A stretch of 64,000 nucleotides of DNA from Deltaproteobacteria bacterium. Its GTDB lineage: Bacteria; Desulfobacterota; DSM-4660; Desulfatiglandales; HGW-15. The translations under genes were made by a program, and so were the position numbers. Each line of letters starts with the position of its first letter. Position 1 is the first letter of the stretch. A model generated the notes under the pieces. It did no database searches and was not told the DNA's origin. It was given only the letters and a program-made list of their open reading frames with translations. Of the stretch, positions 1 to 64,000 are shown one piece after another. Where the stretch lies: contig JAGVAP010000053.1 in assembly GCA_020060215.1 (NCBI GenBank), forward strand, positions 62,001-126,000, read 5' to 3'.

Positions 1-1979
1 GACAGCGGCACGGACAGATTCAGCGGCGTCTGCCCCCCGAACTGCACGATCACCCCTTCGGGGTTCTCCTGCTCCACGATGTGGAGCACGTCCTCCCTGG
101 TCAGGGGCTCGAAGTAGAGTCTGTCGGAGGTATCGTAGTCCGTGCTCACCGTCTCGGGGTTGCTGTTGACCATGATGCTCTCGATGCCCATCTCCCGGAG
201 CGCAAAGGAGGCCTGCACGCAGCAATAATCGAACTCGATCCCCTGTCCGATCCGGTTGGGGCCGCCCCCCAGGATGATCACCTTCTTCCGGGGGGTGCTG
301 CGGATCTCGTTCTCCTTCTCATAGGTGGAGTAGTAATAAGGGGTGTAAGCCTCGAACTCCGCGGCACAGGTGTCGACCAGCTTGTAGACAGGACAGACTC
401 CCTTTTCCCTGCGCGTCTTTCGGATCCCCTCCTCCTGGGTTCGGAAGAGCTCGGCCAGCCGCACGTCCGAGAATCCGTACTCCTTGACCCGCTTCAGGAA
501 CTCAGGCTCCCATCGATCCGGGGAAATGCCCTTTTCCGCGAGATCCAGGAGGTGTTTCTCCGCCTCATGGATCTCGCGGATGTGGTAGAGGAACCAGCGA
601 TCGATGCGGGTGAGCTCGTAGATCCGCTCCAGAGACATGCCGCACTCCAGCGCGTCGCGGATGTAGAAGAGCCTCCTGGAATTGGGTTCGAGAAGATGGG
701 CCTCGATCTCACGGGGGTCGAGAGGCCGGGAACCATTCCCCTTCCCCGCGGACCCCAGACCGAATCGGCCGATTTCCAGGGAGCGGACCGCTTTCTGAAG
801 GGCCTCCTTGAAGGTCCTCCCTATGGCCATGGTCTCGCCTACGGACTTCATGGAGGTGCTCAGCCGATCCTGGGCGCCTGGAAACTTTTCGAAGGTCCAT
901 CGGGGGATCTTGACCACGCAGTAGTCGATGGTCGGTTCAAAGGAGGCGAGGGTCTCCCGGGTGATGTCGTTCGAGATCTCGTCCAGGGTGTATCCGACCG
1001 CCAGTTTGGCCGCGATCTTCGCGATCGGAAAACCGGTGGCCTTGGAGGCGAGGGCCGAACTTCTGGAGACCCTCGGATTCATCTCGATCACCATCATCTC
1101 GCCGTTTTCGGGATGAATGGCGAACTGGATATTGGATCCGCCGGTCTCCACCCCGATCTCCCGGATGATGTCGATCGCGCTGTCCCTCATCTTCTGGTAT
1201 TCGCGGTCCGTGAGGGTCTGCGCAGGGGCCACGGTGATGCTGTCGCCGGTGTGTACCCCCATGGGATCGAAGTTCTCGATGGAGCAGATGATCACGACAT
1301 TGTCTTTGAAATCCCTCATCACCTCCAGCTCGTACTCCTTCCAGCCGATGAGGGACTCCTCCATGATGATCTCGGAGATCATGCTCGCCTCCAGCCCGTC
1401 GCCGGCGAGCGTCTCCATCTCTTCCCGGTTGTAGGCGATGCCGCTTCCCAGCCCGCCCAGGGTGAAGCTTGCCCGGAGGATGATGGGGTATCCGATCCAT
1501 TCCGCGATCTCCCTCGCCTGGGCCAGGTTCCTTGCAATGCCGTTCCTGGGGACCCGCAGTCCGATGCGCAGCATGGCGTCTCTGAAGAGCTCGCGGTCCT
1601 CCGCCTTCTTGATCACGGGGAGGGAGGCGCCGATCATCTCCACACCCAATCGCTCCAGGATTCCGCTCTCCGCCATCTTGACGGCCGTATTGAGCCCGGT
1701 CTGACCGCCCAGCGTGGGGAGGATGGCCTGGGGCCGCTCCCGCTCGATCACCTTGGCTACAAACTCCGGTGTGATGGGTTCAATGTAGGTCCTGTGGGCC
1801 ATGTCGGGATCGGTCATGATGGTGGCCGGGTTGCTGTTGATCAGCACCACCTCGTAGCCCTCTTCCTTCAGGGCCTTGCAGGCCTGGGTTCCGGAGTAGT
1901 CGAATTCACAGGCCTGGCCGATGACGATCGGGCCTGAGCCGATGATGAGGATCTTATGAATGTCTTTGCGCTTGGGCAT
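1..1979 (-). CDS. carB: Carbamoyl-phosphate synthase large subunit, 3' part cut by window edge
   Basis: This is the large subunit of carbamoyl-phosphate synthase, which makes carbamoyl phosphate from ammonia (channelled from CarA), bicarbonate and two ATP for pyrimidine and arginine synthesis. Translating the minus strand from the ATG at 1979 gives [18 protein letters not shown], the typical CarB start. It continues through the first ATP-grasp half ([28 protein letters not shown]) into the start of the second synthetase half ([19 protein letters not shown]). About 659 of the usual ~1,070 codons are visible; the rest lies beyond position 1. It is downstream of carA on the same strand, separated by 130 bases that hold a palindromic repeat. 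Identification is secure. Confidence 0.97.
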
Positions 1980-2019
1980 CAGAGTTCAATATAAAGGACC
2001 ACCACGTAAGTGGCTTTGT

Positions 2020-2112
2020 CATGATACAAAGAAGTTCCGAGGAGCGAGGCGTACAGGCTAGTACGCCGCAACGACGCGGAACGAGGGCAACGCCGTGGAT
2101 GACTGTTTTTCA
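2020..2112 (-). repeat. Palindromic intergenic repeat between carA and carB
   Basis: The 130-base gap between carA and carB contains a GC-rich stretch with a perfect hairpin, GCGTAC-AGGCTA-GTACGC (about 2050-2067), followed by the phrase AACGACGCGGAACGAGGGCA. The right end runs into the carA stop codon. I recognise this as the style of a dispersed intergenic repeat from memory of related genomes; only one copy is present here. No promoter or terminator role can be read from it. Confidence 0.45.
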
Positions 2113-3270
2113 TCGGCCTGTCTCCATCATGGAGACGAACCGGTCAAAAAGATACCCTGCGTCGTGGGGGCCCGGGGAGGCCTCGGGGTGATACTGGACC
2201 GAGAACAGGGGGATCCTCTTGTGCGCCAGCCCTTCCACGGTGCGGTCGTTCAGGTTGAGGTGGCTGATCTGCACGTCCGGATCCTTCAGGGAGTCGATGT
2301 CCACACAGAACCCATGATTCTGGGAGGTGATTTCCACCCTGTCGGTGGTCAGGTCCTTCACCGGCTGATTCGCGCCGCGATGCCCGAACTTCAACTTGAA
2401 TGTCTTCCCGCCGAGGGCCAGGCCGATCAGTTGATGGCCCAGGCAGATGCCGAAGACAGGTCTTCGGCCGATCTGGTCCCGGATCGTCTCCACCGCATAC
2501 CCGACGGCCGCGGGATCGCCGGGGCCGTTGCTCAGAAAGAGGCCGTCCGGGTTCAACCGTTCTATGGATCCGGGCGGAGTATCCGCAGGCACCATCAGGA
2601 CGGTGCACTTCCTTTGCTCCAGGGACCGGAGGATGTTGTACTTCACGCCGAAATCCATGGCCACGACCCTCCAGCCGCCGGGCCTCTCGGGCCAACGAAA
2701 CTGATCGAGGCCGGACTGCAGCCTGACCGCTTTCCCGTCCTGCCACAACATCGGCTCCCTGCAAGTCACCTCCATGACCAGATCTCGCCCTTCCATCCTG
2801 GGAAAGGACCGGGCCTTCCGGATCAGGGAACCGTGGTCGAGATCGAGCGTCGAGGCGACCGCCCTCATGGCGCCCGTCAGCCGGATGTGCCGGGTGAGCG
2901 CCCGGGTGTCGATCCCCTCGATTCCCAGGACCCGGCCGGCCTTCAGGTACTCGGCCAGGCTCTTTTGCGAGCGCCAGTTGCTCGGGCCCTCCTGGTACTC
3001 CTTGAGGATCAGGCATCGAACCTGGATGCGCTCGGACTCCACGTCCGCGTCGTTGATGCCGTAGTTTCCGATGAGGGGGTAGGTCATGGTGACCATCTGA
3101 CCGCAGTAGGAAGGGTCGGTCAGGATCTCCTGGTAACCGGACATCCCGGTATTGAAGACCACCTCTCCCGTGGTCTCCCCTTCGCCGGTGAAGGAGCGGC
3201 CCGAAAAGACGGTCCCGTCCTCCAGGGCCAGCACGGCGGGCAGGTAGCCTTTGTCGAATGAATTCATCAT
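2110..3270 (-). CDS. carA: Carbamoyl-phosphate synthase small (glutaminase) subunit
   Basis: CarA hydrolyses glutamine and passes ammonia to CarB. The 386-residue product has the CarA N-terminal domain (ALEDGTVFSG, VFNTGMSGYQEILTDPSYCG) and a C-terminal class I amidotransferase domain with nucleophile Cys276 in PVFGICLGHQ and the His361/Glu363 pair in VQYHPEAS. Length is normal for the family. Two adjacent ATGs (3270, 3267) could serve as start; upstream Shine-Dalgarno signal is weak. It lies directly downstream of the glutamate synthase GATase gene and upstream of carB on the same strand, so the two glutamine-using activities may be co-transcribed. Confidence 0.97.
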   Translation of the reverse strand: MMNSFDKGYLPAVLALEDGTVFSGRSFTGEGETTGEVVFNTGMSGYQEILTDPSYCGQMVTMTYPLIGNYGINDADVESERIQVRCLILKEYQEGPSNWRSQKSLAEYLKAGRVLGIEGIDTRALTRHIRLTGAMRAVASTLDLDHGSLIRKARSFPRMEGRDLVMEVTCREPMLWQDGKAVRLQSGLDQFRWPERPGGWRVVAMDFGVKYNILRSLEQRKCTVLMVPADTPPGSIERLNPDGLFLSNGPGDPAAVGYAVETIRDQIGRRPVFGICLGHQLIGLALGGKTFKLKFGHRGANQPVKDLTTDRVEITSQNHGFCVDIDSLKDPDVQISHLNLNDRTVEGLAHKRIPLFSVQYHPEASPGPHDAGYLFDRFVSMMETGR

Positions 3271-3379
3271 GTCTCGGTGTCTGGATTTGAGGTCTCTCGG
3301 GTGAATTCACAAGGGGTGCGCGACATAGGATCAAAGCCGTCCTGCTGCAGTTCAGCCTTCGATCCCCGATGTCCTCTAT

Positions 3380-6211
3380 TCATCCCGTTTGTTTTCCCGC
3401 TGCCTTTCGCCGTCTCACCTCCGAGCGGACGCGGGTTGTCTTCGGTTTTCCCGACCCGGGAAGGCCTGCCTTCGGTCTCCCTGGCCTGGGAGGTCTGCCT
3501 TCCGAAGTCTCGACGAAGGGGGGGCCTGCCCTCCGGAGTCTTGACGAAGGAGGGTTGACCGCTTCCCTGTGCTCGATCCATTCTTCCAGGCTTTCCTCGA
3601 CGACGCGGGCCGCGCTTCTGGGCCGCACCTTGCAGTATACCTCAAGGGGACTCCTCTGAACACCCTCAATTGTCAGAAGATCCTTTTCCACCGAGATCCC
3701 GAAGAGCCTCTCGTTTTCCCGGAGATAGGGCAGGATCAGGTCCCAATCCTTTTCCGAGAGGAGGACAATCTCACCACCGTTCAATTGATCCTCCTCCACC
3801 TTCCTCAAAGGATCCCGGACATAGATGGCGCCCCCGGACGCCAGGGAAAAGAGATTGGAGCCCGGGTAGGGGGTCGCCTGGGGTAGCGGTCTCCCTTCGT
3901 CGTCGTATTGCAGCCCATTGAGGATCACAAACCCGCCGCCGTTCAGGGGGTCTCCCGCCATGAAGGATTCGGCAAGATAGTCCAGGCAGGTCCCGTTGAT
4001 CACCACCCTGGGCCTTCCCACCGCATTGATGAGAGGCCTCCCGGCCGCGTTGCCCATGACGTAGACATCTCCTCCCTTGGCCCCATAGAGGAAGGTTTGG
4101 CCCACGTCGCCGTAGACCACCAGCTTGCCCGATTTCATGATCTGGCCCAGCTGGTCCTGCGCATTCCCGTGCACGGAGATGGAGAGCCCGTCGATCCCGG
4201 AAGCGAGGTAGTCTCCGGAGCTCCCGTAGATGTCGATCCTCACACCCCCCGTGTCCGGACCAAGTCCGCAGCCATGGAACCGCTGTCCCCTCAAGCCGAA
4301 GACAATGAAGCGCCGCCACCCCCTGAAAAAGGCCTCCGCCATGAGCCGGCTGTCACAGTGGTCTCCCTCCGGAGGGAACAGGGCGGCGTCGATGATCAGG
4401 ACCTTCTCCGGATAGGAGGGGCCTCTGAAGAACTGTCTGCTTTCCCAGTCGATGAGCCTGTAGGACCCCTTCCCATCCTCCCTCTCCAGCGTTGGAAAGT
4501 GGCGAAACATGATGTCCAGGGTGTGGGAGACCATCTGGAGGATCGATCGTCTCTTCTTGTCATAGGTTGGATAGCGATGGTCCAGCAGCCGGGTCAGTGC
4601 CGCGAGCGCCACTTCGAAATCCGCGTCCCCCCGGAGGCCATACCTCCGAATGTCCCTGAGGCAGTCCATCAGGTCCGAGTAGTCCCACTCTCTGATCCTG
4701 TCCCTGACATACTCGAAAAGAAGGTCGGAGCGCTGGAGCTCAAAAAATCCCGTGATATCGAAGCGCGGCTTTGTGTCGCCTTCCCATCGATAGTATACAT
4801 GGCCCGGAAGATAGGGGACCTGTCCGGTGTTCACACGAATCTCCTTGCCGAACTTGTCCGTGCAGGTGAGTTGCCTCTCAAGGGTCCCTCTGGATTTTTC
4901 TTCCAGGTTGAAGATGAAGGCGCCGCCGTCCGTATGGCTGCCGCCCCGTGCGTTCCAGTAGCGGTCCGCAACGGTCCCCACCCTGGGATCCTCGTCGGAG
5001 AGGCTCTTCAGGGTTGCATCGATGGCCTGCTTCTCCGAGCAGATGAGGCCCACCTGAACCTGCCCTTCATGCAGCGCGAACACCTGAGGCCGCAGCATCG
5101 CCGTATCGGTAATGCCGACGAGCTGGAGCCTCTTCTGCTCCGTATCGTTCCGGGCGACGATGAAGAACCAGGGGCCGTCGGGGGACCCGTGGATGTGGGT
5201 CGCCTGAATGGCCCGGTAGAGTCTCTGCTTCTCTCTGGGAAGCCGGTCGAAGTCCCTCTCCATGGTGGGCGCAAGCGCCTCGATGACCAGCTCCAGGGGA
5301 TACCCGTAGGTCCGGCTGTAGAGATCGAAGAGGAGGGCCGAGACCTCCGTATCCGTCAGGAAGAGGGGATAGATGTTCCGCTGCCGCAGGTATTCGGTGA
5401 CGGAGTGGTAATTGGCGAAGTCGCCGTTATGGACCAGCGCTTCATTCAGGCCGATAAAAGGGTGGGCCCCCGCCGGATGCCATACCCTCCCCTTGGTGGG
5501 ATAGCGCTGATGGGCGATCCAGATGTGGGCCTTGAAATCATCCAGTTTGTAGTACTGCACCACCTGCTCGGCATAGCCCACGATCTTGAGGATGAAGAAG
5601 TTCCTGCCGTGAGAGAGGACAAACGCCCTCTGCTTTCCGTATGCGTCGTAGAACGTCCTATTGAGCCGGTAGGTGTTCTGGTAGATGAATTCATCCTCGG
5701 CCTGTCGTTTCGTAAGCCCTTCCAGGCCTTTCCTGTTGATGAAGGAGGCCAGCACGTCCGGCTTCACCCGGACGAAATACCTCCACACGTCCGGAGGCCT
5801 CACTTCCAGCCCCTGGATATCCCTGTAGTCGTCGATGCAGGGGATCTGCTCCGAGAAGCCGACGTCGAGGTAGGGGGTGACGAATTGATGCTCGACCTCC
5901 CGGATGACCCCCTTCTCCAGGACCGCGACCTGCAGGCAGTAATCCTCCTCGAGCGTCTCCCGCGAGACGCCGAGCATGCGGTGGTCAAAGCCCATGGCCG
6001 CGATTCCGCCGCCGCGGCCGTTGCCGCGGTTATGCATCTGCCGGGACGGCTCGAAGATGTGCCTTCCACGAACGGGGATGCTGCACGCGAAACCGGTGAC
6101 GCCGCAGCCCCCTTCTCCTTCGGTTCCCGAGGGAGGCGCCGTTCGAAGGCCTTCGACGAGCGGTTTCCTCGATTCTATGATCTTTCTAATAGCATCCATA
6201 TTATTTGTCAT
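3380..6211 (-). CDS. Glutamate synthase-type subunit: class II glutamine amidotransferase fused to GXGXG domain
   Basis: Residue Cys36 in GGCGVTGF is the likely N-terminal nucleophile of a class II (Ntn) glutaminase, released by removal of a short propeptide. The region to about residue 450 matches this fold (HNRGNGRGGG, HQRYPTKGRVWHPAGAHPF, LVHNGDFANY, LTDTEVSALLFDLYSR). The C-terminal third carries GXGXG repeats (GSSGDYLASGIDG, GQTFLYGAKGGDVYVMGNAAG). The FMN synthase domain that sits between them in classical GltB is missing and is supplied by the neighbouring genes. The last ~60 residues (PPSSRLRRAGPPFVETSEG onward) are low-complexity and encoded by a degenerate tandem palindromic repeat. 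ATG at 6211 or 6199 (MDAIRKII) are both possible; the upstream DNA is repeat-like with no clear ribosome site. Confidence 0.88.
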   Translation of the reverse strand: MTNNMDAIRKIIESRKPLVEGLRTAPPSGTEGEGGCGVTGFACSIPVRGRHIFEPSRQMHNRGNGRGGGIAAMGFDHRMLGVSRETLEEDYCLQVAVLEKGVIREVEHQFVTPYLDVGFSEQIPCIDDYRDIQGLEVRPPDVWRYFVRVKPDVLASFINRKGLEGLTKRQAEDEFIYQNTYRLNRTFYDAYGKQRAFVLSHGRNFFILKIVGYAEQVVQYYKLDDFKAHIWIAHQRYPTKGRVWHPAGAHPFIGLNEALVHNGDFANYHSVTEYLRQRNIYPLFLTDTEVSALLFDLYSRTYGYPLELVIEALAPTMERDFDRLPREKQRLYRAIQATHIHGSPDGPWFFIVARNDTEQKRLQLVGITDTAMLRPQVFALHEGQVQVGLICSEKQAIDATLKSLSDEDPRVGTVADRYWNARGGSHTDGGAFIFNLEEKSRGTLERQLTCTDKFGKEIRVNTGQVPYLPGHVYYRWEGDTKPRFDITGFFELQRSDLLFEYVRDRIREWDYSDLMDCLRDIRRYGLRGDADFEVALAALTRLLDHRYPTYDKKRRSILQMVSHTLDIMFRHFPTLEREDGKGSYRLIDWESRQFFRGPSYPEKVLIIDAALFPPEGDHCDSRLMAEAFFRGWRRFIVFGLRGQRFHGCGLGPDTGGVRIDIYGSSGDYLASGIDGLSISVHGNAQDQLGQIMKSGKLVVYGDVGQTFLYGAKGGDVYVMGNAAGRPLINAVGRPRVVINGTCLDYLAESFMAGDPLNGGGFVILNGLQYDDEGRPLPQATPYPGSNLFSLASGGAIYVRDPLRKVEEDQLNGGEIVLLSEKDWDLILPYLRENERLFGISVEKDLLTIEGVQRSPLEVYCKVRPRSAARVVEESLEEWIEHREAVNPPSSRLRRAGPPFVETSEGRPPRPGRPKAGLPGSGKPKTTRVRSEVRRRKAAGKQTG
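3430..3560. repeat. Degenerate tandem palindromic repeat inside the 3' end of the GATase/GXGXG gene
   Basis: Four imperfect units of about 30 bases share the phrases CTTCGG/CTCCGG and GGAAGGCCTGCC/GGGGGGCCTGCC/GGAGGTCTGCC. Each unit is partly self-complementary. In the minus frame they encode the Gly/Arg/Pro-rich tail GRPPRPGRPKAGLPGSGKPK. This looks like an intergenic repeat that has been captured by the reading frame rather than a folded domain. Confidence 0.55.
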
Positions 6212-6262
6212 TTGTCATTCTTCGTTTGTCATTGGTCACTGTCATGTGTGACTTGTCATTGG
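6208..6262. repeat. TTTGTCATT/TTGGTCA short-word repeat upstream of GATase gene
   Basis: Words of the type TTTGTCATT, TTGTCATTGGTCAC and GTCATTGG occur in tandem just upstream of, and overlapping, the start of the 3380-6211 gene. Related words in opposite orientations occur at 52945-53071. No regulatory motif was recognised. Confidence 0.4.
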
Positions 6263-6297
6263 TGGCTCGGCCGTGCTGTCACCCCGTTGCACCTCTG

Positions 6298-6376
6298 GTA
6301 GGTTGGGTGGAGCGAAGCGAAACCCATCGGTTTTCCGGCCGTGCCTCATCGATGGGCCTCGCTTCGCTGATCCATG
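6298..6376. repeat. Inverted repeat, GGGTGGAGCGAAGCGAAACCCATCG family, copy 1
   Basis: The left arm has GGTTGGGTGGAGCGAAGCGA and AACCCATCGG; the right arm, GATGGGCCTCGCTTCGCTGA, is its degenerate complement. A second copy lies at 9391-9483. The right arm overlaps the last codons of the glutamate synthase gene ending at 6346, so the final residues (QRSEAHR) are repeat-encoded. It may act as a terminator-like hairpin between the two glt genes; that is inference. Confidence 0.6.
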
Positions 6377-7848
6377 TAATCCAGGTGCACCAGGCAATCG
6401 GCGCGGCCCACCAGTTCCCGGACGCTCTTCATCCCGAGCCGTTTCAGGATGCGGGCCAGTTCGTTCCTCCAGGCGAGGAACATGTTGACGACCCTGCGCG
6501 TCCCCCACTCCTGGTCGATCAGGTTCATCAGCTCCGGGTCGGTCGTGGCGATCCCCCTGGCGCACCCCCGGCCGCTTTCACAGTTATGGCAACGGATGCA
6601 CTCCAGGGCGACCAGGTCGGCCGTGCCGGTGCAGACCCCGTCCGCACCCAGGGCGATGATCTTGGCCACATCGTGGGGTGTCCTCACCCCCCCGCCGGCG
6701 ATCACCGTGATCTTGTCCCGCACCCCTTCCTCGACCAGGAAGCGATGGACCTTGGGGACCGCATACTCGATGGGCATGGCGATGTTCTTCTTGGCGATGT
6801 CCGGGGCCGCGCCCGTCCCCCCGTAGCTCCCGTCCAGGTGGATGATGTGGGCCCCTGCATAGTAGCTCCCCACCGCGACCATATCGACGTCGTTCGGCGT
6901 AGACACCTTCACGGATACCAGGGCCCGGGGATTGATGGCCTTGATCCAGTCCACGTGCTTCTTGTGATCCTCCACGCTGTAGACGCTGTGGAACGGAAAA
7001 GGGGAGAACAGGGGAAATCCGACCACGGCCTCGCGCATCCTCGCAACGCCCGGGGTGACCTTGTCGCCGAGGAGGTGTCCCCCCAGCCCCGGCTTTGCAC
7101 CCTGTGCGTATTTGAATTCCACGATCTTCACCCTCTGGATGGTCTCTTCCCGCACGCCGAAGAGTCCGGTGGCCACCTGCGTGATCACATGGTCGTCGTA
7201 GGGTTTCAGTTCATCGGGATACCCCCCTTCGCCCGTGCAGCAGAAGGTCCCGAGCGACGCGGCCGCCTTGATCCTGCTCAGCATGGTGGTGATGCTGACG
7301 GAACCGTAGGACATGCCCCCTCCGTAAAAAGGGACATTGATCCTCACCCGGTGGGCATGATCTTCCCGGCGGTTGAGCTCGACCCCCATGTCCACGTCGT
7401 CCTGCCCGGGACCGTCGTTTCCCTTTGGGGGAAGGAGGATCCGCAGCTTGTCGAAGCCCCCTTCCGAAGCGCCCGTCTTGTATTCCAGCCCCCCGGGCGG
7501 CGTCCGCCCGTATTCCGCCATATACCAGGTGCTGGCCAGCAGGTCCGGGGTCCACCGGAAGTCCCCGAGGGTCTCAAAGGTGGGATTGCTTTTGATCGTG
7601 AGGGCTTGAGCCGGGCAGTTGCGATGGCATGGATTCGCACAGTCCGGACCCGTGCATCGGTAGTGATGGGCTGTGACGACCCTGCCCCTCCGGAATTCAT
7701 GGACCTCATGAGGGCAGACCTCCACGCAATGACCGCAGGCCGTGCAACCGCCGGAGCGTACCAGGCGATACTTGGCGACCGGGTTGCGGAAGCGGGAAGG
7801 GGTATGGACGACGACCGGCGGTCTCCTGTTTCTCAGCTCTCTATTCAA
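6346..7848 (-). CDS. Glutamate synthase, FMN/iron-sulfur (ferredoxin-type) catalytic subunit
   Basis: This is the FMN-binding synthase domain that reductively transfers ammonia to 2-oxoglutarate. It starts with a ferredoxin-like module (CTACGHCVEVCP; CTGPDCANPCHRNCP), followed by a glutamate-synthase TIM barrel. The active-site and cofactor motifs HLDGSYGGTGAAP and IAGGGVRTPHDVAKIIALGA are intact, as is the [3Fe-4S] cysteine set CIRCHNCESGRGC. I place the start at the TTG at 7848, which overlaps the upstream stop (CTTGAATAG) and gives about 500 residues. In-frame ATGs further upstream lie deep inside the neighbouring gene. It pairs with the GATase/GXGXG protein downstream; no NADPH-type GltD is visible, so ferredoxin or another carrier is the likely donor. 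Confidence 0.88.
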   Translation of the reverse strand: MNRELRNRRPPVVVHTPSRFRNPVAKYRLVRSGGCTACGHCVEVCPHEVHEFRRGRVVTAHHYRCTGPDCANPCHRNCPAQALTIKSNPTFETLGDFRWTPDLLASTWYMAEYGRTPPGGLEYKTGASEGGFDKLRILLPPKGNDGPGQDDVDMGVELNRREDHAHRVRINVPFYGGGMSYGSVSITTMLSRIKAAASLGTFCCTGEGGYPDELKPYDDHVITQVATGLFGVREETIQRVKIVEFKYAQGAKPGLGGHLLGDKVTPGVARMREAVVGFPLFSPFPFHSVYSVEDHKKHVDWIKAINPRALVSVKVSTPNDVDMVAVGSYYAGAHIIHLDGSYGGTGAAPDIAKKNIAMPIEYAVPKVHRFLVEEGVRDKITVIAGGGVRTPHDVAKIIALGADGVCTGTADLVALECIRCHNCESGRGCARGIATTDPELMNLIDQEWGTRRVVNMFLAWRNELARILKRLGMKSVRELVGRADCLVHLDYMDQRSEAHR

Positions 7849-9211
7849 GCTCCCAGCCCTCCTGCATTCTGCCCAAGTCCCCGAACGCAGCCCGGTCCAG
7901 GTCGTCGAAGAAGATGGCCCGGCCGGTCTCCCCCCGGAGGCGGCGGACATCTCGAATGCCCATGGCCCCCATCATCTCCAGGAGCTGGTTATGCCAGGCG
8001 CCGATCATGTTGATGACCCTTCCGGCCACCCAGGGGGAAGGGGCCCCCTCGATGTCGCCGGGGCACGGAAGACCACGGGTGCAGCGTCCGCACATCCTGC
8101 ACCCGAGCGATACGAGCAGGGGGATGTCCACAAAGACCCCGTCCACCCCGCACAGGATCGCCTTGGTGACGTGCTCCGCCATGGAAAACCCGCCGCTTGC
8201 AAGGAGCGACACTCCATCCCGGATCCCTGCGTCCAGAAGGGCCGAATGGCACCTGCGGATCACGTCCTTGAGGAAGACCGGCGGCGTGTCCGACGATTCC
8301 CCGCTACGGCCCGCGGCGATGTGAATCACAGGGAAACCCCTCTTGGCCAGCGAAACGATCTTCTCCTCGACCCCTTGAGAGGCCGGAACACGGATGGAGA
8401 CCAGGGTTCCCCCGGACTCGGGAGGGTACCCCTTCATGATTTCCGGTGTCCATGCCGCCTCGATCATCCTGTGCCCCCGGAGAGATCTCGGGTCCGGGGA
8501 ATTCCCGTTCACCTGGGGAACCAGACACGATTGAAGACCGGCCGCGCCCTTCGGTTTCGGGCCCCCTACGGCCAGCAATGTTCCCAGATGCTCTGCGGCC
8601 ATGGCCCAGCCTTTCAGGGTGTTCCTGCCGTATGCACCAAAGTCCGGGACCCTGAGCAGGATGGGAATGGGGAGTTCGAGCAGCATACCGCCTTCTCCGG
8701 CCTTCCCCCCGTCGAGGTGATGAGGGGTCCCTCCGAGATCGATCGCCGTGCTGATGTATTCGCGGCCGTGGATCCCGTCCCGGGTGGGCCGCACGATCTC
8801 GGACATGTCGGTCCACATGGAGTCGAACCCCGGTCCGCTGAAGCGGCCTGGATAGCCGGCCCCTGAAACAGGGATCTTCCCTGTCTCCGCCTGGTACCAG
8901 AGCTTGGAGACGATCTCCGGCGTCCAGTAGGAATCGCCCATCTCCCGGTACTCGGGGTTGATGGTCTTGTGGATCAACTCCCTCGGACACCCCTGAACGC
9001 ACCGCAGGCAGTTCATGCACTCGTGGTCGATCGAGTCCAGCATCTGTTTGGCGTCCAGTCCGCGCCTCTCATAGACCTTGTATACGCAGCTCTTTTTTAC
9101 GCACTGGGCGCACTTCAAACACCCTTCCTCCCATGCGACGATCCCCGACTTGGTCATGGGTTTCACTCGCGATGCGACGGGCCGTGTATGGATCATGTAT
9201 TTGGACGGCAT
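7841..9211 (-). CDS. Divergent glutamate-synthase-like FMN/iron-sulfur protein
   Basis: This 456-residue paralogue of the downstream synthase subunit has an N-terminal pair of 4Fe-4S-type clusters (CLKCAQCVKKSC, CMNCLRCVQGCP). It keeps the barrel-end glycine motif (LLASGGFSMAEHVTKAILCG) and the cysteine cluster CRMCGRCTRGLPC. The substrate/FMN loop DGSYGGTGAAP of its neighbour is replaced by AAGRSGESSD, so it may not have ordinary glutamate synthase activity. An electron-transfer or accessory role is possible. I chose the ATG at 9211 (MPSKYMIHTRPV) because conserved sequence begins there and a GAGGGGG stretch lies upstream. It is first in the glt run and its end overlaps the next start by a few bases. 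Confidence 0.8.
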   Translation of the reverse strand: MPSKYMIHTRPVASRVKPMTKSGIVAWEEGCLKCAQCVKKSCVYKVYERRGLDAKQMLDSIDHECMNCLRCVQGCPRELIHKTINPEYREMGDSYWTPEIVSKLWYQAETGKIPVSGAGYPGRFSGPGFDSMWTDMSEIVRPTRDGIHGREYISTAIDLGGTPHHLDGGKAGEGGMLLELPIPILLRVPDFGAYGRNTLKGWAMAAEHLGTLLAVGGPKPKGAAGLQSCLVPQVNGNSPDPRSLRGHRMIEAAWTPEIMKGYPPESGGTLVSIRVPASQGVEEKIVSLAKRGFPVIHIAAGRSGESSDTPPVFLKDVIRRCHSALLDAGIRDGVSLLASGGFSMAEHVTKAILCGVDGVFVDIPLLVSLGCRMCGRCTRGLPCPGDIEGAPSPWVAGRVINMIGAWHNQLLEMMGAMGIRDVRRLRGETGRAIFFDDLDRAAFGDLGRMQEGWELE

Positions 9212-9590
9212 CTCGATTCTCTTACCCCCTCTTTCCACGAGGGGCTGACATGAAAAGGTCAAGGCCGGAATTTCAAACTCCAAATGAATGCCAAAGCACG
9301 AATGCACAACACCTCGGACCCTCAACATCGAAGCCGCGGCAGATGGGCTGTCTCCTTTGGGCTTTGACATCCGGCATCATCTACGCAGCCCGTAGGATGG
9401 GTGGATCGGAGCGAAACCCATCGTTTTACACCCGTTCCCATGCCCCGGAGCAGATCGGTTCCGCTTCGCTCCACCCATCCTGCAAACCCCCCGAACCCGG
9501 ATTTCTCGGCGGGGGGGGCGGCCCATGGAGCTACGGCGAACCCCTCGGCCTTGGTCAAAGACCCACCGCCAAGGGCCGCGCGCGGCCCGC
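9212..9590. other. Intergenic region with one inverted repeat
   Basis: This is a 379-base gap between metF and the first glt gene. It contains copy 2 of the GGGTGGAGCGAAGCG inverted repeat (9391-9483) and a short palindromic GC-rich stretch at 9540-9580. No convincing promoter box or RNA gene was seen. Confidence 0.5.
9391..9483. repeat. Inverted repeat, GGGTGGAGCGAAGCGAAACCCATCG family, copy 2
   Basis: The left arm is GTAGGATGGGTGGATCGGAG followed by CGAAACCCATCG; the right arm, TCCGCTTCGCTCCACCCATC, is its complement. The spacer is about 35 bases. It shares its core with the element at 6298-6376, which shows a dispersed family. Confidence 0.65.
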
Positions 9591-10511
9591 CTACTCCGGT
9601 CTCGGCAGCAGCCCCGCCCTCTCGACGATCTCCCCGACCGCCTCTTCCCACTCGATGGCCATGATGTGCACCCCTTTTACGCCGGGGGTCTCCTTCAGTC
9701 TCTCGATGGTCTCGACACAGATCCGGACCCCTTCCTCCCTGGCCTTGCCGGCGCCAGCCTGCTCCATCCTCCGGACGATCTCCTCGGGGATGTCCATGCC
9801 GGCGACCCTGTCCCTCATGTATCTGGCCATGCCGGCCGATTTGAGGGGGGTCACCCCGCCCATGATGAAGGACTTGCCATCGAGGCCTCGATCTCTGACC
9901 ATCTGCATCCACTTCTCGAACCGGTCCATGTTGTAGATGCACTGGGTCTGGATAAACTCCGCACCCGCCGCGATCTTCTTGGCCAGCCTCACCACGCGGA
10001 AGGGCAGGGGGTCGGCGAAGGGGTTGGCCGCTGCGCCGATGAACAGGTCCGGCGGTTTGCTCAGCTTGTCGCCGCCGAGGATGACTCCCTGGTCCCTCAT
10101 GGTCCTGACCGTCTGGACGAACTGGATGGAGTCCAGGTCAAAGACCCCGGAGGCCTGGGGCTGATTCCCGAAGCTCTGATGATCCCCCGAGAGGCAGAGC
10201 ACATTGCGGATCCCCAGGGATGCCGCGCCCAGGATATCGGACTGAAGGGCGATCCTGTTCCTGTCCCTCACCACCATCTGGAGCACCGGCTCCAGCCCTT
10301 CGGATTGGAGAAGCGTACAGGCAGCCATGCTGGACATCCGGACAATGGCGGTCTGATTGTCCGTCACGTTCACCGCGTCCACCCTGCCCTTCAACAGACC
10401 GCCTTTCCGAAGCACCGCCTCGGGCTCCGCCCCTTTCGGGGGCCCGCATTCCGCAGTCACCGCAAATGCGCCCTTCTCCAGCACCGACCTCAATCGACTC
10501 ATACCGTTCAC
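9591..10511 (-). CDS. metF: Methylenetetrahydrofolate reductase
   Basis: MetF reduces 5,10-methylene-THF to 5-methyl-THF. The 306-residue barrel protein has FAVTAECGPPKG with the conserved Glu near the N-terminus, the folate/flavin-site GDH in LCLSGDHQSFG, and FIQTQCIYNMDRFEKW. Its ATG at 10511 overlaps the metV stop by four bases (ATGA), which indicates translational coupling. The metV and mvhD neighbours mark it as the MetF of the acetogen/sulfate-reducer MetFV type rather than a stand-alone NADH enzyme. Confidence 0.93.
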   Translation of the reverse strand: MNGMSRLRSVLEKGAFAVTAECGPPKGAEPEAVLRKGGLLKGRVDAVNVTDNQTAIVRMSSMAACTLLQSEGLEPVLQMVVRDRNRIALQSDILGAASLGIRNVLCLSGDHQSFGNQPQASGVFDLDSIQFVQTVRTMRDQGVILGGDKLSKPPDLFIGAAANPFADPLPFRVVRLAKKIAAGAEFIQTQCIYNMDRFEKWMQMVRDRGLDGKSFIMGGVTPLKSAGMARYMRDRVAGMDIPEEIVRRMEQAGAGKAREEGVRICVETIERLKETPGVKGVHIMAIEWEEAVGEIVERAGLLPRPE

Positions 10512-11176
10512 CTCTTCTGATCCTCCCTCGTGATGCTTCTGGGTCCGCCCCCGTTCTTCTTGGACCAGTCCTTGGGAGGCACGATCTTCTCCAGCCTTTC
10601 CAGGTCGCCGAAGCTTTCCAGCCGGTCAATGATCTGCTGCCATGCACAAGGCACATCCGGCCGGATCTCGCAGACCCCGGATTTGGAGCCGCCGCAAGGT
10701 CCGTTCAGGAGATGCTTGGAACATCGGGCGAGGGGGCAGACCCCCCCGAAGTGGTAGAGCATGCAGTCCCCGCAGCCCAGGCAGTTCTCCACCCAGTGGC
10801 CCTGATCCCTGGTCTCCCCGAGAAACTCGGTGTTCAGGGCCGGAATGACGGGGATCTCCGGATACATGTCGCCGACCGCCTGGACCCCGGCGCCGCAGGC
10901 GAGGGAGAGGATCGCATCGTATTGGCCGACGGACTTATCGATCTGGACGACGAACTCCTTGACGCACTGACGATCCAGACTTCGCTCCTCGATCACCACC
11001 GCGCGTCCTTCCATCCTGGCGGCCATGCGCAGGGCCGATGCGAGCATCCCAGCCTCCTTTTCACCCCCCGCCGCGCATTCCGCCACGCAGGAGTTGCATC
11101 CCAGCACGAGGATCCGTTCGTACGGCGCGATCATCTCCCTGATTTCCTGGATGGGTTTCTGTTCTCCTGTAATCAT
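10508..11176 (-). CDS. metV: MetV-type methylenetetrahydrofolate reductase partner (zinc/iron-sulfur)
   Basis: This 222-residue protein matches the MTHFR C-terminal/MetV family. It has an N-terminal LGCNSC..C region and a C-terminal cysteine-rich block (CLGCGDCMLYHFGGVCPLARC, then CGG) typical of MetV. In known complexes MetV binds Zn and/or iron-sulfur and connects MetF to other electron carriers. It overlaps both neighbours by four bases (mvhD stop/metV start and metV stop/metF start), so the three genes form a tight translational unit. Confidence 0.88.
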   Translation of the reverse strand: MITGEQKPIQEIREMIAPYERILVLGCNSCVAECAAGGEKEAGMLASALRMAARMEGRAVVIEERSLDRQCVKEFVVQIDKSVGQYDAILSLACGAGVQAVGDMYPEIPVIPALNTEFLGETRDQGHWVENCLGCGDCMLYHFGGVCPLARCSKHLLNGPCGGSKSGVCEIRPDVPCAWQQIIDRLESFGDLERLEKIVPPKDWSKKNGGGPRSITREDQKR

Positions 11177-11709
11177 CTCTGCTCCATTCGGGCGGTTTCT
11201 CCCGTCTCGGGCCCGCCGATCTTCAGACCACGCGCTCTCTTTGCGGGGACATCGTTCACCCCTCTCCCGGAAACCTTTGGTCCCGCTCGCTTTGGAAAAG
11301 GCCTGCGTACCGCAGAAGGCCCCAGCTTCCGGACTCCTGCCAGGATGCGCCGGGCGATCTCACCGAGGGATTCGGACTCCTTGCCGGCCCGGACCACTAT
11401 GCCGACCCGCTCCTTCTCCAACCCGATCTGCGCCAGGATCTCCGCTGTCCTCTCCACCCTCTTCCTGGCCCTCGTGTTGCCCTCATGATACCTGCAGCCA
11501 CCTTCGGGGCAGGCGATCAGGTAAGCGGCATCCGCAAACCCTTCGAGGGCCTTCATCAGGTGGATCGGGTCCAGCCTTCCGCCGCAGGGCAGGGGAAAGA
11601 GCCGGAGTTCCGTAGGGTACTCCTCTTCCAGCGCCTGCCGCTCCTGTTCACTGCTGCCCGGGGTGTTCCGGCAGTAGAACAACGCCATTGTAAATCTGGG
11701 CTTTTGCAT
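11173..11709 (-). CDS. mvhD: MvhD/HdrD-type [2Fe-2S] electron-transfer subunit
   Basis: This 178-residue protein has the methyl-viologen-reducing hydrogenase delta-subunit fold (YCRNTPG, LPCGGRLDPIHLMKALEGFADA, ACPEGGCRYHEGNTRA), whose cysteines bind a [2Fe-2S] cluster. ATG 11709 (MQKPRFTM) is preferred because GAGGT lies nine bases upstream; the in-frame ATG at 11775 has no such site. The C-terminal ~60 residues are basic and low complexity. It heads the mvhD-metV-metF unit and probably delivers electrons to MetVF. No hdrABC is seen in the window. Confidence 0.85.
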   Translation of the reverse strand: MQKPRFTMALFYCRNTPGSSEQERQALEEEYPTELRLFPLPCGGRLDPIHLMKALEGFADAAYLIACPEGGCRYHEGNTRARKRVERTAEILAQIGLEKERVGIVVRAGKESESLGEIARRILAGVRKLGPSAVRRPFPKRAGPKVSGRGVNDVPAKRARGLKIGGPETGETARMEQR

Positions 11710-11797
11710 GGGTGACCTCGAAGAGTGCCAAAAAAAAGCGCCTTCTTCCTGCTGGAAGAGAGACGCCGTCGTCATGCCGTTTATTTTTCACGTGCCG

Positions 11798-11815
11798 CCG
11801 CACTTCTTCGTGCGG
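11798..11815 (-). other. Leader hairpin of the mvhD operon
   Basis: CCGCAC-TTCTTC-GTGCGG is a perfect 6-bp stem lying between the predicted transcription start and the mvhD ATG. A terminator-type U-run is absent, so an mRNA stability or regulatory role is only a guess. Confidence 0.4.
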
Positions 11816-11826
11816 AACACAGAGAC

Positions 11827-11854
11827 AAAATATCGCGTTCTTATTTTTTGTCAA
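11827..11854 (-). promoter_or_regulatory. Sigma-70-type promoter for mvhD-metV-metF
   Basis: Read on the minus strand, TTGACA (11854-11849) and TATTTT (11832-11827) are separated by 16 bases. The -35 box is a perfect match and the -10 box a fair one. Transcription would begin near 11820, giving a leader of about 110 bases. Confidence 0.65.
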
Positions 11855-12042
11855 GCCATTTCCGACCCTGCTGTTCAGAAAAACAGGTCCGGTGTCGGCA
11901 AGCAGGTTCAGACGAGGGGGAATCCCCTCCTGCCGGGTTAGGGTTTGTTCGGGATTCCGCCCCCCAGCATGATCAGGCTCCTTGAGCCGCTCGCCGGGTA
12001 ACGCAGCCTCCGCATTTGCGGAAGAGCCATTGCCCCTGGTTC

Positions 12043-15000
12043 TCATGCAAGACCTTCCCCCGGATGGGCCTGTCCGTCCAAGAGGAAGGAGAGCCCGTAC
12101 GCCCTTCTGACCCTCTGCAGACATTCGGTGAGACGCGCCATGAAGTCTCCGTCTCCGGGGCCAAGGACCCTTCTGCCCAGGGCCTGCACCTCGGCCGCAT
12201 CGCGCGGCAGCGAATGGATCTGGCGATCGTCCATCAGTTGAAGGTAATGCTCCACTCGCCGCAGGAACAGGTAATCTTCCTGAAGTTGCCCCGCCACCTC
12301 GGCCTTGAGGATACGAGCTTCCCGAAGGAGACCGAGCGCGGTCAGGGTGTTCCCTTCCAGGAGAGCGGGGTTTTCCGGCCCGTGGATGAGCTGCAGCCCC
12401 TGGGCCATGAACTCCACGTCGCGAATGCCGCCGGCCCCGCTCTTGACGTCCACGGCAGCCCCGGGTTTGCGGGAGTGGATTGCGCGGTTGCGCATCTTCT
12501 CGATGGAGTTCACGACCGAAGCGCGATCGCGCCTCGTCAGCAGCAACGGCCTGATGGCGTCCAGGAATCGGTGACCGAGGGCACGGTTCCCGGCGACGGG
12601 TCTGATCTTGAGGAGCGCCTGGATCTCCCACAGGGATGCCTTCTCGCGGTAGTAGCCGATCAGACCGGATAAGGAGGGGACCAGCTCGCCCGATCTCCCG
12701 AAGGGCCTCAACCGAAGGTCCACGCGGTAGGCATACCCTTCTTCGTTGTGCGACGAAAGGTCTTCCCGCAAGGTCTCCATCACGCGGGTGAAGAGCTCCT
12801 TTTCCGCCGAATCCGGGCCGTCGGTATCGTCCATGATCCCCAGGAGGTCGATATCCGAGCTGTAGTTGAGCTCCCGCCCCCCGAGTTTCCCGAACGCCAG
12901 CACACCGAAGCGCGCCGCCGCACCGGGCTGCACCCCCGGTTCTCCAAACCCCGGGGGGCTCCCCCAGGCCGGGCTCCTGCCGAGGGCCGCGGACACGACC
13001 GCCTCGGCGAGGCTCGTCAGCTCCTGCATGATCACCTGGGGGGAGGCCTTGAGGCAGATGTCGCGGGTGCCGATCCTCAGGATCTCCCTGCGCCTGAACC
13101 GCCTGAGCCGGTTCAGCCACTCGCCATGACTCCCTGCGCTCCGAGCGAGGCTTCTCAGCTCCTCCTCCATCTCTTCCCTCGTCCGCTCCTGGTGGAGCAC
13201 GTGGGGAATCATGACCCACTCCATGGAGAACGGGTTTCGGATCAGCGTGTCCGCCAGGAACTGGCTGCCCGCGAAGATGCCGAGGAGGATCTCCAACCTC
13301 ATGGGCTGGGAGATGAGGAGTCTGTAGTGGTATTCACCGCTCCCCATGGAGCGCATGAACCGCTCCCAGTTGTTGAGGGCCATATCCGGGTCCGGAACCC
13401 GCTCCAGCACATCAAAGGCCAGGAGAGCGAGTCTCGCAAAGGCGGTCCTCCGGGTCCCGAAACCCGCCAGCGCCTTGAGGTTCCGGACCGCCCCTTCGGG
13501 GTCCCTGAACCCGCAGCCCCTCAGGAACCGGCTCACGAGGTCCGGCGACAGCTCCTCCGAGAGGACCAGGTCCGCCACCGTGATCGTGTCCTTTCCGGGC
13601 AGGGCATCCCTCCCGAAGTATCTCTCGGCGAATGCCCTCACGTCCGCCGTATGGGTCTCGAAATCGATCCGCAGCTGCCCGGCCGGCCCCAGGGGCCCGC
13701 CCTGCTCATAACCCATCCGCCTGGCGAGATGAACGAACTCCTCGGCATCCTGGGGAGGCAGGAAGAGGTCCTTTGCGGAGCCGCGCAGCATCCGCATTCC
13801 ATTGATGAGGCGCCGCAGGAAATCGTAGGCGCGGTTCAGAACGAGGATCTCCTCCTCGGACATGACTTTGGCGTCGCTCAGGGCCTCCAGGGCGTGGTGA
13901 ATGCGCGGGGTCCGCATGGAAGGAGATCCTTTTCCATGGAGGACCTGCAGCATCTGAACGCCGTATTCCAGGTCCACCAGCCCGCCCGGACTGAATTTGG
14001 CGTTGAGGCCGCGGCCCCTGGCATGCTCCTGGAATTGCCTCGCTCTCAGTTCCCGGAGCTCGGCGAGGTCGATCGATCCCGGGGTGTAGATCATCTCGTC
14101 CCTGAGCCGCTCCAGCATCTTTCCCAGCTGTGGGTCGCCGGCGATCGGACGCATCCTCACCAGCGCCAGCCGCTCGTACGAATGGGCCTGTCCCCCCTTC
14201 CCGTAATACCTGCAGAAGGCCTCCAGACTGCTCGCGAGGGGCCCGGCGCTCCCAAACGGGCGAAGGCGGACATCCACGTGGAAGATGCCCTCCCTCTTCG
14301 CCCTGATGAACCCGATGATCCCCCTGACCATGCGATCGAAGAACTCCATGTTCGCGATGGGTTTCTCCCCACTGGTCTGACCGCTGTCGCTGTAGACGAA
14401 GAGGAGCTCGATGTCGGAGGCATAACCCAGGGCGGCTCCCCCCAGCTTGCCCAGCCCGAGGACCGCGAATTTCGCCTCCAGGCCGCCGACCGTGGTCGGA
14501 GCCCCATACTGCCGGGCAAGGTCTCTGTAGACGAGATCTGCGGCCGTGGAGATCACCTTCTCGGCCAGCAGGGTGAGTCTCTCCGCGAAGACCCGGAAAT
14601 TCACTTCCGGGTTCAGGATATGCTCCAGGTCGATCAGATAGATCTCCCGGTCCTTGAATTCGTTCAGCCGCTCCCGCTCCTCCTCCAGTGTGGAAGCGCC
14701 GGCCAGTCCATCCGCCATCCTCCGGTCCAGGGTATCGCCGCGCCATTCAAAGCGGCGACCGGATTTCCCCTGCAGCATGGGGAGCAGGGATTCGTACTGA
14801 AGGCGGATAAAATCCTCCCACAGGAAGTCGCTTGCACCCAGGACCCTCGCCATGGCCTTGAGCGTGGCCGGGCTTGTGAGGAGATCGACGGACCTTTCAT
14901 TCCCGGGCTGCCGGAAGATTTCCTGCAGGAGGTGCTCGAAGCGGGAGAGGGCGGTGATGGGATCGGAGGCCTTTCCGAGGAAAAAGGCGAACTGCTTGGT

Positions 15001-15846
15001 GACGAGGACGGACATCTTGAGCCGATCCAGCATGACCGGATCGTCGATCCTGCGGCCCCGGCCGTCCGCCAGCTCGATCTCATCTTCGATATGGCCCCCG
15101 TAGGTTCGTATCCTGACGTGCTCGATGAGGATATCGTGCAGGGAAAGGGCCGTACTCAGCGCATGGAGAAAGCCGGGGGTGTCCCTCGTGACCAGCCTCA
15201 GGCGGGTCCGCCCCCGGGGGCTTTCGTCCATGCGGATCTGCATGGGATAGAGGATCTCCTCAGGCCGATCCTGCAGCCGCGTCAGCCTGCGGGCAACCAT
15301 CTCCTGAACCTTCTGCCTGGCCTCCGTTGCAGCCGCTTCTCCCCCGCGCTCGAGGAGCGAGATGATCCGCTCCAGCTTTTTCCGGAGATCCTTCTCCCAT
15401 TCGGGAAAGGCCAGCTCCGTTTCCAGGGTCCCGATGAAGCGGTCGACGATCCGCCTCCTCCGAAGCGGATCTATCGTTTCCCTGTTCGGCTGTCTTCTTC
15501 TTGTCCCCGGACGGGATACCCGTTCCGGCGGCTTCTCGTAAGTGAACACGTCGCCGGTGAGGATATTCATGCCCGCGCCGGTCAGCACGCCGGTGATCAG
15601 CGAGAACTCCGCCGGGTAGTCGAAGGCCAGGACCGTGCACTCGACCTTCTCACCCTCCAGCCTGGTCGAGAGCACCTCCACCGGATGCTCCGCGTTGAGG
15701 CGGCCGAGCGAGAGGAGGTGACGGTAGATCTCCTGGTGTCCAAAGGTGTCGAAATACTCCTCCCCCAGGCGGGAGAGATGCTCCCGGATCAGGCGCTCGT
15801 CGATCTCCGACCAGGCGGACCTGTATGCATCGATATCCGGCTTCAT
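12043..15846 (-). CDS. glnE: Glutamine synthetase adenylyltransferase/deadenylylase with N-terminal ACT domains
   Basis: The 1,267-residue protein carries two nucleotidyltransferase domains of the GlnE type. These are LGLGKLGGAALGYASDIELL (near 463-482) for the deadenylylase half and AFGKLGGRELNYSSDIDLL (near 985) for the adenylylase half. Each is followed by its helical partner (VDVRLRPFGSAGPL, VDLRLRPFGRSGELVPS). Escherichia coli GlnE has 946 residues; the extra length is N-terminal and shows two ACT-like segments, about 68-105 and 213-275 (RDTPGFLHALSTALSLHDIL). ACT repeats normally sense glutamine in GlnD. The gene sits immediately downstream of glnA, whose target tyrosine is present, so GlnA is the expected substrate. 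Confidence 0.9.
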   Translation of the reverse strand: MKPDIDAYRSAWSEIDERLIREHLSRLGEEYFDTFGHQEIYRHLLSLGRLNAEHPVEVLSTRLEGEKVECTVLAFDYPAEFSLITGVLTGAGMNILTGDVFTYEKPPERVSRPGTRRRQPNRETIDPLRRRRIVDRFIGTLETELAFPEWEKDLRKKLERIISLLERGGEAAATEARQKVQEMVARRLTRLQDRPEEILYPMQIRMDESPRGRTRLRLVTRDTPGFLHALSTALSLHDILIEHVRIRTYGGHIEDEIELADGRGRRIDDPVMLDRLKMSVLVTKQFAFFLGKASDPITALSRFEHLLQEIFRQPGNERSVDLLTSPATLKAMARVLGASDFLWEDFIRLQYESLLPMLQGKSGRRFEWRGDTLDRRMADGLAGASTLEEERERLNEFKDREIYLIDLEHILNPEVNFRVFAERLTLLAEKVISTAADLVYRDLARQYGAPTTVGGLEAKFAVLGLGKLGGAALGYASDIELLFVYSDSGQTSGEKPIANMEFFDRMVRGIIGFIRAKREGIFHVDVRLRPFGSAGPLASSLEAFCRYYGKGGQAHSYERLALVRMRPIAGDPQLGKMLERLRDEMIYTPGSIDLAELRELRARQFQEHARGRGLNAKFSPGGLVDLEYGVQMLQVLHGKGSPSMRTPRIHHALEALSDAKVMSEEEILVLNRAYDFLRRLINGMRMLRGSAKDLFLPPQDAEEFVHLARRMGYEQGGPLGPAGQLRIDFETHTADVRAFAERYFGRDALPGKDTITVADLVLSEELSPDLVSRFLRGCGFRDPEGAVRNLKALAGFGTRRTAFARLALLAFDVLERVPDPDMALNNWERFMRSMGSGEYHYRLLISQPMRLEILLGIFAGSQFLADTLIRNPFSMEWVMIPHVLHQERTREEMEEELRSLARSAGSHGEWLNRLRRFRRREILRIGTRDICLKASPQVIMQELTSLAEAVVSAALGRSPAWGSPPGFGEPGVQPGAAARFGVLAFGKLGGRELNYSSDIDLLGIMDDTDGPDSAEKELFTRVMETLREDLSSHNEEGYAYRVDLRLRPFGRSGELVPSLSGLIGYYREKASLWEIQALLKIRPVAGNRALGHRFLDAIRPLLLTRRDRASVVNSIEKMRNRAIHSRKPGAAVDVKSGAGGIRDVEFMAQGLQLIHGPENPALLEGNTLTALGLLREARILKAEVAGQLQEDYLFLRRVEHYLQLMDDRQIHSLPRDAAEVQALGRRVLGPGDGDFMARLTECLQRVRRAYGLSFLLDGQAHPGEGLA

Positions 15847-15962
15847 CGCTCGGCTCCTCGATCTATCATCCCCGATACATGGCCCCTTGGCAAGCGCCGG
15901 ATGTGTACAGGTGCAAAAAGGCGCAGGGACATTCGCCCTTGCGCCCGAAATCCTGGAGCACC

Positions 15963-15994
15963 ATATAGGTCCCCATACGCCCTGGGACCTATAT
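15963..15994. repeat. Perfect inverted repeat ATATAGGTCCC/GGGACCTATAT between glnA and glnE
   Basis: Eleven-base arms (15963-15973 and 15984-15994) flank a 10-base loop, two bases after the glnA stop codon. The same ATATAGGTCC core recurs at 41228-41262. It could form a strong RNA hairpin reducing read-through from glnA into glnE, but there is no U-run. Confidence 0.7.
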
Positions 15995-15996
15995 TC

Positions 15997-17421
15997 TTAG
16001 ATGTCGTAGTACAGCGCGAACTCCCAGGGATGCGGCCGGAGGTCCACTGCGATGACCTCTTTCTCCATCTTGTAGGAGATCCACGTCTCGATCACATCGG
16101 ATGTAAAGACGTCCCCTTTCAGGAGGTAGTCGTGGTCCGCCTCCAGGGCCTTCAATGCTTCCCTGAGAGACCCGGGGGTGTGGGGGACCCTCTCCAGCTC
16201 TTCCGGGGGAAGATCATAGATGTCCTTGTCCAGCGGTTCGCCGGGATGGATCTTCTTCTGTATCCCGTCCAGCGCCGCCATCAGAATGGCGGAGAAGGCA
16301 AGATAGGGGTTGCAGCTCGGGTCCGGGCAGCGGAATTCGATCCGCTTGGCCTTGGGTGAGGACGAGTAAAGGGGTATCCTGACCGCGGCGCTCCGGTTCC
16401 TCCTGGAGTAGGCGAGGTTCACCGGGGCCTCGAAACCCGGAACCAGTCTCTTGTAGCTGTTCGTGGTCGGGGAGGTGAAGGCCAGGAGGGAGGGCGCATG
16501 CTTCAGGATGCCTCCAATGGCATGAAGGGCCATTTCAGACAGCCCCGCGTAGCCGTTTCCCGCAAAGAGATTCTGGCCGCCCCTCCAGAGTGAGACATGG
16601 ACGTGCATGCCGCTTCCGTTGTCGCCGTAAAGGGGCTTGGGCATGAAGGTGACGGTCTTCCCGTGCTTCCTGGCCGTATTCTTGATGACATACTTGTACT
16701 TCAGCATGTTGTCCGCCATCTGGATCAGGGGCGCGAACCGCATATCGATCTCCGCCTGGCCGGCCGTGGCGACCTCGTGGTGCTGAGCCTCGATCTGAAT
16801 GCCGATCTTTTCCAGGTTCAGCAGCATCTCGCTTCGGAGATCCTGCTGACTGTCCGCCGGCGGCACAGGAAAGTACCCTTCCTTGTAGCGGATCTTGTAA
16901 CCAAGATTGGGGCTTTCCGCACGGCCTGCATTCCACCGGCCTTCCACGCTGTCGATGTGGTAGTACCCCTCATGCTCGTTCTGGTCGAACCGGATGTCGT
17001 CGAAGATGAAGAATTCCGCTTCCGGCCCGAAATAGGCGATCTCCGCGATCCCCGAACGCTGCAGATAGCTTTCCGCCTTTCTGGTGATGTTTCTCGGATC
17101 ACGGGTATAGTCCTCCCCGGTCACGGGGTCTGCAATGTTGCAGATGATCACCATCGTCTTGGCCTGCAGAAAAGGATCGATGAAGGCCGTCTCGGCTACG
17201 GGCTTTACGAGCATGTCCGACTCATTGATCACCTGCCACCCCCTGATGCTCGAACCATCGAATCCAAGACCGCTTTCAAATGTCTCCTCGTCCACTTCCC
17301 GGGCCGGAATGGAGAAATGCTGCCATAGCCCCGGAAAGTCCATGAATCTGAGGTCGACGATCTCCACGCCTTCCCGTTTGATCATCCCGAGGACATCCTT
17401 TGCCGCCATTTTGTCACCCAT
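15997..17421 (-). CDS. glnA: Glutamine synthetase type I (adenylylatable)
   Basis: GlnA makes glutamine from glutamate, ammonia and ATP. The 474-residue protein has [36 protein letters not shown], the ATP-loop [22 protein letters not shown], and Tyr402 in [10 protein letters not shown], the adenylylation site known from enteric GlnA. The ATG at 17421 has GGGAGGG just upstream. glnE lies directly downstream, and a sigma-54 promoter with a possible upstream activator site lies upstream. Together these indicate nitrogen-responsive transcription plus covalent control of the enzyme. Confidence 0.97.
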
Positions 17422-17511
17422 GGGTTTCCCTCCCTGAATTGGATACGGTTGCGGGTCCGCTCACTCTTCTTCGGTCAGCAGCCGTTCTCTCTCACTGGTC
17501 ATGTCTCTGTA

Positions 17512-17528
17512 TGGCAAAAGACATGCCA
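17512..17528 (-). promoter_or_regulatory. Sigma-54 (RpoN) promoter of glnA
   Basis: On the minus strand TGGCATGTCTTTTGCCA matches the -24/-12 consensus TGGCAC(G/A)-N4-TTGCA, with GG and GC correctly spaced. Transcription should begin near 17502, giving a leader of about 80 bases. This fits NtrC-type nitrogen control of glnA. Confidence 0.85.
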
Positions 17529-17602
17529 CGAGGGATGAAGCTGCAAGCTGTTGATTCATAAAAGATATATCGCAGGAAGGGTTGAGCGGGCCGGTACCGC
17601 GT

Positions 17603-17618
17603 CCTACACTTTTGTAGG
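17603..17618. promoter_or_regulatory. Inverted repeat, candidate activator site upstream of glnA
   Basis: CCTACA-CTTT-TGTAGG is a perfect 6-bp dyad about 75-90 bases upstream of the -24 box, a usual distance for an enhancer-binding protein. It does not match the enteric NtrC consensus, so the binding protein is unknown. Confidence 0.4.
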
Positions 17619-17732
17619 TTAGAGGACTCACAGATTACAAAATGGTAAGCGATCGAACCCGCGAGGGGTGTTCCCCCGCCGGCGCCCTGAGGGCGGATTG
17701 AACAAAAGGGGGGAGGACCCCCAAAAAGGGAC

Positions 17733-17756
17733 GCGGGAGAAAGTCCTCTCTCCCGC
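17733..17756 (-). terminator. Terminator-like hairpin after the zinc-ribbon gene
   Basis: On the minus strand GCGGGAGA and TCTCCCGC form an 8-bp stem, followed within five bases by a TTTTT run (17727-17723). It lies about 30 bases past the stop codon of the small gene and would insulate glnA. Confidence 0.55.
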
Positions 17757-17786
17757 ATCCGAATGAGGTCCCAGCCTGCGCTGATC

Positions 17787-17921
17787 TCAAACGGCGAATT
17801 CGCCGAAATCTTCCTTCTTCTCTTTCATCTTCAGGTCTTCACAGCACTGGCTGCACTTCCCATCGTCGGTGACTTTGGGCCTTTTTTCCAGCTCTTTTCC
17901 ACAAATTCCGCATCTATGCAT
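17787..17921 (-). CDS. Small zinc-ribbon protein, 44 residues
   Basis: An ATG at 17921 preceded by a perfect GGAGG, spaced seven bases, opens a 44-residue frame ending at 17787. It contains two metal-binding pairs, Cys4-x2-Cys7 (MHRCGICGKEL) and Cys23-x2-Cys26 (GKCSQCC), then a charged tail (MKEKKEDFGEFAV). Four cysteines in this spacing suggest a single rubredoxin-like zinc ribbon. The downstream terminator-like hairpin supports a real stand-alone gene. Function is unknown. Confidence 0.72.
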   Translation of the reverse strand: MHRCGICGKELEKRPKVTDDGKCSQCCEDLKMKEKKEDFGEFAV

Positions 17922-18006
17922 GTCGTTACCTCCTTGGATAGGATGTTGGATAAGTTAATGATCCACCCTATCCCCCGAAAGGTAGGGATGAAGCGTATTT
18001 TACCCC

Positions 18007-18867
18007 TCAGACCTTTGGCTCCTTCCACCAGGGGTAAAAATCAGGAAGGTCGGAGGAGACCTTCATGGTGAACCGGGGCGGTCTCTTCTCCAGGAAGCTC
18101 TGAACCCCTTCGCGGGCGTCTTTCTGCAGGCCCGCCCAGTAGAATACCTTTGAATCGATGAGATGAGCGGACTGGGGATCGACCTCGGTGTGACCGTGCC
18201 ACAGCAGCGCCTTGCCGAGACTCACGCAAACGGGAGAGGTGTTTTCAGCGATTTCACCCGCGACGGCCATCGACCTCTCGAGCACCTTCTCCTGCGGGAC
18301 GACATGATTGAAGAGCCCCGAATCCGCTTCTTCGGAGGCCCGGAACACACGGCCCGTGTAGATCCATTCGGCAGCCTTGGAGATCCCTACGATCCGAGGC
18401 AGGAACCACGACGAGCAGGCCTCCGGGACCACGCCGCGCCTCGTGAAGACAAACCCGATCTTCGCCTCCTCGGACACGACTCGTATGTCCATGGGCAGCG
18501 TCATGGTAATGCCCACGCCCACGGCGTGGCCGTTGATCGCCCCGATCACCGGCTTCCGGCACCTGAAGATCGCCAGGGAAATCTGCCCGCCCCCGTCGCG
18601 GTGCTGTGCAAGATTGACCTTCCGACCTTCCTGCACGGCACGCTCAAAGGCCGACGGGCCGGAAGAGAGATCCGCCCCTGCGCAGAACGCCTTTCCCGCG
18701 CCCGTCACCACCACCACCCGAACCGCGTCGTCTTCATCCGCCTCCCGTAGATGAGCGATCAGTTCCTTCCTCATCACCGGCGTCAGTGCATTCATTTGCT
18801 CCGGGCGATTCAGGGTGATGGCGGCTATGCCTTTCTCCACTTCATATCGCGTCTGGGTCGAATCCAT
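18007..18867 (-). CDS. Enoyl-CoA hydratase/isomerase (crotonase) family protein
   Basis: This 286-residue crotonase has the family opening (ITLNRPEQMNALTPVM), the first oxyanion-hole region (GKAFCAGADLS), the second (AINGHAVGVGITMTLPMDIRV) and the loop GVVPEACSSWFLPRIVG, whose Glu corresponds to a catalytic position of hydratases. The substrate cannot be named from sequence. It stands alone between the zinc-ribbon gene and a lipoprotein gene, all on the minus strand. Confidence 0.88.
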   Translation of the reverse strand: MDSTQTRYEVEKGIAAITLNRPEQMNALTPVMRKELIAHLREADEDDAVRVVVVTGAGKAFCAGADLSSGPSAFERAVQEGRKVNLAQHRDGGGQISLAIFRCRKPVIGAINGHAVGVGITMTLPMDIRVVSEEAKIGFVFTRRGVVPEACSSWFLPRIVGISKAAEWIYTGRVFRASEEADSGLFNHVVPQEKVLERSMAVAGEIAENTSPVCVSLGKALLWHGHTEVDPQSAHLIDSKVFYWAGLQKDAREGVQSFLEKRPPRFTMKVSSDLPDFYPWWKEPKV

Positions 18868-18919
18868 TCGTATTCCAGTGCCTCCCTTTCATGGTTTGCA
18901 GACACCCTCCACCATTCGA

Positions 18920-19345
18920 TCACTCCCCGCAGTAGGATTTTCCCGGCGGCCCGGTTTGGGGGTAGTCCCATCCGAACCCCCACCGGAACGGCGCGGGCAG
19001 CCACCAGACACCCCCGATACGGACACCGATGTACATGAGCCGTGCGATATACGGATGGCCACGCTCGGCGACGCATCTCGTCAGCTCTAGGTCGGCGGCC
19101 CTTCGCTCTTCGCTCGTGCCGCCCATCCAATACACCAGATCGTGCTCCACGCAGCAATCGACCCAGTCGCCGTCAGGCCATAGAGAACATCCGTCCGACT
19201 TGAAGGGGTTGTGGGGATGGGGCTCATACGGCCCATTCGCGGCATAGACCTCTGCGGCCTTCCCGGCCACTTTCGGAGACGGATATGCGCACCCGGAGAA
19301 GAGACAGACGAGCGCAAGGATGAGAGGCCTTCCCGGTGATGACAT
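18920..19345 (-). CDS. Predicted lipoprotein with phospholipase-A2-like His-Asp motif
   Basis: The 141-residue product begins with a lipoprotein signal ending LVCLFSGC (Cys19). The mature part has DGCSLWPDGDWVDCCVEHDLVYW, in which CC-x2-HD (Cys64-65, His68, Asp69) resembles the catalytic helix of secreted phospholipase A2 (CCxxHDxCY). Further helix residues (AADLELTRCVAERG) and C-terminal aromatics follow. A lipase role is suggested but not shown; the calcium-loop signature is not clear. No operon partner is obvious. Confidence 0.65.
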   Translation of the reverse strand: MSSPGRPLILALVCLFSGCAYPSPKVAGKAAEVYAANGPYEPHPHNPFKSDGCSLWPDGDWVDCCVEHDLVYWMGGTSEERRAADLELTRCVAERGHPYIARLMYIGVRIGGVWWLPAPFRWGFGWDYPQTGPPGKSYCGE

Positions 19346-19360
19346 GGACGCCCTCTGGTG

Positions 19361-19693
19361 TCATTTTATCTTGGGCAGGTAATCCTCTCTCACCGGGGAG
19401 AAGACCTCCAGGGCGACCGAATCCTCGATGACCTCGGCCCCGTGTTCGACCCCGCCCGGGATGCACCAGCTGTCTCCTGGACCTATCTCCTTTTGCGCCG
19501 CGCCGATCGAAAGCCGCAGTCGGCCTTTCACCAGGTAGCCGGTCTGTTCATGGGGGTGGGAATGTTTGGGGATCTCCTTGCCCTGCTCAAGCAGGAATTC
19601 GGCCATCAGCGTCCTTTCTCCATGGACGAGGGTCTTCTGCCGGATCCCCGGGATCGGGGAAATGTAGCCCCTGTCGTTATGGTTCTGGAACAT
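19361..19693 (-). CDS. Small cupin-domain protein
   Basis: This 110-residue single cupin uses the ATG at 19693 (MFQNHNDRGYI), which has AAGGA upstream. Cupin motif 1 appears as KHSHPHEQTGYLVKGRLRLS, with candidate metal ligands His, His and Glu, and motif 2 as GDSWCIPGGVEHGAEV. Such proteins are often dioxygenases, isomerases or binding proteins; no substrate can be assigned. Confidence 0.82.
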   Translation of the reverse strand: MFQNHNDRGYISPIPGIRQKTLVHGERTLMAEFLLEQGKEIPKHSHPHEQTGYLVKGRLRLSIGAAQKEIGPGDSWCIPGGVEHGAEVIEDSVALEVFSPVREDYLPKIK

Positions 19694-19695
19694 AT

Positions 19696-20100
19696 TCAAT
19701 TCCTTTCGAAGATAAGGGAGACCATTACAGGGAACGCTTCCTTCAGGACATGAACGTGGCTTTCCACCCGAAGACCGGGTGGCCTCGCCATGAGATCGTA
19801 GTGGGCATCGGCATGGAGAAGAACAGCATCGGTTTTCAGGGCGCATGCCGCGATCAGGAGATCCGTGGAACGGATGGTAAGGCCCTTTCGCCTGAGCAGG
19901 AGGCCGTATTCACAGGCTCTTTCCCACAGCTCCTCCCCCGTCTCGACCTGATTCAGAGCGTCGAATCGACTTTTCAGTCTCTTGTACTCTTTTTCGCTTT
20001 TGGTCCCTGCAAGGATCTCCACCTTAACCATCCCCGTCGTGATTGAACTATGTAAGGATTGTACATACTGAATCCTGTCCTGTCCAGGACCCGGTGTTAC
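19696..20100 (-). pseudogene. N-terminally truncated PIN-domain (VapC-like) toxin remnant
   Basis: An ATG at 20031 gives 111 residues whose C-terminal part is clearly PIN-like (LRRKGLTIRSTDLLIAACALKTDAVLLHADAHYDLMA), with the Asp pairs of the acidic site. The N-terminal strand with the first catalytic Asp (usually DTSxW) is absent. Homologous-looking sequence (SSITTGMVKVEILAG) continues in frame upstream of the ATG without a start, until a stop near 20101 next to yjbQ. No vapB-like antitoxin is present. It is probably a decayed toxin-antitoxin locus. Confidence 0.6.
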
Positions 20101-20103
20101 TTC

Positions 20104-20526
20104 TTATCCCTGCTCCCCCATCACCTGAACATGGATCTTCCTGTTTCTCGGCCGATGGTCGTGGTCGATGACCACGATCTGCTGCCATGTGCCGAGGAGC
20201 GGTTTGCCCCGGACCACCGGCACGCTCATGCCCGGTCCCATCAGGGTGGCGCGCAGGTGTGAAAACCCGTTGTCATCCCCCCATGTCTGGGAATGGCGGC
20301 TGGGCTGGGTGCTCGGGATGAGCTTCTCCATCTCATCCCGCAGGTCATCCACCAGCGCAGGTTCGAACTCAATGGTGGAGACGGAGGCGGTGGACCCTAC
20401 GACAAAAATGTGGGCCAGCCCCTGTCCGATCCCTGATTCGGATACGATCTTCTCGACTTCCCCGGTGATATCCTTCACGTCGGAGTATCCCCTGGTCCTG
20501 ATGGAAAACAACTTTCCGAAGACCAT
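20104..20526 (-). CDS. yjbQ: YjbQ/UPF0047 family protein
   Basis: The 140-residue protein matches the YjbQ family (GLAHIFVVGSTASVSTIEFEP, HSQTWGDDNGFSHLRATLMG, LGTWQQIVVIDHDHRPRNR), whose conserved His residues form a metal site. Family members have been reported to have weak thiamine-phosphate synthase activity. ATG at 20526 has a GGGAGG upstream. The gene is transcribed away from aspS. Confidence 0.88.
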   Translation of the reverse strand: MVFGKLFSIRTRGYSDVKDITGEVEKIVSESGIGQGLAHIFVVGSTASVSTIEFEPALVDDLRDEMEKLIPSTQPSRHSQTWGDDNGFSHLRATLMGPGMSVPVVRGKPLLGTWQQIVVIDHDHRPRNRKIHVQVMGEQG

Positions 20527-20886
20527 TTTTCCCTCCCCCCCTGAATGATTCCTTTTTCTGCAGAGCGACTCCTGCCGGACAGTCCGCTCCCCTGGACATG
20601 GACTGGATTATGCCATGGTTTTTCCTCAACCTCTAAACTTCTTGTCTTCTCATCTTCGGTCCACCGGCGGCGGGATGGAGGGGGATTTCTGTCCCTGGCG
20701 CTCAACTTGCATATTTCTACTCAGGGGCACTTGCACTCCCTCAAGAGGACAGGCGCTTGATTCCGGATCATTTTTGGGATACTGAATAGGGCATCTTTTG
20801 AATCACCCCCGCTCTTTGGAGCCTCCTCCACGAGAACGTCAAGAGCGAACACAAGATCAAGAGACAAGGGTCGGGAGCCATTCTCC
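20527..20886. other. Intergenic region between yjbQ and aspS-gatC
   Basis: This is a 360-base divergent gap. A weak sigma-70-like pair for aspS is TTGATT (20757-20762), 17 bases, then TACTGA (20780-20785). No T-box or other leader RNA was recognised. Confidence 0.4.
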
Positions 20887-23055
20887 ATGAACTGGAAGGA
20901 ACGCGTATACTGCGGTGAACTGCGTCGATCCCATGCAGGACAAGAGGTCCTGCTCATGGGGTGGGTAGACGCCATCCGGGATCACGGAAACCTGCTTTTC
21001 GTGCATCTGCGCGATGTCCGGGGGATCGTCCAGGTGGTTTTCGATCCGGCATTCGGATCCACCGCTTGTGCGGCCGCATCCTCCATCCGGGAGGAGTACG
21101 TCGTAGAGATCAGGGGCAAGGTGTCGGTCCGCTCCCCTGGCACTGAAAACCCCAACCTGCACACCGGCGAGGTGGAGGTGTTTGTCCGCCGTCTCGAAAT
21201 CCTCTCCGAGTCCAGGACCCTGCCCTTCCCCATCTCGGAAAAGGCCATGGTCTTCGGAGAAGAGCTCAAGTCCAACCCTGCAAATGTGGACGAAGACCTC
21301 AGGCTCCGCTACAGATACCTCGACCTGCGGCGGCCCTCCATGCAGGAGTTTTTCCTCAAGAGATACGAAATCGTCAGGACCATCCGGGACTACCTCCATT
21401 CCCGGAACTTCATCGAGGTGGAGACACCCGTCCTCACCAAGAGCACCCCCGAAGGCGCAAGGGACTACCTCGTGCCCAGCAGGGTCCACCACGGGAGGTT
21501 CTATGCCCTGCCCCAGTCCCCGCAGCTGTTCAAACAGCTGATCATGATGGCGGGCATGGATCGCTATTTTCAGATCGTGAAGTGTTTCAGGGACGAGGAC
21601 CTCCGACCCAACCGGCAGCCCGAGTTCACCCAGCTCGACATGGAGGCTTCCTTCATCGACGAGGAGTTCATCTATGAGATTGTGGAGGACCTGACCGCCC
21701 GTATCTTCGCGATCGGCTCCATCCAACTGCCGAGGCCGTTCCCCCGGATGGCCTATCAGGAGGCCATGGAACGCTACGGATCCGACCGGCCCGATGTCCG
21801 GTTCGACATGGCCTTCGAGGAGATCACGGATCTCCTCCAGGGTACGGGTTACGCCATCTTCAGGCAGATCCTCGGGCAGGGAGGGCTGGTCAAGGGGTTC
21901 TGTGTCAGGGGACGGGGCGATGCGCTCAGCAAGAACGTCCTCCAGAACGAATACGCCATGAAGATCGCGCCCGAGATGGGCGCCAAGGGCATGACCTGGA
22001 TGAAGGTGGTGGACGGCAGGCTCCAGTCGAACATTGCGCAGTTTTTCAGCCGTGCGGAGCTGGAAGGGATCATGGCCCGGTTCAGGGCGGAGGAGGGGGA
22101 CGTGCTGGTGATGATCGCCGATACGTCCCGCGACCTCGTCAACCGGGTGCTCTCGCAGTTGAGGCTCCACATGGCCGAGCGGCTGAAGCTGGTCCCGGCC
22201 GACCGGTTCAGCCCCCTGTGGGTGACCGACTTCCCGCTCTTCGAGTCCAAGGAGGATGGGCTCGGCTCCCAGCACCATCCCTTCACGATGCCGGACAGGG
22301 ACGACTTCGACCCATCGAACAGGGAGGAGCTGCTCAGCCTGCGCTCCAGGGCCTATGACCTCGTGATGAACGGGGAGGAACTGGGGGGCGGGTCCATCCG
22401 GATACACCGGATGGACGTCCAGCAGAAGATCTTCCAGGCCCTGGGACTGGAACCCCGGGAGGTGGAGGCGAAGTTCGGGTTCTTCCTGAGGGCCCTGGAA
22501 TACGGGGCGCCTCCCCACGGCGGCCTTGCGCTCGGACTGGACAGGGTCGTTGCCATGATCCTGAGGGTGGACTCCATACGAGACGTGATCTCCTTTCCCA
22601 AGAACCGGAGCGCGGTATGCCCCCTGACCGAGGCGCCCTCCCTGGTGGAGAGCTGTCAGCTGAAGGAACTCGGCCTCCAGGGCACCGGCCCTGAGGAGGG
22701 AGCGGCCGAATCCGTGCACGGCTCCGAAGCGGGGAAGCGACGAGGTTCCGCCGCGGGGACCGGACAAAGGATCTCGATCGAAGAGGTCAAGCACGTGGCA
22801 CGGCTTGCCAGGATGAGGATCTCCCACGAGGAGGCCCTCTCATACCAGCGGGAGCTGAACGCCGTCCTGAATCACTTCGAAACCCTCCAGTCCCTCCATT
22901 CCGAAGAGGTAGCCCCCATGAGCCAGGTCCTCAAGACCTCCAACGTCTGGAGGGAGGATCGCCCCGGGGAGAAGAAGGAAACCGCATCTCTGCTCGAGGC
23001 TGCGCCCGAGCGGGAGAAGGATTTTTACAGGGTCCCCAGGATCCTGGAAGGGTGA
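20887..23055 (+). CDS. aspS: Aspartyl-tRNA synthetase fused to GatC
   Basis: Residues 1-~600 are a bacterial AspRS: an OB-fold anticodon domain (GWVDAIRDHGNLLFVHLRD), class II motif 2 (FRDEDLRPNRQPEFTQLD), a GAD insertion and motif 3 (GGLALGLDRVVAM). After a Gly/Glu/Ser-rich linker, residues 629-722 are a complete GatC (VKHVARLARMRISHEEALSY, MSQVLKTSNVWREDRPGE, FYRVPRILEG). GatC is the small subunit of the Asp/Glu-tRNA amidotransferase. gatA follows immediately and gatB after it, and no separate gatC is seen. His33 and the SPGTENPN segment match residues linked to non-discriminating AspRS in Pseudomonas. Misacylated Asp-tRNA(Asn) could therefore be amidated by the tethered complex. Confidence 0.93.
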   Translation: MNWKERVYCGELRRSHAGQEVLLMGWVDAIRDHGNLLFVHLRDVRGIVQVVFDPAFGSTACAAASSIREEYVVEIRGKVSVRSPGTENPNLHTGEVEVFVRRLEILSESRTLPFPISEKAMVFGEELKSNPANVDEDLRLRYRYLDLRRPSMQEFFLKRYEIVRTIRDYLHSRNFIEVETPVLTKSTPEGARDYLVPSRVHHGRFYALPQSPQLFKQLIMMAGMDRYFQIVKCFRDEDLRPNRQPEFTQLDMEASFIDEEFIYEIVEDLTARIFAIGSIQLPRPFPRMAYQEAMERYGSDRPDVRFDMAFEEITDLLQGTGYAIFRQILGQGGLVKGFCVRGRGDALSKNVLQNEYAMKIAPEMGAKGMTWMKVVDGRLQSNIAQFFSRAELEGIMARFRAEEGDVLVMIADTSRDLVNRVLSQLRLHMAERLKLVPADRFSPLWVTDFPLFESKEDGLGSQHHPFTMPDRDDFDPSNREELLSLRSRAYDLVMNGEELGGGSIRIHRMDVQQKIFQALGLEPREVEAKFGFFLRALEYGAPPHGGLALGLDRVVAMILRVDSIRDVISFPKNRSAVCPLTEAPSLVESCQLKELGLQGTGPEEGAAESVHGSEAGKRRGSAAGTGQRISIEEVKHVARLARMRISHEEALSYQRELNAVLNHFETLQSLHSEEVAPMSQVLKTSNVWREDRPGEKKETASLLEAAPEREKDFYRVPRILEG

Positions 23056-23057
23056 AG

Positions 23058-24542
23058 ATGGAACTCTGTGACCGCACGGCCGCCGAATTGGCCCTCATGC
23101 TCAGGAAGGGAGAGGTCCGTTCCAGGGAGATCGCCGAGTCTGTCTTCAGGAGGATCGAGGAGAAGGAAAAGACCATCCACGCCTATATCAGCCTGACTGC
23201 CGACATCGCCATGAAACAGGCCGATCAGGCGGATCTTCGTCTCGGAAGGGGAGCACCTTCGTCCATCCTGGACGGCATTCCGGTTGCGGTGAAGGACAAC
23301 ATCTGCACGAGGGGTGTTCGGACCACCTGCGGGTCGAAGATCCTGGAGAACTACATCCCCCCATACGATGCCACGGCCGTCACCAGGACGTTGGAGGGGG
23401 GCGCCGTGTTGACGGGTAAGACCAACATGGATGAGTTCGGTATGGGCTCTTCGACCGAGACCAGCGGTTTCGGCCCGACGCGCAACCCCTGGAACCCGGA
23501 ACTGGTTCCCGGAGGTTCGAGCGGGGGCTCCGCTGCGGCCGTGGCTGCGGGGGAGAGCATCCTTGCCCTGGGCACGGACACAGGCGGCTCCATTCGCCTC
23601 CCGGCAGCCTACTGCGGGGTGGTCGGGATCAAACCCACCTATGGGATGGTCTCCCGCTACGGGCTGGTCTCCTATGCCTCCTCCCTCGATCAGGTGGGCG
23701 CCATAGGGAGAAGCGTGGAAGACTGCGCACTGCTCCTCAAGCTCATCTGCGGTCACGATCCGAAGGACAGCACCTCTTCTCCCGTCGAGGTCCGGGACCT
23801 CCTGACCTCCCTGAAAAAAGGGATCGATGGCATCCGGATCGGTCTGCCTGAAGAGTACTTGGTGGAAGGCCTGGATCCGAGGGTCAAGGAGCTGATCCTG
23901 CAGTCGGCCTCCCTCCTCGAGCGGAACGGCGCAAGGGTGGTCGAGTGTTCGCTCCCCCATGCCCGTCACGCCATCAGCGCCTATTACCTGATCGCGACGG
24001 CCGAGGCCAGCAGCAACCTGGCCCGTTACGACGGGGTCAAGTACGGGTTCCGGTCCGAGGAAGCGAGCGAAACGATCCAGATGTACGAGCTCACCAGGAG
24101 CGCCGGCTTCGGGCGGGAGGTGAAGAGGCGCATCATGCTCGGGACCTATGCCCTCTCCGCCGGGTACTACGATGCATACTACCTCAAGGCCCAGGAGGCG
24201 CGAGCCCTGATCCGGAGGGACTTCGACAAGGTATTCGAGCAGGTGGACGGGCTCATCGGGCCCGTCTCTCCATCCCTCCCGTTCAGGCTTGGAGAGAAGG
24301 CCGATGATCCGCTCCAGATGTATCTGGTGGATGTCTACACGGTCTCCGTCAATCTTGCCGGCCTCCCGGCCATGAGCATCCCCTGCGGCGCGGTGGACGG
24401 CCTCCCCGCAGGGATGCAGATCATCGGCCGGCCCTTTGACGAGGAGACGCTGCTCAGGATCGGGTACGCCTACGAACAGCTGAAGAATGGAACCCGCCAC
24501 CAAGACGCAAAGACACAAAGAACATCATTGAGCCTTTCCTAG
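23058..24542 (+). CDS. gatA: Asp-tRNA(Asn)/Glu-tRNA(Gln) amidotransferase subunit A
   Basis: GatA is the amidase subunit that releases ammonia from glutamine. It has the amidase-signature Lys (IPVAVKDNICTRGVRTTCGS), the Gly/Ser loop (GGSSGGSAAAVAAG) and the nucleophilic Ser region (GTDTGGSIRLPAAYCGVVG). ATG at 23058 follows the aspS-gatC stop by two bases; a GTG at 23052 is possible. The last ~15 residues (RHQDAKTQRTSLSLS) are encoded by a dispersed inverted repeat, so the native end was probably near residue 478. Confidence 0.95.
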   Translation: MELCDRTAAELALMLRKGEVRSREIAESVFRRIEEKEKTIHAYISLTADIAMKQADQADLRLGRGAPSSILDGIPVAVKDNICTRGVRTTCGSKILENYIPPYDATAVTRTLEGGAVLTGKTNMDEFGMGSSTETSGFGPTRNPWNPELVPGGSSGGSAAAVAAGESILALGTDTGGSIRLPAAYCGVVGIKPTYGMVSRYGLVSYASSLDQVGAIGRSVEDCALLLKLICGHDPKDSTSSPVEVRDLLTSLKKGIDGIRIGLPEEYLVEGLDPRVKELILQSASLLERNGARVVECSLPHARHAISAYYLIATAEASSNLARYDGVKYGFRSEEASETIQMYELTRSAGFGREVKRRIMLGTYALSAGYYDAYYLKAQEARALIRRDFDKVFEQVDGLIGPVSPSLPFRLGEKADDPLQMYLVDVYTVSVNLAGLPAMSIPCGAVDGLPAGMQIIGRPFDEETLLRIGYAYEQLKNGTRHQDAKTQRTSLSLS

Positions 24543-24564
24543 CGCCTTTGTCTCTTCGTGGCAG
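24494..24564. repeat. Inverted repeat, GCCACGAAGACACAAAGACAC family, copy 1
   Basis: The left arm is CCGCCACCAAGACGCAAAGA plus CACAAAG; the right arm, CTTTGTCTCTTCGTGGC, is its complement. It covers the 3' end of gatA and the gap before gatB. Related copies lie at 31459-31527, 38783-38845 and 50000-50064. Confidence 0.75.
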
Positions 24565-24589
24565 ACTGGATTTTGGATAGCGTCCGAAC

Positions 24590-26059
24590 ATGGAATACGA
24601 GATCATCATAGCTTTCGAAACCCACGTCGAGCTGAAGACCGAGACCAAGCTCTTCTGCGACTGTGCCGTCCTCTACGACGCTCCTCCGAACAGCAGCATC
24701 TGCCCGGTCTGCACGGGCCAGCCCGGCTCCCTGCCTGTCCTGAACAAGAGGGCCGTGGAATACGCCGTCAAGGCAGGCCTTGCCCTGCACTGTAGTCCAA
24801 ACCCCGTCTCGCGTTTTGCCCGGAAAAACTATTTCTATCCGGACCTTCCCAAGGGGTATCAGATCTCCCAATACGAAAACCCCTTTTGTGAAAACGGCTA
24901 TCTGGAGATCTCCGGCGACGACGGGCGGCCCTACGAGGTGGGCATCAGGCGCATCCATCTGGAGGAGGACGCCGGGAAGCTGGTCCACTCCTCGGGCTCG
25001 GTGGGATCTTCCGATTTCAGCCTGGTGGATTACAACAGGGCCGGTGTCCCCCTCCTGGAGATCGTGGGGGACCACGAACGAAATCCCATTCGTTCGATCC
25101 AGGAGGCGCGGACCTATCTGGAAAAGCTCAGGCAGACCCTCCGCTATATCGGGGTCAGCGACTGCACCATCGAAAAGGGCCAGTTCCGGTGCGACGTGAA
25201 CGTCTCCCTGCGGCCGCGGGGTGTCCGGGGGTTCGGGCCGCGCGCAGAGATCAAGAACATGGGATCTTTCAGGTTCATCGCCGATGCCCTGGAGTATGAG
25301 GTCAAGAGGCAGTCCGAGATCCTGGAATCCGGGCGAGAGATCACCCAGGAGACGCGGCTCTTCGATGAACAGCGGAAGATCACCCTCCCCATGCGCAGCA
25401 AGGAGAACGCTCCGGACTATCGCTATTTCCCGGATCCCGACCTGGTCGAGGTGGTCGTGGACGAGGAGTTGATCGGAAGGATCAGGGGTTCTCTCCCCGA
25501 ACTGCCCGATCAGAAGGTGATCCGCCTGACCGAGGAGTACGGCATTCCGCGGGAGGACGTCCTCATCCTCACCCGGGAGCGGGAGATCTCGGACTTTTTT
25601 CTGGCATGCGCCACCCTTTGCCGGGACAGGAACCGTCTGAGCCGCTGGACTATCCGCGATCTCTTCAAGCTCCTGAAAGAGACGCGCCGCAGCATATCCG
25701 ATTGCCCCCTGAGCCCGAAGGCCTTTGCCGAGTTGATCAACCTCCTGGAAGAGGGCAAGGTCACGGACAGCATGGGACGATCCATGCTGAAAAAGATGTT
25801 CGATCAGGGGTGCGGCCCGGGCGAGATCTTGGGAAAGGAAGACACGGGGCCCATCAGGGATGCGGATACGCTCCTGGCCATGGTGGAAGATGTCGTGGAC
25901 GGTCATCCTGAAGCGGTCGCCAAGATCGGCAAAGGCATGATGGAGCCGGTCAACTTCCTGGTCGGGCAGGTCATGCGGAAGACGCGCGGCAAGGCGGACC
26001 CCAAGCGGGTGCGCGACCTGATCCAGCAGAAACTGGGCCTCACCCACGACGGCTCCTGA
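24590..26059 (+). CDS. gatB: Asp-tRNA(Asn)/Glu-tRNA(Gln) amidotransferase subunit B
   Basis: GatB is the kinase/transamidase subunit that activates the side-chain carboxylate of misacylated tRNA. The 489 residues show the cradle domain (FETHVELKTETKLFCDC, SSICPVCTGQPGSLPVLN, with four zinc-site cysteines), FARKNYFYPDLPKGYQISQY, and the C-terminal helical/YqeY-like tail (MMEPVNFLVGQVMRKTRGKADP). It is the last gene of the aspS-gatC, gatA, gatB unit, separated from gatA by a repeat element. Confidence 0.96.
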   Translation: MEYEIIIAFETHVELKTETKLFCDCAVLYDAPPNSSICPVCTGQPGSLPVLNKRAVEYAVKAGLALHCSPNPVSRFARKNYFYPDLPKGYQISQYENPFCENGYLEISGDDGRPYEVGIRRIHLEEDAGKLVHSSGSVGSSDFSLVDYNRAGVPLLEIVGDHERNPIRSIQEARTYLEKLRQTLRYIGVSDCTIEKGQFRCDVNVSLRPRGVRGFGPRAEIKNMGSFRFIADALEYEVKRQSEILESGREITQETRLFDEQRKITLPMRSKENAPDYRYFPDPDLVEVVVDEELIGRIRGSLPELPDQKVIRLTEEYGIPREDVLILTREREISDFFLACATLCRDRNRLSRWTIRDLFKLLKETRRSISDCPLSPKAFAELINLLEEGKVTDSMGRSMLKKMFDQGCGPGEILGKEDTGPIRDADTLLAMVEDVVDGHPEAVAKIGKGMMEPVNFLVGQVMRKTRGKADPKRVRDLIQQKLGLTHDGS

Positions 26060-26174
26060 ACGGGGGCAAGAGAGGAAACTTCCGCAACGTCTCCCCGGTC
26101 CGCTTGAGCCCGCAGGACCATCCGGATATACTCCGCTCCGTGAAAACGCAGGCCTTCCCGCCTGTCGCGCCGCA

Positions 26175-27503
26175 TTAGAGCTTTGGAAGATAGCGCTCGA
26201 TCTCGAACGCGCTCACGTGGGTCCTGTAGCGATCCCACTCGATCTTCTTGTTCTCGATGAACTTGTTGAAGATGTGATCCCCCAGGATCTCCCTGACCAG
26301 CGTGCTCTTTTCCGTCTCCAGGATGGCTGCGTAGAGATTTCCGGGCAGATCCGTGATCCCGTGCGCCCTGCGCTCGGCAGGATTCATCTCGAAGATATCT
26401 TCCTCGATGGGTGCGGGGATCTCCATCTCTTTCTCGATGCCGTCCATCCCGGCCCCCAGCATGACGGCAAAGGCCAGGTAGGGGTTGCAGGCCGGATCCG
26501 GAGACCTGAGTTCGATCCTCGTGGCCATCTCCTTCCCCGGCTTGTACATGGGCACCCGGATCATGGTGGAGCGGTTCCTGCGCGCCCAGGAGACATACAC
26601 GGGCGCCTCGTACCCGGGCACAAGTCGTTTGTACGAATTCACCCACTGGTTGGTGATGGCCGTGAGCTCCGGGGCGTGGCGGATCAGGCCGGCGATATAG
26701 TGCTTTGCCGCGGACGACAGGTGGTACTGGTCCTTTGGATCGTAGAAGGCGTTCTTATCTCCTATGAACAGAGACTGGTGCACGTGCATGCCGCTTCCAT
26801 TCTGACCGAAGATCGGCTTGGGCATGAAGGTCGCATACACCCCGTTCTTCCTCGCAATCTCCTTGACCACCAGCCGGTAGGTCATGGTCTTGTCCGCCAT
26901 CCTGAGCCCTTCGTCATAGCGGAGATCGATCTCGTGCTGGCTGGGGGCGACCTCGTGATGGCTGTATTCGACCTGGATACCCATGGACTGCAGGGCAAAG
27001 ATCGTCTCCCTGCGGAGATCGCTGGCCATATCCAGCGGCCGTGCATCGAAGTACCCTCCCGCATCCAGGACGTCCGTGCATCGGCTGTCCTTGAAATAGA
27101 AGTACTCGAGCTCCGGCCCCACAAAGAACTTGTAGCCCTTCTCGGCGATCCTGCGCAGGAGCCTCTTGAACACATATCGAGGATCCCCCTCATAAGGGGA
27201 TCCGTCGGGGTTCAGGATATCGCAAAACATCCGCGCGACCGGCCTGTCCTCGCCCCGCCAGGGCACCAGTTGAAAGGTCGTGGGATCGGGCTTGGCGATC
27301 ATGTCGCTCTCCTGGATCCTGGCAAAGCCTTCCACGGAAGAGCCGTCAAACCCCATCCCTTCGCTCATCCCCTCCGCCAGCTCCGAAGGGGTCACGGCGA
27401 AGCTCTTGAGAAAACCGAGCACGTCGGTGAACCAGAACTGGATGAAGCTGATCTCCTTGTCTCGTACGATCTTCTGGACCTCTTCCGCGCTATGGCAATC
27501 CAT
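26175..27503 (-). CDS. glnA: Second glutamine synthetase (type I, non-adenylylated form)
   Basis: The 442-residue protein has all GS-I signatures ([52 protein letters not shown]). It lacks the adenylylation tyrosine: the equivalent segment reads EEDIFEMNPAERR, with Phe in place of Tyr. It is shorter than the 474-residue GlnA at 15997-17421 and resembles the GSI-alpha type, which is usually controlled by feedback rather than GlnE. It converges with gatB. No sigma-54 box was found upstream. Confidence 0.94.
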   Translation of the reverse strand: MDCHSAEEVQKIVRDKEISFIQFWFTDVLGFLKSFAVTPSELAEGMSEGMGFDGSSVEGFARIQESDMIAKPDPTTFQLVPWRGEDRPVARMFCDILNPDGSPYEGDPRYVFKRLLRRIAEKGYKFFVGPELEYFYFKDSRCTDVLDAGGYFDARPLDMASDLRRETIFALQSMGIQVEYSHHEVAPSQHEIDLRYDEGLRMADKTMTYRLVVKEIARKNGVYATFMPKPIFGQNGSGMHVHQSLFIGDKNAFYDPKDQYHLSSAAKHYIAGLIRHAPELTAITNQWVNSYKRLVPGYEAPVYVSWARRNRSTMIRVPMYKPGKEMATRIELRSPDPACNPYLAFAVMLGAGMDGIEKEMEIPAPIEEDIFEMNPAERRAHGITDLPGNLYAAILETEKSTLVREILGDHIFNKFIENKKIEWDRYRTHVSAFEIERYLPKL

Positions 27504-28123
27504 GCGTTCCCTCCGGCACCAATACGGGCGATATGCCCTTGGATTTTGATCTGACCCCCGCCAGTGTCGTGTAAGCGAAATTCCTTGCTCGATCTGTCAT
27601 TTCCAACAACGTGAGCGGCGACATTGGTTACATAAGACTAGTCCTATTGCGGCGGAAAAAGCAACCACAACGACGGCCTGACCCGCCGAACGGACCGTTT
27701 GCCGTGATACAGTTGAGACGATTTCCAAAAAGAAATGATGAGAAACTCCAACCCTTCCAAAAACTTGCATAAAAATAACGATCTTCTCTCTTGCCTTTTA
27801 CGGCATGGGTGATTACCTACCGTGCGTCCTTCCGGAGTACCGCCCGGTTCGTTTCCAGCTCGATCCCCTACCGGCGGCATGCATATTGCAGCACCTCTCA
27901 AGATTGTTTCATTGAGATATTCAAGCGAATATAGCCGAAGACCGATCAAGAATGCCGAGCGGCGAAGAATGAGACAGGGTTTTCCTTGACAATCCACGTG
28001 TTGTCCAATACGGTGCGATCATTTCGAAGTTGATCTCACCAGACAGAACGACCGGAGGCTGTTTTGCAGGGTGGTCATATTCGTCAGATCCGGTGTGTCC
28101 TGAGGCCGAGACAGATCAGATGG
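27504..28123. other. Long intergenic region between glnA2 and the NlpC/P60 gene
   Basis: About 620 bases. The left part has no clear signal. The centre holds three hairpins: CCGCCCGGT/ACCGGCGG (27841-27878), TCTCAA/TTGAGA (27897-27918) and TATTC/GAATA (27919-27932). The right end has a sigma-70-like promoter for the NlpC/P60 gene. An open frame on the minus strand (27644-27997) has no convincing start or homology and is not called. Confidence 0.45.
27987..28015 (+). promoter_or_regulatory. Sigma-70-like promoter for the NlpC/P60 gene
   Basis: A perfect TTGACA (27987-27992) is followed after 17 bases by TACGGT (28010-28015). The -10 box is weak. The predicted start lies about 100 bases upstream of the ATG at 28124. 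Confidence 0.45.
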
Positions 28124-29281
28124 ATGGTGCAGGTCCTGTGTGCCTTCGTTCTCGTCCTGTGTCTGGCCGCCCCGGCTCTTGCCGGGAAGAAACGATCCTC
28201 TCAGAAGAAGAAATCCTCCCCCAAGAAAAACCTCCCCGCTTCCGAGAACAAGCTGACCAAGGAGATGCTCAGGCACCTGGGGGTCCAGTATCGGCGGGGT
28301 GGCACAGGCCCGCACGGTTTGGATTGTTCAGGGTATGTGGGGCTGGTGTACCGGAACGTGTACGGACTAAAGTTGCCGCACCAGTCAGGAGCCCTCTTTA
28401 TCTCATCGGGCCTCCAAAAAGTCCCCATGGACGATCTGAAGACCGGCGACCTTGTCTTCTTCACCTCCTCCAAGAAAAGCAAGCGCATCAGTCATGTAGG
28501 CATTTACCTCTCCGAGGGCAGGTTCGTGCACGCCGCGTCGGGCAAGGGTGTCATCGTCTCCGGTCTGGAGGAGCAGTACTGGAATGAAAGGATTGCCGGC
28601 GCAAGAAGGATTCCCGGACAGCCGGCCCTCGCCAATGAACCACCGGAACCCATACAGGTCAGCGCTCTGAGCCCTTCCACAACCACGCTCTTCGACCCTC
28701 AGGACCGCAGCCCGGAGGTCTCCGTTCTCAGCCATTCGCTGGGGCTGGAACTTGGCATGGAGCGGGCCTTCCACGTCTCGGTGTTTCAGGACGCCCTTCT
28801 CTCTTCCTTGAGAACAGACGCGGAGAATTCCCTCGATGCCGATCCTGCGGGGCTGGATGAAGGATCCAGATCCGCCTATGTGCAGGGATTCAGGGTCGAG
28901 AGAGACCTTCGACCGTTCTCATGGCTGGTGGTAACCCCCTCTCTCTCCTACTTCAACTATGAAGGCGGCTTGGACGATACCGGTCTGCCCAGGCGTTCCG
29001 TCGGACTCGACCTCTCCCTGGGCTCCAAAGAGGAGGGCTGGACCATATCCACCGGTTTCCGCTACTTCACCCTGATCCCACCGCGAGGGTCCTCCGAGGA
29101 GGAACGCGCGCCGGAGGGGTTCGACATGTCCCTGGCCTACAGCAAGAGGCTTTCCGAAACGCTCTCCGTATCCCTTATGGGCGAGCGGCTCCAGCGATAC
29201 GAGACTCTCTCCGACCCGACCCATCAGGAAAGGACCTATGAGGACCAGCGGTTCTCGGTCCTGTTCAGCTTCTTCTATTAG
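28124..29281 (+). CDS. Secreted NlpC/P60 cysteine peptidase with beta-rich C-terminal half
   Basis: From the ATG at 28124 the 385-residue protein has a signal peptide (MVQVLCAFVLVLCLAAPALA), a Lys/Ser-rich linker and an NlpC/P60 domain with the catalytic triad Cys68 (GLDCSGYVGLVY), His124 (SHVGIYL) and His136 (FVHAASG). Such domains cleave peptidoglycan stem peptides. The C-terminal ~190 residues are made of alternating-pattern strands (WLVVTPSLSYFNYEG, SVGLDLSLGSKEEGWTISTG, SVSLMGERLQRYETL) and end in SVLFSFFY, a terminal aromatic like outer-membrane beta-barrels. The combination would anchor a cell-wall hydrolase at the outer membrane; this is inference. Confidence 0.82.
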   Translation: MVQVLCAFVLVLCLAAPALAGKKRSSQKKKSSPKKNLPASENKLTKEMLRHLGVQYRRGGTGPHGLDCSGYVGLVYRNVYGLKLPHQSGALFISSGLQKVPMDDLKTGDLVFFTSSKKSKRISHVGIYLSEGRFVHAASGKGVIVSGLEEQYWNERIAGARRIPGQPALANEPPEPIQVSALSPSTTTLFDPQDRSPEVSVLSHSLGLELGMERAFHVSVFQDALLSSLRTDAENSLDADPAGLDEGSRSAYVQGFRVERDLRPFSWLVVTPSLSYFNYEGGLDDTGLPRRSVGLDLSLGSKEEGWTISTGFRYFTLIPPRGSSEEERAPEGFDMSLAYSKRLSETLSVSLMGERLQRYETLSDPTHQERTYEDQRFSVLFSFFY

Positions 29282-29612
29282 TTACTGGTGTCAGTTACAG
29301 GGCCTGGGTGATGAGGGCGCAAGAGCCGGCTTTGTAGCTTCGATACCCATCATTCCACCATCCAACTCTCCAGGATTACGGCTTACCGGCTGGAGCCGGT
29401 CGCCCCTGAACCGGTCCGGAGGGCCAGGGGTCGAGATCACACACGCCTCTTTCTGTCTTGCCCTATCCTCGCAGATGTGCTAGGCAATTGCACTTGTCCC
29501 ATGGGTGCCGCTATGCGGAACCTGCGCGACGTCCCTGGTGATCGCGATCCCCAGAAACCCTCGAAAGGTTCGGGGAGGGATCCAGTTTTTCCCAAGAGGT
29601 CTGTCTTTTCAC
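29282..29612. other. Intergenic region before the O-antigen ligase gene
   Basis: 331 bases contain one clear hairpin, ACCGGC-TGGA-GCCGGT (29385-29400), and a GCAATTGC palindrome near 29487. No promoter boxes of good quality or RNA gene were identified. Confidence 0.35.
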
Positions 29613-31430
29613 ATGGAATCAAGATTCAACGTCTTTTCGGCCATCCTCCTCATCCTGGCCTTCGTGGTCCCCATCCTTGTCCTTCCCATGGTCCTGGACA
29701 ACGCGTTCAACACGCCGAAGACCACCCTGGCGCTGATCGGGGCATCCCTGATGGCCGCCGTATATGCCTGCCGCCTGCTCCGGGGCCGCGAGATCCTCGT
29801 CTCCCGCGCATCCACCCCCAAGGTCCTCCTGGTCCTCATCGCGCTCAACGCCTTCTCCTTTTTTTACACGGCGAACCCATACTATACGACCCATGCGGCG
29901 ATGATGAACCTCACGGCCCTGGCCCTTTTCTACTTTGCATCGCTCTACGTGACGACCGGCGGGGCCTTCCTCATCCTCGTGGCGGTCGCCGCAAGCGGGG
30001 TCCTCGTCTCCATCGAGACCTATCTCCAGTTTCTGAGCATCTTCATGATCTTCAAGTGGGCCCATCCGGGCATCATGGTGATGGGCACCATCGGCAATTC
30101 CAATTACCTCGGCGCCTACCTCATCTTCCCGCTCTTCGCCCTGGCGGGTCTGGTCTTCCTCCTGAAGGGCAGACTGCGTCTGGTCCCTCTGATCCTCTTC
30201 GTCTTCGTCCTCGGCGCCCTCCTCTTTACGAGGGCAAGGGCCGGATGGTTCGGATTCTTCATATCCCTGGTGGTCTTCCTGGTCCTGATGAAGAGGGTGT
30301 ACGGGATCCATCTGTTCGGTTACCTGAGGGCTCATGCCCTCCAGTCCGCGACCTGGGGCTTCGTTTCCCTATCGATCCTGGTTTCCCTGTGGTACATCGC
30401 TCCGCAGCGTTTTCATGTCATGATGGACTTCGGCAACGTCACGAACTCCCTCACCCTCAAGCTGAGGATGCAGAAGTACGGCAAGGCCTCCTTGTGGCTC
30501 TTCAAACAGAACCCCCTCTTCGGGACCGGTCTATGGTCCTACAGGAACCAGGTCTTCGAGGCACAGGCCCAGATCAACCAGGCCCAGATCAAGGAGGGCA
30601 AGCCGGGCTTCTTCAAGGATTATCCTGAGCCCAAGCCCGAGTCGGTCCACAACGAGTACCTGGAGGTCCTCAATGACGGGGGGATCGTCGCAGCCTCCGT
30701 GATCCTCCTGTTCCTGATCCTTCTTTTCAGCCATGCCTGGAAGGTGATCGGCGATGACCGGATCGATCTCAGGGCCAGGATCATGACCGTCACCACCACC
30801 AGTTCCGTGGTCGCCATTCTGCTCGCCGCCTTCTTCTTCTTCCCCTTCAGGATCAACAGCACGCTGTTCATGACCGGGCTGATGATGGGCCTTGTCGAGG
30901 CCTTTTACCTGAGGAGCCGGAAGCTGGTCTCTCCGGCCAGCCTGCCGCGGTCCGATGCCAGGGTGGTGATGATCCCGCTGGTCATCCTGCTTCTTGCCGG
31001 GATCGTCTGGTTCAAAGGGATCCGGCCCTTCAAGGCGGAGATGGAGCACTTCAAGTACAAGAAGGCGCTGGCCCAGGGAAGTGCAAAGGATGCGGAGAAA
31101 TACCTCCTCCAGGCCATTGCATGGGACCCTCATAATACGGTCTACAATTTCTACGCCAGCCAGATCTACATGAACCTCCTGAAGGACTTTGGAAAGGCCA
31201 GCGACTACATCGAGAGGGCGACGCACGACTACAACGGAGACATCATCCGGTGGTCCCTGTACTTCGTCAAGGGGCTGCTGAAGTACCAGGCGGGAAGCCT
31301 CTTCGAAGCGCAGGCGGCCTTTGAGAAGGCCCTGTACTACAACCCGGAGTTCGTGGAGGCGGCCCAGAAGCTGGAGGAGGTCAAGAAGGTCATCCAAGAG
31401 CATGACAAGGTCTTGATCAAATTCAGGTAG
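29613..31430 (+). CDS. O-antigen ligase/polymerase (Wzy-C) family membrane protein with C-terminal TPR
   Basis: This 605-residue polytopic protein (about 10-11 hydrophobic segments from MESRFNVFSAILLILAFVV) has the O-antigen ligase family core (GTIGNSNYLGAYLIFPLFAL, LFTRARAGWFGF) and the long periplasmic loop ending ESVHNEYLEVLNDGGI. After the last membrane segment (~500) a TPR-like region follows (LQAIAWDPHNTVYNFYASQI, EAQAAFEKALYYNPEFVEAA). It may transfer glycans to lipid A-core or protein. No other polysaccharide genes are adjacent, so the substrate is unknown. ATG 29613 is favoured because the first membrane segment starts there. Confidence 0.83.
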   Translation: MESRFNVFSAILLILAFVVPILVLPMVLDNAFNTPKTTLALIGASLMAAVYACRLLRGREILVSRASTPKVLLVLIALNAFSFFYTANPYYTTHAAMMNLTALALFYFASLYVTTGGAFLILVAVAASGVLVSIETYLQFLSIFMIFKWAHPGIMVMGTIGNSNYLGAYLIFPLFALAGLVFLLKGRLRLVPLILFVFVLGALLFTRARAGWFGFFISLVVFLVLMKRVYGIHLFGYLRAHALQSATWGFVSLSILVSLWYIAPQRFHVMMDFGNVTNSLTLKLRMQKYGKASLWLFKQNPLFGTGLWSYRNQVFEAQAQINQAQIKEGKPGFFKDYPEPKPESVHNEYLEVLNDGGIVAASVILLFLILLFSHAWKVIGDDRIDLRARIMTVTTTSSVVAILLAAFFFFPFRINSTLFMTGLMMGLVEAFYLRSRKLVSPASLPRSDARVVMIPLVILLLAGIVWFKGIRPFKAEMEHFKYKKALAQGSAKDAEKYLLQAIAWDPHNTVYNFYASQIYMNLLKDFGKASDYIERATHDYNGDIIRWSLYFVKGLLKYQAGSLFEAQAAFEKALYYNPEFVEAAQKLEEVKKVIQEHDKVLIKFR

Positions 31431-31458
31431 GAAGGAAGGGGGGAAGAGGGAAGACTCA

Positions 31459-31527
31459 GCCACAAAGACACCCAGACACAAAGAGAGCCATAGGGTTTGT
31501 TCCTGAGTGGCTTTGTGTCTTCGTGGC
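31459..31527. repeat. Inverted repeat, GCCACGAAGACACAAAGACAC family, copy 2
   Basis: Left arm GCCACAAAGACACCCAGACA plus CAAAG, right arm CTTTGTGTCTTCGTGGC. It lies between the convergent ligase gene and rsmG, where it could form a bidirectional terminator-like hairpin. Confidence 0.75.
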
Positions 31528-31542
31528 GGGATTGAGCCGTCA

Positions 31543-32235
31543 TCATGCCTTGGGGTCAGAGAGCCGTTCGTAGACGACCAGCCTGCGGCGATGGGGCGAA
31601 TGTGGAATCGTGTAGGGCTTGTCCAGGGCCAGCCGGTACTCTCCACCGAACGATCTTCGTGCCGCTTCCAGCTCCTCGTCGCACCGAGGCCCCTTCATGA
31701 ATATGGCGAGCCCCCTCCGGGCAAGACAGCCGCTCACCCGGAGCAGGGTCTTCGGGATGATCTCCAGGGCCCTCGTGATCACCCCGCTGACCGGCCGGTT
31801 GAAAGAGGAATAGATCTTGTGGCCGTGGATCTCGATGCCCCGCAGACCCAGGGTCTCCACCGCCTCGAGCAGGAACTGAACCCTTTTCTGTCTCCCCTCG
31901 GAGAGGATGAATTCCGTCTCCGGGCTGACGATCTTCAGAGGAATACCGGGCAATCCGGCCCCGGTCCCGATATCCAGGACCGGAGAGGGGAGGCTCCACC
32001 CCATCATCTTCGCCACCAGCACGCAATCGACATAATGTTTCTGAACCATATTGTCGAACTGGTAGATCCGGGTAAGATCATATTCGGCATTTCTCTTTCG
32101 CAGGAGGCGATGGTACTGCCAGAGAAGTTCATACTGATGCGACTGGAGCGGAAGCCCGCTCCTCTCGAACCATTGCCTGAGGGCAGGGAGGCCGGGGGGA
32201 AGGTGCTTCGTCCGTCTCTTCTCAGGTCCACCCAT
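31543..32235 (-). CDS. rsmG: 16S rRNA (guanine-N7) methyltransferase RsmG
   Basis: RsmG (GidB) methylates G527 of 16S rRNA. The 230-residue product carries the SAM motif VLDIGTGAGLPGIPLKI, KRVQFLLEAVETLGL and ITRALEI. The ATG at 32235 (MGGPEKRRTK) is chosen because AGGAGGG lies seven bases upstream; an in-frame ATG 20 codons earlier would overlap the divergent gene. It is divergent from the pseudouridine synthase gene with only 31 bases between starts, so the two promoters must be back to back. Confidence 0.94.
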   Translation of the reverse strand: MGGPEKRRTKHLPPGLPALRQWFERSGLPLQSHQYELLWQYHRLLRKRNAEYDLTRIYQFDNMVQKHYVDCVLVAKMMGWSLPSPVLDIGTGAGLPGIPLKIVSPETEFILSEGRQKRVQFLLEAVETLGLRGIEIHGHKIYSSFNRPVSGVITRALEIIPKTLLRVSGCLARRGLAIFMKGPRCDEELEAARRSFGGEYRLALDKPYTIPHSPHRRRLVVYERLSDPKA

Positions 32236-32266
32236 AGCCGACCCTCCTGCATACTGCGGACCCGAT

Positions 32267-32962
32267 ATGGCTGAGAACCCATCCGCCGGGCTCACCCCTG
32301 AGCACCTTGAAGTCCTCTACGAGGACAACCACCTCATCGCCGTGCACAAGCCGGCCGGGGTTCCGGTCCAGGGTGATCGGTCCGGAGACCTGCCGCTCAT
32401 GGACGTGGTCAAGGAGTATCTCAGGGTCCGGTACCGAAAGCCCGGAAGGGTCTTCCTCGGCCTCGTTCATCGTCTCGACAGACCGGTTTCCGGGGTCGTG
32501 CTCTTTGCACGGACCTCCAAGGCGGCATCCCGGCTCTCTTCGCAGTGGCGCTCCAGGAGTATCGAAAAGGTCTATTGGGCACTCGTGCATGGAACTCTTC
32601 AACCCGAACACGGGGTTTTGAGATCGTACCTGAAGAGGGGGGAGAAGAAGGTGGCCGTAGGGACCGAAAGAGAGGAGGCGGTCCAGGAGGCAACCCTTTC
32701 CTACCGCACCATCTCCAGGGAAAAAGGGTTCTCTCTGGTCGAGATTCTTCTTCAGACCGGCCGCAAGCACCAGATTCGCGTACAGCTTGCCGACGCCGGA
32801 TGCCCGATCGCAGGGGACGCGAAGTACGGGGGCGCAGCCCTGGGCAGACGTGAAATTCGCCTGGCCGCCCGCTCTCTGACCTTTGTCCACCCGACCCGTG
32901 CGGAGAAGGTCACCGTCGAATCACCCCCTCCCGAATGGGCGCTGGGATTTCTCGGTAAATAG
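32267..32962 (+). CDS. RluA-family 23S/tRNA pseudouridine synthase
   Basis: This 231-residue single-domain enzyme of the RluA family has the YEDNHLIAVHKPAGVPVQGD opening, the catalytic Asp in LVHRLDRPVSGVVLFA, and the C-terminal LLQTGRKHQIRVQLADAGCPIAGDAKYG. The N-terminal S4 domain of RluC/RluD is absent, as in RluA or TruC. The RNA target cannot be named. Confidence 0.92.
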   Translation: MAENPSAGLTPEHLEVLYEDNHLIAVHKPAGVPVQGDRSGDLPLMDVVKEYLRVRYRKPGRVFLGLVHRLDRPVSGVVLFARTSKAASRLSSQWRSRSIEKVYWALVHGTLQPEHGVLRSYLKRGEKKVAVGTEREEAVQEATLSYRTISREKGFSLVEILLQTGRKHQIRVQLADAGCPIAGDAKYGGAALGRREIRLAARSLTFVHPTRAEKVTVESPPPEWALGFLGK

Positions 32963-33080
32963 TGTTCAGCCTTCAGTGTTCATCCAGAGAAAGCCGCAAG
33001 AAGTCTCCTGCCGGATCAAGCTGGCCCTCCCGGCGGCACGCGGGACTACTGAACTCTGAACACTGGAACCCTGAGCACTA
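32963..33080. repeat. Inverted repeat, GTTCAGTGTTCA family
   Basis: The left arm is AGTGTTCAGCCTTCAGTGTT; the right arm is TGAACTCTGAACACTGGAAC plus CCTGAGCACT. They enclose about 60 GC-rich bases between the convergent rluA-type gene and cysQ. Single-arm relatives occur near 52583-52603 and 59763-59795. Confidence 0.6.
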
Positions 33081-33091
33081 ATGCCGGCCGC

Positions 33092-33940
33092 CTACCAACC
33101 TGCATCCGGCCGGATCCCCAGCTCCGCAAGGGCCGGGATCATCCGATCCACGACGAGCGAATGACACTGCCCGTTCGAGGCGACCAGGCCGTATCGGCGC
33201 CTGACATCGGCCTGGTTGTATGCGAGCGGCCTCCCCCAGCAGTCGGTCATCCGGCCCCCCGCACCGGCAAGGACGGCCTCCGGTGCACACGTATCCCACT
33301 CCTTTGTCCCCGGTGCAGGATGCAGGTAGAGATCCGCCTCTCCGGCCGCGATGAGACCGCACTTGATCCCCACCGAGCCGGAGATCCGCTCCCTGGAGAC
33401 CCCCAGGGCGGACTTGATGCTGTCCGTGATCGGATTTCTATGGGAGCGGCTCACCAGGAGACGCAGGCTTTCGGGTTCTTTCACCGTGCTCACGCGAAGG
33501 GGAGCCATCTCCCCCCCTGAGGCGACCCTGCTCCCTTCTCCACGGATCCCGCTGTACATGACATCCGTCATGGGCTGATAAACCACGCCGAGACGGGCGG
33601 TCTCCGCCACCGCGAGCCCGACCATGATGGAGAATTCACCGTTCCGGGCAATGAACTCCTTGGTGCCGTCAAGGGGGTCGATGCACCAGACCCGTCTGTT
33701 CTTCATTCGGACGGGGTCATCTTTCGACTCCTCGGAGAGGATCGCATCCCCGGGAAAGGTCTCCTCCATTGCGGCGACCAGGAACTGATTCACCGCGCGG
33801 TCCGCCGCGGTGACCGGATCGTTGACGCCCTTCCAGTCGATCTCGTCGGGTCTGTCGTGATACTCTCTCACGATCTTCCCCGCCTCCCTTACGATCTCTT
33901 CCACCCTCTCCAAACTCTTTATGAAGTCATTCTTCATCAT
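33092..33940 (-). CDS. cysQ: 3'(2'),5'-bisphosphate nucleotidase (inositol monophosphatase family)
   Basis: CysQ removes the 3'-phosphate of PAP formed during sulfate assimilation. The 282-residue protein has the metal-binding signatures of the family: EES in ILSEESKDD, CIDPLDGTKEFIARNGEFSI and WDTCAPEAVLAGAGG. An inositol-phosphatase specificity cannot be excluded, but the DPLDGTKEF form is typical of CysQ. Starts at 33940 or 33937 are both possible. Confidence 0.88.
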   Translation of the reverse strand: MMKNDFIKSLERVEEIVREAGKIVREYHDRPDEIDWKGVNDPVTAADRAVNQFLVAAMEETFPGDAILSEESKDDPVRMKNRRVWCIDPLDGTKEFIARNGEFSIMVGLAVAETARLGVVYQPMTDVMYSGIRGEGSRVASGGEMAPLRVSTVKEPESLRLLVSRSHRNPITDSIKSALGVSRERISGSVGIKCGLIAAGEADLYLHPAPGTKEWDTCAPEAVLAGAGGRMTDCWGRPLAYNQADVRRRYGLVASNGQCHSLVVDRMIPALAELGIRPDAGW

Positions 33941-34022
33941 TTCTCATTCTTCATTTGCGGAAAAGGACTTTCGTCGAATGTCCCGACGGTGCTCTTTTTA
34001 CGGGAACATCAATGTTCAAGGA

Positions 34023-35099
34023 TCAATACGAACTCATCCCGAAGTACTCCCCGACGTCGGCGAACGAGACCTCTTTCCAGTTCGACAGAAACCTCTCCTT
34101 TGCGGACCTGATCCTCTCGAGGGAGCCGGCGAGTTGCCGGTGAGGAATTTGATTCGACGCGAGTCTCTCTGCAATCAGCAGGGCCGACTGTTTCACGAGA
34201 TCCTGTTCCTTGCAGATGAGGAGGAGATCCGCCCCTGCCGCAAAGGCCGCGGCCGCCCCCTCGGGCACCGTCCAGTGCGCGGCTATGGCCCCCATCTCGA
34301 GGTCGTCCGTGAGGACAAGGCCTGGAAACCTGAGCTCCGTCCTCAACAAACCCGAGAGGATCGAGGAAGAGAGCGTGGCGGGCAGGTCGCTGCCCAGGGC
34401 GGGGTACACGGCATGAGAGGTCATGATGCCGGAGACCCCCGCTTCGACCGCTGCCCTGAACGGGGGCAGGTTGATCGACTCGAGCTCATCCCTGTCGATT
34501 TCAATCCTGGGCAGATGAAAATGGGGATCCAGAGAGGCCCTCCCAAGCCCGGGGAAGTGTTTGGCAACCGCCATGACCCCGTTGGACTGGAGCGCGCGGA
34601 TCACCGCCTTGCCCAGGAGTCCCACCTGGACCGGATCCTCGCCGAAGCTGCGGCCGTCCAGGTGCTTTTCGATTTCTCCCCTCCGGACATCCACGACAGG
34701 GGCCAGATCCATGTTCAGCCCCACCAGCCTCATCTCCAGGGCCGTGACTCGGCCGAACTCCAGGGCCTCCTCGACGGACCGCTCACACGCCCCGATCGCC
34801 GCATTCCCCGGGAAGGGGGTGAAAGGGTCCCGCAGCCGGGCCACCCTCCCCCCCTCCTGATCCACTGCGAGAAAGAGGGGGGTTCCGTGACACTCCAAGG
34901 CCCTTCTCTGAAGGTCCCTGCACAGTCGGGCCACCTGGAGGGGGTCCTCTACGTTCCTGGCAAAGAGGATGACCCCTCCGGGGTTGTGGTCCCGGATCAG
35001 GGAATCCGTATCCTCATCCAGCGCGGGGCCCGGCATTCCGCACATGAACAACTGCCCGATCCCGATCTCCGTTTCGCGAGAGACATGCGATCGATCCAC
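34023..35099 (-). CDS. nagZ: Beta-N-acetylhexosaminidase (NagZ type, GH3)
   Basis: NagZ removes N-acetylglucosamine from muropeptides during cell-wall recycling. The 358-residue protein has the GH3 signatures LAVDQEGGRVARLRDPFTPFP, the His-containing loop KHFPGLGRASLDPH and the nucleophile Asp in LVLTDDLEMGAI. I choose the GTG at 35099 because AGGAAAGGAAG precedes it by the right distance. The open frame extends further upstream but only through repeat-like sequence unlike the family. Confidence 0.9.
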   Translation of the reverse strand: MDRSHVSRETEIGIGQLFMCGMPGPALDEDTDSLIRDHNPGGVILFARNVEDPLQVARLCRDLQRRALECHGTPLFLAVDQEGGRVARLRDPFTPFPGNAAIGACERSVEEALEFGRVTALEMRLVGLNMDLAPVVDVRRGEIEKHLDGRSFGEDPVQVGLLGKAVIRALQSNGVMAVAKHFPGLGRASLDPHFHLPRIEIDRDELESINLPPFRAAVEAGVSGIMTSHAVYPALGSDLPATLSSSILSGLLRTELRFPGLVLTDDLEMGAIAAHWTVPEGAAAAFAAGADLLLICKEQDLVKQSALLIAERLASNQIPHRQLAGSLERIRSAKERFLSNWKEVSFADVGEYFGMSSY

Positions 35100-35340
35100 G
35101 CAAACACTTCCTTTCCTCGTCTCTGATACCCGGAGCCGTCCATGATAAAGGAAAAAGGTCAAATGACCAATGCAAAAGATCAACGCCGGACGACTCATGA
35201 AGAGTGCTGAACGCACCTCTTTCCGCCATCCCGCTGAAAACCGGGACCCACCACCTCCAGAGCGTTTGCAGAGAGACTGGATTCCGGTTTTTCTTTGGAA
35301 TGACGACCTTTTACGAGACCGTCAATGATCAATGGATGCG

Positions 35341-36288
35341 CTAGGCATGGTTTCTCAGCAGCAGGGATATCGGATGGGGATCGAGGTAGATCTGCTGCTT
35401 CAGATAGGGCTGATCATACTTCCGGACGTAGTGCTTGATCAGGGTGACAGGGACGATCAAGGGGAGATGGCCGGAACGATACTGCTCGATGATCTCCAGC
35501 ATCTCCTCCTTTTCATCCCGTGACAGCTCCCGCTTCAGGTATCCCAGCATGTGAAACAGCACGTCGGTGTTCTTCTTTCCGGTCGCTTTCAGCCTGAGGG
35601 CCTGCATGAGCATGGTCTCGTACCTGGAAAAGAGATCCTTCCGGGGAATGGACTTTGCAGCGGCCACCAGTCTCCCCATCTCGCGGTAATGAACCGCGCT
35701 GTGGGAAAGGATCAGCAACTTGTGCGCGGTATGGAACGCCACAAGCCGTCCGAGGCCCTGCCCCCAGGACAGCTCCCTCCACCGCTTCAACACGAAAACC
35801 CTCTCGATGAAGTTCTCCCTCAGAACGGGATCATGGAGCCGCCCCTCGTCTTCTGCAGGGATCAGCGGGAAATGATCCATGAACACCCCGGCAAAGAGGC
35901 CGACTCCTTTTTTCTGGGGGCTGCCGTCCTTCGTATATACCTTGACCCGCTCCATGCCGCTGCTCGGCGACCTGCTCTTGAAGATGAACCCGCAGAGGTC
36001 CTCTCTTTCGAGCTGGACGACCCGTTTCCGGGCCCACCGGATCATCCTGTCCGTGTGGTCACGCCCGGTCCGGATGGTCACCAGCCGGGGGGACAAGGGG
36101 TCCCCGACGAGGCGCATGGGCTCGCGGGGGACGCCGAGGCCGCACTCCGCTTCGGGGCATACGGGCACGTACTCCACGTATTCACCCAGCGTCTCCACCA
36201 GGTACTTGTCCAGCTTATGACCGCCGTCGTATCGGACCGGTTCTCCGAGCAGGCATGAGCTGATCCCGACCTTGATCTTTTCCAGCAT
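35341..36288 (-). CDS. DUF523 plus DUF1722 (YbgA-like) protein
   Basis: From the ATG at 36288 (MLEKIKVGISSCLLG), with GGAGGG upstream, the 315-residue protein has an N-terminal DUF523 domain (SSCLLGEPVRYDGGHK, CPEAECGLGVPREPMRL, LCGFIFKSRSPSSGM). Cysteines that could hold a cluster are conserved in it. The C-terminal DUF1722 domain follows (LVAFHTAHKLLILSHSAVHYREMGRLVA). The domain pair is known in bacteria; the function is not established. Confidence 0.85.
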   Translation of the reverse strand: MLEKIKVGISSCLLGEPVRYDGGHKLDKYLVETLGEYVEYVPVCPEAECGLGVPREPMRLVGDPLSPRLVTIRTGRDHTDRMIRWARKRVVQLEREDLCGFIFKSRSPSSGMERVKVYTKDGSPQKKGVGLFAGVFMDHFPLIPAEDEGRLHDPVLRENFIERVFVLKRWRELSWGQGLGRLVAFHTAHKLLILSHSAVHYREMGRLVAAAKSIPRKDLFSRYETMLMQALRLKATGKKNTDVLFHMLGYLKRELSRDEKEEMLEIIEQYRSGHLPLIVPVTLIKHYVRKYDQPYLKQQIYLDPHPISLLLRNHA

Positions 36289-36481
36289 CGAACCCTCCGG
36301 AATCAGGATAACGGGTTTCCCATACCGGGTCAAATCGGATTTCGCGGAGGATTCGCCTGGCGTGCTTTCTCTTGAGCCTCCCTCGGCAGCGGTGATCTCC
36401 CGGGCGGGTTCAAGTTCTTCCCGCAGCGGCCGATACCTAGAAGACGAAGCAGAAAAGGGGAGAAAAGGGGTTGCCCCCGGA

Positions 36482-36904
36482 GTGACGAGCTTGTCGACCA
36501 AGAGCAGAACAACTTTTCACATCCTGATCGTGGTCACCTTCCTGATGGTGGCTTCCGTTGTTCTATACACCCGGAAGGACTTCAAACTGCCCGAGTTCTC
36601 CTTTCGCCCCTCCGGCCGCGCCGACAACCAGGTGGGATGTCTTCTGGAGACCAGGGTGGGAGACAGGCACCTTCGAATGAACCTGGTGATGGGGGTGGAG
36701 AACCGGGAGCAAAGGGACGATCTGTTAAATAAAATACCGGCGATCAAGAACGAACTCCTGATGTCGGCCGACCGCCCGGACTTCATCCCCTACCTGGAGA
36801 TCAGGGACTTCGATGCCATCCGGGACCATGTCCTCAGGACGGTCAACCGGCACACCCGGAAACCCGTCAACCGGCTGTTTTTCGAGAGCTACTTTTTCGA
36901 CTAG
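36482..36904 (+). CDS. FliL-like single-pass membrane protein
   Basis: The 140-residue product has one N-terminal membrane segment (FHILIVVTFLMVASVVLYT). Its C-terminal domain shares the FliL pattern: a leading strand (HLRMNLVMGVEN), paired helices with IPAIKNELLMS and IRDHVLRTVNRHTRK, and a final strand RLFFESYFFD in the place of the FliL YFTEFIVQ end. GTG at 36482 is the likely start; the ribosome site is poor. It converges with flgM across a strong terminator. True FliL is elsewhere (63703-64000). Confidence 0.6.
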   Translation: MTSLSTKSRTTFHILIVVTFLMVASVVLYTRKDFKLPEFSFRPSGRADNQVGCLLETRVGDRHLRMNLVMGVENREQRDDLLNKIPAIKNELLMSADRPDFIPYLEIRDFDAIRDHVLRTVNRHTRKPVNRLFFESYFFD

Positions 36905-36936
36905 ACTGCGGATGTGAACGGATCGGCTTCCCGGTT

Positions 36937-36970
36937 CGGCCCCCACGGGTGTGGGGGCCGGCCTTTCTTC
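36937..36970. terminator. Bidirectional terminator between the FliL-like gene and flgM
   Basis: CGGCCCCCA and TGGGGGCCG form a 9-bp GC stem around CGGGTG (36937-36960), followed on the plus strand by CCTTTCTTCT. It lies between convergent stop codons. Confidence 0.75.
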
Positions 36971-37281
36971 TATTCGGAGAGGATACCCAGGATCATTTTC
37001 TCGGCCACCCTGGCCGGATCGACTTCATAGGTTCCCTCTTGAACGGCCTTTTGGAGGGCCTGGATCTTTTCCGCCCTTTCGGGGGACTCCCTTTCCAGCA
37101 TCTCCGCTATCTTGCTGATCTCGATCGAAGCAGGGGAGATGCTTACCTCTTCGCTTTTTGCCTGTCCTTCAAGAGGGGCGACCTCTTCCTGCTGAGGGGG
37201 CCCCCCAATCTTCCGGTTGTGGAGGGATTCCGTGGAATTGCTCGCGATGCTCAAGTCCCGATGGATGTCATTAATCTTCAT
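36970..37281 (-). CDS. flgM: Anti-sigma-28 factor FlgM
   Basis: FlgM holds FliA inactive until the hook-basal body is finished and FlgM is exported. The 103-residue protein has the FlgM C-terminal domain (ISKIAEMLERESPERAEKIQALQKAVQEGTYEVDPARVAEKMI) and a flexible polar N-terminal half. It is downstream of a small conserved flagellar gene behind a sigma-28-like promoter, which gives the usual feedback arrangement. Confidence 0.93.
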   Translation of the reverse strand: MKINDIHRDLSIASNSTESLHNRKIGGPPQQEEVAPLEGQAKSEEVSISPASIEISKIAEMLERESPERAEKIQALQKAVQEGTYEVDPARVAEKMILGILSE

Positions 37282-37301
37282 TCTCTATCCTCGCCGTTTG
37301 T

Positions 37302-37565
37302 TTATCCTGCTTCACTGGTAAGCAGTTTCGATGCCGGAGCATGCTGCTCGTCCTCCGTCTCCTTCTCGATCGCAGGAAGCACCTTTGAAATGAGCTGATT
37401 CGAGATCTGGCTCAGGAGATGCCTGCGCCTGGCGCTCATGGAGATATCCACGAGATCCACAGAGCCGTAATTCAAGGAGCCGGCGGCTTCGTACTGGCTG
37501 CTTCTTCTCTTGAGCTGGTTCCCGTAGACGCGGAGAACATTTCGGACTTCGTAGGTTGTAATCAA
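37302..37565 (-). CDS. Small flagellar-locus protein upstream of flgM
   Basis: An 87-residue charged protein (MITTYEVRNVLRVYGNQL, SVDLVDISMSARRRHLLSQ) of the type seen before flgM in Desulfobacterota. Its function is not known to me. The start is best placed at the TTG at 37565: GGAGG is eight bases upstream, and an in-frame ATG at 37607 would lie inside the sigma-28-like promoter at 37587-37613. Confidence 0.7.
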   Translation of the reverse strand: MITTYEVRNVLRVYGNQLKRRSSQYEAAGSLNYGSVDLVDISMSARRRHLLSQISNQLISKVLPAIEKETEDEQHAPASKLLTSEAG

Positions 37566-37586
37566 ATCCTTTATCCTCCGCTCTTC

Positions 37587-37613
37587 ATATCGACCATGGG
37601 GCGACAAACTTTA
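37587..37613 (-). promoter_or_regulatory. Sigma-28 (FliA)-like promoter of the flgM operon
   Basis: On the minus strand TAAA (37613-37610), 15 bases, then GTCGATAT (37594-37587) matches the TAAA-N15-GCCGATAA consensus with two mismatches. The leader to the TTG start would be only about 15 bases. Confidence 0.7.
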
Positions 37614-37724
37614 GGACAATTTTTCGTAAAGATTGAGATCCCTGAAAAATGGTGCAGGGGTTGGGCCATGGGGGCCTCCTTTCAAGAACGAAGACGAACT
37701 CTGTTAAGGTTATGCCGCCAAGGG

Positions 37725-37819
37725 GTAGCACAGGCGGGCGGTGGGTCTCCTCAGTCGATTCCACGACTTTCGATGGAGACCGCCGGGGGAAGGTGAACAG
37801 CCCTAAGCCCCTGTGTTAC
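37725..37819. ncRNA. Nested stem-loop element, possible structured RNA
   Basis: An outer 10-bp stem GTAGCACAGG (37725-37734)/CCTGTGTTAC (37810-37819) encloses GGTCTCC (37744-37750)/GGAGACC (37775-37781). That stem in turn encloses AGTCG (37753-37757)/CGACT (37764-37768). It lies upstream of both flanking sigma-28-like promoters, so it is not in either leader. I could not match it to a known RNA family; the strand is unknown. Confidence 0.35.
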
Positions 37820-37849
37820 GGATACTTGCGGGCGAAGTCATTTTTCTTT

Positions 37850-37876
37850 TCAACATCAGACGCTTTCGGCCGATGA
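37850..37876 (+). promoter_or_regulatory. Sigma-28 (FliA)-like promoter of cheR
   Basis: TCAA (37850-37853), 15 bases, then GCCGATGA (37869-37876) fits TAAA-N15-GCCGATAA with two mismatches. It lies about 65 bases upstream of the cheR ATG. Confidence 0.6.
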
Positions 37877-37940
37877 TGAGTACAGGCTTTTCTCGGCCCC
37901 AGACTCGGAGCCTCCCTCAAGAAGGATAAAGGACCTCGAA

Positions 37941-38768
37941 ATGCAGCTTGAACTATCTGAGAGAGATTACGCCGATCTCAGCAATCTGATCTATGAAAAA
38001 TGCGGCATTTATCTCCACAAGGGCAAGAGAGAGCTTCTCAGGGCGCGCCTCGCAAAGGTCCTCCGGAAGCACGATTTTGCCTCCGTCAGGGATTACTACA
38101 AACATCTTGTGAGCGATCAGACCGGAAAGGAACTGATCCAGCTCCTGGATTCCATCTCAACCAATCTGACCTTCTTCTTCAGAGAACCGAAACACTTTGA
38201 CTTCCTCTCCAATGTCGCGGTTCCCAAGCTGATGAAGAACGGCCGCAAGGGCTCCAGACAGAAGCTGAACGTCTGGTGTGCCGGCTGCTCCAGCGGCGAG
38301 GAGGCCTATTCCATTGCCATGACCATGCTCGAATCCCTTCAGAACCTGAAGCTTCAGGAGGTGAGCATCCTGGCCACCGATATCTCCACCCGGATGCTCA
38401 GCGTCGCAGAGCGGGGGATCTACAGTGAGGAGAAGGTAGAAAAGATCTCTTATGAATGGCGGCGTCGCTACTTTCAAAAGGGGGTCAAGGACTGGCAGGG
38501 CTATTACCGGGTAAAGCCCGCCCTGCGGGAGGCGGTCGAATTCCGGCGGTTCAATCTGGTGGATCCTTTCTCCTTCGGCACCACCTTTGAGATCATCTTC
38601 TGCAGGAACGTGATGATCTATTTCGACAAGCCAACCCAGGAGAAGCTGGTCAATCGCTTCTACGAAGTGCTCTCAAAGGACGGATATTTCCTGATCGGCC
38701 ACTCCGAAAGCCTGACCGGCATCGCTCATTCCTTCCGGTATGTCCAGCCGAGTATTTACGCAAAGTAA
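37941..38768 (+). CDS. cheR: Chemotaxis protein methyltransferase CheR
   Basis: CheR uses SAM to methylate glutamates of chemoreceptors. The 275-residue protein has the N-terminal helical domain (YADLSNLIYEKCGIYLHKGK), LTFFFREPKHFDFL, the SAM motif WCAGCSSGEEAYSIAM, ILATDIST and the C-terminal FEIIFCRNVMIYFDKPTQ. A GGATAAAGGA-type site precedes the ATG, and a sigma-28-like promoter lies upstream. No cheA, cheB or receptor gene is in the window. Confidence 0.95.
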   Translation: MQLELSERDYADLSNLIYEKCGIYLHKGKRELLRARLAKVLRKHDFASVRDYYKHLVSDQTGKELIQLLDSISTNLTFFFREPKHFDFLSNVAVPKLMKNGRKGSRQKLNVWCAGCSSGEEAYSIAMTMLESLQNLKLQEVSILATDISTRMLSVAERGIYSEEKVEKISYEWRRRYFQKGVKDWQGYYRVKPALREAVEFRRFNLVDPFSFGTTFEIIFCRNVMIYFDKPTQEKLVNRFYEVLSKDGYFLIGHSESLTGIAHSFRYVQPSIYAK

Positions 38769-38782
38769 GAAACAGAAATCCC

Positions 38783-38845
38783 GCCACGAAGACGCAAAGA
38801 CAAGAAGAACAATGTTTTTCCTTTGTGTCTTCGTGCCTTTGTGGC
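38783..38845. repeat. Inverted repeat, GCCACGAAGACACAAAGACAC family, copy 3
   Basis: Left arm GCCACGAAGACGCAAAGACA, right arm TTTGTGTCTTCGTGCCTTTG plus TGGC. It occupies the whole gap between convergent cheR and the NtrC-type regulator. Confidence 0.75.
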
Positions 38846-38857
38846 AGATCTTCCCTG

Positions 38858-40249
38858 TTAACCCATCAGCTGGGCGCGCTCTATCCCCTGCTTCTTGATC
38901 TTTTCCACCAGGGTGGTCCTGTTCATGTTCAGCAGCTTCGCCGCCCGGTTTTTCACCCATTCCGCCTTTTCGAGGGCCGTGATGATGAGCTGCCGTTCAT
39001 ATTCGTTGATCGCATTGCTCAAAGAGATGCCTTCGTCCGGAATGACGGCCTTGATCGGCTGTTCGGAGACCTGCTTGTGAGAGATCTTCTCCGGGAGGTC
39101 GTCCAGGGTGAGCTGGCCGGTCTCGGAGAGGATCACCATCCTCTCGATGATGTTCTCCAGCTCCCTCACGTTGCCGGGCCATTCATAGTTCATGAAGGCG
39201 CGCATGACTTCCTTACCGATGGACTTGATCTTTTTCTTCTTGTTCCTTGTCGTGATCTCGAGGAAGTGGTGGACCAGCAGGGGGATGTCCGACCTGCGCT
39301 CCCGGAGGGGTGGGATTTCAATGGGGATGACCTTGAGCCGGTAGTAGAGGTCTTCCCGAAAGGAGCCTTCGTGGACGAGCTTGTCAAGGTCCTTGTTGGT
39401 GGCCGCCAGGATCCGGACGTCGCATCGTATGGTCTTGGTGGCCCCGAGTCTCTCGAACTCCTGTTCCTGGAGCACCCGGAGGAGCTTGACCTGAAGATGG
39501 GGGCTCATCTCCGCCACTTCATCCAGGAAGATCGTGCCTCCGTCCGCAAGCTCGAACCTTCCGATCCGCGTCTTGATGGCATGGGTGAAGGCGCCCTTTT
39601 CGTGGCCGAACAACTCGCTCTCGAGGAGGTCTTCCGGAATGGCGCCGCAGTTGACCGGAACCAGGGGTTTGTCCCGCCTGCGGCTGTGGTAGTGGATGGC
39701 CCTCGCGACGAGCTCCTTGCCGGTGCCCGATTCGCCGAGGATCAGAATGGTGCTGTCCGTATCGGCCACCTTTTCGATGATCCGGAAGACCTTGTTCATC
39801 GGAGGGCTGTCCCCGATGAAATTCTCGAACTTGTACTTGTTCTTCAGCTGCTTCTTCAGCGCGAGATTCTCACGCCGGAGGTTCCTGAACTCCAGGGCCC
39901 GCTTGATCACCATCAGGACCTCTTCCATCTTCACGGGCTTGGTCAGATAGTCGTAGGCCCCGATCTTCATCGCTTCCACCGCATTCTTGATGGTTGCGTG
40001 GCCCGTCAGGATGATCCCGATCGACTCCTGGAGATGGTCCACCAGGTGTCTGAGGACCGCCATCCCGTCCACCTTGGGCATGTTCAGGTCAATGAGGATG
40101 ACATCATAGATCCCCTGCCTGGTCATGTTGATGGCGACCTCTCCGTTTTCAGCCGTATGCACGTCAAATCCTTCACGCTTGAGGAACTGGGAAAAGTACT
40201 CCCTCACCTTCAATTCGTCGTCCACGACCAGGATCCTGGTTTCCGCCAT
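38858..40249 (-). CDS. NtrC-family sigma-54-dependent response regulator
   Basis: The 463 residues comprise a receiver domain (phospho-acceptor Asp54 in VILIDLNMPKVDG), an AAA+ domain (Walker A GESGTGKE near 172-179, Walker B GGTIFLDEVAEM) and a Fis-type HTH (NRAAKLLNMNRTTLVEKIKK). The sigma-54 contact loop reads GAFTHA (219-224) instead of the usual GAFTGA. Placement between cheR and the flagellar operons suggests an FlrC/FlgR-like activator of the sigma-54 flagellar promoters, such as that at 49704-49719. No partner histidine kinase is adjacent. Confidence 0.9.
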   Translation of the reverse strand: MAETRILVVDDELKVREYFSQFLKREGFDVHTAENGEVAINMTRQGIYDVILIDLNMPKVDGMAVLRHLVDHLQESIGIILTGHATIKNAVEAMKIGAYDYLTKPVKMEEVLMVIKRALEFRNLRRENLALKKQLKNKYKFENFIGDSPPMNKVFRIIEKVADTDSTILILGESGTGKELVARAIHYHSRRRDKPLVPVNCGAIPEDLLESELFGHEKGAFTHAIKTRIGRFELADGGTIFLDEVAEMSPHLQVKLLRVLQEQEFERLGATKTIRCDVRILAATNKDLDKLVHEGSFREDLYYRLKVIPIEIPPLRERRSDIPLLVHHFLEITTRNKKKKIKSIGKEVMRAFMNYEWPGNVRELENIIERMVILSETGQLTLDDLPEKISHKQVSEQPIKAVIPDEGISLSNAINEYERQLIITALEKAEWVKNRAAKLLNMNRTTLVEKIKKQGIERAQLMG

Positions 40250-40293
40250 GTTCCGGCACCTCTCAAGATTGGACTTGAAACGTCAGCATTTTG

Positions 40294-40321
40294 GCTCTTC
40301 GAAAAAAATGCCAAGATACTA
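40294..40321 (-). promoter_or_regulatory. Possible sigma-70 promoter of the NtrC-type regulator gene
   Basis: On the minus strand, about 45-100 bases upstream of the ATG at 40249, TTGATC is followed after 16 bases by TAGTAT. The boxes are only partial matches and the coordinates are approximate. Confidence 0.35.
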
Positions 40322-40510
40322 ACACGATTTGGCGCAAGATCAACAATTTTTTGTCACCCGGGGGACCGCAATCGTCATTTTTTTGCAGACCCGTGGCCCC
40401 CTGGGAGCCAGGTGCAGGGTCGGGTGTGGTGATCTCTGGCGGGCGAAGGACCGCCTGACGGTCGCCTTCGATGGATCTGCGAGTGCAAAGCGGGGGAAGG
40501 GGGCTGCAGG

Positions 40511-40960
40511 CTATTCCGAGGGTTTCGGGGGGGCGTCAAAAAGGAGGTGGCGATGGCTGTATCCGGCGTGCGGCAAGACCACCTGTCTGCCCTTCCTGGA
40601 TCCCGCGTCGATCACGAGAGGACCCAGCAGGTTTGTAGAGGCCTGCTCCGGATGTCCCAGAGGGACGGAGACCAGCGTGAAGAGGACCATTTCTTCCCCT
40701 TTCTCACCGACGAAGGGACGCCGCTCATCCGCTGAGAGGTCCTGGAGGTAATCCTTTTTGAAGAAGAACGGATTGGTCAGGACAAAGGCCAGGTCGGGGC
40801 TGTCCATGGACTGCAACCAGAAGAACGGGGAGCCCGGTTTGTCTTCCAGCAGGGCGAACTCCTTGTGCTCCGGGAATCCCAGGAGTCCCTCCGGGAAGTG
40901 GATCACCCGGGTCTCTTCCACCTCAATTCCTCCGAATCGGCTGGTCTGTACGGTTTTCAT
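40511..40960 (-). CDS. fliW: Flagellar assembly factor FliW
   Basis: FliW binds CsrA (and flagellin) and relieves CsrA repression of flagellin translation. The 149-residue protein has the family motifs IHFPEGLLGFPEHKEFAL, PFFWLQSMDSPDLAFVLTNPF and a VPLGHPEQASTNLLGPLVID segment. It follows csrA by 14 bases, the conserved csrA-fliW order. Confidence 0.93.
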   Translation of the reverse strand: MKTVQTSRFGGIEVEETRVIHFPEGLLGFPEHKEFALLEDKPGSPFFWLQSMDSPDLAFVLTNPFFFKKDYLQDLSADERRPFVGEKGEEMVLFTLVSVPLGHPEQASTNLLGPLVIDAGSRKGRQVVLPHAGYSHRHLLFDAPPKPSE

Positions 40961-40974
40961 CTCCTCGGTTCCTT

Positions 40975-41205
40975 CTATTTGGAGGTTTTTGCCAGTTGCG
41001 GCAGCCTGTCCAGATCCCTGGGCGCCCTCGACGCATTGACGTTTTCATCGAGGATAAGTTCGTAGATCTCCGTCCGGTTCACCGGCATATCCTTGGGCGC
41101 CTTGATTCCGAGCCTGACCTGGCTCCCGCGGATATCCAGCACGGTCACCTGCACATCGTTTCCAATGGTGATGCTTTCCTTGGCCTTTCTCGTCAATACA
41201 AGCAC
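40975..41205 (-). CDS. csrA: Carbon storage regulator CsrA
   Basis: CsrA binds GGA motifs in mRNA leaders. I set the start at the GTG at 41205, which gives the canonical MLVLTRKAKESITIG with GGAGG six bases upstream; a GTG two codons earlier is less well spaced. The 76-residue product keeps the conserved GSQVRLGIKAPKDMPVNRTEIY. The leader holds the inverted repeat at 41228-41262, which displays GGA motifs, and a GGA in the ribosome site, so autoregulation is possible. FliW is encoded next. Confidence 0.95.
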   Translation of the reverse strand: MLVLTRKAKESITIGNDVQVTVLDIRGSQVRLGIKAPKDMPVNRTEIYELILDENVNASRAPRDLDRLPQLAKTSK

Positions 41206-41227
41206 TGGCACCCTCCATGGCCCCAGA

Positions 41228-41262
41228 AATATAGGTCCTCTAGGTCCTATAGGACCTATATT
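41228..41262 (-). promoter_or_regulatory. Inverted repeat in csrA leader with GGA motifs
   Basis: AATATAGGTCCT (41228-41239) and AGGACCTATATT (41251-41262) form perfect 12-base arms. Read on the minus strand, the 11-base loop is ATAGGACCTAG, so it presents a GGA, and another AGAGGACC lies at the stem edge. The core matches the repeat at 15963-15994. It may therefore be a dispersed repeat reused as a CsrA site. Confidence 0.5.
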
Positions 41263-41267
41263 GGAAT

Positions 41268-42164
41268 TTACAGATAATCCACCAGGCTCAACTTCATCAC
41301 CTTTGAAGAGGAGCTGAGCGCCGCCTGGTAGGCCAGCTCCCTCGCCTTCAGGTCCATGATGGCCTCGACGATATCCGCGTCCTCGACCTGGGACTTGCGC
41401 TCCGTATAGTTCAGGTCCACATCCTCGAGGATCTTCTCCTTGGTTTCGAGGCGGAGGATCTTGGTCCCGGTATTGGCGATCAGGGAACGCATCTCTTCCA
41501 TTTCGGAGTCCAGGTCGCCCATCACCTGCTGGACGCCTTGTACGTCGTTGGTTGCGAGGTAATCCTTCAGATCGATGATGAGATCGAACAAACCGCTCCC
41601 CGCCGGACCGAAGGCCTCCTCTCCGTCACGGCCGACCTCCACGGTCAGCCCCTTTCCGATGCGGATCGAGAATGGGGCGTCGTCCCCGGAGTAGACGACC
41701 GCGGTGGGATTTTGATCGTTGTCGAGGGCAAACGGCTGGGTGTCCGTCTTGCTTCCGGAGAAGATGTACCGCCCTCCGACGTCTTCGTTGGCGAGGGACA
41801 GGAGCTGGCGGAGGTAGCCGTCCACCAGGACCGATGCGGCGCTCCTCTCGGAGGAGCCCACGGTCGCGCTGGACATCTGGACACAGAGGTTCTTGATCTC
41901 GGAAAGAAGGTCCTGGGTCTGGGTCAGGCTGGATTCGGCCGCGGTCAGCCAGGACCTTCCGACCTCTATGTTCCTGCCCAGCTGCTCCACGCCCGCCAGG
42001 GAGGATCGCAGGTCCAGCAGGGTAACCTGTCCGACGGGGTCGTCGGAGAGCTTGTTGATCTTCTTGGCCGAGCTCACCACCTCGTTCGCCTGCCACATCG
42101 CTTCCGTCACCCTGCCCAGGTTGATCGTGACGTTGTCGTAGATCGTCTTGTTGGCTACTCTCAT
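41268..42164 (-). CDS. flgL: Flagellar hook-filament junction protein FlgL (HAP3)
   Basis: The 298-residue protein has the flagellin-like N-terminal helix (MRVANKTIYDNVTINLGRVTEAMWQANEVVSSAKKIN) and matching C-terminal helix (IVEAIMDLKARELAYQAALSSSSKVMKLSLVDYL), with a GGRYIFSGSKTDTQPF segment typical of FlgL. It lies ten bases downstream of flgK and upstream of csrA in the flgF-to-fliW operon. Confidence 0.95.
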   Translation of the reverse strand: MRVANKTIYDNVTINLGRVTEAMWQANEVVSSAKKINKLSDDPVGQVTLLDLRSSLAGVEQLGRNIEVGRSWLTAAESSLTQTQDLLSEIKNLCVQMSSATVGSSERSAASVLVDGYLRQLLSLANEDVGGRYIFSGSKTDTQPFALDNDQNPTAVVYSGDDAPFSIRIGKGLTVEVGRDGEEAFGPAGSGLFDLIIDLKDYLATNDVQGVQQVMGDLDSEMEEMRSLIANTGTKILRLETKEKILEDVDLNYTERKSQVEDADIVEAIMDLKARELAYQAALSSSSKVMKLSLVDYL

Positions 42165-42173
42165 CTCCGACTC

Positions 42174-43925
42174 CTATACGGTATTGATCAGGGTGTCGAG
42201 CATCTCCTCTGCAGCGGTGATCAGCTTGGCGGCGGCGGCGTAGGCATGCTGGAACCGGATGAGATTGGTCATCTCCTCGTCCAGGGAGACCGCCGAGATG
42301 TTGTCCCTCGTCTCGCTGAGCTTCTGAACGATCACCTCATTGAACTGGCGGGACCTCGTGATGCTCTGGCTGTCCACCCCTATGGAGCCGATGAACGAGT
42401 GGAGGTAGGCCTCCAGGGTGCCGGTCTCATTCGTGGAGGTCGCTGCACTTCCCCTCTCGTAGGTCCATCGGGCCACGGAGAAGCTTTCATCCTGGAGCTC
42501 CGACAGGGCCAGGGCATTGGAGTTCTCTCCGACCGCGATCTCCCCCGATGCGTTCACCCTTCCCGCGGCAATGAACTCCTTGTTGGCGTTGAGCTGCGAA
42601 TTGATCCCGATGTCGTTTGCGCTGCTCCCGGTGAAAAAGGTATTGATGCCCAGCGCGGCCAGGACATTGCTGGTATCGGAGGAGAAGGCGAAGGTGTAGC
42701 CGGCCGCGGCCGAGACGGTGATCTTTCCGCCGGACTCCGTTGCGCTCAGGTTGGCAAGACCGTCCAGCGTCGCCCGGAGGCCGTTCACCCCGTTTAGCGT
42801 CGTACCGCCGGGATCCGCGTCGATGGTCACGACATTGTCCACGATAGTGCCCGTGGCCGTTTCATAGACCCAGACGTGGAATGTCCCGTCGGTGATGGAA
42901 TCGTAATACTTCAGGCCGGAGTCCACGGTCCCCAGTTCCTCGGCGGTGTTGGTGGGAGCGTAGGTGCTGGTCACGGAGCTGAATCCTGCCGTCCCGACAC
43001 CCAGCGCGTGGACCCTGTTGACCTGGAAGATGACGGCCTCCGCAAAGGAGTCCAGATCGGCCTTGTACTCGGGGATGATCTCGTCCCTGATGTCCAGCCA
43101 GCCTCCGAGTTTCCCCCCCGCAATCATGTCCGTGATGGTGACCGTGCTGGTGCCGGAGCCCTGCCAGATGACCTCCTCGTTTTCGTAGTCCAGGGGGTAG
43201 GCGTCGGATCTGCTCACGAGGACATAGCCCCTCCCGGTCGTCACGGTGAGATTCCCGTCCTCATGCTCATAGGATTTGACGTCCATGTACTCCGCCAGCT
43301 GCGTGAGGGCATAGTTCCTCTGGTCCCGAAGGTCATTGGCGTTTCCACTCACTTCGATCTGGATGATCTGCTGGTTCAGATCCGCGATGTTCGAGAGGAG
43401 GGTGTTGACCCTTTCCACGCTCTTGTTGACGACGCTGTTCAGCTCCTCCACGACGACATTCACGTCGCTGTACAGCTCCTGAAAGGTCTCGGTCAGGAAA
43501 GCGCCTTTCTCGTACAGGATGTTCCTCTCCGGCATGCCGGAGGGGTTGTTGGAGAGGTCCTGCCAGGCGTTCCAGAAATCGGCCAGTTGGGTGCTCAGGC
43601 TGCGTCCGGAATTCTCGTTGAAGATCGACTCGAGCGCCGCCATGTAGACCTCCTTTTCGCTCATGGCGGTCAGCTCCGTCCTCCGGTCCCTCAGCCTGGT
43701 TTCGATAAAGGCGTCCGCATTCTGGATGACGTCGTCGATGCACACCCCCCGCCCGAGCATGACCCCGCCCAGGGGGGCCGCCTCCTTGGCCGTGAGGGTG
43801 CCCGACTGCCTGGTGTAACCGGGCGTGTTGACATTGGAGATGTTGTGGCTGACCACGTCGATGGCATACTTCTGCGCCAGCAGGGCTTCCTTGCCGATGT
43901 CGAGGATGAGTCCCAGTCCGCTCAT
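42174..43925 (-). CDS. flgK: Flagellar hook-associated protein FlgK (HAP1)
   Basis: FlgK is the first hook-filament junction protein. The 583-residue product starts at the ATG at 43925 (MSGLGLILDIGKEALLAQ) with GCGAGG upstream. It has the rod-type N-terminal motif DVVSHNISNVNTPGYTRQ and the C-terminal motif VSLDEEMTNLIRFQHAYAAAAKLITAAEEMLDTLINTV. The gene begins two bases after flgN, its chaperone. Confidence 0.96.
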   Translation of the reverse strand: MSGLGLILDIGKEALLAQKYAIDVVSHNISNVNTPGYTRQSGTLTAKEAAPLGGVMLGRGVCIDDVIQNADAFIETRLRDRRTELTAMSEKEVYMAALESIFNENSGRSLSTQLADFWNAWQDLSNNPSGMPERNILYEKGAFLTETFQELYSDVNVVVEELNSVVNKSVERVNTLLSNIADLNQQIIQIEVSGNANDLRDQRNYALTQLAEYMDVKSYEHEDGNLTVTTGRGYVLVSRSDAYPLDYENEEVIWQGSGTSTVTITDMIAGGKLGGWLDIRDEIIPEYKADLDSFAEAVIFQVNRVHALGVGTAGFSSVTSTYAPTNTAEELGTVDSGLKYYDSITDGTFHVWVYETATGTIVDNVVTIDADPGGTTLNGVNGLRATLDGLANLSATESGGKITVSAAAGYTFAFSSDTSNVLAALGINTFFTGSSANDIGINSQLNANKEFIAAGRVNASGEIAVGENSNALALSELQDESFSVARWTYERGSAATSTNETGTLEAYLHSFIGSIGVDSQSITRSRQFNEVIVQKLSETRDNISAVSLDEEMTNLIRFQHAYAAAAKLITAAEEMLDTLINTV

Positions 43926-43927
43926 GA

Positions 43928-44371
43928 TCAGGCCTCGCTTTCGTAGATCAGGCTGGTGGGGGTCCTCTTCTTCTGAAGGACCGGCCCGTACCCGCATTCC
44001 GGGGTATTCCCCGAGGCGAAGATGGCAATGACCTCATCGAAGAACTGCAGGCTCTCCTCGATGAAGGAGACGTTCTCCCTGACCCTTGCGCCGATCTCCT
44101 GTTTCAGGCGGCGGATCTCCTGGAGGAAACCCCGGACGGCGCCGCGGTCCGGAATACCCTCGGGGCTCTCCGCCCTGCAGGCCGAGATCTCCTCTTCCGC
44201 CTCCTGGATGGAAGAGAGGATCTTCTCCTTCTCCTGCATCACCGACCAGAGGGCCTTTACATCGACCTGGATCAGGTTTTCTCTTTCGACATTGAGGCAC
44301 TCCAGCAGCGACTGCAGCAGAGAGACCTTCTTGCCGTACGCCTCTTCGATTCTCTCAGACATGGATTCCAT
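43928..44371 (-). CDS. flgN: FlgN-family export chaperone
   Basis: This 147-residue all-alpha protein with heptad-like helices (YGKKVSLLQSLLECLNVERENLIQVDVKALWSVMQEKEKIL) matches FlgN, the chaperone for FlgK and FlgL. ATG 44371 has AAGGAAGG upstream. It sits between flgJ and flgK, the expected place. Confidence 0.82.
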   Translation of the reverse strand: MESMSERIEEAYGKKVSLLQSLLECLNVERENLIQVDVKALWSVMQEKEKILSSIQEAEEEISACRAESPEGIPDRGAVRGFLQEIRRLKQEIGARVRENVSFIEESLQFFDEVIAIFASGNTPECGYGPVLQKKRTPTSLIYESEA

Positions 44372-44408
44372 AGCCCTTCCTTCTTTATCGGCCCGAATCG
44401 GGGCCAAC

Positions 44409-45140
44409 CTAAATGCGCGGCTTGTTCTCCGAAACAAAGATTCTGGGATCCTGACGGGTCCCTTTTCTCCTCACCTCGAAGTGCAGGTGGGGTCCGGTGC
44501 TCCGGCCGGTGGACCCTACGGTCGCCAGCACGGCGCCCCTTCTGACCCATTCCCCTTCCTTGACCCTGTTTTCCAGGTTGTGTGCATAGAGTGTCGTAAG
44601 CCCCCCTCCGTGATCGAGTACGACGAGGTTGCCGTATCCTTCCCTGTAGCCGCTCTCGACGACCTTTCCCCGCGCCGGCGCGCGTATGGGGGTCCCTTCA
44701 GGGGCGGCGAGATCCATGCCCTGGTGATACTCCTCGTCCCCGTGGATCGGATCCTTTCTCCATCCGAACGGGGAAGAGAGACGCCCCCCGGGCAGGGGGT
44801 TCATCAGCGACGGAGCCCGGAGGTCCCTCATGTCCAGCGGCTCGAGCTCTCCCGGCTCGATACGCTCCTCTCTCCGGAACTGCCGGTAAAGGCGCTCTGC
44901 AAGGCTTTGGGGCCCGAGTCCGGCGATCTTCTTCGACATCTCCTGGTCGAGCATGGATTCGTAGATCTCCTCTCCCTGCCCACCATGGAACAGGTCGCAT
45001 TTTTCCACGGTCCGCCTCATGCTCTTGAGCATCTCATTGGTGAAGACGGACTCGAATTCCCTGCAGGCCTTCTTGAGCTGTTCATCCCTGTCGGGGGGAC
45101 GTTTCAGCTCGGCAACGGTCTGGCGGGGGGTGATCTTCAT
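44409..45140 (-). CDS. flgJ: FlgJ-type rod-binding protein fused to M23 metallopeptidase
   Basis: Residues ~20-90 form the FlgJ rod-binding domain (ACREFESVFTNEMLKSMRRTV, YESMLDQEMSKKIAGLG). Residues ~120-235 are an M23/LytM endopeptidase domain with zinc ligands His139 and Asp143 (HQGMDLAAPEGTPIRAP) and His220 in GPHLHFEV (His218 is the catalytic partner). Enterobacterial FlgJ instead carries a GH73 glucosaminidase. The role would be to open peptidoglycan for rod passage by cutting cross-bridges. It follows flgI by nine bases. Confidence 0.9.
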   Translation of the reverse strand: MKITPRQTVAELKRPPDRDEQLKKACREFESVFTNEMLKSMRRTVEKCDLFHGGQGEEIYESMLDQEMSKKIAGLGPQSLAERLYRQFRREERIEPGELEPLDMRDLRAPSLMNPLPGGRLSSPFGWRKDPIHGDEEYHQGMDLAAPEGTPIRAPARGKVVESGYREGYGNLVVLDHGGGLTTLYAHNLENRVKEGEWVRRGAVLATVGSTGRSTGPHLHFEVRRKGTRQDPRIFVSENKPRI

Positions 45141-45149
45141 TTCTTCCTC

Positions 45150-46265
45150 CTAGATGATCTCCAGCTCCGCATGCAGGGCCCCGCTCGCCTTGATGGCCTG
45201 GAAGACCGCGATCAGATCCCTCGGGGAGACCCCGATTGCGTTCAGCGCCTTGACCACATCCCCCAGGCTTACCGTCTCCGGCAGGTGGACGAGCTTGTTG
45301 TGCTCCTCCGAGACATTGACCTGGCTGTCGTTCGTCACGACCGTCTGACCCTGGCCGAAAGGCAGGGGCTGGCTGACATCCTTTCTCTCCTTGATCTGAA
45401 CGCTCAGGTTCCCGTGGGCGATACCGACCGAAGAGATCCGCACGTTTTCCCCCAGGACGACCGTCCCTGTGCGCTCGTCCAGGATGATCTTCGCCTTTGC
45501 GTCCGGCTGGATCTCGATCTGTTCGAGGGCCGAGACCAGGCTGACGAGATTGCCTCTCTTGGCTTCACGCACGTTGACCCGAACCGTTCCGGCGTCCGGG
45601 GCGTGGGCCGATATCCCGGGAAAAGCGCTGTTCACCGCCTGCGAGATCCGCTTGGCCGTGGTGAAATCGGGGTTGTTCAAGGAGATGACGAGATCCTCGA
45701 TCATGTTGAAGTCGAAGGGGATCTCTCTTTCCACGATCGCGCCTGCGGGGATTCTCGCCACCGTGGGGTGGTTCTTCTTGACCCCTCCGCCCGCCTCCCC
45801 GGAGGCCGAAAACCCCCCCACCAGGATCGGACCCTGCGCAAGCGCATAGACCTGGTTGTCCACCCCTTTGAGCATGGTCATGAGCAGGGTACCGCCTTGC
45901 AGGCTCTTGGCATCCCCGACGGAGGAGACCAGCACATCCAGCTTGTTCCCCACCCTTGCAAACGGAGGCAGATGAGCCGTGACCATCACCGCCGCCACGT
46001 TGGCCACCTTCACCTGCTCCGGCAGGGCGTGGATCCCCAGACGCTCCAGCATGTTGACCAGGGACTGGACCGTGAACTTGGTGCCGGTCCCGTCACCCGT
46101 GCCGTTGAGGCCCACCACCAGCCCGTAACCGATCAGCTCGTTGCGCCTCGCGCCCTTGAGAGAGGCGATGTCCTTGATCCTGGCGCCGAAGGCATCGGCG
46201 GAGACCATCCACACGCCCGCCAGGGTCGTCAGGAATAACACCATCGTTCTGATCGCACGCTTCAT
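45150..46265 (-). CDS. flgI: Flagellar P-ring protein FlgI
   Basis: The 371-residue protein has a signal peptide (MKRAIRTMVLFLTTLAGVWMVS up to the cleavage after AFG). The highly conserved FlgI body follows: RIKDIASLKGARRNELIGYGLVVGLNGTGDGT, VAAVMVTAHLPPFARVGNKLDV and GVSPRDLIAVFQAIKASGALHAELEII. It forms the periplasmic P ring around the rod, which confirms a Gram-negative envelope. Confidence 0.97.
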   Translation of the reverse strand: MKRAIRTMVLFLTTLAGVWMVSADAFGARIKDIASLKGARRNELIGYGLVVGLNGTGDGTGTKFTVQSLVNMLERLGIHALPEQVKVANVAAVMVTAHLPPFARVGNKLDVLVSSVGDAKSLQGGTLLMTMLKGVDNQVYALAQGPILVGGFSASGEAGGGVKKNHPTVARIPAGAIVEREIPFDFNMIEDLVISLNNPDFTTAKRISQAVNSAFPGISAHAPDAGTVRVNVREAKRGNLVSLVSALEQIEIQPDAKAKIILDERTGTVVLGENVRISSVGIAHGNLSVQIKERKDVSQPLPFGQGQTVVTNDSQVNVSEEHNKLVHLPETVSLGDVVKALNAIGVSPRDLIAVFQAIKASGALHAELEII

Positions 46266-46277
46266 GGTTCCCCCCCC

Positions 46278-47024
46278 CTAGAAGGGCCAGACATAATCGA
46301 CGAATCGCATCAACCATCCCGGCCGCTGTTTGTCGCTGATGGAACCGCTTCCGGAATAGGCGATCCGGGCATCGGCGATATAGCTGGAGAGGATGGTGTT
46401 GTCCGGGGAGATATCCTCCGGCCGTATCATCCCGGTGAGGGTGATGACCTGGTTCTCCATATTGACCCGGACTTCGCGGGTGCCCATGATAAAGAGGTTC
46501 CCCTCGGGGGTCACCGATGTCACCCTGGCGGTGATCGACGCGGTCATGCTCTCGTCCCGCTTGGTCTCTCCCTCCCCTTCAAACCCGTTGTCCATATTGG
46601 CCTTGAAAAGGCTGTCGGTGTCCAGGGCGGCCCGGACCTTCTTGTTTCCCAGGGAAGCGATCTCCTTGATCTTGGTCTCCCACCCCAGGGAGTTGCCGAT
46701 CCCCGCATCGATGGAGGAGGATCTGGAGGTCTTCGTGTTGGCCTTCTTGCTGGCCTTGGCGGATTCCGCAATGTTCACGGTCACGAGGTCCCCCACCTCA
46801 CGGGCGCGGAGGTCCCTGAAAAGGCCTTTGTGCCCGCTCCCCCTCCAGAGGCTCCCGTCGAGGGGGGCCTCCATGACGGGAAGCCCGACCTCCAGGGGAG
46901 GCCCCTCCGGGATGTACTTCGCCGACCGGTCCGACCCCAGCGACGGGATGGTCCCGCACCCGGCCACGGCAGCGAGCATGACCACCGTCCCTGTGATTCG
47001 CACAAACCTCGATCTGATCTTCAT
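46278..47024 (-). CDS. flgH: Flagellar L-ring lipoprotein FlgH
   Basis: From the ATG at 47024 (GGAG upstream) the 248-residue protein has a lipoprotein signal ending LAAVAGC. The FlgH body includes SLWRGSGHKGLFRDLRAREVGDLVTVNIAES, NLFIMGTREVRVNMENQVITLTGMIRPEDIS and a C-terminal RPGWLMRFVDYVWPF. It builds the outer-membrane L ring. Gene order flgA-flgH-flgI is standard. Confidence 0.96.
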   Translation of the reverse strand: MKIRSRFVRITGTVVMLAAVAGCGTIPSLGSDRSAKYIPEGPPLEVGLPVMEAPLDGSLWRGSGHKGLFRDLRAREVGDLVTVNIAESAKASKKANTKTSRSSSIDAGIGNSLGWETKIKEIASLGNKKVRAALDTDSLFKANMDNGFEGEGETKRDESMTASITARVTSVTPEGNLFIMGTREVRVNMENQVITLTGMIRPEDISPDNTILSSYIADARIAYSGSGSISDKQRPGWLMRFVDYVWPF

Positions 47025-47071
47025 CGCTCCTTCTCTCCTCTCCATTGCACGCCCGGGACCTTGCGACCGCA

Positions 47072-48058
47072 TCAGAAGCTCACCTCCACCGTCCCGGGCC
47101 CCGTCACCGTCGCATAGATCTCCTTGCCGCTGCTCAGGTTCACCACCCGGACCTCCTCCCCCATGCGGCCGTCTTCAACCGCCTTCCCACTGGTGCTCAC
47201 CCGTATCAGGTCGTTGGCGGCCACGATCAGGACGCGGTTTCCCTTCTTGACCACCGGGGGATCCTCGAGCATCTGGGCGCCGATCGGTTGTCCCGCCTGG
47301 ATGCTGCGTACCGCCTTTTTGCCGATCGCATCCTCCAGGACGGTCAGGACATCCCTCTGCAGCTGAACGCTCTGCTCATGGACCAGTTGGACGTCCTCTC
47401 TGGAGACCACCTGGCCGGACCCGATCTTCCTGGCCGCCCTGACCACCGCCTGCCTCAGGGTGACCTTACCGCTTACCGGCACATTCCGGACCTGTTTCCC
47501 GTCCACGAAGAAGTTGATCGTCAAGGCCACGTGGCCCAGGTACCGATCACTCCCCCTGTCCCAGATCTCCCATCGGACCTTGCCTTCGGGGAGGGCGACG
47601 GATTCGGGGACATCCATCTTCTCGAATTCCATCTTTTCCGGATCCCACGCGGAGTGGGTCCGGACATGCTCCTTGAAGATCCGCTCCAGCTGCTCCGAAG
47701 AAACGATGCTGGCGCTCCGGCGAACGCTCACGGCCGGGGGGATCTCGAGCCGGATGTCATCCCCCTTTCCGGATACGGCCGCCCCGATCTTGTATTGGAG
47801 AAAACTGCGGTTCAGGCTGACCGCGTTGCCGGGAGACGGGGCGGAGGCGACCTCGATCCGGGAAAGACCGTCCACGCGCGAATCCGACTCCGGTGTGAAG
47901 GTGGCGATATGCCCCAGGGTGACCGTTCCCCCCCTTACCGTCACATCCTCCCGTACCTTGACCTCCAGCCCTTCCCCGGCCCACGCCCCTGCGACGAAGA
48001 GGAGGAGGAGAACCGCGGATCCGAAGAGCGTTGCCGGTCTTCTCTTGGAAAGGCTCAT
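47072..48058 (-). CDS. flgA: Flagellar P-ring assembly protein FlgA
   Basis: The 328-residue secreted protein has a signal peptide (LFGSAVLLLLFVAGAWAG) and a C-terminal SAF/FlgA domain (GKKAVRSIQAGQPIGAQMLEDPPVVKKGNRVLIVA, VVNLSSGKEIYATVTGPGTVEV). The N-terminal half is longer than in enteric FlgA (219 residues). It is the periplasmic chaperone for FlgI. Confidence 0.93.
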   Translation of the reverse strand: MSLSKRRPATLFGSAVLLLLFVAGAWAGEGLEVKVREDVTVRGGTVTLGHIATFTPESDSRVDGLSRIEVASAPSPGNAVSLNRSFLQYKIGAAVSGKGDDIRLEIPPAVSVRRSASIVSSEQLERIFKEHVRTHSAWDPEKMEFEKMDVPESVALPEGKVRWEIWDRGSDRYLGHVALTINFFVDGKQVRNVPVSGKVTLRQAVVRAARKIGSGQVVSREDVQLVHEQSVQLQRDVLTVLEDAIGKKAVRSIQAGQPIGAQMLEDPPVVKKGNRVLIVAANDLIRVSTSGKAVEDGRMGEEVRVVNLSSGKEIYATVTGPGTVEVSF

Positions 48059-48066
48059 TCCCTCAC

Positions 48067-48852
48067 CTACCTTTTGATGTTGTTGGCCATCTGCATCATC
48101 TCGTCCGCCGCCCGTATGGATTTGGAGGAGATCTCGTAGGCCCGCTGGCCTGCGATCATGTTCACCATCTCCTCCACCACATCCACGTTCGACATCTCCA
48201 GGTAACCTTGCGCGACGGACCCAAGACCGTTCACGTTCGGATTTCCCTCCACGGGCGTGCCTGAGGCGTCCGTGGGGCGGAACTTGTTGCCCCCGACGCT
48301 CAGGAGGCCCGCATCGTTCGCAAAGCTGTAGAGGGTGAGCTGACCGCTCGCCAGCGGGGTGAGCCCGTCGGCGCCCATCGCCTCCATCATTCCCCCGGAA
48401 TCGATCGTGAATGTCACGGTCTCCGGCGGGATCGAGAACTCCGGCTGCAGCCGCTCTCCTTCCGAGGTCACGATGTACCCCTCCTTGTCCATCTTGAAGG
48501 CCCCCGCCCTCATGTACAGCTCTTCCCCATTGCTCAGGATCTTGAAGAACCCCTTTCCCTCGATGGCGATATCCAGGGGGTTCCTGGTCTGCACGTAGTC
48601 GCCCTGGGAGAAGATCTTCTGCACCGAAACCGGCTTCGTCCCCATACCGATCTGGATGCCGGTGGGGAGCTGGCCCCCCGCGCTGGTCGAGGCCCCCGGC
48701 GCCCTCAGCGTCTGGTAGAGGAGGTCCACGAAGTCGGGGCGGCTTTTCTTGAACCCCCCGGTGTTGACGTTGGCCAGGTTATTGGCGATCACATCCATGT
48801 TCAGTTTCTGTGCCTCCATCCCGGAAGCCGATGTCCAGAGACTCCTTATCAT
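48067..48852 (-). CDS. flgG: Flagellar distal rod protein FlgG
   Basis: The 261-residue protein has the rod/hook N-terminal motif (MIRSLWTSASGMEAQKLNMDVIANNLANVNTGGFKKS), the distal-rod insertion near YQTLRAPGASTSAGGQLPTGIQIG, and the C-terminal GYLEMSNVDVVEEMVNMIAGQRAYEISSK. It follows flgF and precedes flgA in the operon. Confidence 0.97.
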   Translation of the reverse strand: MIRSLWTSASGMEAQKLNMDVIANNLANVNTGGFKKSRPDFVDLLYQTLRAPGASTSAGGQLPTGIQIGMGTKPVSVQKIFSQGDYVQTRNPLDIAIEGKGFFKILSNGEELYMRAGAFKMDKEGYIVTSEGERLQPEFSIPPETVTFTIDSGGMMEAMGADGLTPLASGQLTLYSFANDAGLLSVGGNKFRPTDASGTPVEGNPNVNGLGSVAQGYLEMSNVDVVEEMVNMIAGQRAYEISSKSIRAADEMMQMANNIKR

Positions 48853-48918
48853 CCCTTCTTCCTCCTTTGACCCTTCCGCTTTAGCCGGACGCGGCGAGAA
48901 GCCGACCGGTCGCCGGGC

Positions 48919-49656
48919 TTATCTCAATCGGCTGACCTCGTTGACCGCCCGCTGATTGAGGCCGTCGATCACCTGGATCGTCTTCTGATAACTCTCAAAT
49001 GCGCGAAGAGAATGGATCATCCCGACCATCTCCTCGACGATGTTCACGTTCGACAGTTCGATATATCCCTGCTCGATCCTGGTCTCGGGCTGGGGTGCGA
49101 TCTCCGGCTCGTCGGACGTCTGCAGGAACATGCCGTTCCCCGCCTTGAAAAGCCCGTCATAGCTTTCGAAATCGGCCAGTTCGATCTGTCCCGCCTGGGA
49201 ACCGTCCACGAACACGATCCCCTGGCCGTCCACGCTGATATCCCCCCCCTGGATGGTGATCGGCCCGCCTCCACCCAGGACCCTGTACCCCTCCTGGGTC
49301 GTCAGGGCGCCCTCTCCATCCAGGATGAAGTTTCCCCTGCGTGTGTACCGAATCCCCTCCGGGGTATCGACCTTGAAGAACCCTTTCCCGTGGACGGCGA
49401 AATCCAGGGTGTTGCCGGTCTTCCGGAAATCCCCCTGGGTATGGTCCGACTTGATCCTGATCAGGGCCGGGTCCGCAGGCTCGCTCCTCAGACCCCTGCG
49501 CCTCCTCTCCTCGACGCCGACGAGGACTTCCTGGAAAGAGATCCTGTCCTTCTTGAAACCGAAGACCGACGAGTTCGCGAGGTTGCTGGAGATGGTGTCC
49601 ATTCTCATCTCTTCTTTGAGACAGCCCCTGACCACATCGAGAATGCCGTTGACCAT
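48919..49656 (-). CDS. flgF: Flagellar proximal rod protein FlgF
   Basis: This 245-residue rod/hook family protein, the first gene of the flgF-to-fliW operon, has MDTISSNLANSSVFGFKKD, FAVHGKGFFKVDTPEGIRYTRRGNF and GYIELSNVNIVEEMVGMIHSLRAFESYQK. The ATG is 48 bases downstream of a well-formed sigma-54 promoter. FlgF forms the proximal rod between FlgB/FlgC and FlgG, whose other components are outside the window. Confidence 0.94.
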   Translation of the reverse strand: MVNGILDVVRGCLKEEMRMDTISSNLANSSVFGFKKDRISFQEVLVGVEERRRRGLRSEPADPALIRIKSDHTQGDFRKTGNTLDFAVHGKGFFKVDTPEGIRYTRRGNFILDGEGALTTQEGYRVLGGGGPITIQGGDISVDGQGIVFVDGSQAGQIELADFESYDGLFKAGNGMFLQTSDEPEIAPQPETRIEQGYIELSNVNIVEEMVGMIHSLRAFESYQKTIQVIDGLNQRAVNEVSRLR

Positions 49657-49703
49657 AATGCCTCCAACCGGATCGTCTGTTCATCGCAACGGCCACTTGG
49701 AGT

Positions 49704-49719
49704 AGCAAAAGCCGTACCA
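49704..49719 (-). promoter_or_regulatory. Sigma-54 promoter of the flgF-to-fliW operon
   Basis: On the minus strand TGGTACGGCTTTTGCT fits the -24/-12 form TGGCACG-N4-TTGCA, with invariant GG and GC in register. Transcription would start near 49693, giving a leader of about 37 bases before flgF. This is expected for middle-class flagellar genes. Confidence 0.8.
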
Positions 49720-49999
49720 GGAGGGTTCGTGATTTCCTGGAGCTAAGCATCTGCAATTTCTCGCTGTTTTTTCCCCCGCCCTTCGACCCCACCAGACGCT
49801 TAGGCCCGAGGTGAACGGTTTTCCGGCGGGCGTGGAAATTTTTGCCTGTCTGAAGGGTGCGGAGGCTGGAGGGGCGTCCGCTTCGCTCCACTGCTGGTTT
49901 GAGGCGGTAAGGCTCTCATGGCGCGCCGGTGAAACTTGCGGCCGCGGGAGGAGAATGGTATCCTTTCTCAATGCAGGTCTACGGCTGCAAGCAAACCCG

Positions 50000-50064
50000 G
50001 CCGCGAAGACACGAAGACACCGGAAAGTCATTTCGTTTTCTTCGTGTCTTGGTGCCTTCGTGGC
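50000..50064. repeat. Inverted repeat, GCCACGAAGACACAAAGACAC family, copy 4
   Basis: Left arm GCCGCGAAGACACGAAGACA, right arm TTCGTGTCTTGGTGCCTTCG plus TGGC. It lies just upstream of the cyclic-nucleotide-binding gene and so may fall in its leader. Confidence 0.7.
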
Positions 50065-50131
50065 AGATCTTCTCCGCAGAACCCAGAGAGGTCCCAACCT
50101 GTGCCTAAAATCCCGGGAGAGGAGGTGTCGC

Positions 50132-50644
50132 ATGAAGGAGGGCAGTCCCCTTTCACAGAGCAGGATGAAGGAAGCGATCACGGATTTCCTCATGACATTC
50201 TCTTTCTTCGACAGCCTGGATGAGCGGGACCTGACGCTGGTCTCCCGGCATCTTCACCTCTTTGAGATCGATCCGGGCAAGGTCGTGTTCAGGGAGGGAG
50301 ACAAGGGCGATTGTGTCTACTTCGTCCTGGAAGGAGAATTGGATGTCTTCAAGGAGGCCGCGTCCACCGGCAGGGCGGGCGCCGAACGGGTCAGGATCAC
50401 GACCCTGACCAGGGGGAGATCCATCGGTGAGATGTCGGTGATCGACCGCACTCCTCGATCGGCAACGGTAAAGGCCCGCACGAGATCCATCCTGGTGGGG
50501 TTGAAACTGGAGGGATTCGACTTCATCTGCGAAGAGCACCCCAGGGTCGGCATCAAGATCCTCAAGGGGATCTCCCGGCTCCTGAGCATGAACATGCGAA
50601 AGACCTCGTCCCGGCTGGCCGACTATCTCCTCCCCATGGGATAG
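50132..50644 (+). CDS. Cyclic-nucleotide-binding domain protein
   Basis: The ATG at 50132 has GGAGGTG upstream. The 170-residue protein is a single cNMP-binding domain (FFDSLDERDLTLVSRHLHLFEIDPGKVVFREGDKGDCVYFVLEGEL). Its phosphate-binding cassette is GEMSVIDRTPRSATVKA, in which the Arg is present. A C-terminal helix follows (GISRLLSMNMRKTSSRLADYL) but there is no HTH DNA-binding domain. It lies between the two large flagellar clusters, so a motility-related sensory role is plausible but unproven. Confidence 0.85.
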   Translation: MKEGSPLSQSRMKEAITDFLMTFSFFDSLDERDLTLVSRHLHLFEIDPGKVVFREGDKGDCVYFVLEGELDVFKEAASTGRAGAERVRITTLTRGRSIGEMSVIDRTPRSATVKARTRSILVGLKLEGFDFICEEHPRVGIKILKGISRLLSMNMRKTSSRLADYLLPMG

Positions 50645-50749
50645 GGAACGCATGGGGAAAAGGGCACAGGGCAAAGCGGGGTTTGCGCTATGCGACATGC
50701 CCTTTGCGCCATGCGACCCCCGGCGGTCGCTTTCCGCGAGGGAAGCGGT

Positions 50750-51028
50750 CTACTTCCCCATCTTGCGGTTCAACCGATAGACGAAGGCCAGGATCTCTGC
50801 GACGGCCTTGTAGAGCTGCGGCGGGATCTCTTCATGGAAGTCCAGCTCCATCAGGGCGCCCACCAGGTCAGGATCCTCGTGGAGCGGCACTCCTTCCTTC
50901 CTGGCAAGCTCGATGATGCGCTCCGCGATCGCCCTGGCGCCTTTCGCGGTTACCTTGGGAGCCCGGTCGCGGTGGGGGTCGTATTTGAGCGCCACCGCCC
51001 GTCTGAATCGATCGTCCCTCCCCTTCAT
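50750..51028 (-). CDS. FlhB-like cytoplasmic domain protein (FhlB)
   Basis: This 92-residue stand-alone protein resembles the cytoplasmic domain of FlhB (AVALKYDPHRDRAPKVTAKGARAIAERIIELARKEGVPLHEDPDLVGALMELDFHEEIPPQLYKAVAEILAFVYRL). The autocleavage motif NPTH is replaced by DPHR, so no self-cleavage is expected. Such FlhB-homologous proteins are known beside fliK and may help the export-specificity switch. It lies nine bases downstream of fliK; full-length FlhB is at 58670-59743. Confidence 0.82.
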   Translation of the reverse strand: MKGRDDRFRRAVALKYDPHRDRAPKVTAKGARAIAERIIELARKEGVPLHEDPDLVGALMELDFHEEIPPQLYKAVAEILAFVYRLNRKMGK

Positions 51029-51037
51029 GAACGACTC

Positions 51038-52090
51038 TCAAACCACCAGGTTGATGGAATCCAAAGGGGCTGTCATGCCCTCGGAATCGTTTTCCCCGAC
51101 GACGCACACCAGCGGGCCCGGCAAGAGCCCCTGGTCTTTCAATCCACGCTCCAGGAGAGGCAGGCTCGTTCGCACCCGCTCGGCCTTCTGCTCATCAGAG
51201 ACTTCGAACCTGACGGTGATCGTGGATTCCAGGATCGAGGCGGTGACTCTGGTGGGACCGAGATGGGTGAAATCCAGGAGCATGGAAAACCGGGTCTCCT
51301 TCTCCTTCATGTTCCTTCTGAGATAGAGTTCGGCCCCGTTAAATCCTTCCTCTGTTCTCCCGGGAACGAAGAGGTACCAGCATCCCTCCTCCCGGATCAG
51401 ATCACGGTTCTCCAGCTGCATCTTCTGGATAAGATCAAGGGCTTCATCCACCTTCCTGCCGGCCGTCTCGATCTCCGGCATCTCCTGCCTCTCGGCCTTG
51501 AGGGACTTCTTTAGATCCAGGAGCATTCCCTTGAGGTCATTGCCCGCTCTCTTCCTCCAGTCGGCCTTGAACCCCTGCAGCAGGGACCGGGCGACCTTGC
51601 CCTCCCAGAAAAGGCCCCCCTCTGCAACGAACCGCGAGAGCCACGACGCCGGATCACGGCCCGGCCCGCCGTAAACCGTGGAGGGGAGCGCCTGAGTCAG
51701 GTTTCTCAGGATGGCGGAGGTGTTCGCAGAAAGATCTTTGGCGGACAATGCGGAGGTCAGCTCGGACACGAGGGCCGGGATTCTTTCCGCTCCCTTTTCG
51801 GCATAGCTCGGCCTGCAAGGGTGCGGCGCGGCCCTGCCCAGAACGGCGGGCCGGTCCTTGCCGGCGGCGATCTTCACCAGGAAATCGTACCGCTCCCCTT
51901 CCCTGACGGGCACCCTGGTGACGGCGCGGAAAGTGGCCCCTCCCGATCGGACCAGGACCTCCCCCCTGCCGAGATCGCGGAGAACCTCGCCTCGAATCAC
52001 CTCCCCCCTCTTGAGGGCGGCAATCGTCCTGTCCGGGGATTTGCCTCCGGCGGACGTGGGGTTTTCAGTGGAACCGATTCGCGTGATCAT
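51038..52090 (-). CDS. fliK: Flagellar hook-length control (FliK-like) protein
   Basis: The 350-residue product has little overall sequence conservation. Its C-terminal third fits the FliK substrate-switch domain (WYLFVPGRTEEGFNGAELYLRRN, MLLDFTHLGPTRVTASILESTITVRFEVSDEQKAERVRTSLPLLERGLKDQGL). Position before fhlB and after a flagellar membrane/HTH gene supports this. The ATG at 52090 overlaps the upstream stop (ATGA), which signals coupling. Confidence 0.72.
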   Translation of the reverse strand: MITRIGSTENPTSAGGKSPDRTIAALKRGEVIRGEVLRDLGRGEVLVRSGGATFRAVTRVPVREGERYDFLVKIAAGKDRPAVLGRAAPHPCRPSYAEKGAERIPALVSELTSALSAKDLSANTSAILRNLTQALPSTVYGGPGRDPASWLSRFVAEGGLFWEGKVARSLLQGFKADWRKRAGNDLKGMLLDLKKSLKAERQEMPEIETAGRKVDEALDLIQKMQLENRDLIREEGCWYLFVPGRTEEGFNGAELYLRRNMKEKETRFSMLLDFTHLGPTRVTASILESTITVRFEVSDEQKAERVRTSLPLLERGLKDQGLLPGPLVCVVGENDSEGMTAPLDSINLVV

Positions 52091-52554
52091 GGACGTTCCG
52101 GCGGCCACAGCTTCATCATCAATTCGATCTCACCCTGGGAGATCCCCAGGTGCCTGGCGATCTCCTCCTTCTGCAAGCCCTTGGCAAGCAAGGCATAGAT
52201 CGAGGTCCTGGTCTTTTCCGGATCTCGGGGTTCGGTGGGAGCCGGGGACAGACCACGGCCGATCTCCGGGAGGATGGCGGAGATCCGGCCGCAGCTCTCA
52301 TCCGCCTGTTTCAGTGCCTGGTCCAGCTGGGTGAGGATCCGACTGCTGAGCTCTTTCTTTTCGTTGAGGTTGGCCTCCAGGACGCGACCGATCTCTCTCA
52401 TCTCCGCCAGGATGGCCTCGGCCCTGGTGACGGCCTGCTCATGTTCGCGGAAGGAGCCGTCCCGCCTGGAAAAGGCCCTCAAGAACCAGAGGAGAAGGGC
52501 CACCATGAGGAGGTCGAGGAAGACCTGGGCGCCGATCCAGAAATGGGGTGACAT
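52087..52554 (-). CDS. Membrane-anchored coiled-coil protein with C-terminal HTH-like motif
   Basis: The 155 residues have an N-terminal membrane segment (QVFLDLLMVALLLWFLRAF), a long charged helix (ILAEMREIGRVLEANLNEKKEL) and a C-terminal helix-turn-helix-like module (SIYALLAKGLQKEEIARHLGISQGEIELMMKL). The layout recalls SwrB-type flagellar assembly proteins of Bacillus, though sequence similarity is not claimed. It is coupled to fliK by a four-base overlap, within the fliA-to-fhlB run. Confidence 0.65.
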   Translation of the reverse strand: MSPHFWIGAQVFLDLLMVALLLWFLRAFSRRDGSFREHEQAVTRAEAILAEMREIGRVLEANLNEKKELSSRILTQLDQALKQADESCGRISAILPEIGRGLSPAPTEPRDPEKTRTSIYALLAKGLQKEEIARHLGISQGEIELMMKLWPPERP

Positions 52555-52668
52555 GATCGCTCCAGAACGAGGGTGATAATCAGTGTGTACAGCGTTCAGT
52601 GTTGGAGGAAGTACCTTTCCGTTCGTCCCCGGTGGTCTGCACCTCTTTGATCCCCGTCCGGTTCGGTG

Positions 52669-52926
52669 CTAGATGACGACGTCCACCTGTACCGTTCTCT
52701 TCTTCATCATGCCGTCGGAGCTGTAACCCAGTTCCTCCGGCTCCGGGTGCTCCTCCGCCTCCGCAACCGGTTCTTCTCTCTGCTCCCTGTCCGGGCTCTC
52801 CCTCCCGGACCCGCCGGGGCGGCGGGACTTGTCCTCCGATGGTCTCCTCTTCTTCGGCATGCCCCAGACCCGTTCGGCAACGGACGTCGCAGGTATCCCT
52901 CCCTTGAGCCTGGAATCCTCTTCCAT
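52669..52926 (-). CDS. Small hypothetical protein in flagellar cluster
   Basis: An 85-residue polar, Glu/Arg/Pro-rich frame (PKKRRPSEDKSRRPGGSG) ending KRTVQVDVVI, with a GAGGGGG stretch before the ATG at 52926. No domain is recognised. It sits between the FliL-like gene and the membrane/HTH gene on the same strand, but is separated from the FliL-like gene by an inverted repeat. It may be a real but fast-evolving flagellar gene. Confidence 0.45.
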   Translation of the reverse strand: MEEDSRLKGGIPATSVAERVWGMPKKRRPSEDKSRRPGGSGRESPDREQREEPVAEAEEHPEPEELGYSSDGMMKKRTVQVDVVI

Positions 52927-52944
52927 GGCGACCCCCTCTTCGAT

Positions 52945-53071
52945 GGTCCTTGGTCACTGGTCCTTGGTCATTTGTGAAAAGCCACCGCTGCCGTCTCCGT
53001 CCGAGATCGAGCACCGCCTGCCGACGATTCACCCCAGATTCAAGCAAAGGACCAATGACGAATGACCAGTG
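52945..53071. repeat. Inverted repeat with GGTCCTTGGTCA/TGACCAATGACGAATG words
   Basis: The left arm contains GGTCCTTGGTCACTGGTCCT and TGGTCATTTG; the right arm, AAAGGACCAATGACGAATGA plus CCAGTG, is its approximate complement. About 70 bases lie between them. The words resemble those at 6208-6262. Confidence 0.55.
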
Positions 53072-53079
53072 AGAAAGAA

Positions 53080-53667
53080 TCAGTAGGTCTTCACCTGCTT
53101 GACCCTCACCGACACCCCTTCGCTTCGAAGGGACTCCTTGAGTCTCCTGCTCATGGTCTCCTCCAGCGCAGGGAGATCCTCGTTCAGCCCCTCCTGCCTG
53201 GCTGCAAGGCCGGTCAGAGCATCGTAGATTCCGTTTCTGATCATCACCTCCGCATTCCGGAATCGTACGGCCGAAAGCCCGTCCCAGACCACCGACCAGT
53301 CGATCACCAGGACGCTGTGGGGTCCGTCTTCCGGCATCGGGATATAGAAACGGCCCAGCTCCTCCTCCCGGAGCCCGTCCTTGGCGGCCGGTTCCATGGA
53401 GTGGGCGGTCCTGGAAGCCTCGGCCCCTTTCCGGGCCGGAACGTTCATAAGTCCCCACGCGCCCGCGCTGCCGAGGAGCAGCCCGGCGATCGCGAACAGG
53501 GCGGGTTTGCGAAGCAGGACCCTTGGGACCCTTCCGGAGATCCTTGCCAGCCGGGACGAACTCCCTTCTCCCTCTCCCGGCCCGGGCTCCCTCTGATCGG
53601 ACTCTTCGGGGATCTCTCCTCCGGCCCGGTCGAGTCCACCGGTACCTGTCTCCTGCTCGTTTTCCAT
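53080..53667 (-). CDS. FliL-like membrane protein downstream of fliA
   Basis: The 195-residue protein has a polar, acidic cytosolic N-terminus (1-50), one membrane segment (ALFAIAGLLLGSAGAWGLM) and a periplasmic domain. That domain, IPMPEDGPHSVLVIDWSVVWDGLSAVRFRNAEVMIRNGIYDAL plus ALEETMSRRLKESLRSEGVSVRVKQV, has the strand-helix-helix-strand order of FliL. The gene starts two bases after the fliA stop. It is a distant paralogue of fliL at the right edge. Confidence 0.55.
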   Translation of the reverse strand: MENEQETGTGGLDRAGGEIPEESDQREPGPGEGEGSSSRLARISGRVPRVLLRKPALFAIAGLLLGSAGAWGLMNVPARKGAEASRTAHSMEPAAKDGLREEELGRFYIPMPEDGPHSVLVIDWSVVWDGLSAVRFRNAEVMIRNGIYDALTGLAARQEGLNEDLPALEETMSRRLKESLRSEGVSVRVKQVKTY

Positions 53668-53669
53668 GG

Positions 53670-54458
53670 CTACTGATCAAAATAGGATTTCAGGCTGTTG
53701 CGCAATCGGATCACGGCCTTGGTGTGGAGCTGAGAGACCCTCGACTCCGTGTATCCCATCACCCTTCCGATCTCCTTCATCGTGAGTTCCTCGTAATAGT
53801 AAAGGGCCACCACGGTCCTTTCGTGTTCAGGCAGCCTCTGGATGGCCTTGGCCGTTACCTCCTGGATCTCGCGCAGGTTCAGGGAGTCCATGGGGTCGAG
53901 GGCCCCCGTGCTCCTTGCCATGCTCGATTTTTCCGAGAGCTCGTGCATTCCGATCAGGTCCCCCAGCTCTTCCTTGCTGAGGAGGGTCATCCCCTTGGAT
54001 TCATCGAGGAGCTGATAGAATGCGTCCATGTCCATCCCCAGCTCCGTGGCCACTTCCCGGTCCTCGGCGGGACGCATCTTCTCCTTTTCAACACGCACGT
54101 AGGCCTCCTGCAGCCGCTTTGCATTCCGTCGCACCGACCTGGGCACCCAGTCCATGGATCGAAGCTCGTCCAGCATGGCGCCGCGGATCCTGAATTCCGC
54201 ATAGGATTTGAACTCGACGCCCTTCTCTGCGTCGAACTTGTCGATGGCGTCCAGGAGCCCCATGATTCCCGCGCTCAGGAGGTCGTCCTGGCAGACGTGG
54301 GACGGAAGCCTTGCTCCGAGCCTGCCCGCAATCGTCTTGACCAGGGGTGCATACTCACAGATGAGGCGCTCCCTTTCGGCGGCGGCCGCGACCACGGGGT
54401 CCCCCGCCGGGTATGTTTGCATGTATTTCTTGATCTGTTTCACTGCAATGGAAGCCAC
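53670..54458 (-). CDS. fliA: Flagellar sigma factor 28 (FliA/WhiG family)
   Basis: FliA directs late flagellar and chemotaxis genes. The 262-residue protein has region 2 (LICEYAPLVKTIAGRLGARLPSHV, DDLLSAGIMGLLDAIDKFD), region 3 and region 4 (IQRLPEHERTVVALYYYEELTMKEIGRVMGYTESRVSQLHTKAVIRLR). FlgM is encoded at 36970-37281 and two sigma-28-like promoters are present near it. It follows flhG by 19 bases. Confidence 0.95.
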   Translation of the reverse strand: MASIAVKQIKKYMQTYPAGDPVVAAAAERERLICEYAPLVKTIAGRLGARLPSHVCQDDLLSAGIMGLLDAIDKFDAEKGVEFKSYAEFRIRGAMLDELRSMDWVPRSVRRNAKRLQEAYVRVEKEKMRPAEDREVATELGMDMDAFYQLLDESKGMTLLSKEELGDLIGMHELSEKSSMARSTGALDPMDSLNLREIQEVTAKAIQRLPEHERTVVALYYYEELTMKEIGRVMGYTESRVSQLHTKAVIRLRNSLKSYFDQ

Positions 54459-54477
54459 GCGGCCTGCACCTCCCCTT

Positions 54478-55386
54478 CTAGACCTTGAGCAGTTTCCGCC
54501 AGAAGAATCGGATGTCTCCTACCACGGCCTGCTCCTCCTCCTTACCGGTCAGCCTGCGGGCGAGCTCCATGAAGCTCTTGCTCGCCGGCGTGTCCGGGTA
54601 GCGCTGCAGCACCATCTGCTGCTTTCGGATGGCTGCAGGCACCATCTTGTCGTAAGGGATCCACCCCAGGTAGTCCAGCGAAGGAGAGCCCAGGTACTGA
54701 TCCGCCACGAGGCCGAGGCTCCGATAGATCTTGCTGGCCTCCGAGGCGCTCCGTGCGGAGTTGACGAGGACCTTGAACCTTTTCTGGTGATACTTGTTCG
54801 TCAGCACCTTGATCAGCGCATAGGCATCGGTCAGAGAAGTAGGCTCGTTCGTGACGACGACCACCTTTTCCATCGCCGCAAAATTGAAGTACATCACGTT
54901 GGAGGAGATCCCTGCAGCCGTGTCGATGAGGAGCACGTCGAAACGGTCCTGAATCGAATCCAGCTCGTTCAGGAGCAAGAGCCTGTCGTGGTTCCCCAGT
55001 TCGGTCAGCTCCTGGATCCCGGATGCCGCAGGGAGGAGCTTGAATCCCCCAGGGGCGGTGACGATCACCTCTTCGATCTTCTTTTCCCCGCTGAGGACAT
55101 TCTGGATGGTATAGCGGGGGTTGAGGCCGAGCATCACATCCATGTTGGCCAACCCGAGATCGGCATCCAGGATGAGGACCCTCTTCTTCATCCTGCAGAG
55201 GGCGAGGGCGAGGTTGGCCACCACATTGGTCTTGCCCACTCCCCCCTTCCCGCTCGTGACGGATATGACCCGTATCGGATTGCGAGGCTGAGTACCTTTT
55301 CTCATTCGCTCATTCCGCAGCACGGGGTTCAAATCTTCGGCCTTGAGGTCTCTGACCGCGCCCCTCAGTCGACTCGCCTGATCCAT
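54478..55386 (-). CDS. flhG: MinD/ParA-type flagellar number regulator FlhG
   Basis: The 302-residue ATPase has the deviant Walker A VTSGKGGVGKTNVVANLALAL, DADLGLANMDVMLGL and LLIDTAAGISSNVMYF. The N-terminus (MDQASRLRGAVRDL) matches the FleN/FlhG helix that stimulates FlhF. It overlaps the flhF 3' end by 77 bases in another frame. FlhF and FlhG together set polar number and position of flagella. Confidence 0.94.
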   Translation of the reverse strand: MDQASRLRGAVRDLKAEDLNPVLRNERMRKGTQPRNPIRVISVTSGKGGVGKTNVVANLALALCRMKKRVLILDADLGLANMDVMLGLNPRYTIQNVLSGEKKIEEVIVTAPGGFKLLPAASGIQELTELGNHDRLLLLNELDSIQDRFDVLLIDTAAGISSNVMYFNFAAMEKVVVVTNEPTSLTDAYALIKVLTNKYHQKRFKVLVNSARSASEASKIYRSLGLVADQYLGSPSLDYLGWIPYDKMVPAAIRKQQMVLQRYPDTPASKSFMELARRLTGKEEEQAVVGDIRFFWRKLLKV

Positions 55387-56524
55387 AAACGCTCACCTCA
55401 TCACTCGGTTTCTCGGCCCCTCTTCTCATCCTTGCCAGGAGGAGCGAAGCTACTTTCTTCTTGGAGGCCGCCTCGATATCTTCGGGGACCTGTTGACCCG
55501 TGGAGAAATAGGATACCGGCTTCTGACTCGATACGAGGAAATTGATCATCGAGGAGGGATCCTCGGTCTCGTCCAGCTTGGTGAAGATATAGCTGGAGAA
55601 GGCAAGGCCCCCGAACTGCCGGTCGACGTGCAGCAGGTCCTGGTAGCGGGTCGTTGCACTCAGGACCAGGTAACTGTGGACCTCCTCCGGGATGTCCAGC
55701 ATCTTCGCGAGTCCCAGGATCGATTCCTTCCGGTTGGGACTGCTTCCGGCCGTATCGATCAGGATGAAGTCGGACTCCTTGTGCTTCTGGAGCGCCTTCA
55801 GGAGCTCCCCCCTCCCCGAGGTCGTCTCCACCGGTATGCCCATGATCCTGGCATAGGTCTCCAGTTGTGAGGCGGCAGCCACCCTGAAGGTGTCCGTGGT
55901 GATCAGGGCCGCCTTCCTGCCCTGTTTGACGGCCCGCAGGGCCGCCAGCTTGGCGAGGGTGGTGGTCTTTCCCACCCCGGTGGGTCCGACAAATGCGACG
56001 ATCCTGCGACTCCGTTCATCCTCTCCACGACCGCCGACCGAGATGTGCCCGAGCACGCGGTAGAGGGAGTCCTGGAGGATCTCGGCGGCCGAATCCTTCC
56101 CCCTTCCCGGCTCTTCTCCCCTCTCTTCCATCAGTCGTGAAATGGTCTCCGGCATCAGTCCGAACCGCCTCAGGTTCAGGTACAGGCTCCTCAGGCGACG
56201 GTTGAAACGGTAATCGGCGCCCAGCAGGCTCCCCGCCTCGGCGCTCAGGAGGGCATCCTTGATCTCCTTCATCTCCGCTTCCAGCGCGCGATACCTCTCG
56301 AGCACCGCCCCCAGGTCCGACTCGACGGCTCCGACCGCCCCGCCCGTCCTGGGGTCGTAGTCGATCGCCGCGGTCACCTCGACCTTCTTCCCCGTCTTCT
56401 GGGACGGCCCCCGGACTCCCTGGAGGGTCCTCGTTTCGAGAATCACCGCTTCAGGCCCCATATCCCTCTTGACCAGTTGAAGCGCTTCCTGCACCGTTCC
56501 CGCAACATACCTCTTGATATTCAT
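55310..56524 (-). CDS. flhF: SRP-type GTPase FlhF
   Basis: The 404-residue protein has the FlhF N-terminal region (MNIKRYVAGTVQEALQLVKRDMGPEAVILETRTL), a variable B domain and the NG GTPase domain (FVGPTGVGKTTTLAKLAAL, DTFRVAAASQLETYA, LIDTAGSSPN, IFTKLDETEDPSSMINFL). The last ~30 residues are basic and overlap flhG. It marks polar placement of the flagellum. Confidence 0.95.
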   Translation of the reverse strand: MNIKRYVAGTVQEALQLVKRDMGPEAVILETRTLQGVRGPSQKTGKKVEVTAAIDYDPRTGGAVGAVESDLGAVLERYRALEAEMKEIKDALLSAEAGSLLGADYRFNRRLRSLYLNLRRFGLMPETISRLMEERGEEPGRGKDSAAEILQDSLYRVLGHISVGGRGEDERSRRIVAFVGPTGVGKTTTLAKLAALRAVKQGRKAALITTDTFRVAAASQLETYARIMGIPVETTSGRGELLKALQKHKESDFILIDTAGSSPNRKESILGLAKMLDIPEEVHSYLVLSATTRYQDLLHVDRQFGGLAFSSYIFTKLDETEDPSSMINFLVSSQKPVSYFSTGQQVPEDIEAASKKKVASLLLARMRRGAEKPSDEVSVYGSGESTEGRGQRPQGRRFEPRAAE

Positions 56525-56581
56525 GACTGACTCACTTCAAGGTACGGTTGATGAAAATCCCGCCCCTCTCATGGTGGGGCC

Positions 56582-58666
56582 TTACGCCTCTCTGAGGGTG
56601 ATGTCTCCCACGGACTGCACCTCCAGTCCGGACGGGACCTCGCTGTGCGAGAAGACGGTCGCGGTGACCTGAAATCTCTCACAGAGTTTCTTCAAATGCC
56701 TCCGGACGGTCGTGGAGCAGAGGATCACCGGCTGCTCGATCTTGACGGCCGCCTTTTCCAGTCCGGACTGGATGGCATGGATGACCCCCTTGGCCTGCTG
56801 GGGCTCCAGCGCCAGGTAGGCCCCGTATTCCGTCGGATTGACGCCCCTGGAGATCAGTTCCTCGATATCCGCCCCGACCGTGAGGGCCTTCAAGGTCCGG
56901 TTGTGAACGAATGGTTTGGTCAGGGAGCGGGCGAGTCTCTGCCGGACGTACTCGGTCAGGAGATCCGTATCCTTGGTCATGACCGCATAGTCGGCCAGGG
57001 TCTCGAGGATCGTCAGGAAATCCCTGATGGATACCTGCTCCCGCACCAGGTTCTGGAGCACCTTCTGGACCGCCCCCAGACTGAGGATCGCCGGCGTCAG
57101 CTCCTCCACCACCTTGGGGTGGGTCTTGGCCACGTTCTCCAGGAGCCGCTGCACCTCCTGCCTTCCCAGGAACTCGTGGCCGTACTGGCGTGCCACCTCG
57201 GCGAGGTGGGTGGTGATCACGCTCGGCAGATCCACCACGGTGTACCCCGCCAGCTGGGCATCCGATTTCTTCTCGTCGGAGATCCAGAGGGCCGGCAGGC
57301 CGAAAGCCGGATCTTTGGTCGTAATGCCTTCGACCCGCGATTTCACATCCCCCGGGTCGATGGCCAGGAGATGATCCGCCATGACCTCGGACTTGGCCAC
57401 CGTATTCCCCTTGATGGAGAAACCGTACTCGTTCGGCTTCAATTCAAGGTTGTCGCGGATATGGAGCGAGGGCATGATGATCCCCAGCTCCAGGGCGAGT
57501 TGCTTGCGGAGGGCGCGAATCCGGTCGAGGAGGTTTCCCTGCTTCTTGTTGTCCACCAGGGGAATGAGGCCGTAGCCGATTTCCATCTCCAGCATATCGA
57601 GGGGAAGGAGTCTCTCCACCTGTTCGGGACTGAGGTCACCGGCTTCCGGCTTCTCTTCCTTGGTTGCGGGGGCCGGCTCGGCCTTGCCCAACCCCTTGGT
57701 TCGCGCCACGGCATATACCGCCCCCGACAGGAGCATGAAAGGGACGGCCGGCATCCCGGGAAACAGGCTGAACAGGAAGATGACGGCTGCGGCGATCTTC
57801 AGGGCCTTGGGCTGCAACCCGAACTGATGGATCAACTCGAAGCCCATATTGCCTTCAGAGGCCGCCCTGGTCACGAGGATGCCCGCTGCCGTGGATATGA
57901 CCAGGGCCGGGATCTGGGAGACCAGCCCGTCGCCGATCGTGAGCAGGGTGTAGTTCTGTATGGCTGTGGCCATGTCCAGGCCCATCTGCAGGACACCGAT
58001 CACGAAGCCGCCGATGATGTTGATCAGCGTGATCATGATGCCTGCAATGGCGTCTCCGCGAACGAATTTGCTGGCCCCGTCCATGGCCCCGTAAAACTCC
58101 GCCTCTTTGGAGATCAGGGTCCTGCGCGTCCGGGCCTCCTTCTCGTCGATGAGGCCGGCATTCAGATCCGCATCGATGCTCATCTGCTTCCCCGGCATGG
58201 CGTCCAGGGTGAAGCGGGCGGCCACCTCGGCGATCCGGCCGGAGCCCTTCGTGATCACCACGAAGTTGATGACCACCAGGATCACGAAGACGACCAGGCC
58301 GACCGTAGGATTCCCGCCGACCACAAAGGTTCCGAAGCTCTTGATGATCTTGCCGGCAGCCATGGTGCCGCTGTGGCCGTCGAGGAGGATGAGACGGGTC
58401 GAAGCGATATTGAGCGAAAGCCGAAAGAGCGTGGTCACGAGCAGGAGGGAGGGGAACACGGAGAAGTCCAGGGGCCGCGCGGCATAGAGCGTCAGGAGGA
58501 GGATCAGGATGCTCAGGGTGATGTTGAGCGCGAGCAGGATGTCGAGCAGCGGCGTGGGAAGGGGGATGATCATGACCATGAGGACCCCCACCACCCCCAG
58601 GGACACCCCTACGTCCAGGTTCCCCCCCAGCAGCGGTTTTGCAGCCGGCAGTTTGATCGCTTCCAT
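56582..58666 (-). CDS. flhA: Flagellar type III export gate protein FlhA
   Basis: The 694-residue export-gate protein has the N-terminal membrane half (LPTPLLDILLALNITLSILILL, FPSLLLVTTLFRLSLNIASTRLIL), the FHIPEP-equivalent loop (AGKIIKSFGTFVVGGNPTVGLVVF, ARFTLDAMPGKQMSIDADLNAGLI) and the C-terminal cytosolic domain (ILCSTTVRRHLKKLCERF). Length is typical. It begins three bases after the flhB stop. Confidence 0.97.
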   Translation of the reverse strand: MEAIKLPAAKPLLGGNLDVGVSLGVVGVLMVMIIPLPTPLLDILLALNITLSILILLLTLYAARPLDFSVFPSLLLVTTLFRLSLNIASTRLILLDGHSGTMAAGKIIKSFGTFVVGGNPTVGLVVFVILVVINFVVITKGSGRIAEVAARFTLDAMPGKQMSIDADLNAGLIDEKEARTRRTLISKEAEFYGAMDGASKFVRGDAIAGIMITLINIIGGFVIGVLQMGLDMATAIQNYTLLTIGDGLVSQIPALVISTAAGILVTRAASEGNMGFELIHQFGLQPKALKIAAAVIFLFSLFPGMPAVPFMLLSGAVYAVARTKGLGKAEPAPATKEEKPEAGDLSPEQVERLLPLDMLEMEIGYGLIPLVDNKKQGNLLDRIRALRKQLALELGIIMPSLHIRDNLELKPNEYGFSIKGNTVAKSEVMADHLLAIDPGDVKSRVEGITTKDPAFGLPALWISDEKKSDAQLAGYTVVDLPSVITTHLAEVARQYGHEFLGRQEVQRLLENVAKTHPKVVEELTPAILSLGAVQKVLQNLVREQVSIRDFLTILETLADYAVMTKDTDLLTEYVRQRLARSLTKPFVHNRTLKALTVGADIEELISRGVNPTEYGAYLALEPQQAKGVIHAIQSGLEKAAVKIEQPVILCSTTVRRHLKKLCERFQVTATVFSHSEVPSGLEVQSVGDITLREA

Positions 58667-58669
58667 CCC

Positions 58670-59743
58670 TTATGCCCGTTTGAACCCTTTCTGCTTCAGC
58701 CTGTACACGTATGCCAGGATCTCCGCCACCGCCTGATAGAACCGGCTCGGGATTTCCTCGCCAAGCTCCAGTTTATACAAGTTCTGTGCCAGGGGCCGGT
58801 TCTCGACAAGGGGCACGCCGCTCTGGTCGGCCACCTCTCTGATTCTAAAAGCGATTCTGTCGGCCCCCTTGGCTACGAGCTTGGGCGCCTTCATCTTTAT
58901 AGCATCGTACCGGAGGGCGACCGCCAGGTGTTCGGGGTTGGTGATCACCACGTCCGCCTTGGGGACCTCCTCCATCATCCTTCTCCTGGCCATATCCCGC
59001 TGGATGGAGCGGATCCGGGACTTCACCATGGGGTCCCCTTCCGTCTGCCTGTACTCGTCCTTCATTTCCTGTTTGCTCATCCGGAGGTTCCGCTCGTATT
59101 CCCACCTCTGGTAGAAGTAATCGAGGATGGCCAGAACGGCGATGACCATGCAGCACCGGATGGTGACCTTCCAGGACATCATGCCCAGCCAGGTCAGGAT
59201 GGCCCAGCGATCCTGGTAGATCAGAGGGACGAAATGGGGGAACTCCTCCTTCAAGGTGTAGAAAGCGACCCATCCCACAATCATCAGCTTGGCCAGGGAC
59301 TTGCAGAGCTCCTGGAGCGAACGCAGGGAGAAGATCCTCCGAAAACCCTGGAGCGGATCAATTTTTGACGCCTTTGGCGCCAGCGGTTCGACACTCCACA
59401 GAGCGCCCACCTGAAGGTAGTTGACCCCGACCGCCACCACAAACGAGAGGATCATGACCGGCATGATCAACCTGAGAAAATTCCTGAGATTCTGAAAGGA
59501 TACCTCCACCAGGCTCATGTCCGATGCGGACAGGGAAGGGATCTGTGCAAACGTCCTCTCGATGAGCAGCCCAAGCTCTGAAGAGAGCCCCTTGGCCGTG
59601 AAGAAGAGATAGACGGTGCATGCGCACAGCACGGCGACCGAGGCCAGTTCCCTGCTCTTGGCCACATTCCCCTTGTTTCGCGCCTCCTGCCTGCGACGCG
59701 GGGTTGCCGGTTCGGTCTTGTCCTGGAAGCGATCCTCGGCCAT
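58670..59743 (-). CDS. flhB: Flagellar export apparatus switch protein FlhB
   Basis: The 357-residue protein has the N-terminal DKTEPATPRRRQEARNKGNVAKSRELASV, four membrane segments and a cytosolic domain. The autocleavage motif reads NPEH (DVVITNPEHLAVALRYD) in place of NPTH; cleavage between Asn and Pro is expected to remain possible. It is between fliR and flhA. Confidence 0.95.
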   Translation of the reverse strand: MAEDRFQDKTEPATPRRRQEARNKGNVAKSRELASVAVLCACTVYLFFTAKGLSSELGLLIERTFAQIPSLSASDMSLVEVSFQNLRNFLRLIMPVMILSFVVAVGVNYLQVGALWSVEPLAPKASKIDPLQGFRRIFSLRSLQELCKSLAKLMIVGWVAFYTLKEEFPHFVPLIYQDRWAILTWLGMMSWKVTIRCCMVIAVLAILDYFYQRWEYERNLRMSKQEMKDEYRQTEGDPMVKSRIRSIQRDMARRRMMEEVPKADVVITNPEHLAVALRYDAIKMKAPKLVAKGADRIAFRIREVADQSGVPLVENRPLAQNLYKLELGEEIPSRFYQAVAEILAYVYRLKQKGFKRA

Positions 59744-59843
59744 AGCGTGTAATCAGTCCTGAGTCTTCAGTGTTCAGCGGTTCAGGAAGTAACGGTCTTC
59801 TTAAAGACGAGCGTCGATGTTCACTTTTTTTCTGATCCTTTCC

Positions 59844-60623
59844 TCATTGCCCCATCAGCCTCAACATGTGAAACATGAGCCGGCCCATGCTCTTGGTCAG
59901 TTCCTCGAAATAGGGCGGCAGGTTTCGCAGGGTGAGGCCGAACAGAATGAGCCCCACGCTGATGTTCAATGGAAAACCGATCATGAGGATGTTCGTCTGG
60001 GGCACCGTCCGTGCGATGATCCCGAGGCACAGATTGGTCAGGAAGAGCGCGATCAGGATCGGGGCGGACATCTTCAGGGCGATCAGGAACATCTGGCCCC
60101 CCGTATGGATCAGCAGCTGGATGATCGATGGTCCAGGGACGAATGTGCAGGGAGGCACCAGATGGAAGGACTTGGCCAGGGCGGCAATGAAGAGATGGTG
60201 TCCGTCCATGAGCAGGAAGAGGAGAAACATGATGATGTACAGGAACTGCGAAAGGGACGTACTCTGGGCCCCGTCCTGCGGATCGATGGCCCTGGCCATG
60301 GAGAAACCCATCTGGAACCCCATAAACTGTCCGGCAAGCTGCACCGAGGCGATCAGGACCCTGGCCCCAAAGGCCAGGCAGAGTCCCATCATCGCCTCGG
60401 AGATGACGCCCGCGACCACCTCGGGGGCGGTCTCGGGGAGGGATTGCGGGGCAGGGACCACCGGCATGAGAACGATCGAGATCACGGCCGAAAGGCCGAC
60501 CTTCCAGAGGGCGGGAATTCCGGTCGCGCCGAACAGGGGGAGGAGAAAAAAAAGAATGCTCAACCTCAGGAAAACCCAGAAAAAAGTCTGGACCTGCTCC
60601 AGTGTCTCCATGGGGAAAGGCAT
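59844..60623 (-). CDS. fliR: Flagellar export gate protein FliR
   Basis: The 259-residue hydrophobic protein has the FliR pattern (WVFLRLSILFFLLPLFGATGIPALWKVGLSAVIS, LCLAFGARVLIASVQLAGQFMGFQMGFSMA, NILMIGFPLNISVGLILFGLTLRNL). ATG 60623 has GGGAGAG upstream. A hairpin (TCCCGTG-CGAGC-CACGGGA, 60644-60662) lies in the leader about 20 bases upstream. Unlike the rest of the run it is separated from fliQ by 168 bases. Confidence 0.93.
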   Translation of the reverse strand: MPFPMETLEQVQTFFWVFLRLSILFFLLPLFGATGIPALWKVGLSAVISIVLMPVVPAPQSLPETAPEVVAGVISEAMMGLCLAFGARVLIASVQLAGQFMGFQMGFSMARAIDPQDGAQSTSLSQFLYIIMFLLFLLMDGHHLFIAALAKSFHLVPPCTFVPGPSIIQLLIHTGGQMFLIALKMSAPILIALFLTNLCLGIIARTVPQTNILMIGFPLNISVGLILFGLTLRNLPPYFEELTKSMGRLMFHMLRLMGQ

Positions 60624-60791
60624 ACCATCTCTCCCGGACTCTATCCCGTGCGAGCCACGGGATTCGGCCTGGCAGAACAGGTGATTCCCTGCAAGGGGGT
60701 TGTACCGAATGTCAAAACCCGAATGTAAAAAGCCACAGGCCCTCCACCAAGAAGCGCGGGGTTAACGACAACGATGGACGCTCGCCCCCCC

Positions 60792-61061
60792 TTATCGCAC
60801 CGCCATGGGAAGGCTGGTGATGATCGCGCTCAGGAAGTAGGTGAGCTTGTTGATCATCCATGGACCCGCCGCGAGCAGGGCCAGAAGGACGCAGACGATC
60901 TTGGGGACAAAGGAGAGGGTCATCTCCTGGATCTGGGTGGTTGCCTGAAGCACCGCAATGACCAGGCCGACCACCAGTCCGACTCCCAGCAGCGGGATGG
61001 ACAAGAGCAGCGTCAGCTCGATGGCCTCCGCACCTAGACTCATGACATATTCCGGGGTCAT
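60792..61061 (-). CDS. fliQ: Flagellar export gate protein FliQ
   Basis: This 89-residue, two-helix membrane protein (MTPEYVMSLGAEAIELTLLLSIPLLGVGLVVGLVIAVLQATTQIQEMTLSFVPKI) shows the highly conserved QATTQIQEMTLSFVPK of FliQ. ATG at 61061 has GGGAGGA upstream. It follows fliP closely. Confidence 0.95.
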   Translation of the reverse strand: MTPEYVMSLGAEAIELTLLLSIPLLGVGLVVGLVIAVLQATTQIQEMTLSFVPKIVCVLLALLAAGPWMINKLTYFLSAIITSLPMAVR

Positions 61062-61071
61062 GGATCCTCCC

Positions 61072-61863
61072 TCACGCAAAGCTCTTGATCATGGAGCCGA
61101 CAAGCAGGTTCCAGCCGTCCACCAGGACAAAGAGCATCAGTTTGAATGGAAGGGACACCATGAAGGGGGGGAGCATCATCATCCCCATGGACAGGAGCAC
61201 GCTGGCCACCACCATATCGATCACCAGGAAGGGGATGTAGATCAGAAAGCCTATCTCGAAGGCCGTCTTGAGCTCGCTGATGACGAAGGAGGAGATCAGC
61301 ACGGTCGTGGGAATCTCTTCGAGCGTCTGAGGTTTCTTGGTCTTGGAGATGTTCATGAACAGCGAAAGGTCCTTTTTCCGGGTCTGCTTGAACATGAAGT
61401 CCCGCACGGGGTCCAGGGCCTTCTTGATCGCCTCCTCTTGTGAGATCTCCTCGTCCAGATAGGGTCTCAGGGCTTCGCTGTGGATCTGCTGGTATACGGG
61501 CGTCATGAGAAAGAAGGTCAGCAGGAGGGCCAGTCCGATCAGGATCTGGTTGGGAGGCATCTGCTGGGTCCCCAGGGCATGGCGGAGCATGGAGAAGACC
61601 ACGGCCAGCCTCGTGAACGACGTCATCATGACCAGGATGGCCGGGGCGAGGGAGAGCACGGTCATGAGGAAAAGGATCTGGAGCAGCACCGAGACCTGCT
61701 GGGGCTTGTCGGCCTGTTCGAGTCCGATCCTCAAGGATGGAAGCGACGGCCCGCTCTGCGCAAACAGGGGAGAGGCCCAAAGCGCTCCCGTCAGGACCGC
61801 CCCGAGGAGGAGAACCGCCAGGGTTCTCTGATCAAGCCGCGCCATCTTTCCTCGATGTGCCAT
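61072..61863 (-). CDS. fliP: Flagellar export gate protein FliP
   Basis: The 263-residue protein has a cleavable signal-like N-terminus (LAVLLLGAVLTGALWASPLFA) and the FliP core (LQILFLMTVLSLAPAILVMMTSFTRLAVVFSMLRHALGTQQMPPNQILIGLALLLTFFLM, FLIYIPFLVIDMVVASVLLSMGMMMLPP). ATG 61863 overlaps the end of fliO by 32 bases; ATG 61845 (MARLDQRT) is an alternative. Confidence 0.96.
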   Translation of the reverse strand: MAHRGKMARLDQRTLAVLLLGAVLTGALWASPLFAQSGPSLPSLRIGLEQADKPQQVSVLLQILFLMTVLSLAPAILVMMTSFTRLAVVFSMLRHALGTQQMPPNQILIGLALLLTFFLMTPVYQQIHSEALRPYLDEEISQEEAIKKALDPVRDFMFKQTRKKDLSLFMNISKTKKPQTLEEIPTTVLISSFVISELKTAFEIGFLIYIPFLVIDMVVASVLLSMGMMMLPPFMVSLPFKLMLFVLVDGWNLLVGSMIKSFA

Positions 61864-62227
61864 GATTCCGCCAGGGGTGCAGAAGCCCCGTCATCGCGAA
61901 GAGCTCCTGAAAGGTCTTTCCCTTCTGTGCAGCCGCGCGGCCATGCTCTTCCGCCGCCGGGGGTTTCTCCATGCTGGAGATCAGGGTCACGCTCTCCGTA
62001 CCCACCCCCACGATCAGCCACTGACCGGAGAATTCAACGAGGGCCAGGGCCCTCTTGGGCGCCAGGGTCAGAGTCCCCAGGAGACACATCTCCGGGACCT
62101 GGGAGAACCCCGAAGACCTCCTGAGCCTCAGCCTCTTGGCCAGGTAAAAGAGGAGCAGGATCAGCCCGAGGACCGCCATGAGGGACCCGACCATTCTCAA
62201 GGACATGCTTCCGAATTCCGATGTCAA
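61832..62227 (-). CDS. fliO: Flagellar export accessory protein FliO
   Basis: The 131-residue protein has one N-terminal membrane segment (MVGSLMAVLGLILLLFYLAKRL). A short cytosolic FliO domain follows (LTLAPKRALALVEFSGQWLIVGVGTESVTLI). FliO helps assemble FliP. It lies between fliN and fliP, the conserved position. Confidence 0.88.
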   Translation of the reverse strand: MTSEFGSMSLRMVGSLMAVLGLILLLFYLAKRLRLRRSSGFSQVPEMCLLGTLTLAPKRALALVEFSGQWLIVGVGTESVTLISSMEKPPAAEEHGRAAAQKGKTFQELFAMTGLLHPWRNHGTSRKDGAA

Positions 62228-62299
62228 CGCTCCACCTCGTCGCTTCCTCGGACAATCCCGGGGTTTGAGGAGAGACTCCTCCCGTCCGCGCCCCCTACC

Positions 62300-62656
62300 T
62301 CAGGTGAGGGTCTTCACCCGGTCCCCGGGACTGATGACGTTGGTCAGGCGGATCCCGAACTTGTCGTTCACCACCACCACTTCGCCATGGGCCATGAGTT
62401 TCTTGTTCACAAAGATCTCCAGGGGTTGGTCCGTGGATTTGTTCAGCTCCACGACCGAACCCTGGCTGAGCTTCAGCAGGTCTCCAATGGAGATCTTGGT
62501 CTTCCCGAGCTCGACCGAGATCTCCAGGGGGATGTCCAGCAGGAAGTCCAGATTCTGAGGACTGCCGGTCTCCTCCTGGCCCGGCTGGATATCGGCCAGC
62601 GTGACCTCCCTCGCCCCGGCTTGAGCCCCCTCCGAATTTTTCTCCTCTTGAGCCAT
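62300..62656 (-). CDS. fliN: Flagellar switch protein FliN
   Basis: This 118-residue C-ring protein has a variable N-terminus and the SpoA domain (LDFLLDIPLEISVELGKTKISIGDLLKLSQGSVVELNKSTDQPLEIFVNKKLMAHGEVVVVNDKFGIRLTNVI). It forms the lower C ring with FliM and lies immediately downstream of fliM. Confidence 0.96.
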   Translation of the reverse strand: MAQEEKNSEGAQAGAREVTLADIQPGQEETGSPQNLDFLLDIPLEISVELGKTKISIGDLLKLSQGSVVELNKSTDQPLEIFVNKKLMAHGEVVVVNDKFGIRLTNVISPGDRVKTLT

Positions 62657-62689
62657 TCCAACCTCTCCTCCGGAACCCGGTGTTATCGT

Positions 62690-63706
62690 CTACCCTTGCA
62701 TGGTGCGTCTCTGCTCACACCGCTCCGCAGCCTCCGTCTGAACGGTCTGCTCCACCTTGAACACCTTTCGATTGTGGTGCCGGCCCACGAACCCCTCGTA
62801 CTTGGGGATCCCTTCCACCGCCGCGATGACAGGGTCCCTGAAGTTGTTCTCCAGGACCAGGATGTCCCCCGCCCTCAGGTTCTGGAGCTGTTTCACGGAG
62901 AGGAACGTGCGGCCCAGCTGGACGCTCATCTCCACCTCCACCGGCCTGATCATCTGCCGGATGGCGTTCGACCAGGTCGGATCGGTTGCGGACTCCTCGC
63001 TCAGGTACGCCCCGGCCAGCTTCTGGCGGATCGGCTGGAATGAGGAGATAGGGATGCATAACAGGATCTTCCCCAGGGGCTTGTTCAATTCCACCTCGAA
63101 CTTCGTCGACACCAGCAGCTCCTCCGGCGGGACCACGTTCACGGCAAGGGGGTTGCTCTCGGACCGTACGAACTCGGTCTTGATCGGATAGATCTCCTCC
63201 CACGCCTCGGTCAGGTTGATGAGCGCGAGCTGCACCACCTTTTCCACCACCCTTTTCTCGATGGGGGTGAAGTCCCTTCCCTCGATCTTGGTGGATCCGG
63301 TCCCGCTTCCACCGAAAAAGGCCTCGACGAGGCTGAAGACCAGACGGCTCTCCATCACGAGCATCCCAACGCCCCTGAGCGGATCGATCTTGAAGAGGTG
63401 CATGCTGGTCGGAACGGGAAGGCCTTTCTGGAACTCCATGAACTTGACGGTCTCCACGGGTTCAGGGCTGATGTCCAGAAACTTGCGCAGGATGCTCGAG
63501 AGGCTGGCCCTGATCCTCTGGCAGAAGCGCGCGTTGACGACATCCAGGAGAGGCATGCTCGCCCGGATATTCCTGCCCATGGATCTCCAGTCCAGGCTTT
63601 CGAGAGAGGACTCCACCTCATCCGGTTTCTGTTCGCTCTCGATATCGCCGGTATCCAGCCCTTTGAGCAGGGCATCCACTTCATCTTGTGAAAGCAGCTT
63701 GCTCAT
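62690..63706 (-). CDS. fliM: Flagellar switch protein FliM
   Basis: The 338-residue protein starts with MSKLLSQDEVDALLKGL, the CheY-binding EIDALL-type peptide. The middle domain follows (FMEFQKGLPVPTSMHLFKIDPLRGVGMLVMESRLVFSLVEAFFGG), then a C-terminal SpoA domain (VEMSVQLGRTFLSVKQLQNLRAGDILVLE). Its start overlaps the fliL stop by four bases. Confidence 0.97.
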   Translation of the reverse strand: MSKLLSQDEVDALLKGLDTGDIESEQKPDEVESSLESLDWRSMGRNIRASMPLLDVVNARFCQRIRASLSSILRKFLDISPEPVETVKFMEFQKGLPVPTSMHLFKIDPLRGVGMLVMESRLVFSLVEAFFGGSGTGSTKIEGRDFTPIEKRVVEKVVQLALINLTEAWEEIYPIKTEFVRSESNPLAVNVVPPEELLVSTKFEVELNKPLGKILLCIPISSFQPIRQKLAGAYLSEESATDPTWSNAIRQMIRPVEVEMSVQLGRTFLSVKQLQNLRAGDILVLENNFRDPVIAAVEGIPKYEGFVGRHHNRKVFKVEQTVQTEAAERCEQRRTMQG

Positions 63707-64000
63707 TGCACGATGAACTCGGTGAAATAGATGTTCGTGATCTTGCCCGTCTTGAGATACTGATTCAGCATGGCCATGATCTCCGCGCGAAGCTGCATCT
63801 TCCCGTCCAGCGTGCTGATGTCCTCGTAGTTCTTGCTGCTCAGGGTCGTGAGGATCGTGTCGCGCAGTTGCGGCAGCCTCTTGTCGATCTCGGGCAGCGA
63901 TTTCTCGTCGCTCATTTCGAGGTCCATCTTGACCTTCAGGTATCGCTTCCCAAGGGGATCCGCCAGGTTGACGATGAAGGTGTCCATGGAGCGGATCGGC
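63703..64000 (-). CDS. fliL: Flagellar basal-body protein FliL, 5' part cut by window edge
   Basis: The visible C-terminal domain (TFIVNLADPLGKRYLKVKMDLEM, LPQLRDTILTTLSSKNYEDIS, KITNIYFTEFIVQ) is the classical FliL fold, which acts at the stator-rotor interface. The reading frame stays open to position 64000, so the internal Met is not the start; the membrane segment and true start lie outside. It is translationally coupled to fliM. Confidence 0.92.
   Translation of the reverse strand, partial: PIRSMDTFIVNLADPLGKRYLKVKMDLEMSDEKSLPEIDKRLPQLRDTILTTLSSKNYEDISTLDGKMQLRAEIMAMLNQYLKTGKITNIYFTEFIVQ

Follow-up and report, generated by a model that had tools for sequence, protein, structure and literature searches.

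An aspartyl-tRNA synthetase fused to GatC in Thermodesulfobacteriota, a candidate covalent transamidosome

Results

The DNA analyzed here is a stretch of 64,000 nucleotides, referred to as the window. Positions 20887 to 23055 of its plus strand form a single open frame of 722 codons plus a stop, which encodes an aspartyl-tRNA synthetase (AspRS) joined through a linker to GatC. The features of the locus are as follows.

20887..23055, plus strand: aspS-gatC fusion gene, 722 aa
20887..22680, plus strand: AspRS part, residues 1-598 (OB fold, catalytic domain, GAD insertion)
20983..20985, plus strand: codon of His33 (in RDHG) of the AspRS OB fold
21583..21636, plus strand: motif 2 stretch CFRDEDLRPNRQPEFTQL, which contains RPN
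22681..22770, plus strand: linker, residues 599-628
22771..23052, plus strand: GatC part, residues 629-722
23052..24542, plus strand: gatA; its GTG start at 23052 overlaps the stop of the fusion, and an alternative ATG lies at 23058
24590..26059, plus strand: gatB, with the YRYFPDPDL motif

The first-pass annotation had read a complete AspRS, a linker, and a complete GatC in one continuous frame from the sequence, and domain models confirm this reading with scores over their cutoffs. Pfam identifies an OB fold (residues 21-106), a class II DKN catalytic domain (135-574), a bacterial GAD insertion (PF02938, 325-421; 64.2 bits against a cutoff of 23.4), and GatC (PF02686, 645-716; 55.3 bits against a cutoff of 23). 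The NCBIfam gatC model TIGR00135 is covered end to end by residues 629-721 (80.8 bits against a cutoff of 47.1), and TIGR00459 (aspS_bact) scores 699.7 bits against a cutoff of 373.85, which marks the synthetase as bacterial type; the archaeal-type AspRS model TIGR00458 yields 226 bits, under its cutoff of 368.4. The GatC part also aligns almost end to end with the GatC chains of the structures 3h0l, 2df4, 4wj3, and 3kfu. An AlphaFold model of the fusion, built from 32 close sequences, has a mean pLDDT of 67.6, too poor for use on docking, with values below 50 at linker residues 599-626 and GatC residues 673-722.

The downstream genes on the same strand are gatA and gatB, as annotated, and both exceed their NCBIfam cutoffs (TIGR00132, 620.9 bits against 481.1; TIGR00133, 535 bits against 314.8). 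Translated from the alternative gatA start, the protein would begin like its homologues, with a MELCD-like sequence. GatA in the window retains K81, S156-S157, and S180, which we take to be the catalytic amidase residues. No tRNA genes were found in the 64,000-nucleotide window. Two glutamine synthetase-like genes, read by eye, flank the region on the minus strand (15997-17421 and 26175-27503); glutamine supplies the amide group for GatCAB.

A protein search with residues 622-722, limited to proteins of 0.55 to 1.75 times the length of the fusion, recovered 34 proteins including the window's own, and each of the 34 is listed as having both a GatC and a class II synthetase domain. Their source names include Desulfobacteraceae, Deltaproteobacteria, Thermodesulfobacteriota, and Desulfatiglans anilini; a search of viral contigs for the fusion gave no match. 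We aligned 32 of the 34 fusions, leaving out two shorter proteins (414 and 524 aa). Mean pairwise identity is 72% in the AspRS part and 60% in GatC but only 12% in the linker, which nevertheless measures 25 to 30 residues in every aligned protein. What is conserved in this tether is its length rather than its sequence. His33 is present in all 32.

We also searched 395 genomes drawn evenly from the phylum of G001, a genome labeled Thermodesulfobacteriota. Scoring covered the top two candidates of each genome, and the counts of fusion types given here are lower bounds. An intact fusion occurs in at least 8 of the 395, at full length in seven (G189, G334, G137, G213, G296, G075, and G390) and cut by a contig end, with its N terminus missing, in the eighth (G256). 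Together with the 33 further protein clusters, these genomes answer the search for AspRS-GatC fusions in relatives that had been proposed from the window. A 743-codon frame in G134 was excluded from the counts, as its GatC, inspected by eye, reads as a free gene behind a spurious frame. A second type of locus, found in at least 16 of the 395 genomes, encodes an AspRS that is 57 to 66% identical to that of the window but whose tail matches GatC poorly. We refer to it as the decayed-tail type (G002, G180, G302, G256, G299, G172, G072, G001, G098, G166, G345, G332, G213, G233, G309, and G257). Two genomes carry both types, giving at least 22 altogether. Each of these two, G213 (L224, L229, and L150) and G256 (L238, L230, and L149), holds three AspRSs: an ordinary one, an intact fusion, and a decayed-tail form accompanied by GatA- and GatB-like genes of its own.

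A quick tree of 75 AspRSs places the intact and decayed-tail types in one clade (support, 100) on a long stem; inside it, support is 89 for the intact type and 99 for the decayed-tail type. The AspRS of G189 equals the Desulfatiglans anilini protein P0022 over the columns retained in this tree.

The first-pass annotation had proposed that the fusion covalently tethers AspRS to GatCAB. The gene complement of the eight intact-fusion genomes supports this: none of them has an intact GatC (PF02686) other than the fused domain, G213 having in addition a decayed GatC-like tail, and gatA directly follows the fusion in all eight. The second intact gatC that could have made the fused domain redundant is thus absent from these relatives. 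All eight genomes also encode a second, ordinary AspRS, and AsnRS, GlnRS, and an AsnB-like gene score over their cutoffs in each, although the AsnB-like count includes possible paralogues. AsnA is over its cutoff in two of the eight and under it in one more. The completeness of these genomes is unstated; G334 is the best case, with its fusion, second AspRS, AsnRS, GlnRS, and AsnA all matched on a single contig of 4,801,105 bases (4.8 Mb).

This complement bears on what the route can be for. The presence of GlnRS in all eight genomes means that GatCAB is unneeded for Gln-tRNA, and we set that role aside. A separate asnS, also proposed as something to look for, is present in all eight relatives; the tether reading stands, but the route is not obligate for Asn-tRNA. 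With AsnRS, GlnRS, and AsnB-like genes throughout, nothing obliges these cells to make Asn-tRNA via the fusion, and the AsnB-like genes led us to reject the fusion as the sole route to asparagine. A pattern search found a tRNA(Asn) with U1-A72 and G73 in six of the eight genomes and had no match in G296 and G390. U1-A72 is reported to be the pair recognized by bacterial GatCAB (PMC4206432).

Further support for the tether comes from the synthetase itself. In the sampled genomes, the seven fusions in which residue 33 can be read all have His there (with RNHG as the local sequence in G075), the eighth lacking its N terminus, whereas the ordinary AspRSs of the eight genomes have Leu (7) or Phe (1). 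Seven of the eight genomes therefore combine a His-type fusion with an ordinary AspRS that lacks this His. The same position is His in the Pseudomonas aeruginosa AspRS (4wj3_M), deposited in 4wj3 as an Asp/Asn ligase, and Leu in the Escherichia coli and Thermus thermophilus AspRSs; from work on the P. aeruginosa enzyme, we take it to bear on tRNA(Asn) acceptance. By this residue the fusion is a candidate non-discriminating bacterial AspRS. His also occurs, however, in 8 of the 12 complete ordinary AspRSs of the 14 genomes that have the decayed-tail type alone, and the signature residue is therefore a correlate only. Motif 2 reads RPN in the window, in all 8 intact fusions, and in all 16 decayed-tail AspRSs, where the ordinary AspRSs shown read RAD or something close to it. 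Because tRNA(Asp) and tRNA(Asn) differ at the acceptor end, close to which this loop sits, RPN might alter which tRNA is preferred.

The decayed-tail AspRS heads a sister operon, which is absent from the window.

L001:5767-10617: sister operon (further loci, L229, L231, L235, and L236)

A profile of the 16 decayed tails matches the fused-GatC profile with 96.3% probability over 85 columns, and PF02686 weakly matches 8 of the 16 tails, seven over the cutoff and one under it. In all 16 loci the AspRS is followed by a GatA-like gene whose product is 28 to 31% identical to GatA of the window, and in all 16 genomes a GatB match adjoins that gene on the same contig; the GatB-like gene of G256 (L230) is broken by a TAG stop. 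Full-length comparisons give 36 to 40% identity between GatB-like proteins and GatB of the window. The GatB-like proteins form one clade, and the sister relation of the two types' GatBs is weakly supported (56/25). YRYFPDPDL is absent from the six GatB-like proteins compared and present in the five intact ones. The genomes with only the decayed-tail type differ in complement as well: all 14 have a free gatC, 11 have GlnRS, and AsnRS is over its cutoff in 2. Twelve of them have a complete ordinary AspRS; G001 has part of one, and in G002 the search found none.

The GatA-like protein of L001, used as a query, found 1320 proteins. Among the 120 of these that were listed, the catalytic Lys is Gln and the Ser-Ser stretch with the cis-Ser is deleted in every one, and the nucleophile Ser is Glu in 117 and Lys, Asp, or Asn in one each; these are counts of protein sequences, with the genomic neighborhood viewed for only a minority. 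The amidase residues are kept in all six intact GatAs compared and in that of the window. The regularity of the loss argues against simple decay. A GatA of the sister type should be unable to release ammonia from glutamine, and the operon looks like an amidotransferase without a glutaminase, perhaps a glutaminase-free relative of the transamidosome.

A separate AspRS-GatC fusion followed by gatA and gatB occurs in Bacillota, in an Oscillospiraceae genome (G003, L041:5920-8088; also L228). It is the only PF02686 match in that genome, which also has a second AspRS, AsnRS, GlnRS, and AsnA. Its AspRS has Met at the His33 position and RAD in motif 2, and it falls outside the window's clade in the tree of 75 AspRSs, on a long branch of unsure placement, so AspRS and GatC seem to have been joined at least twice. 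This fusion comprises two protein clusters and is clearly full length in only G003 of 21 genomes of its family. In another genome, L275 (G405) has a match, 25-722, to the Bacillota fusion with two TAG stops inside; it is perhaps an intermediate, with adjacent aspS and gatC in one frame.

Discussion

We consider it quite probable that the fusion is a dedicated second AspRS that forms Asp-tRNA(Asn) and whose C terminus is the GatC subunit of GatCAB. The AspRS half would charge tRNA(Asn) with aspartate, and GatA and GatB from the next two genes would assemble on the attached GatC, so that the flexible linker ties each amidotransferase to the synthetase supplying its substrate. The Asp-tRNA(Asn) could then be amidated to Asn-tRNA(Asn) inside the same particle, with channeling between the two sites, while the separate, ordinary AspRS would serve tRNA(Asp). 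The window's own organism presumably has the same gene complement as its relatives. The covalent joining makes it likely that AspRS, GatCAB, and tRNA(Asn) act as one particle, and the purpose of the fusion in these sulfate-reducer-like bacteria is probably to have the misloaded tRNA corrected before it escapes.

Three other explanations bear on the joined frame. A sequencing or assembly artefact, or a missed stop or frameshift between the two parts, is practically dismissed by independent copies: the fusion recurs in 33 other protein clusters from several sources and in seven full-length genome copies plus the one cut by a contig end. The fusion could instead be real and neutral, with a housekeeping, tRNA(Asp)-specific AspRS half on which GatC rides along while GatCAB serves tRNA(Gln) or tRNA(Asn) independently. 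Neighboring genes can fuse through the loss of a single stop codon, but an AspRS confined to tRNA(Asp) fits poorly with the ordinary enzyme without His present in all eight relatives, and GatCAB is not needed for Gln-tRNA in these eight, which all have GlnRS. The clade of fused AspRSs and their decayed-tail sisters is moreover set off by a long stem and an altered motif 2, and we regard neutral fusion as unlikely.

It is also conceivable that the polypeptide is cut, or that GatC is additionally initiated within the linker, leaving a free working GatC and no lasting tether. Codon 610 of the window's fusion is an in-frame GTG, preceded by an AGGAGG that ends 14 bases before it, and in-frame ATG, GTG, or TTG codons occur in the linker or close to it in four of seven relatives (G137, G296, G075, and G390). 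The positions differ among these four, however, which leaves no conserved start, and the stretch inspected in the remaining three (G189, G334, and G213) contains no in-frame ATG, GTG, or TTG. These starts bear on internal initiation; on proteolysis the sequence is silent. A free working GatC appears quite unlikely, and a lasting tether between the tRNA(Asn)-charging AspRS and GatCAB is the reading that we favor.

Judging from the sequences, a bolder extension is possible but doubtful. The fused AspRS may be specialized for tRNA(Asn), an aspartate analog of GluRS2, which serves tRNA(Gln) only, and an ancestral fused particle may have given rise to the sister machine, in which an AspRS with a GatC-like tail, a GatA without amidase residues, and a diverged GatB would use free ammonia to amidate Asp-tRNA or would attach another amine. 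The loss of the amidase residues hints at a version of the machine that works without a glutaminase.

Among transamidosomes, which are dynamic, a naturally covalent one would fix the partner of the amidotransferase and reveal which misacylated tRNA it serves. The fusion also offers a way to test why GatCAB is retained by bacteria with both AsnRS and GlnRS, a question posed for Bdellovibrio in PMC4206432.

The existence of the architecture is already known to annotation, since NCBI models it as a bifunctional AspRS/GatC (NF009460/PRK12820). This model is the best full-length match of the window's fusion, at 999.6 bits over model positions 18-723 of 723, which falls below the curated equivalog cutoff of 1379 bits. 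The decayed-tail protein of L001 scores 1234.1 bits, against 999.6, 990.4, and 961 for the three intact fusions scanned; the model thus seems to have been built nearer the decayed-tail type, and its name may promise a GatC that is partly lost in some members. No open-access title or abstract opening was found on an AspRS-GatC fusion, most subscription papers being outside this scope.

Chain C of the Thermotoga Gln-transamidosome crystal structure (3al0; match E value, 0.02), whose PDB name is GatC-linker-GluRS, likewise holds GatC, a linker, and a synthetase in one chain. Its synthetase is GluRS and its domain order is opposite, and whereas the window's fusion is natural, we take that of 3al0 to have been engineered for crystallization. 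Among natural joinings, Mycobacterium smegmatis has a gatC-gatA fusion that the title of the report connects with mistranslation (PMC7541841); there, too, GatC is joined to a partner from the same pathway, but the partner is GatA rather than AspRS. PMC8762117 reports further natural fusions, from other indirect tRNA routes.

The closest likenesses are to systems of separate chains. The Asn-transamidosome of P. aeruginosa (4wj3) shares with the fusion a bacterial-type AspRS, the same OB-fold His, a related GatC, and GatA and GatB. Its AspRS and GatC are separate chains, whereas in the fusion they are one polypeptide, whose relatives add a second AspRS and AsnRS. In gene complement, these relatives resemble T. 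thermophilus and Deinococcus radiodurans, which, according to PMC4206432 and PMC6523644, have two AspRSs, one of them for the indirect Asn route, and likewise keep the second AspRS with GatCAB beside AsnRS and GlnRS. The second AspRS of Thermus and Deinococcus is of the archaeal type, as stated in PMC4206432, and that of Thermus is separate from the GatC chain (3kfu), whereas the AspRS of the window is of the bacterial type, with a GAD insertion, and is fused to GatC.
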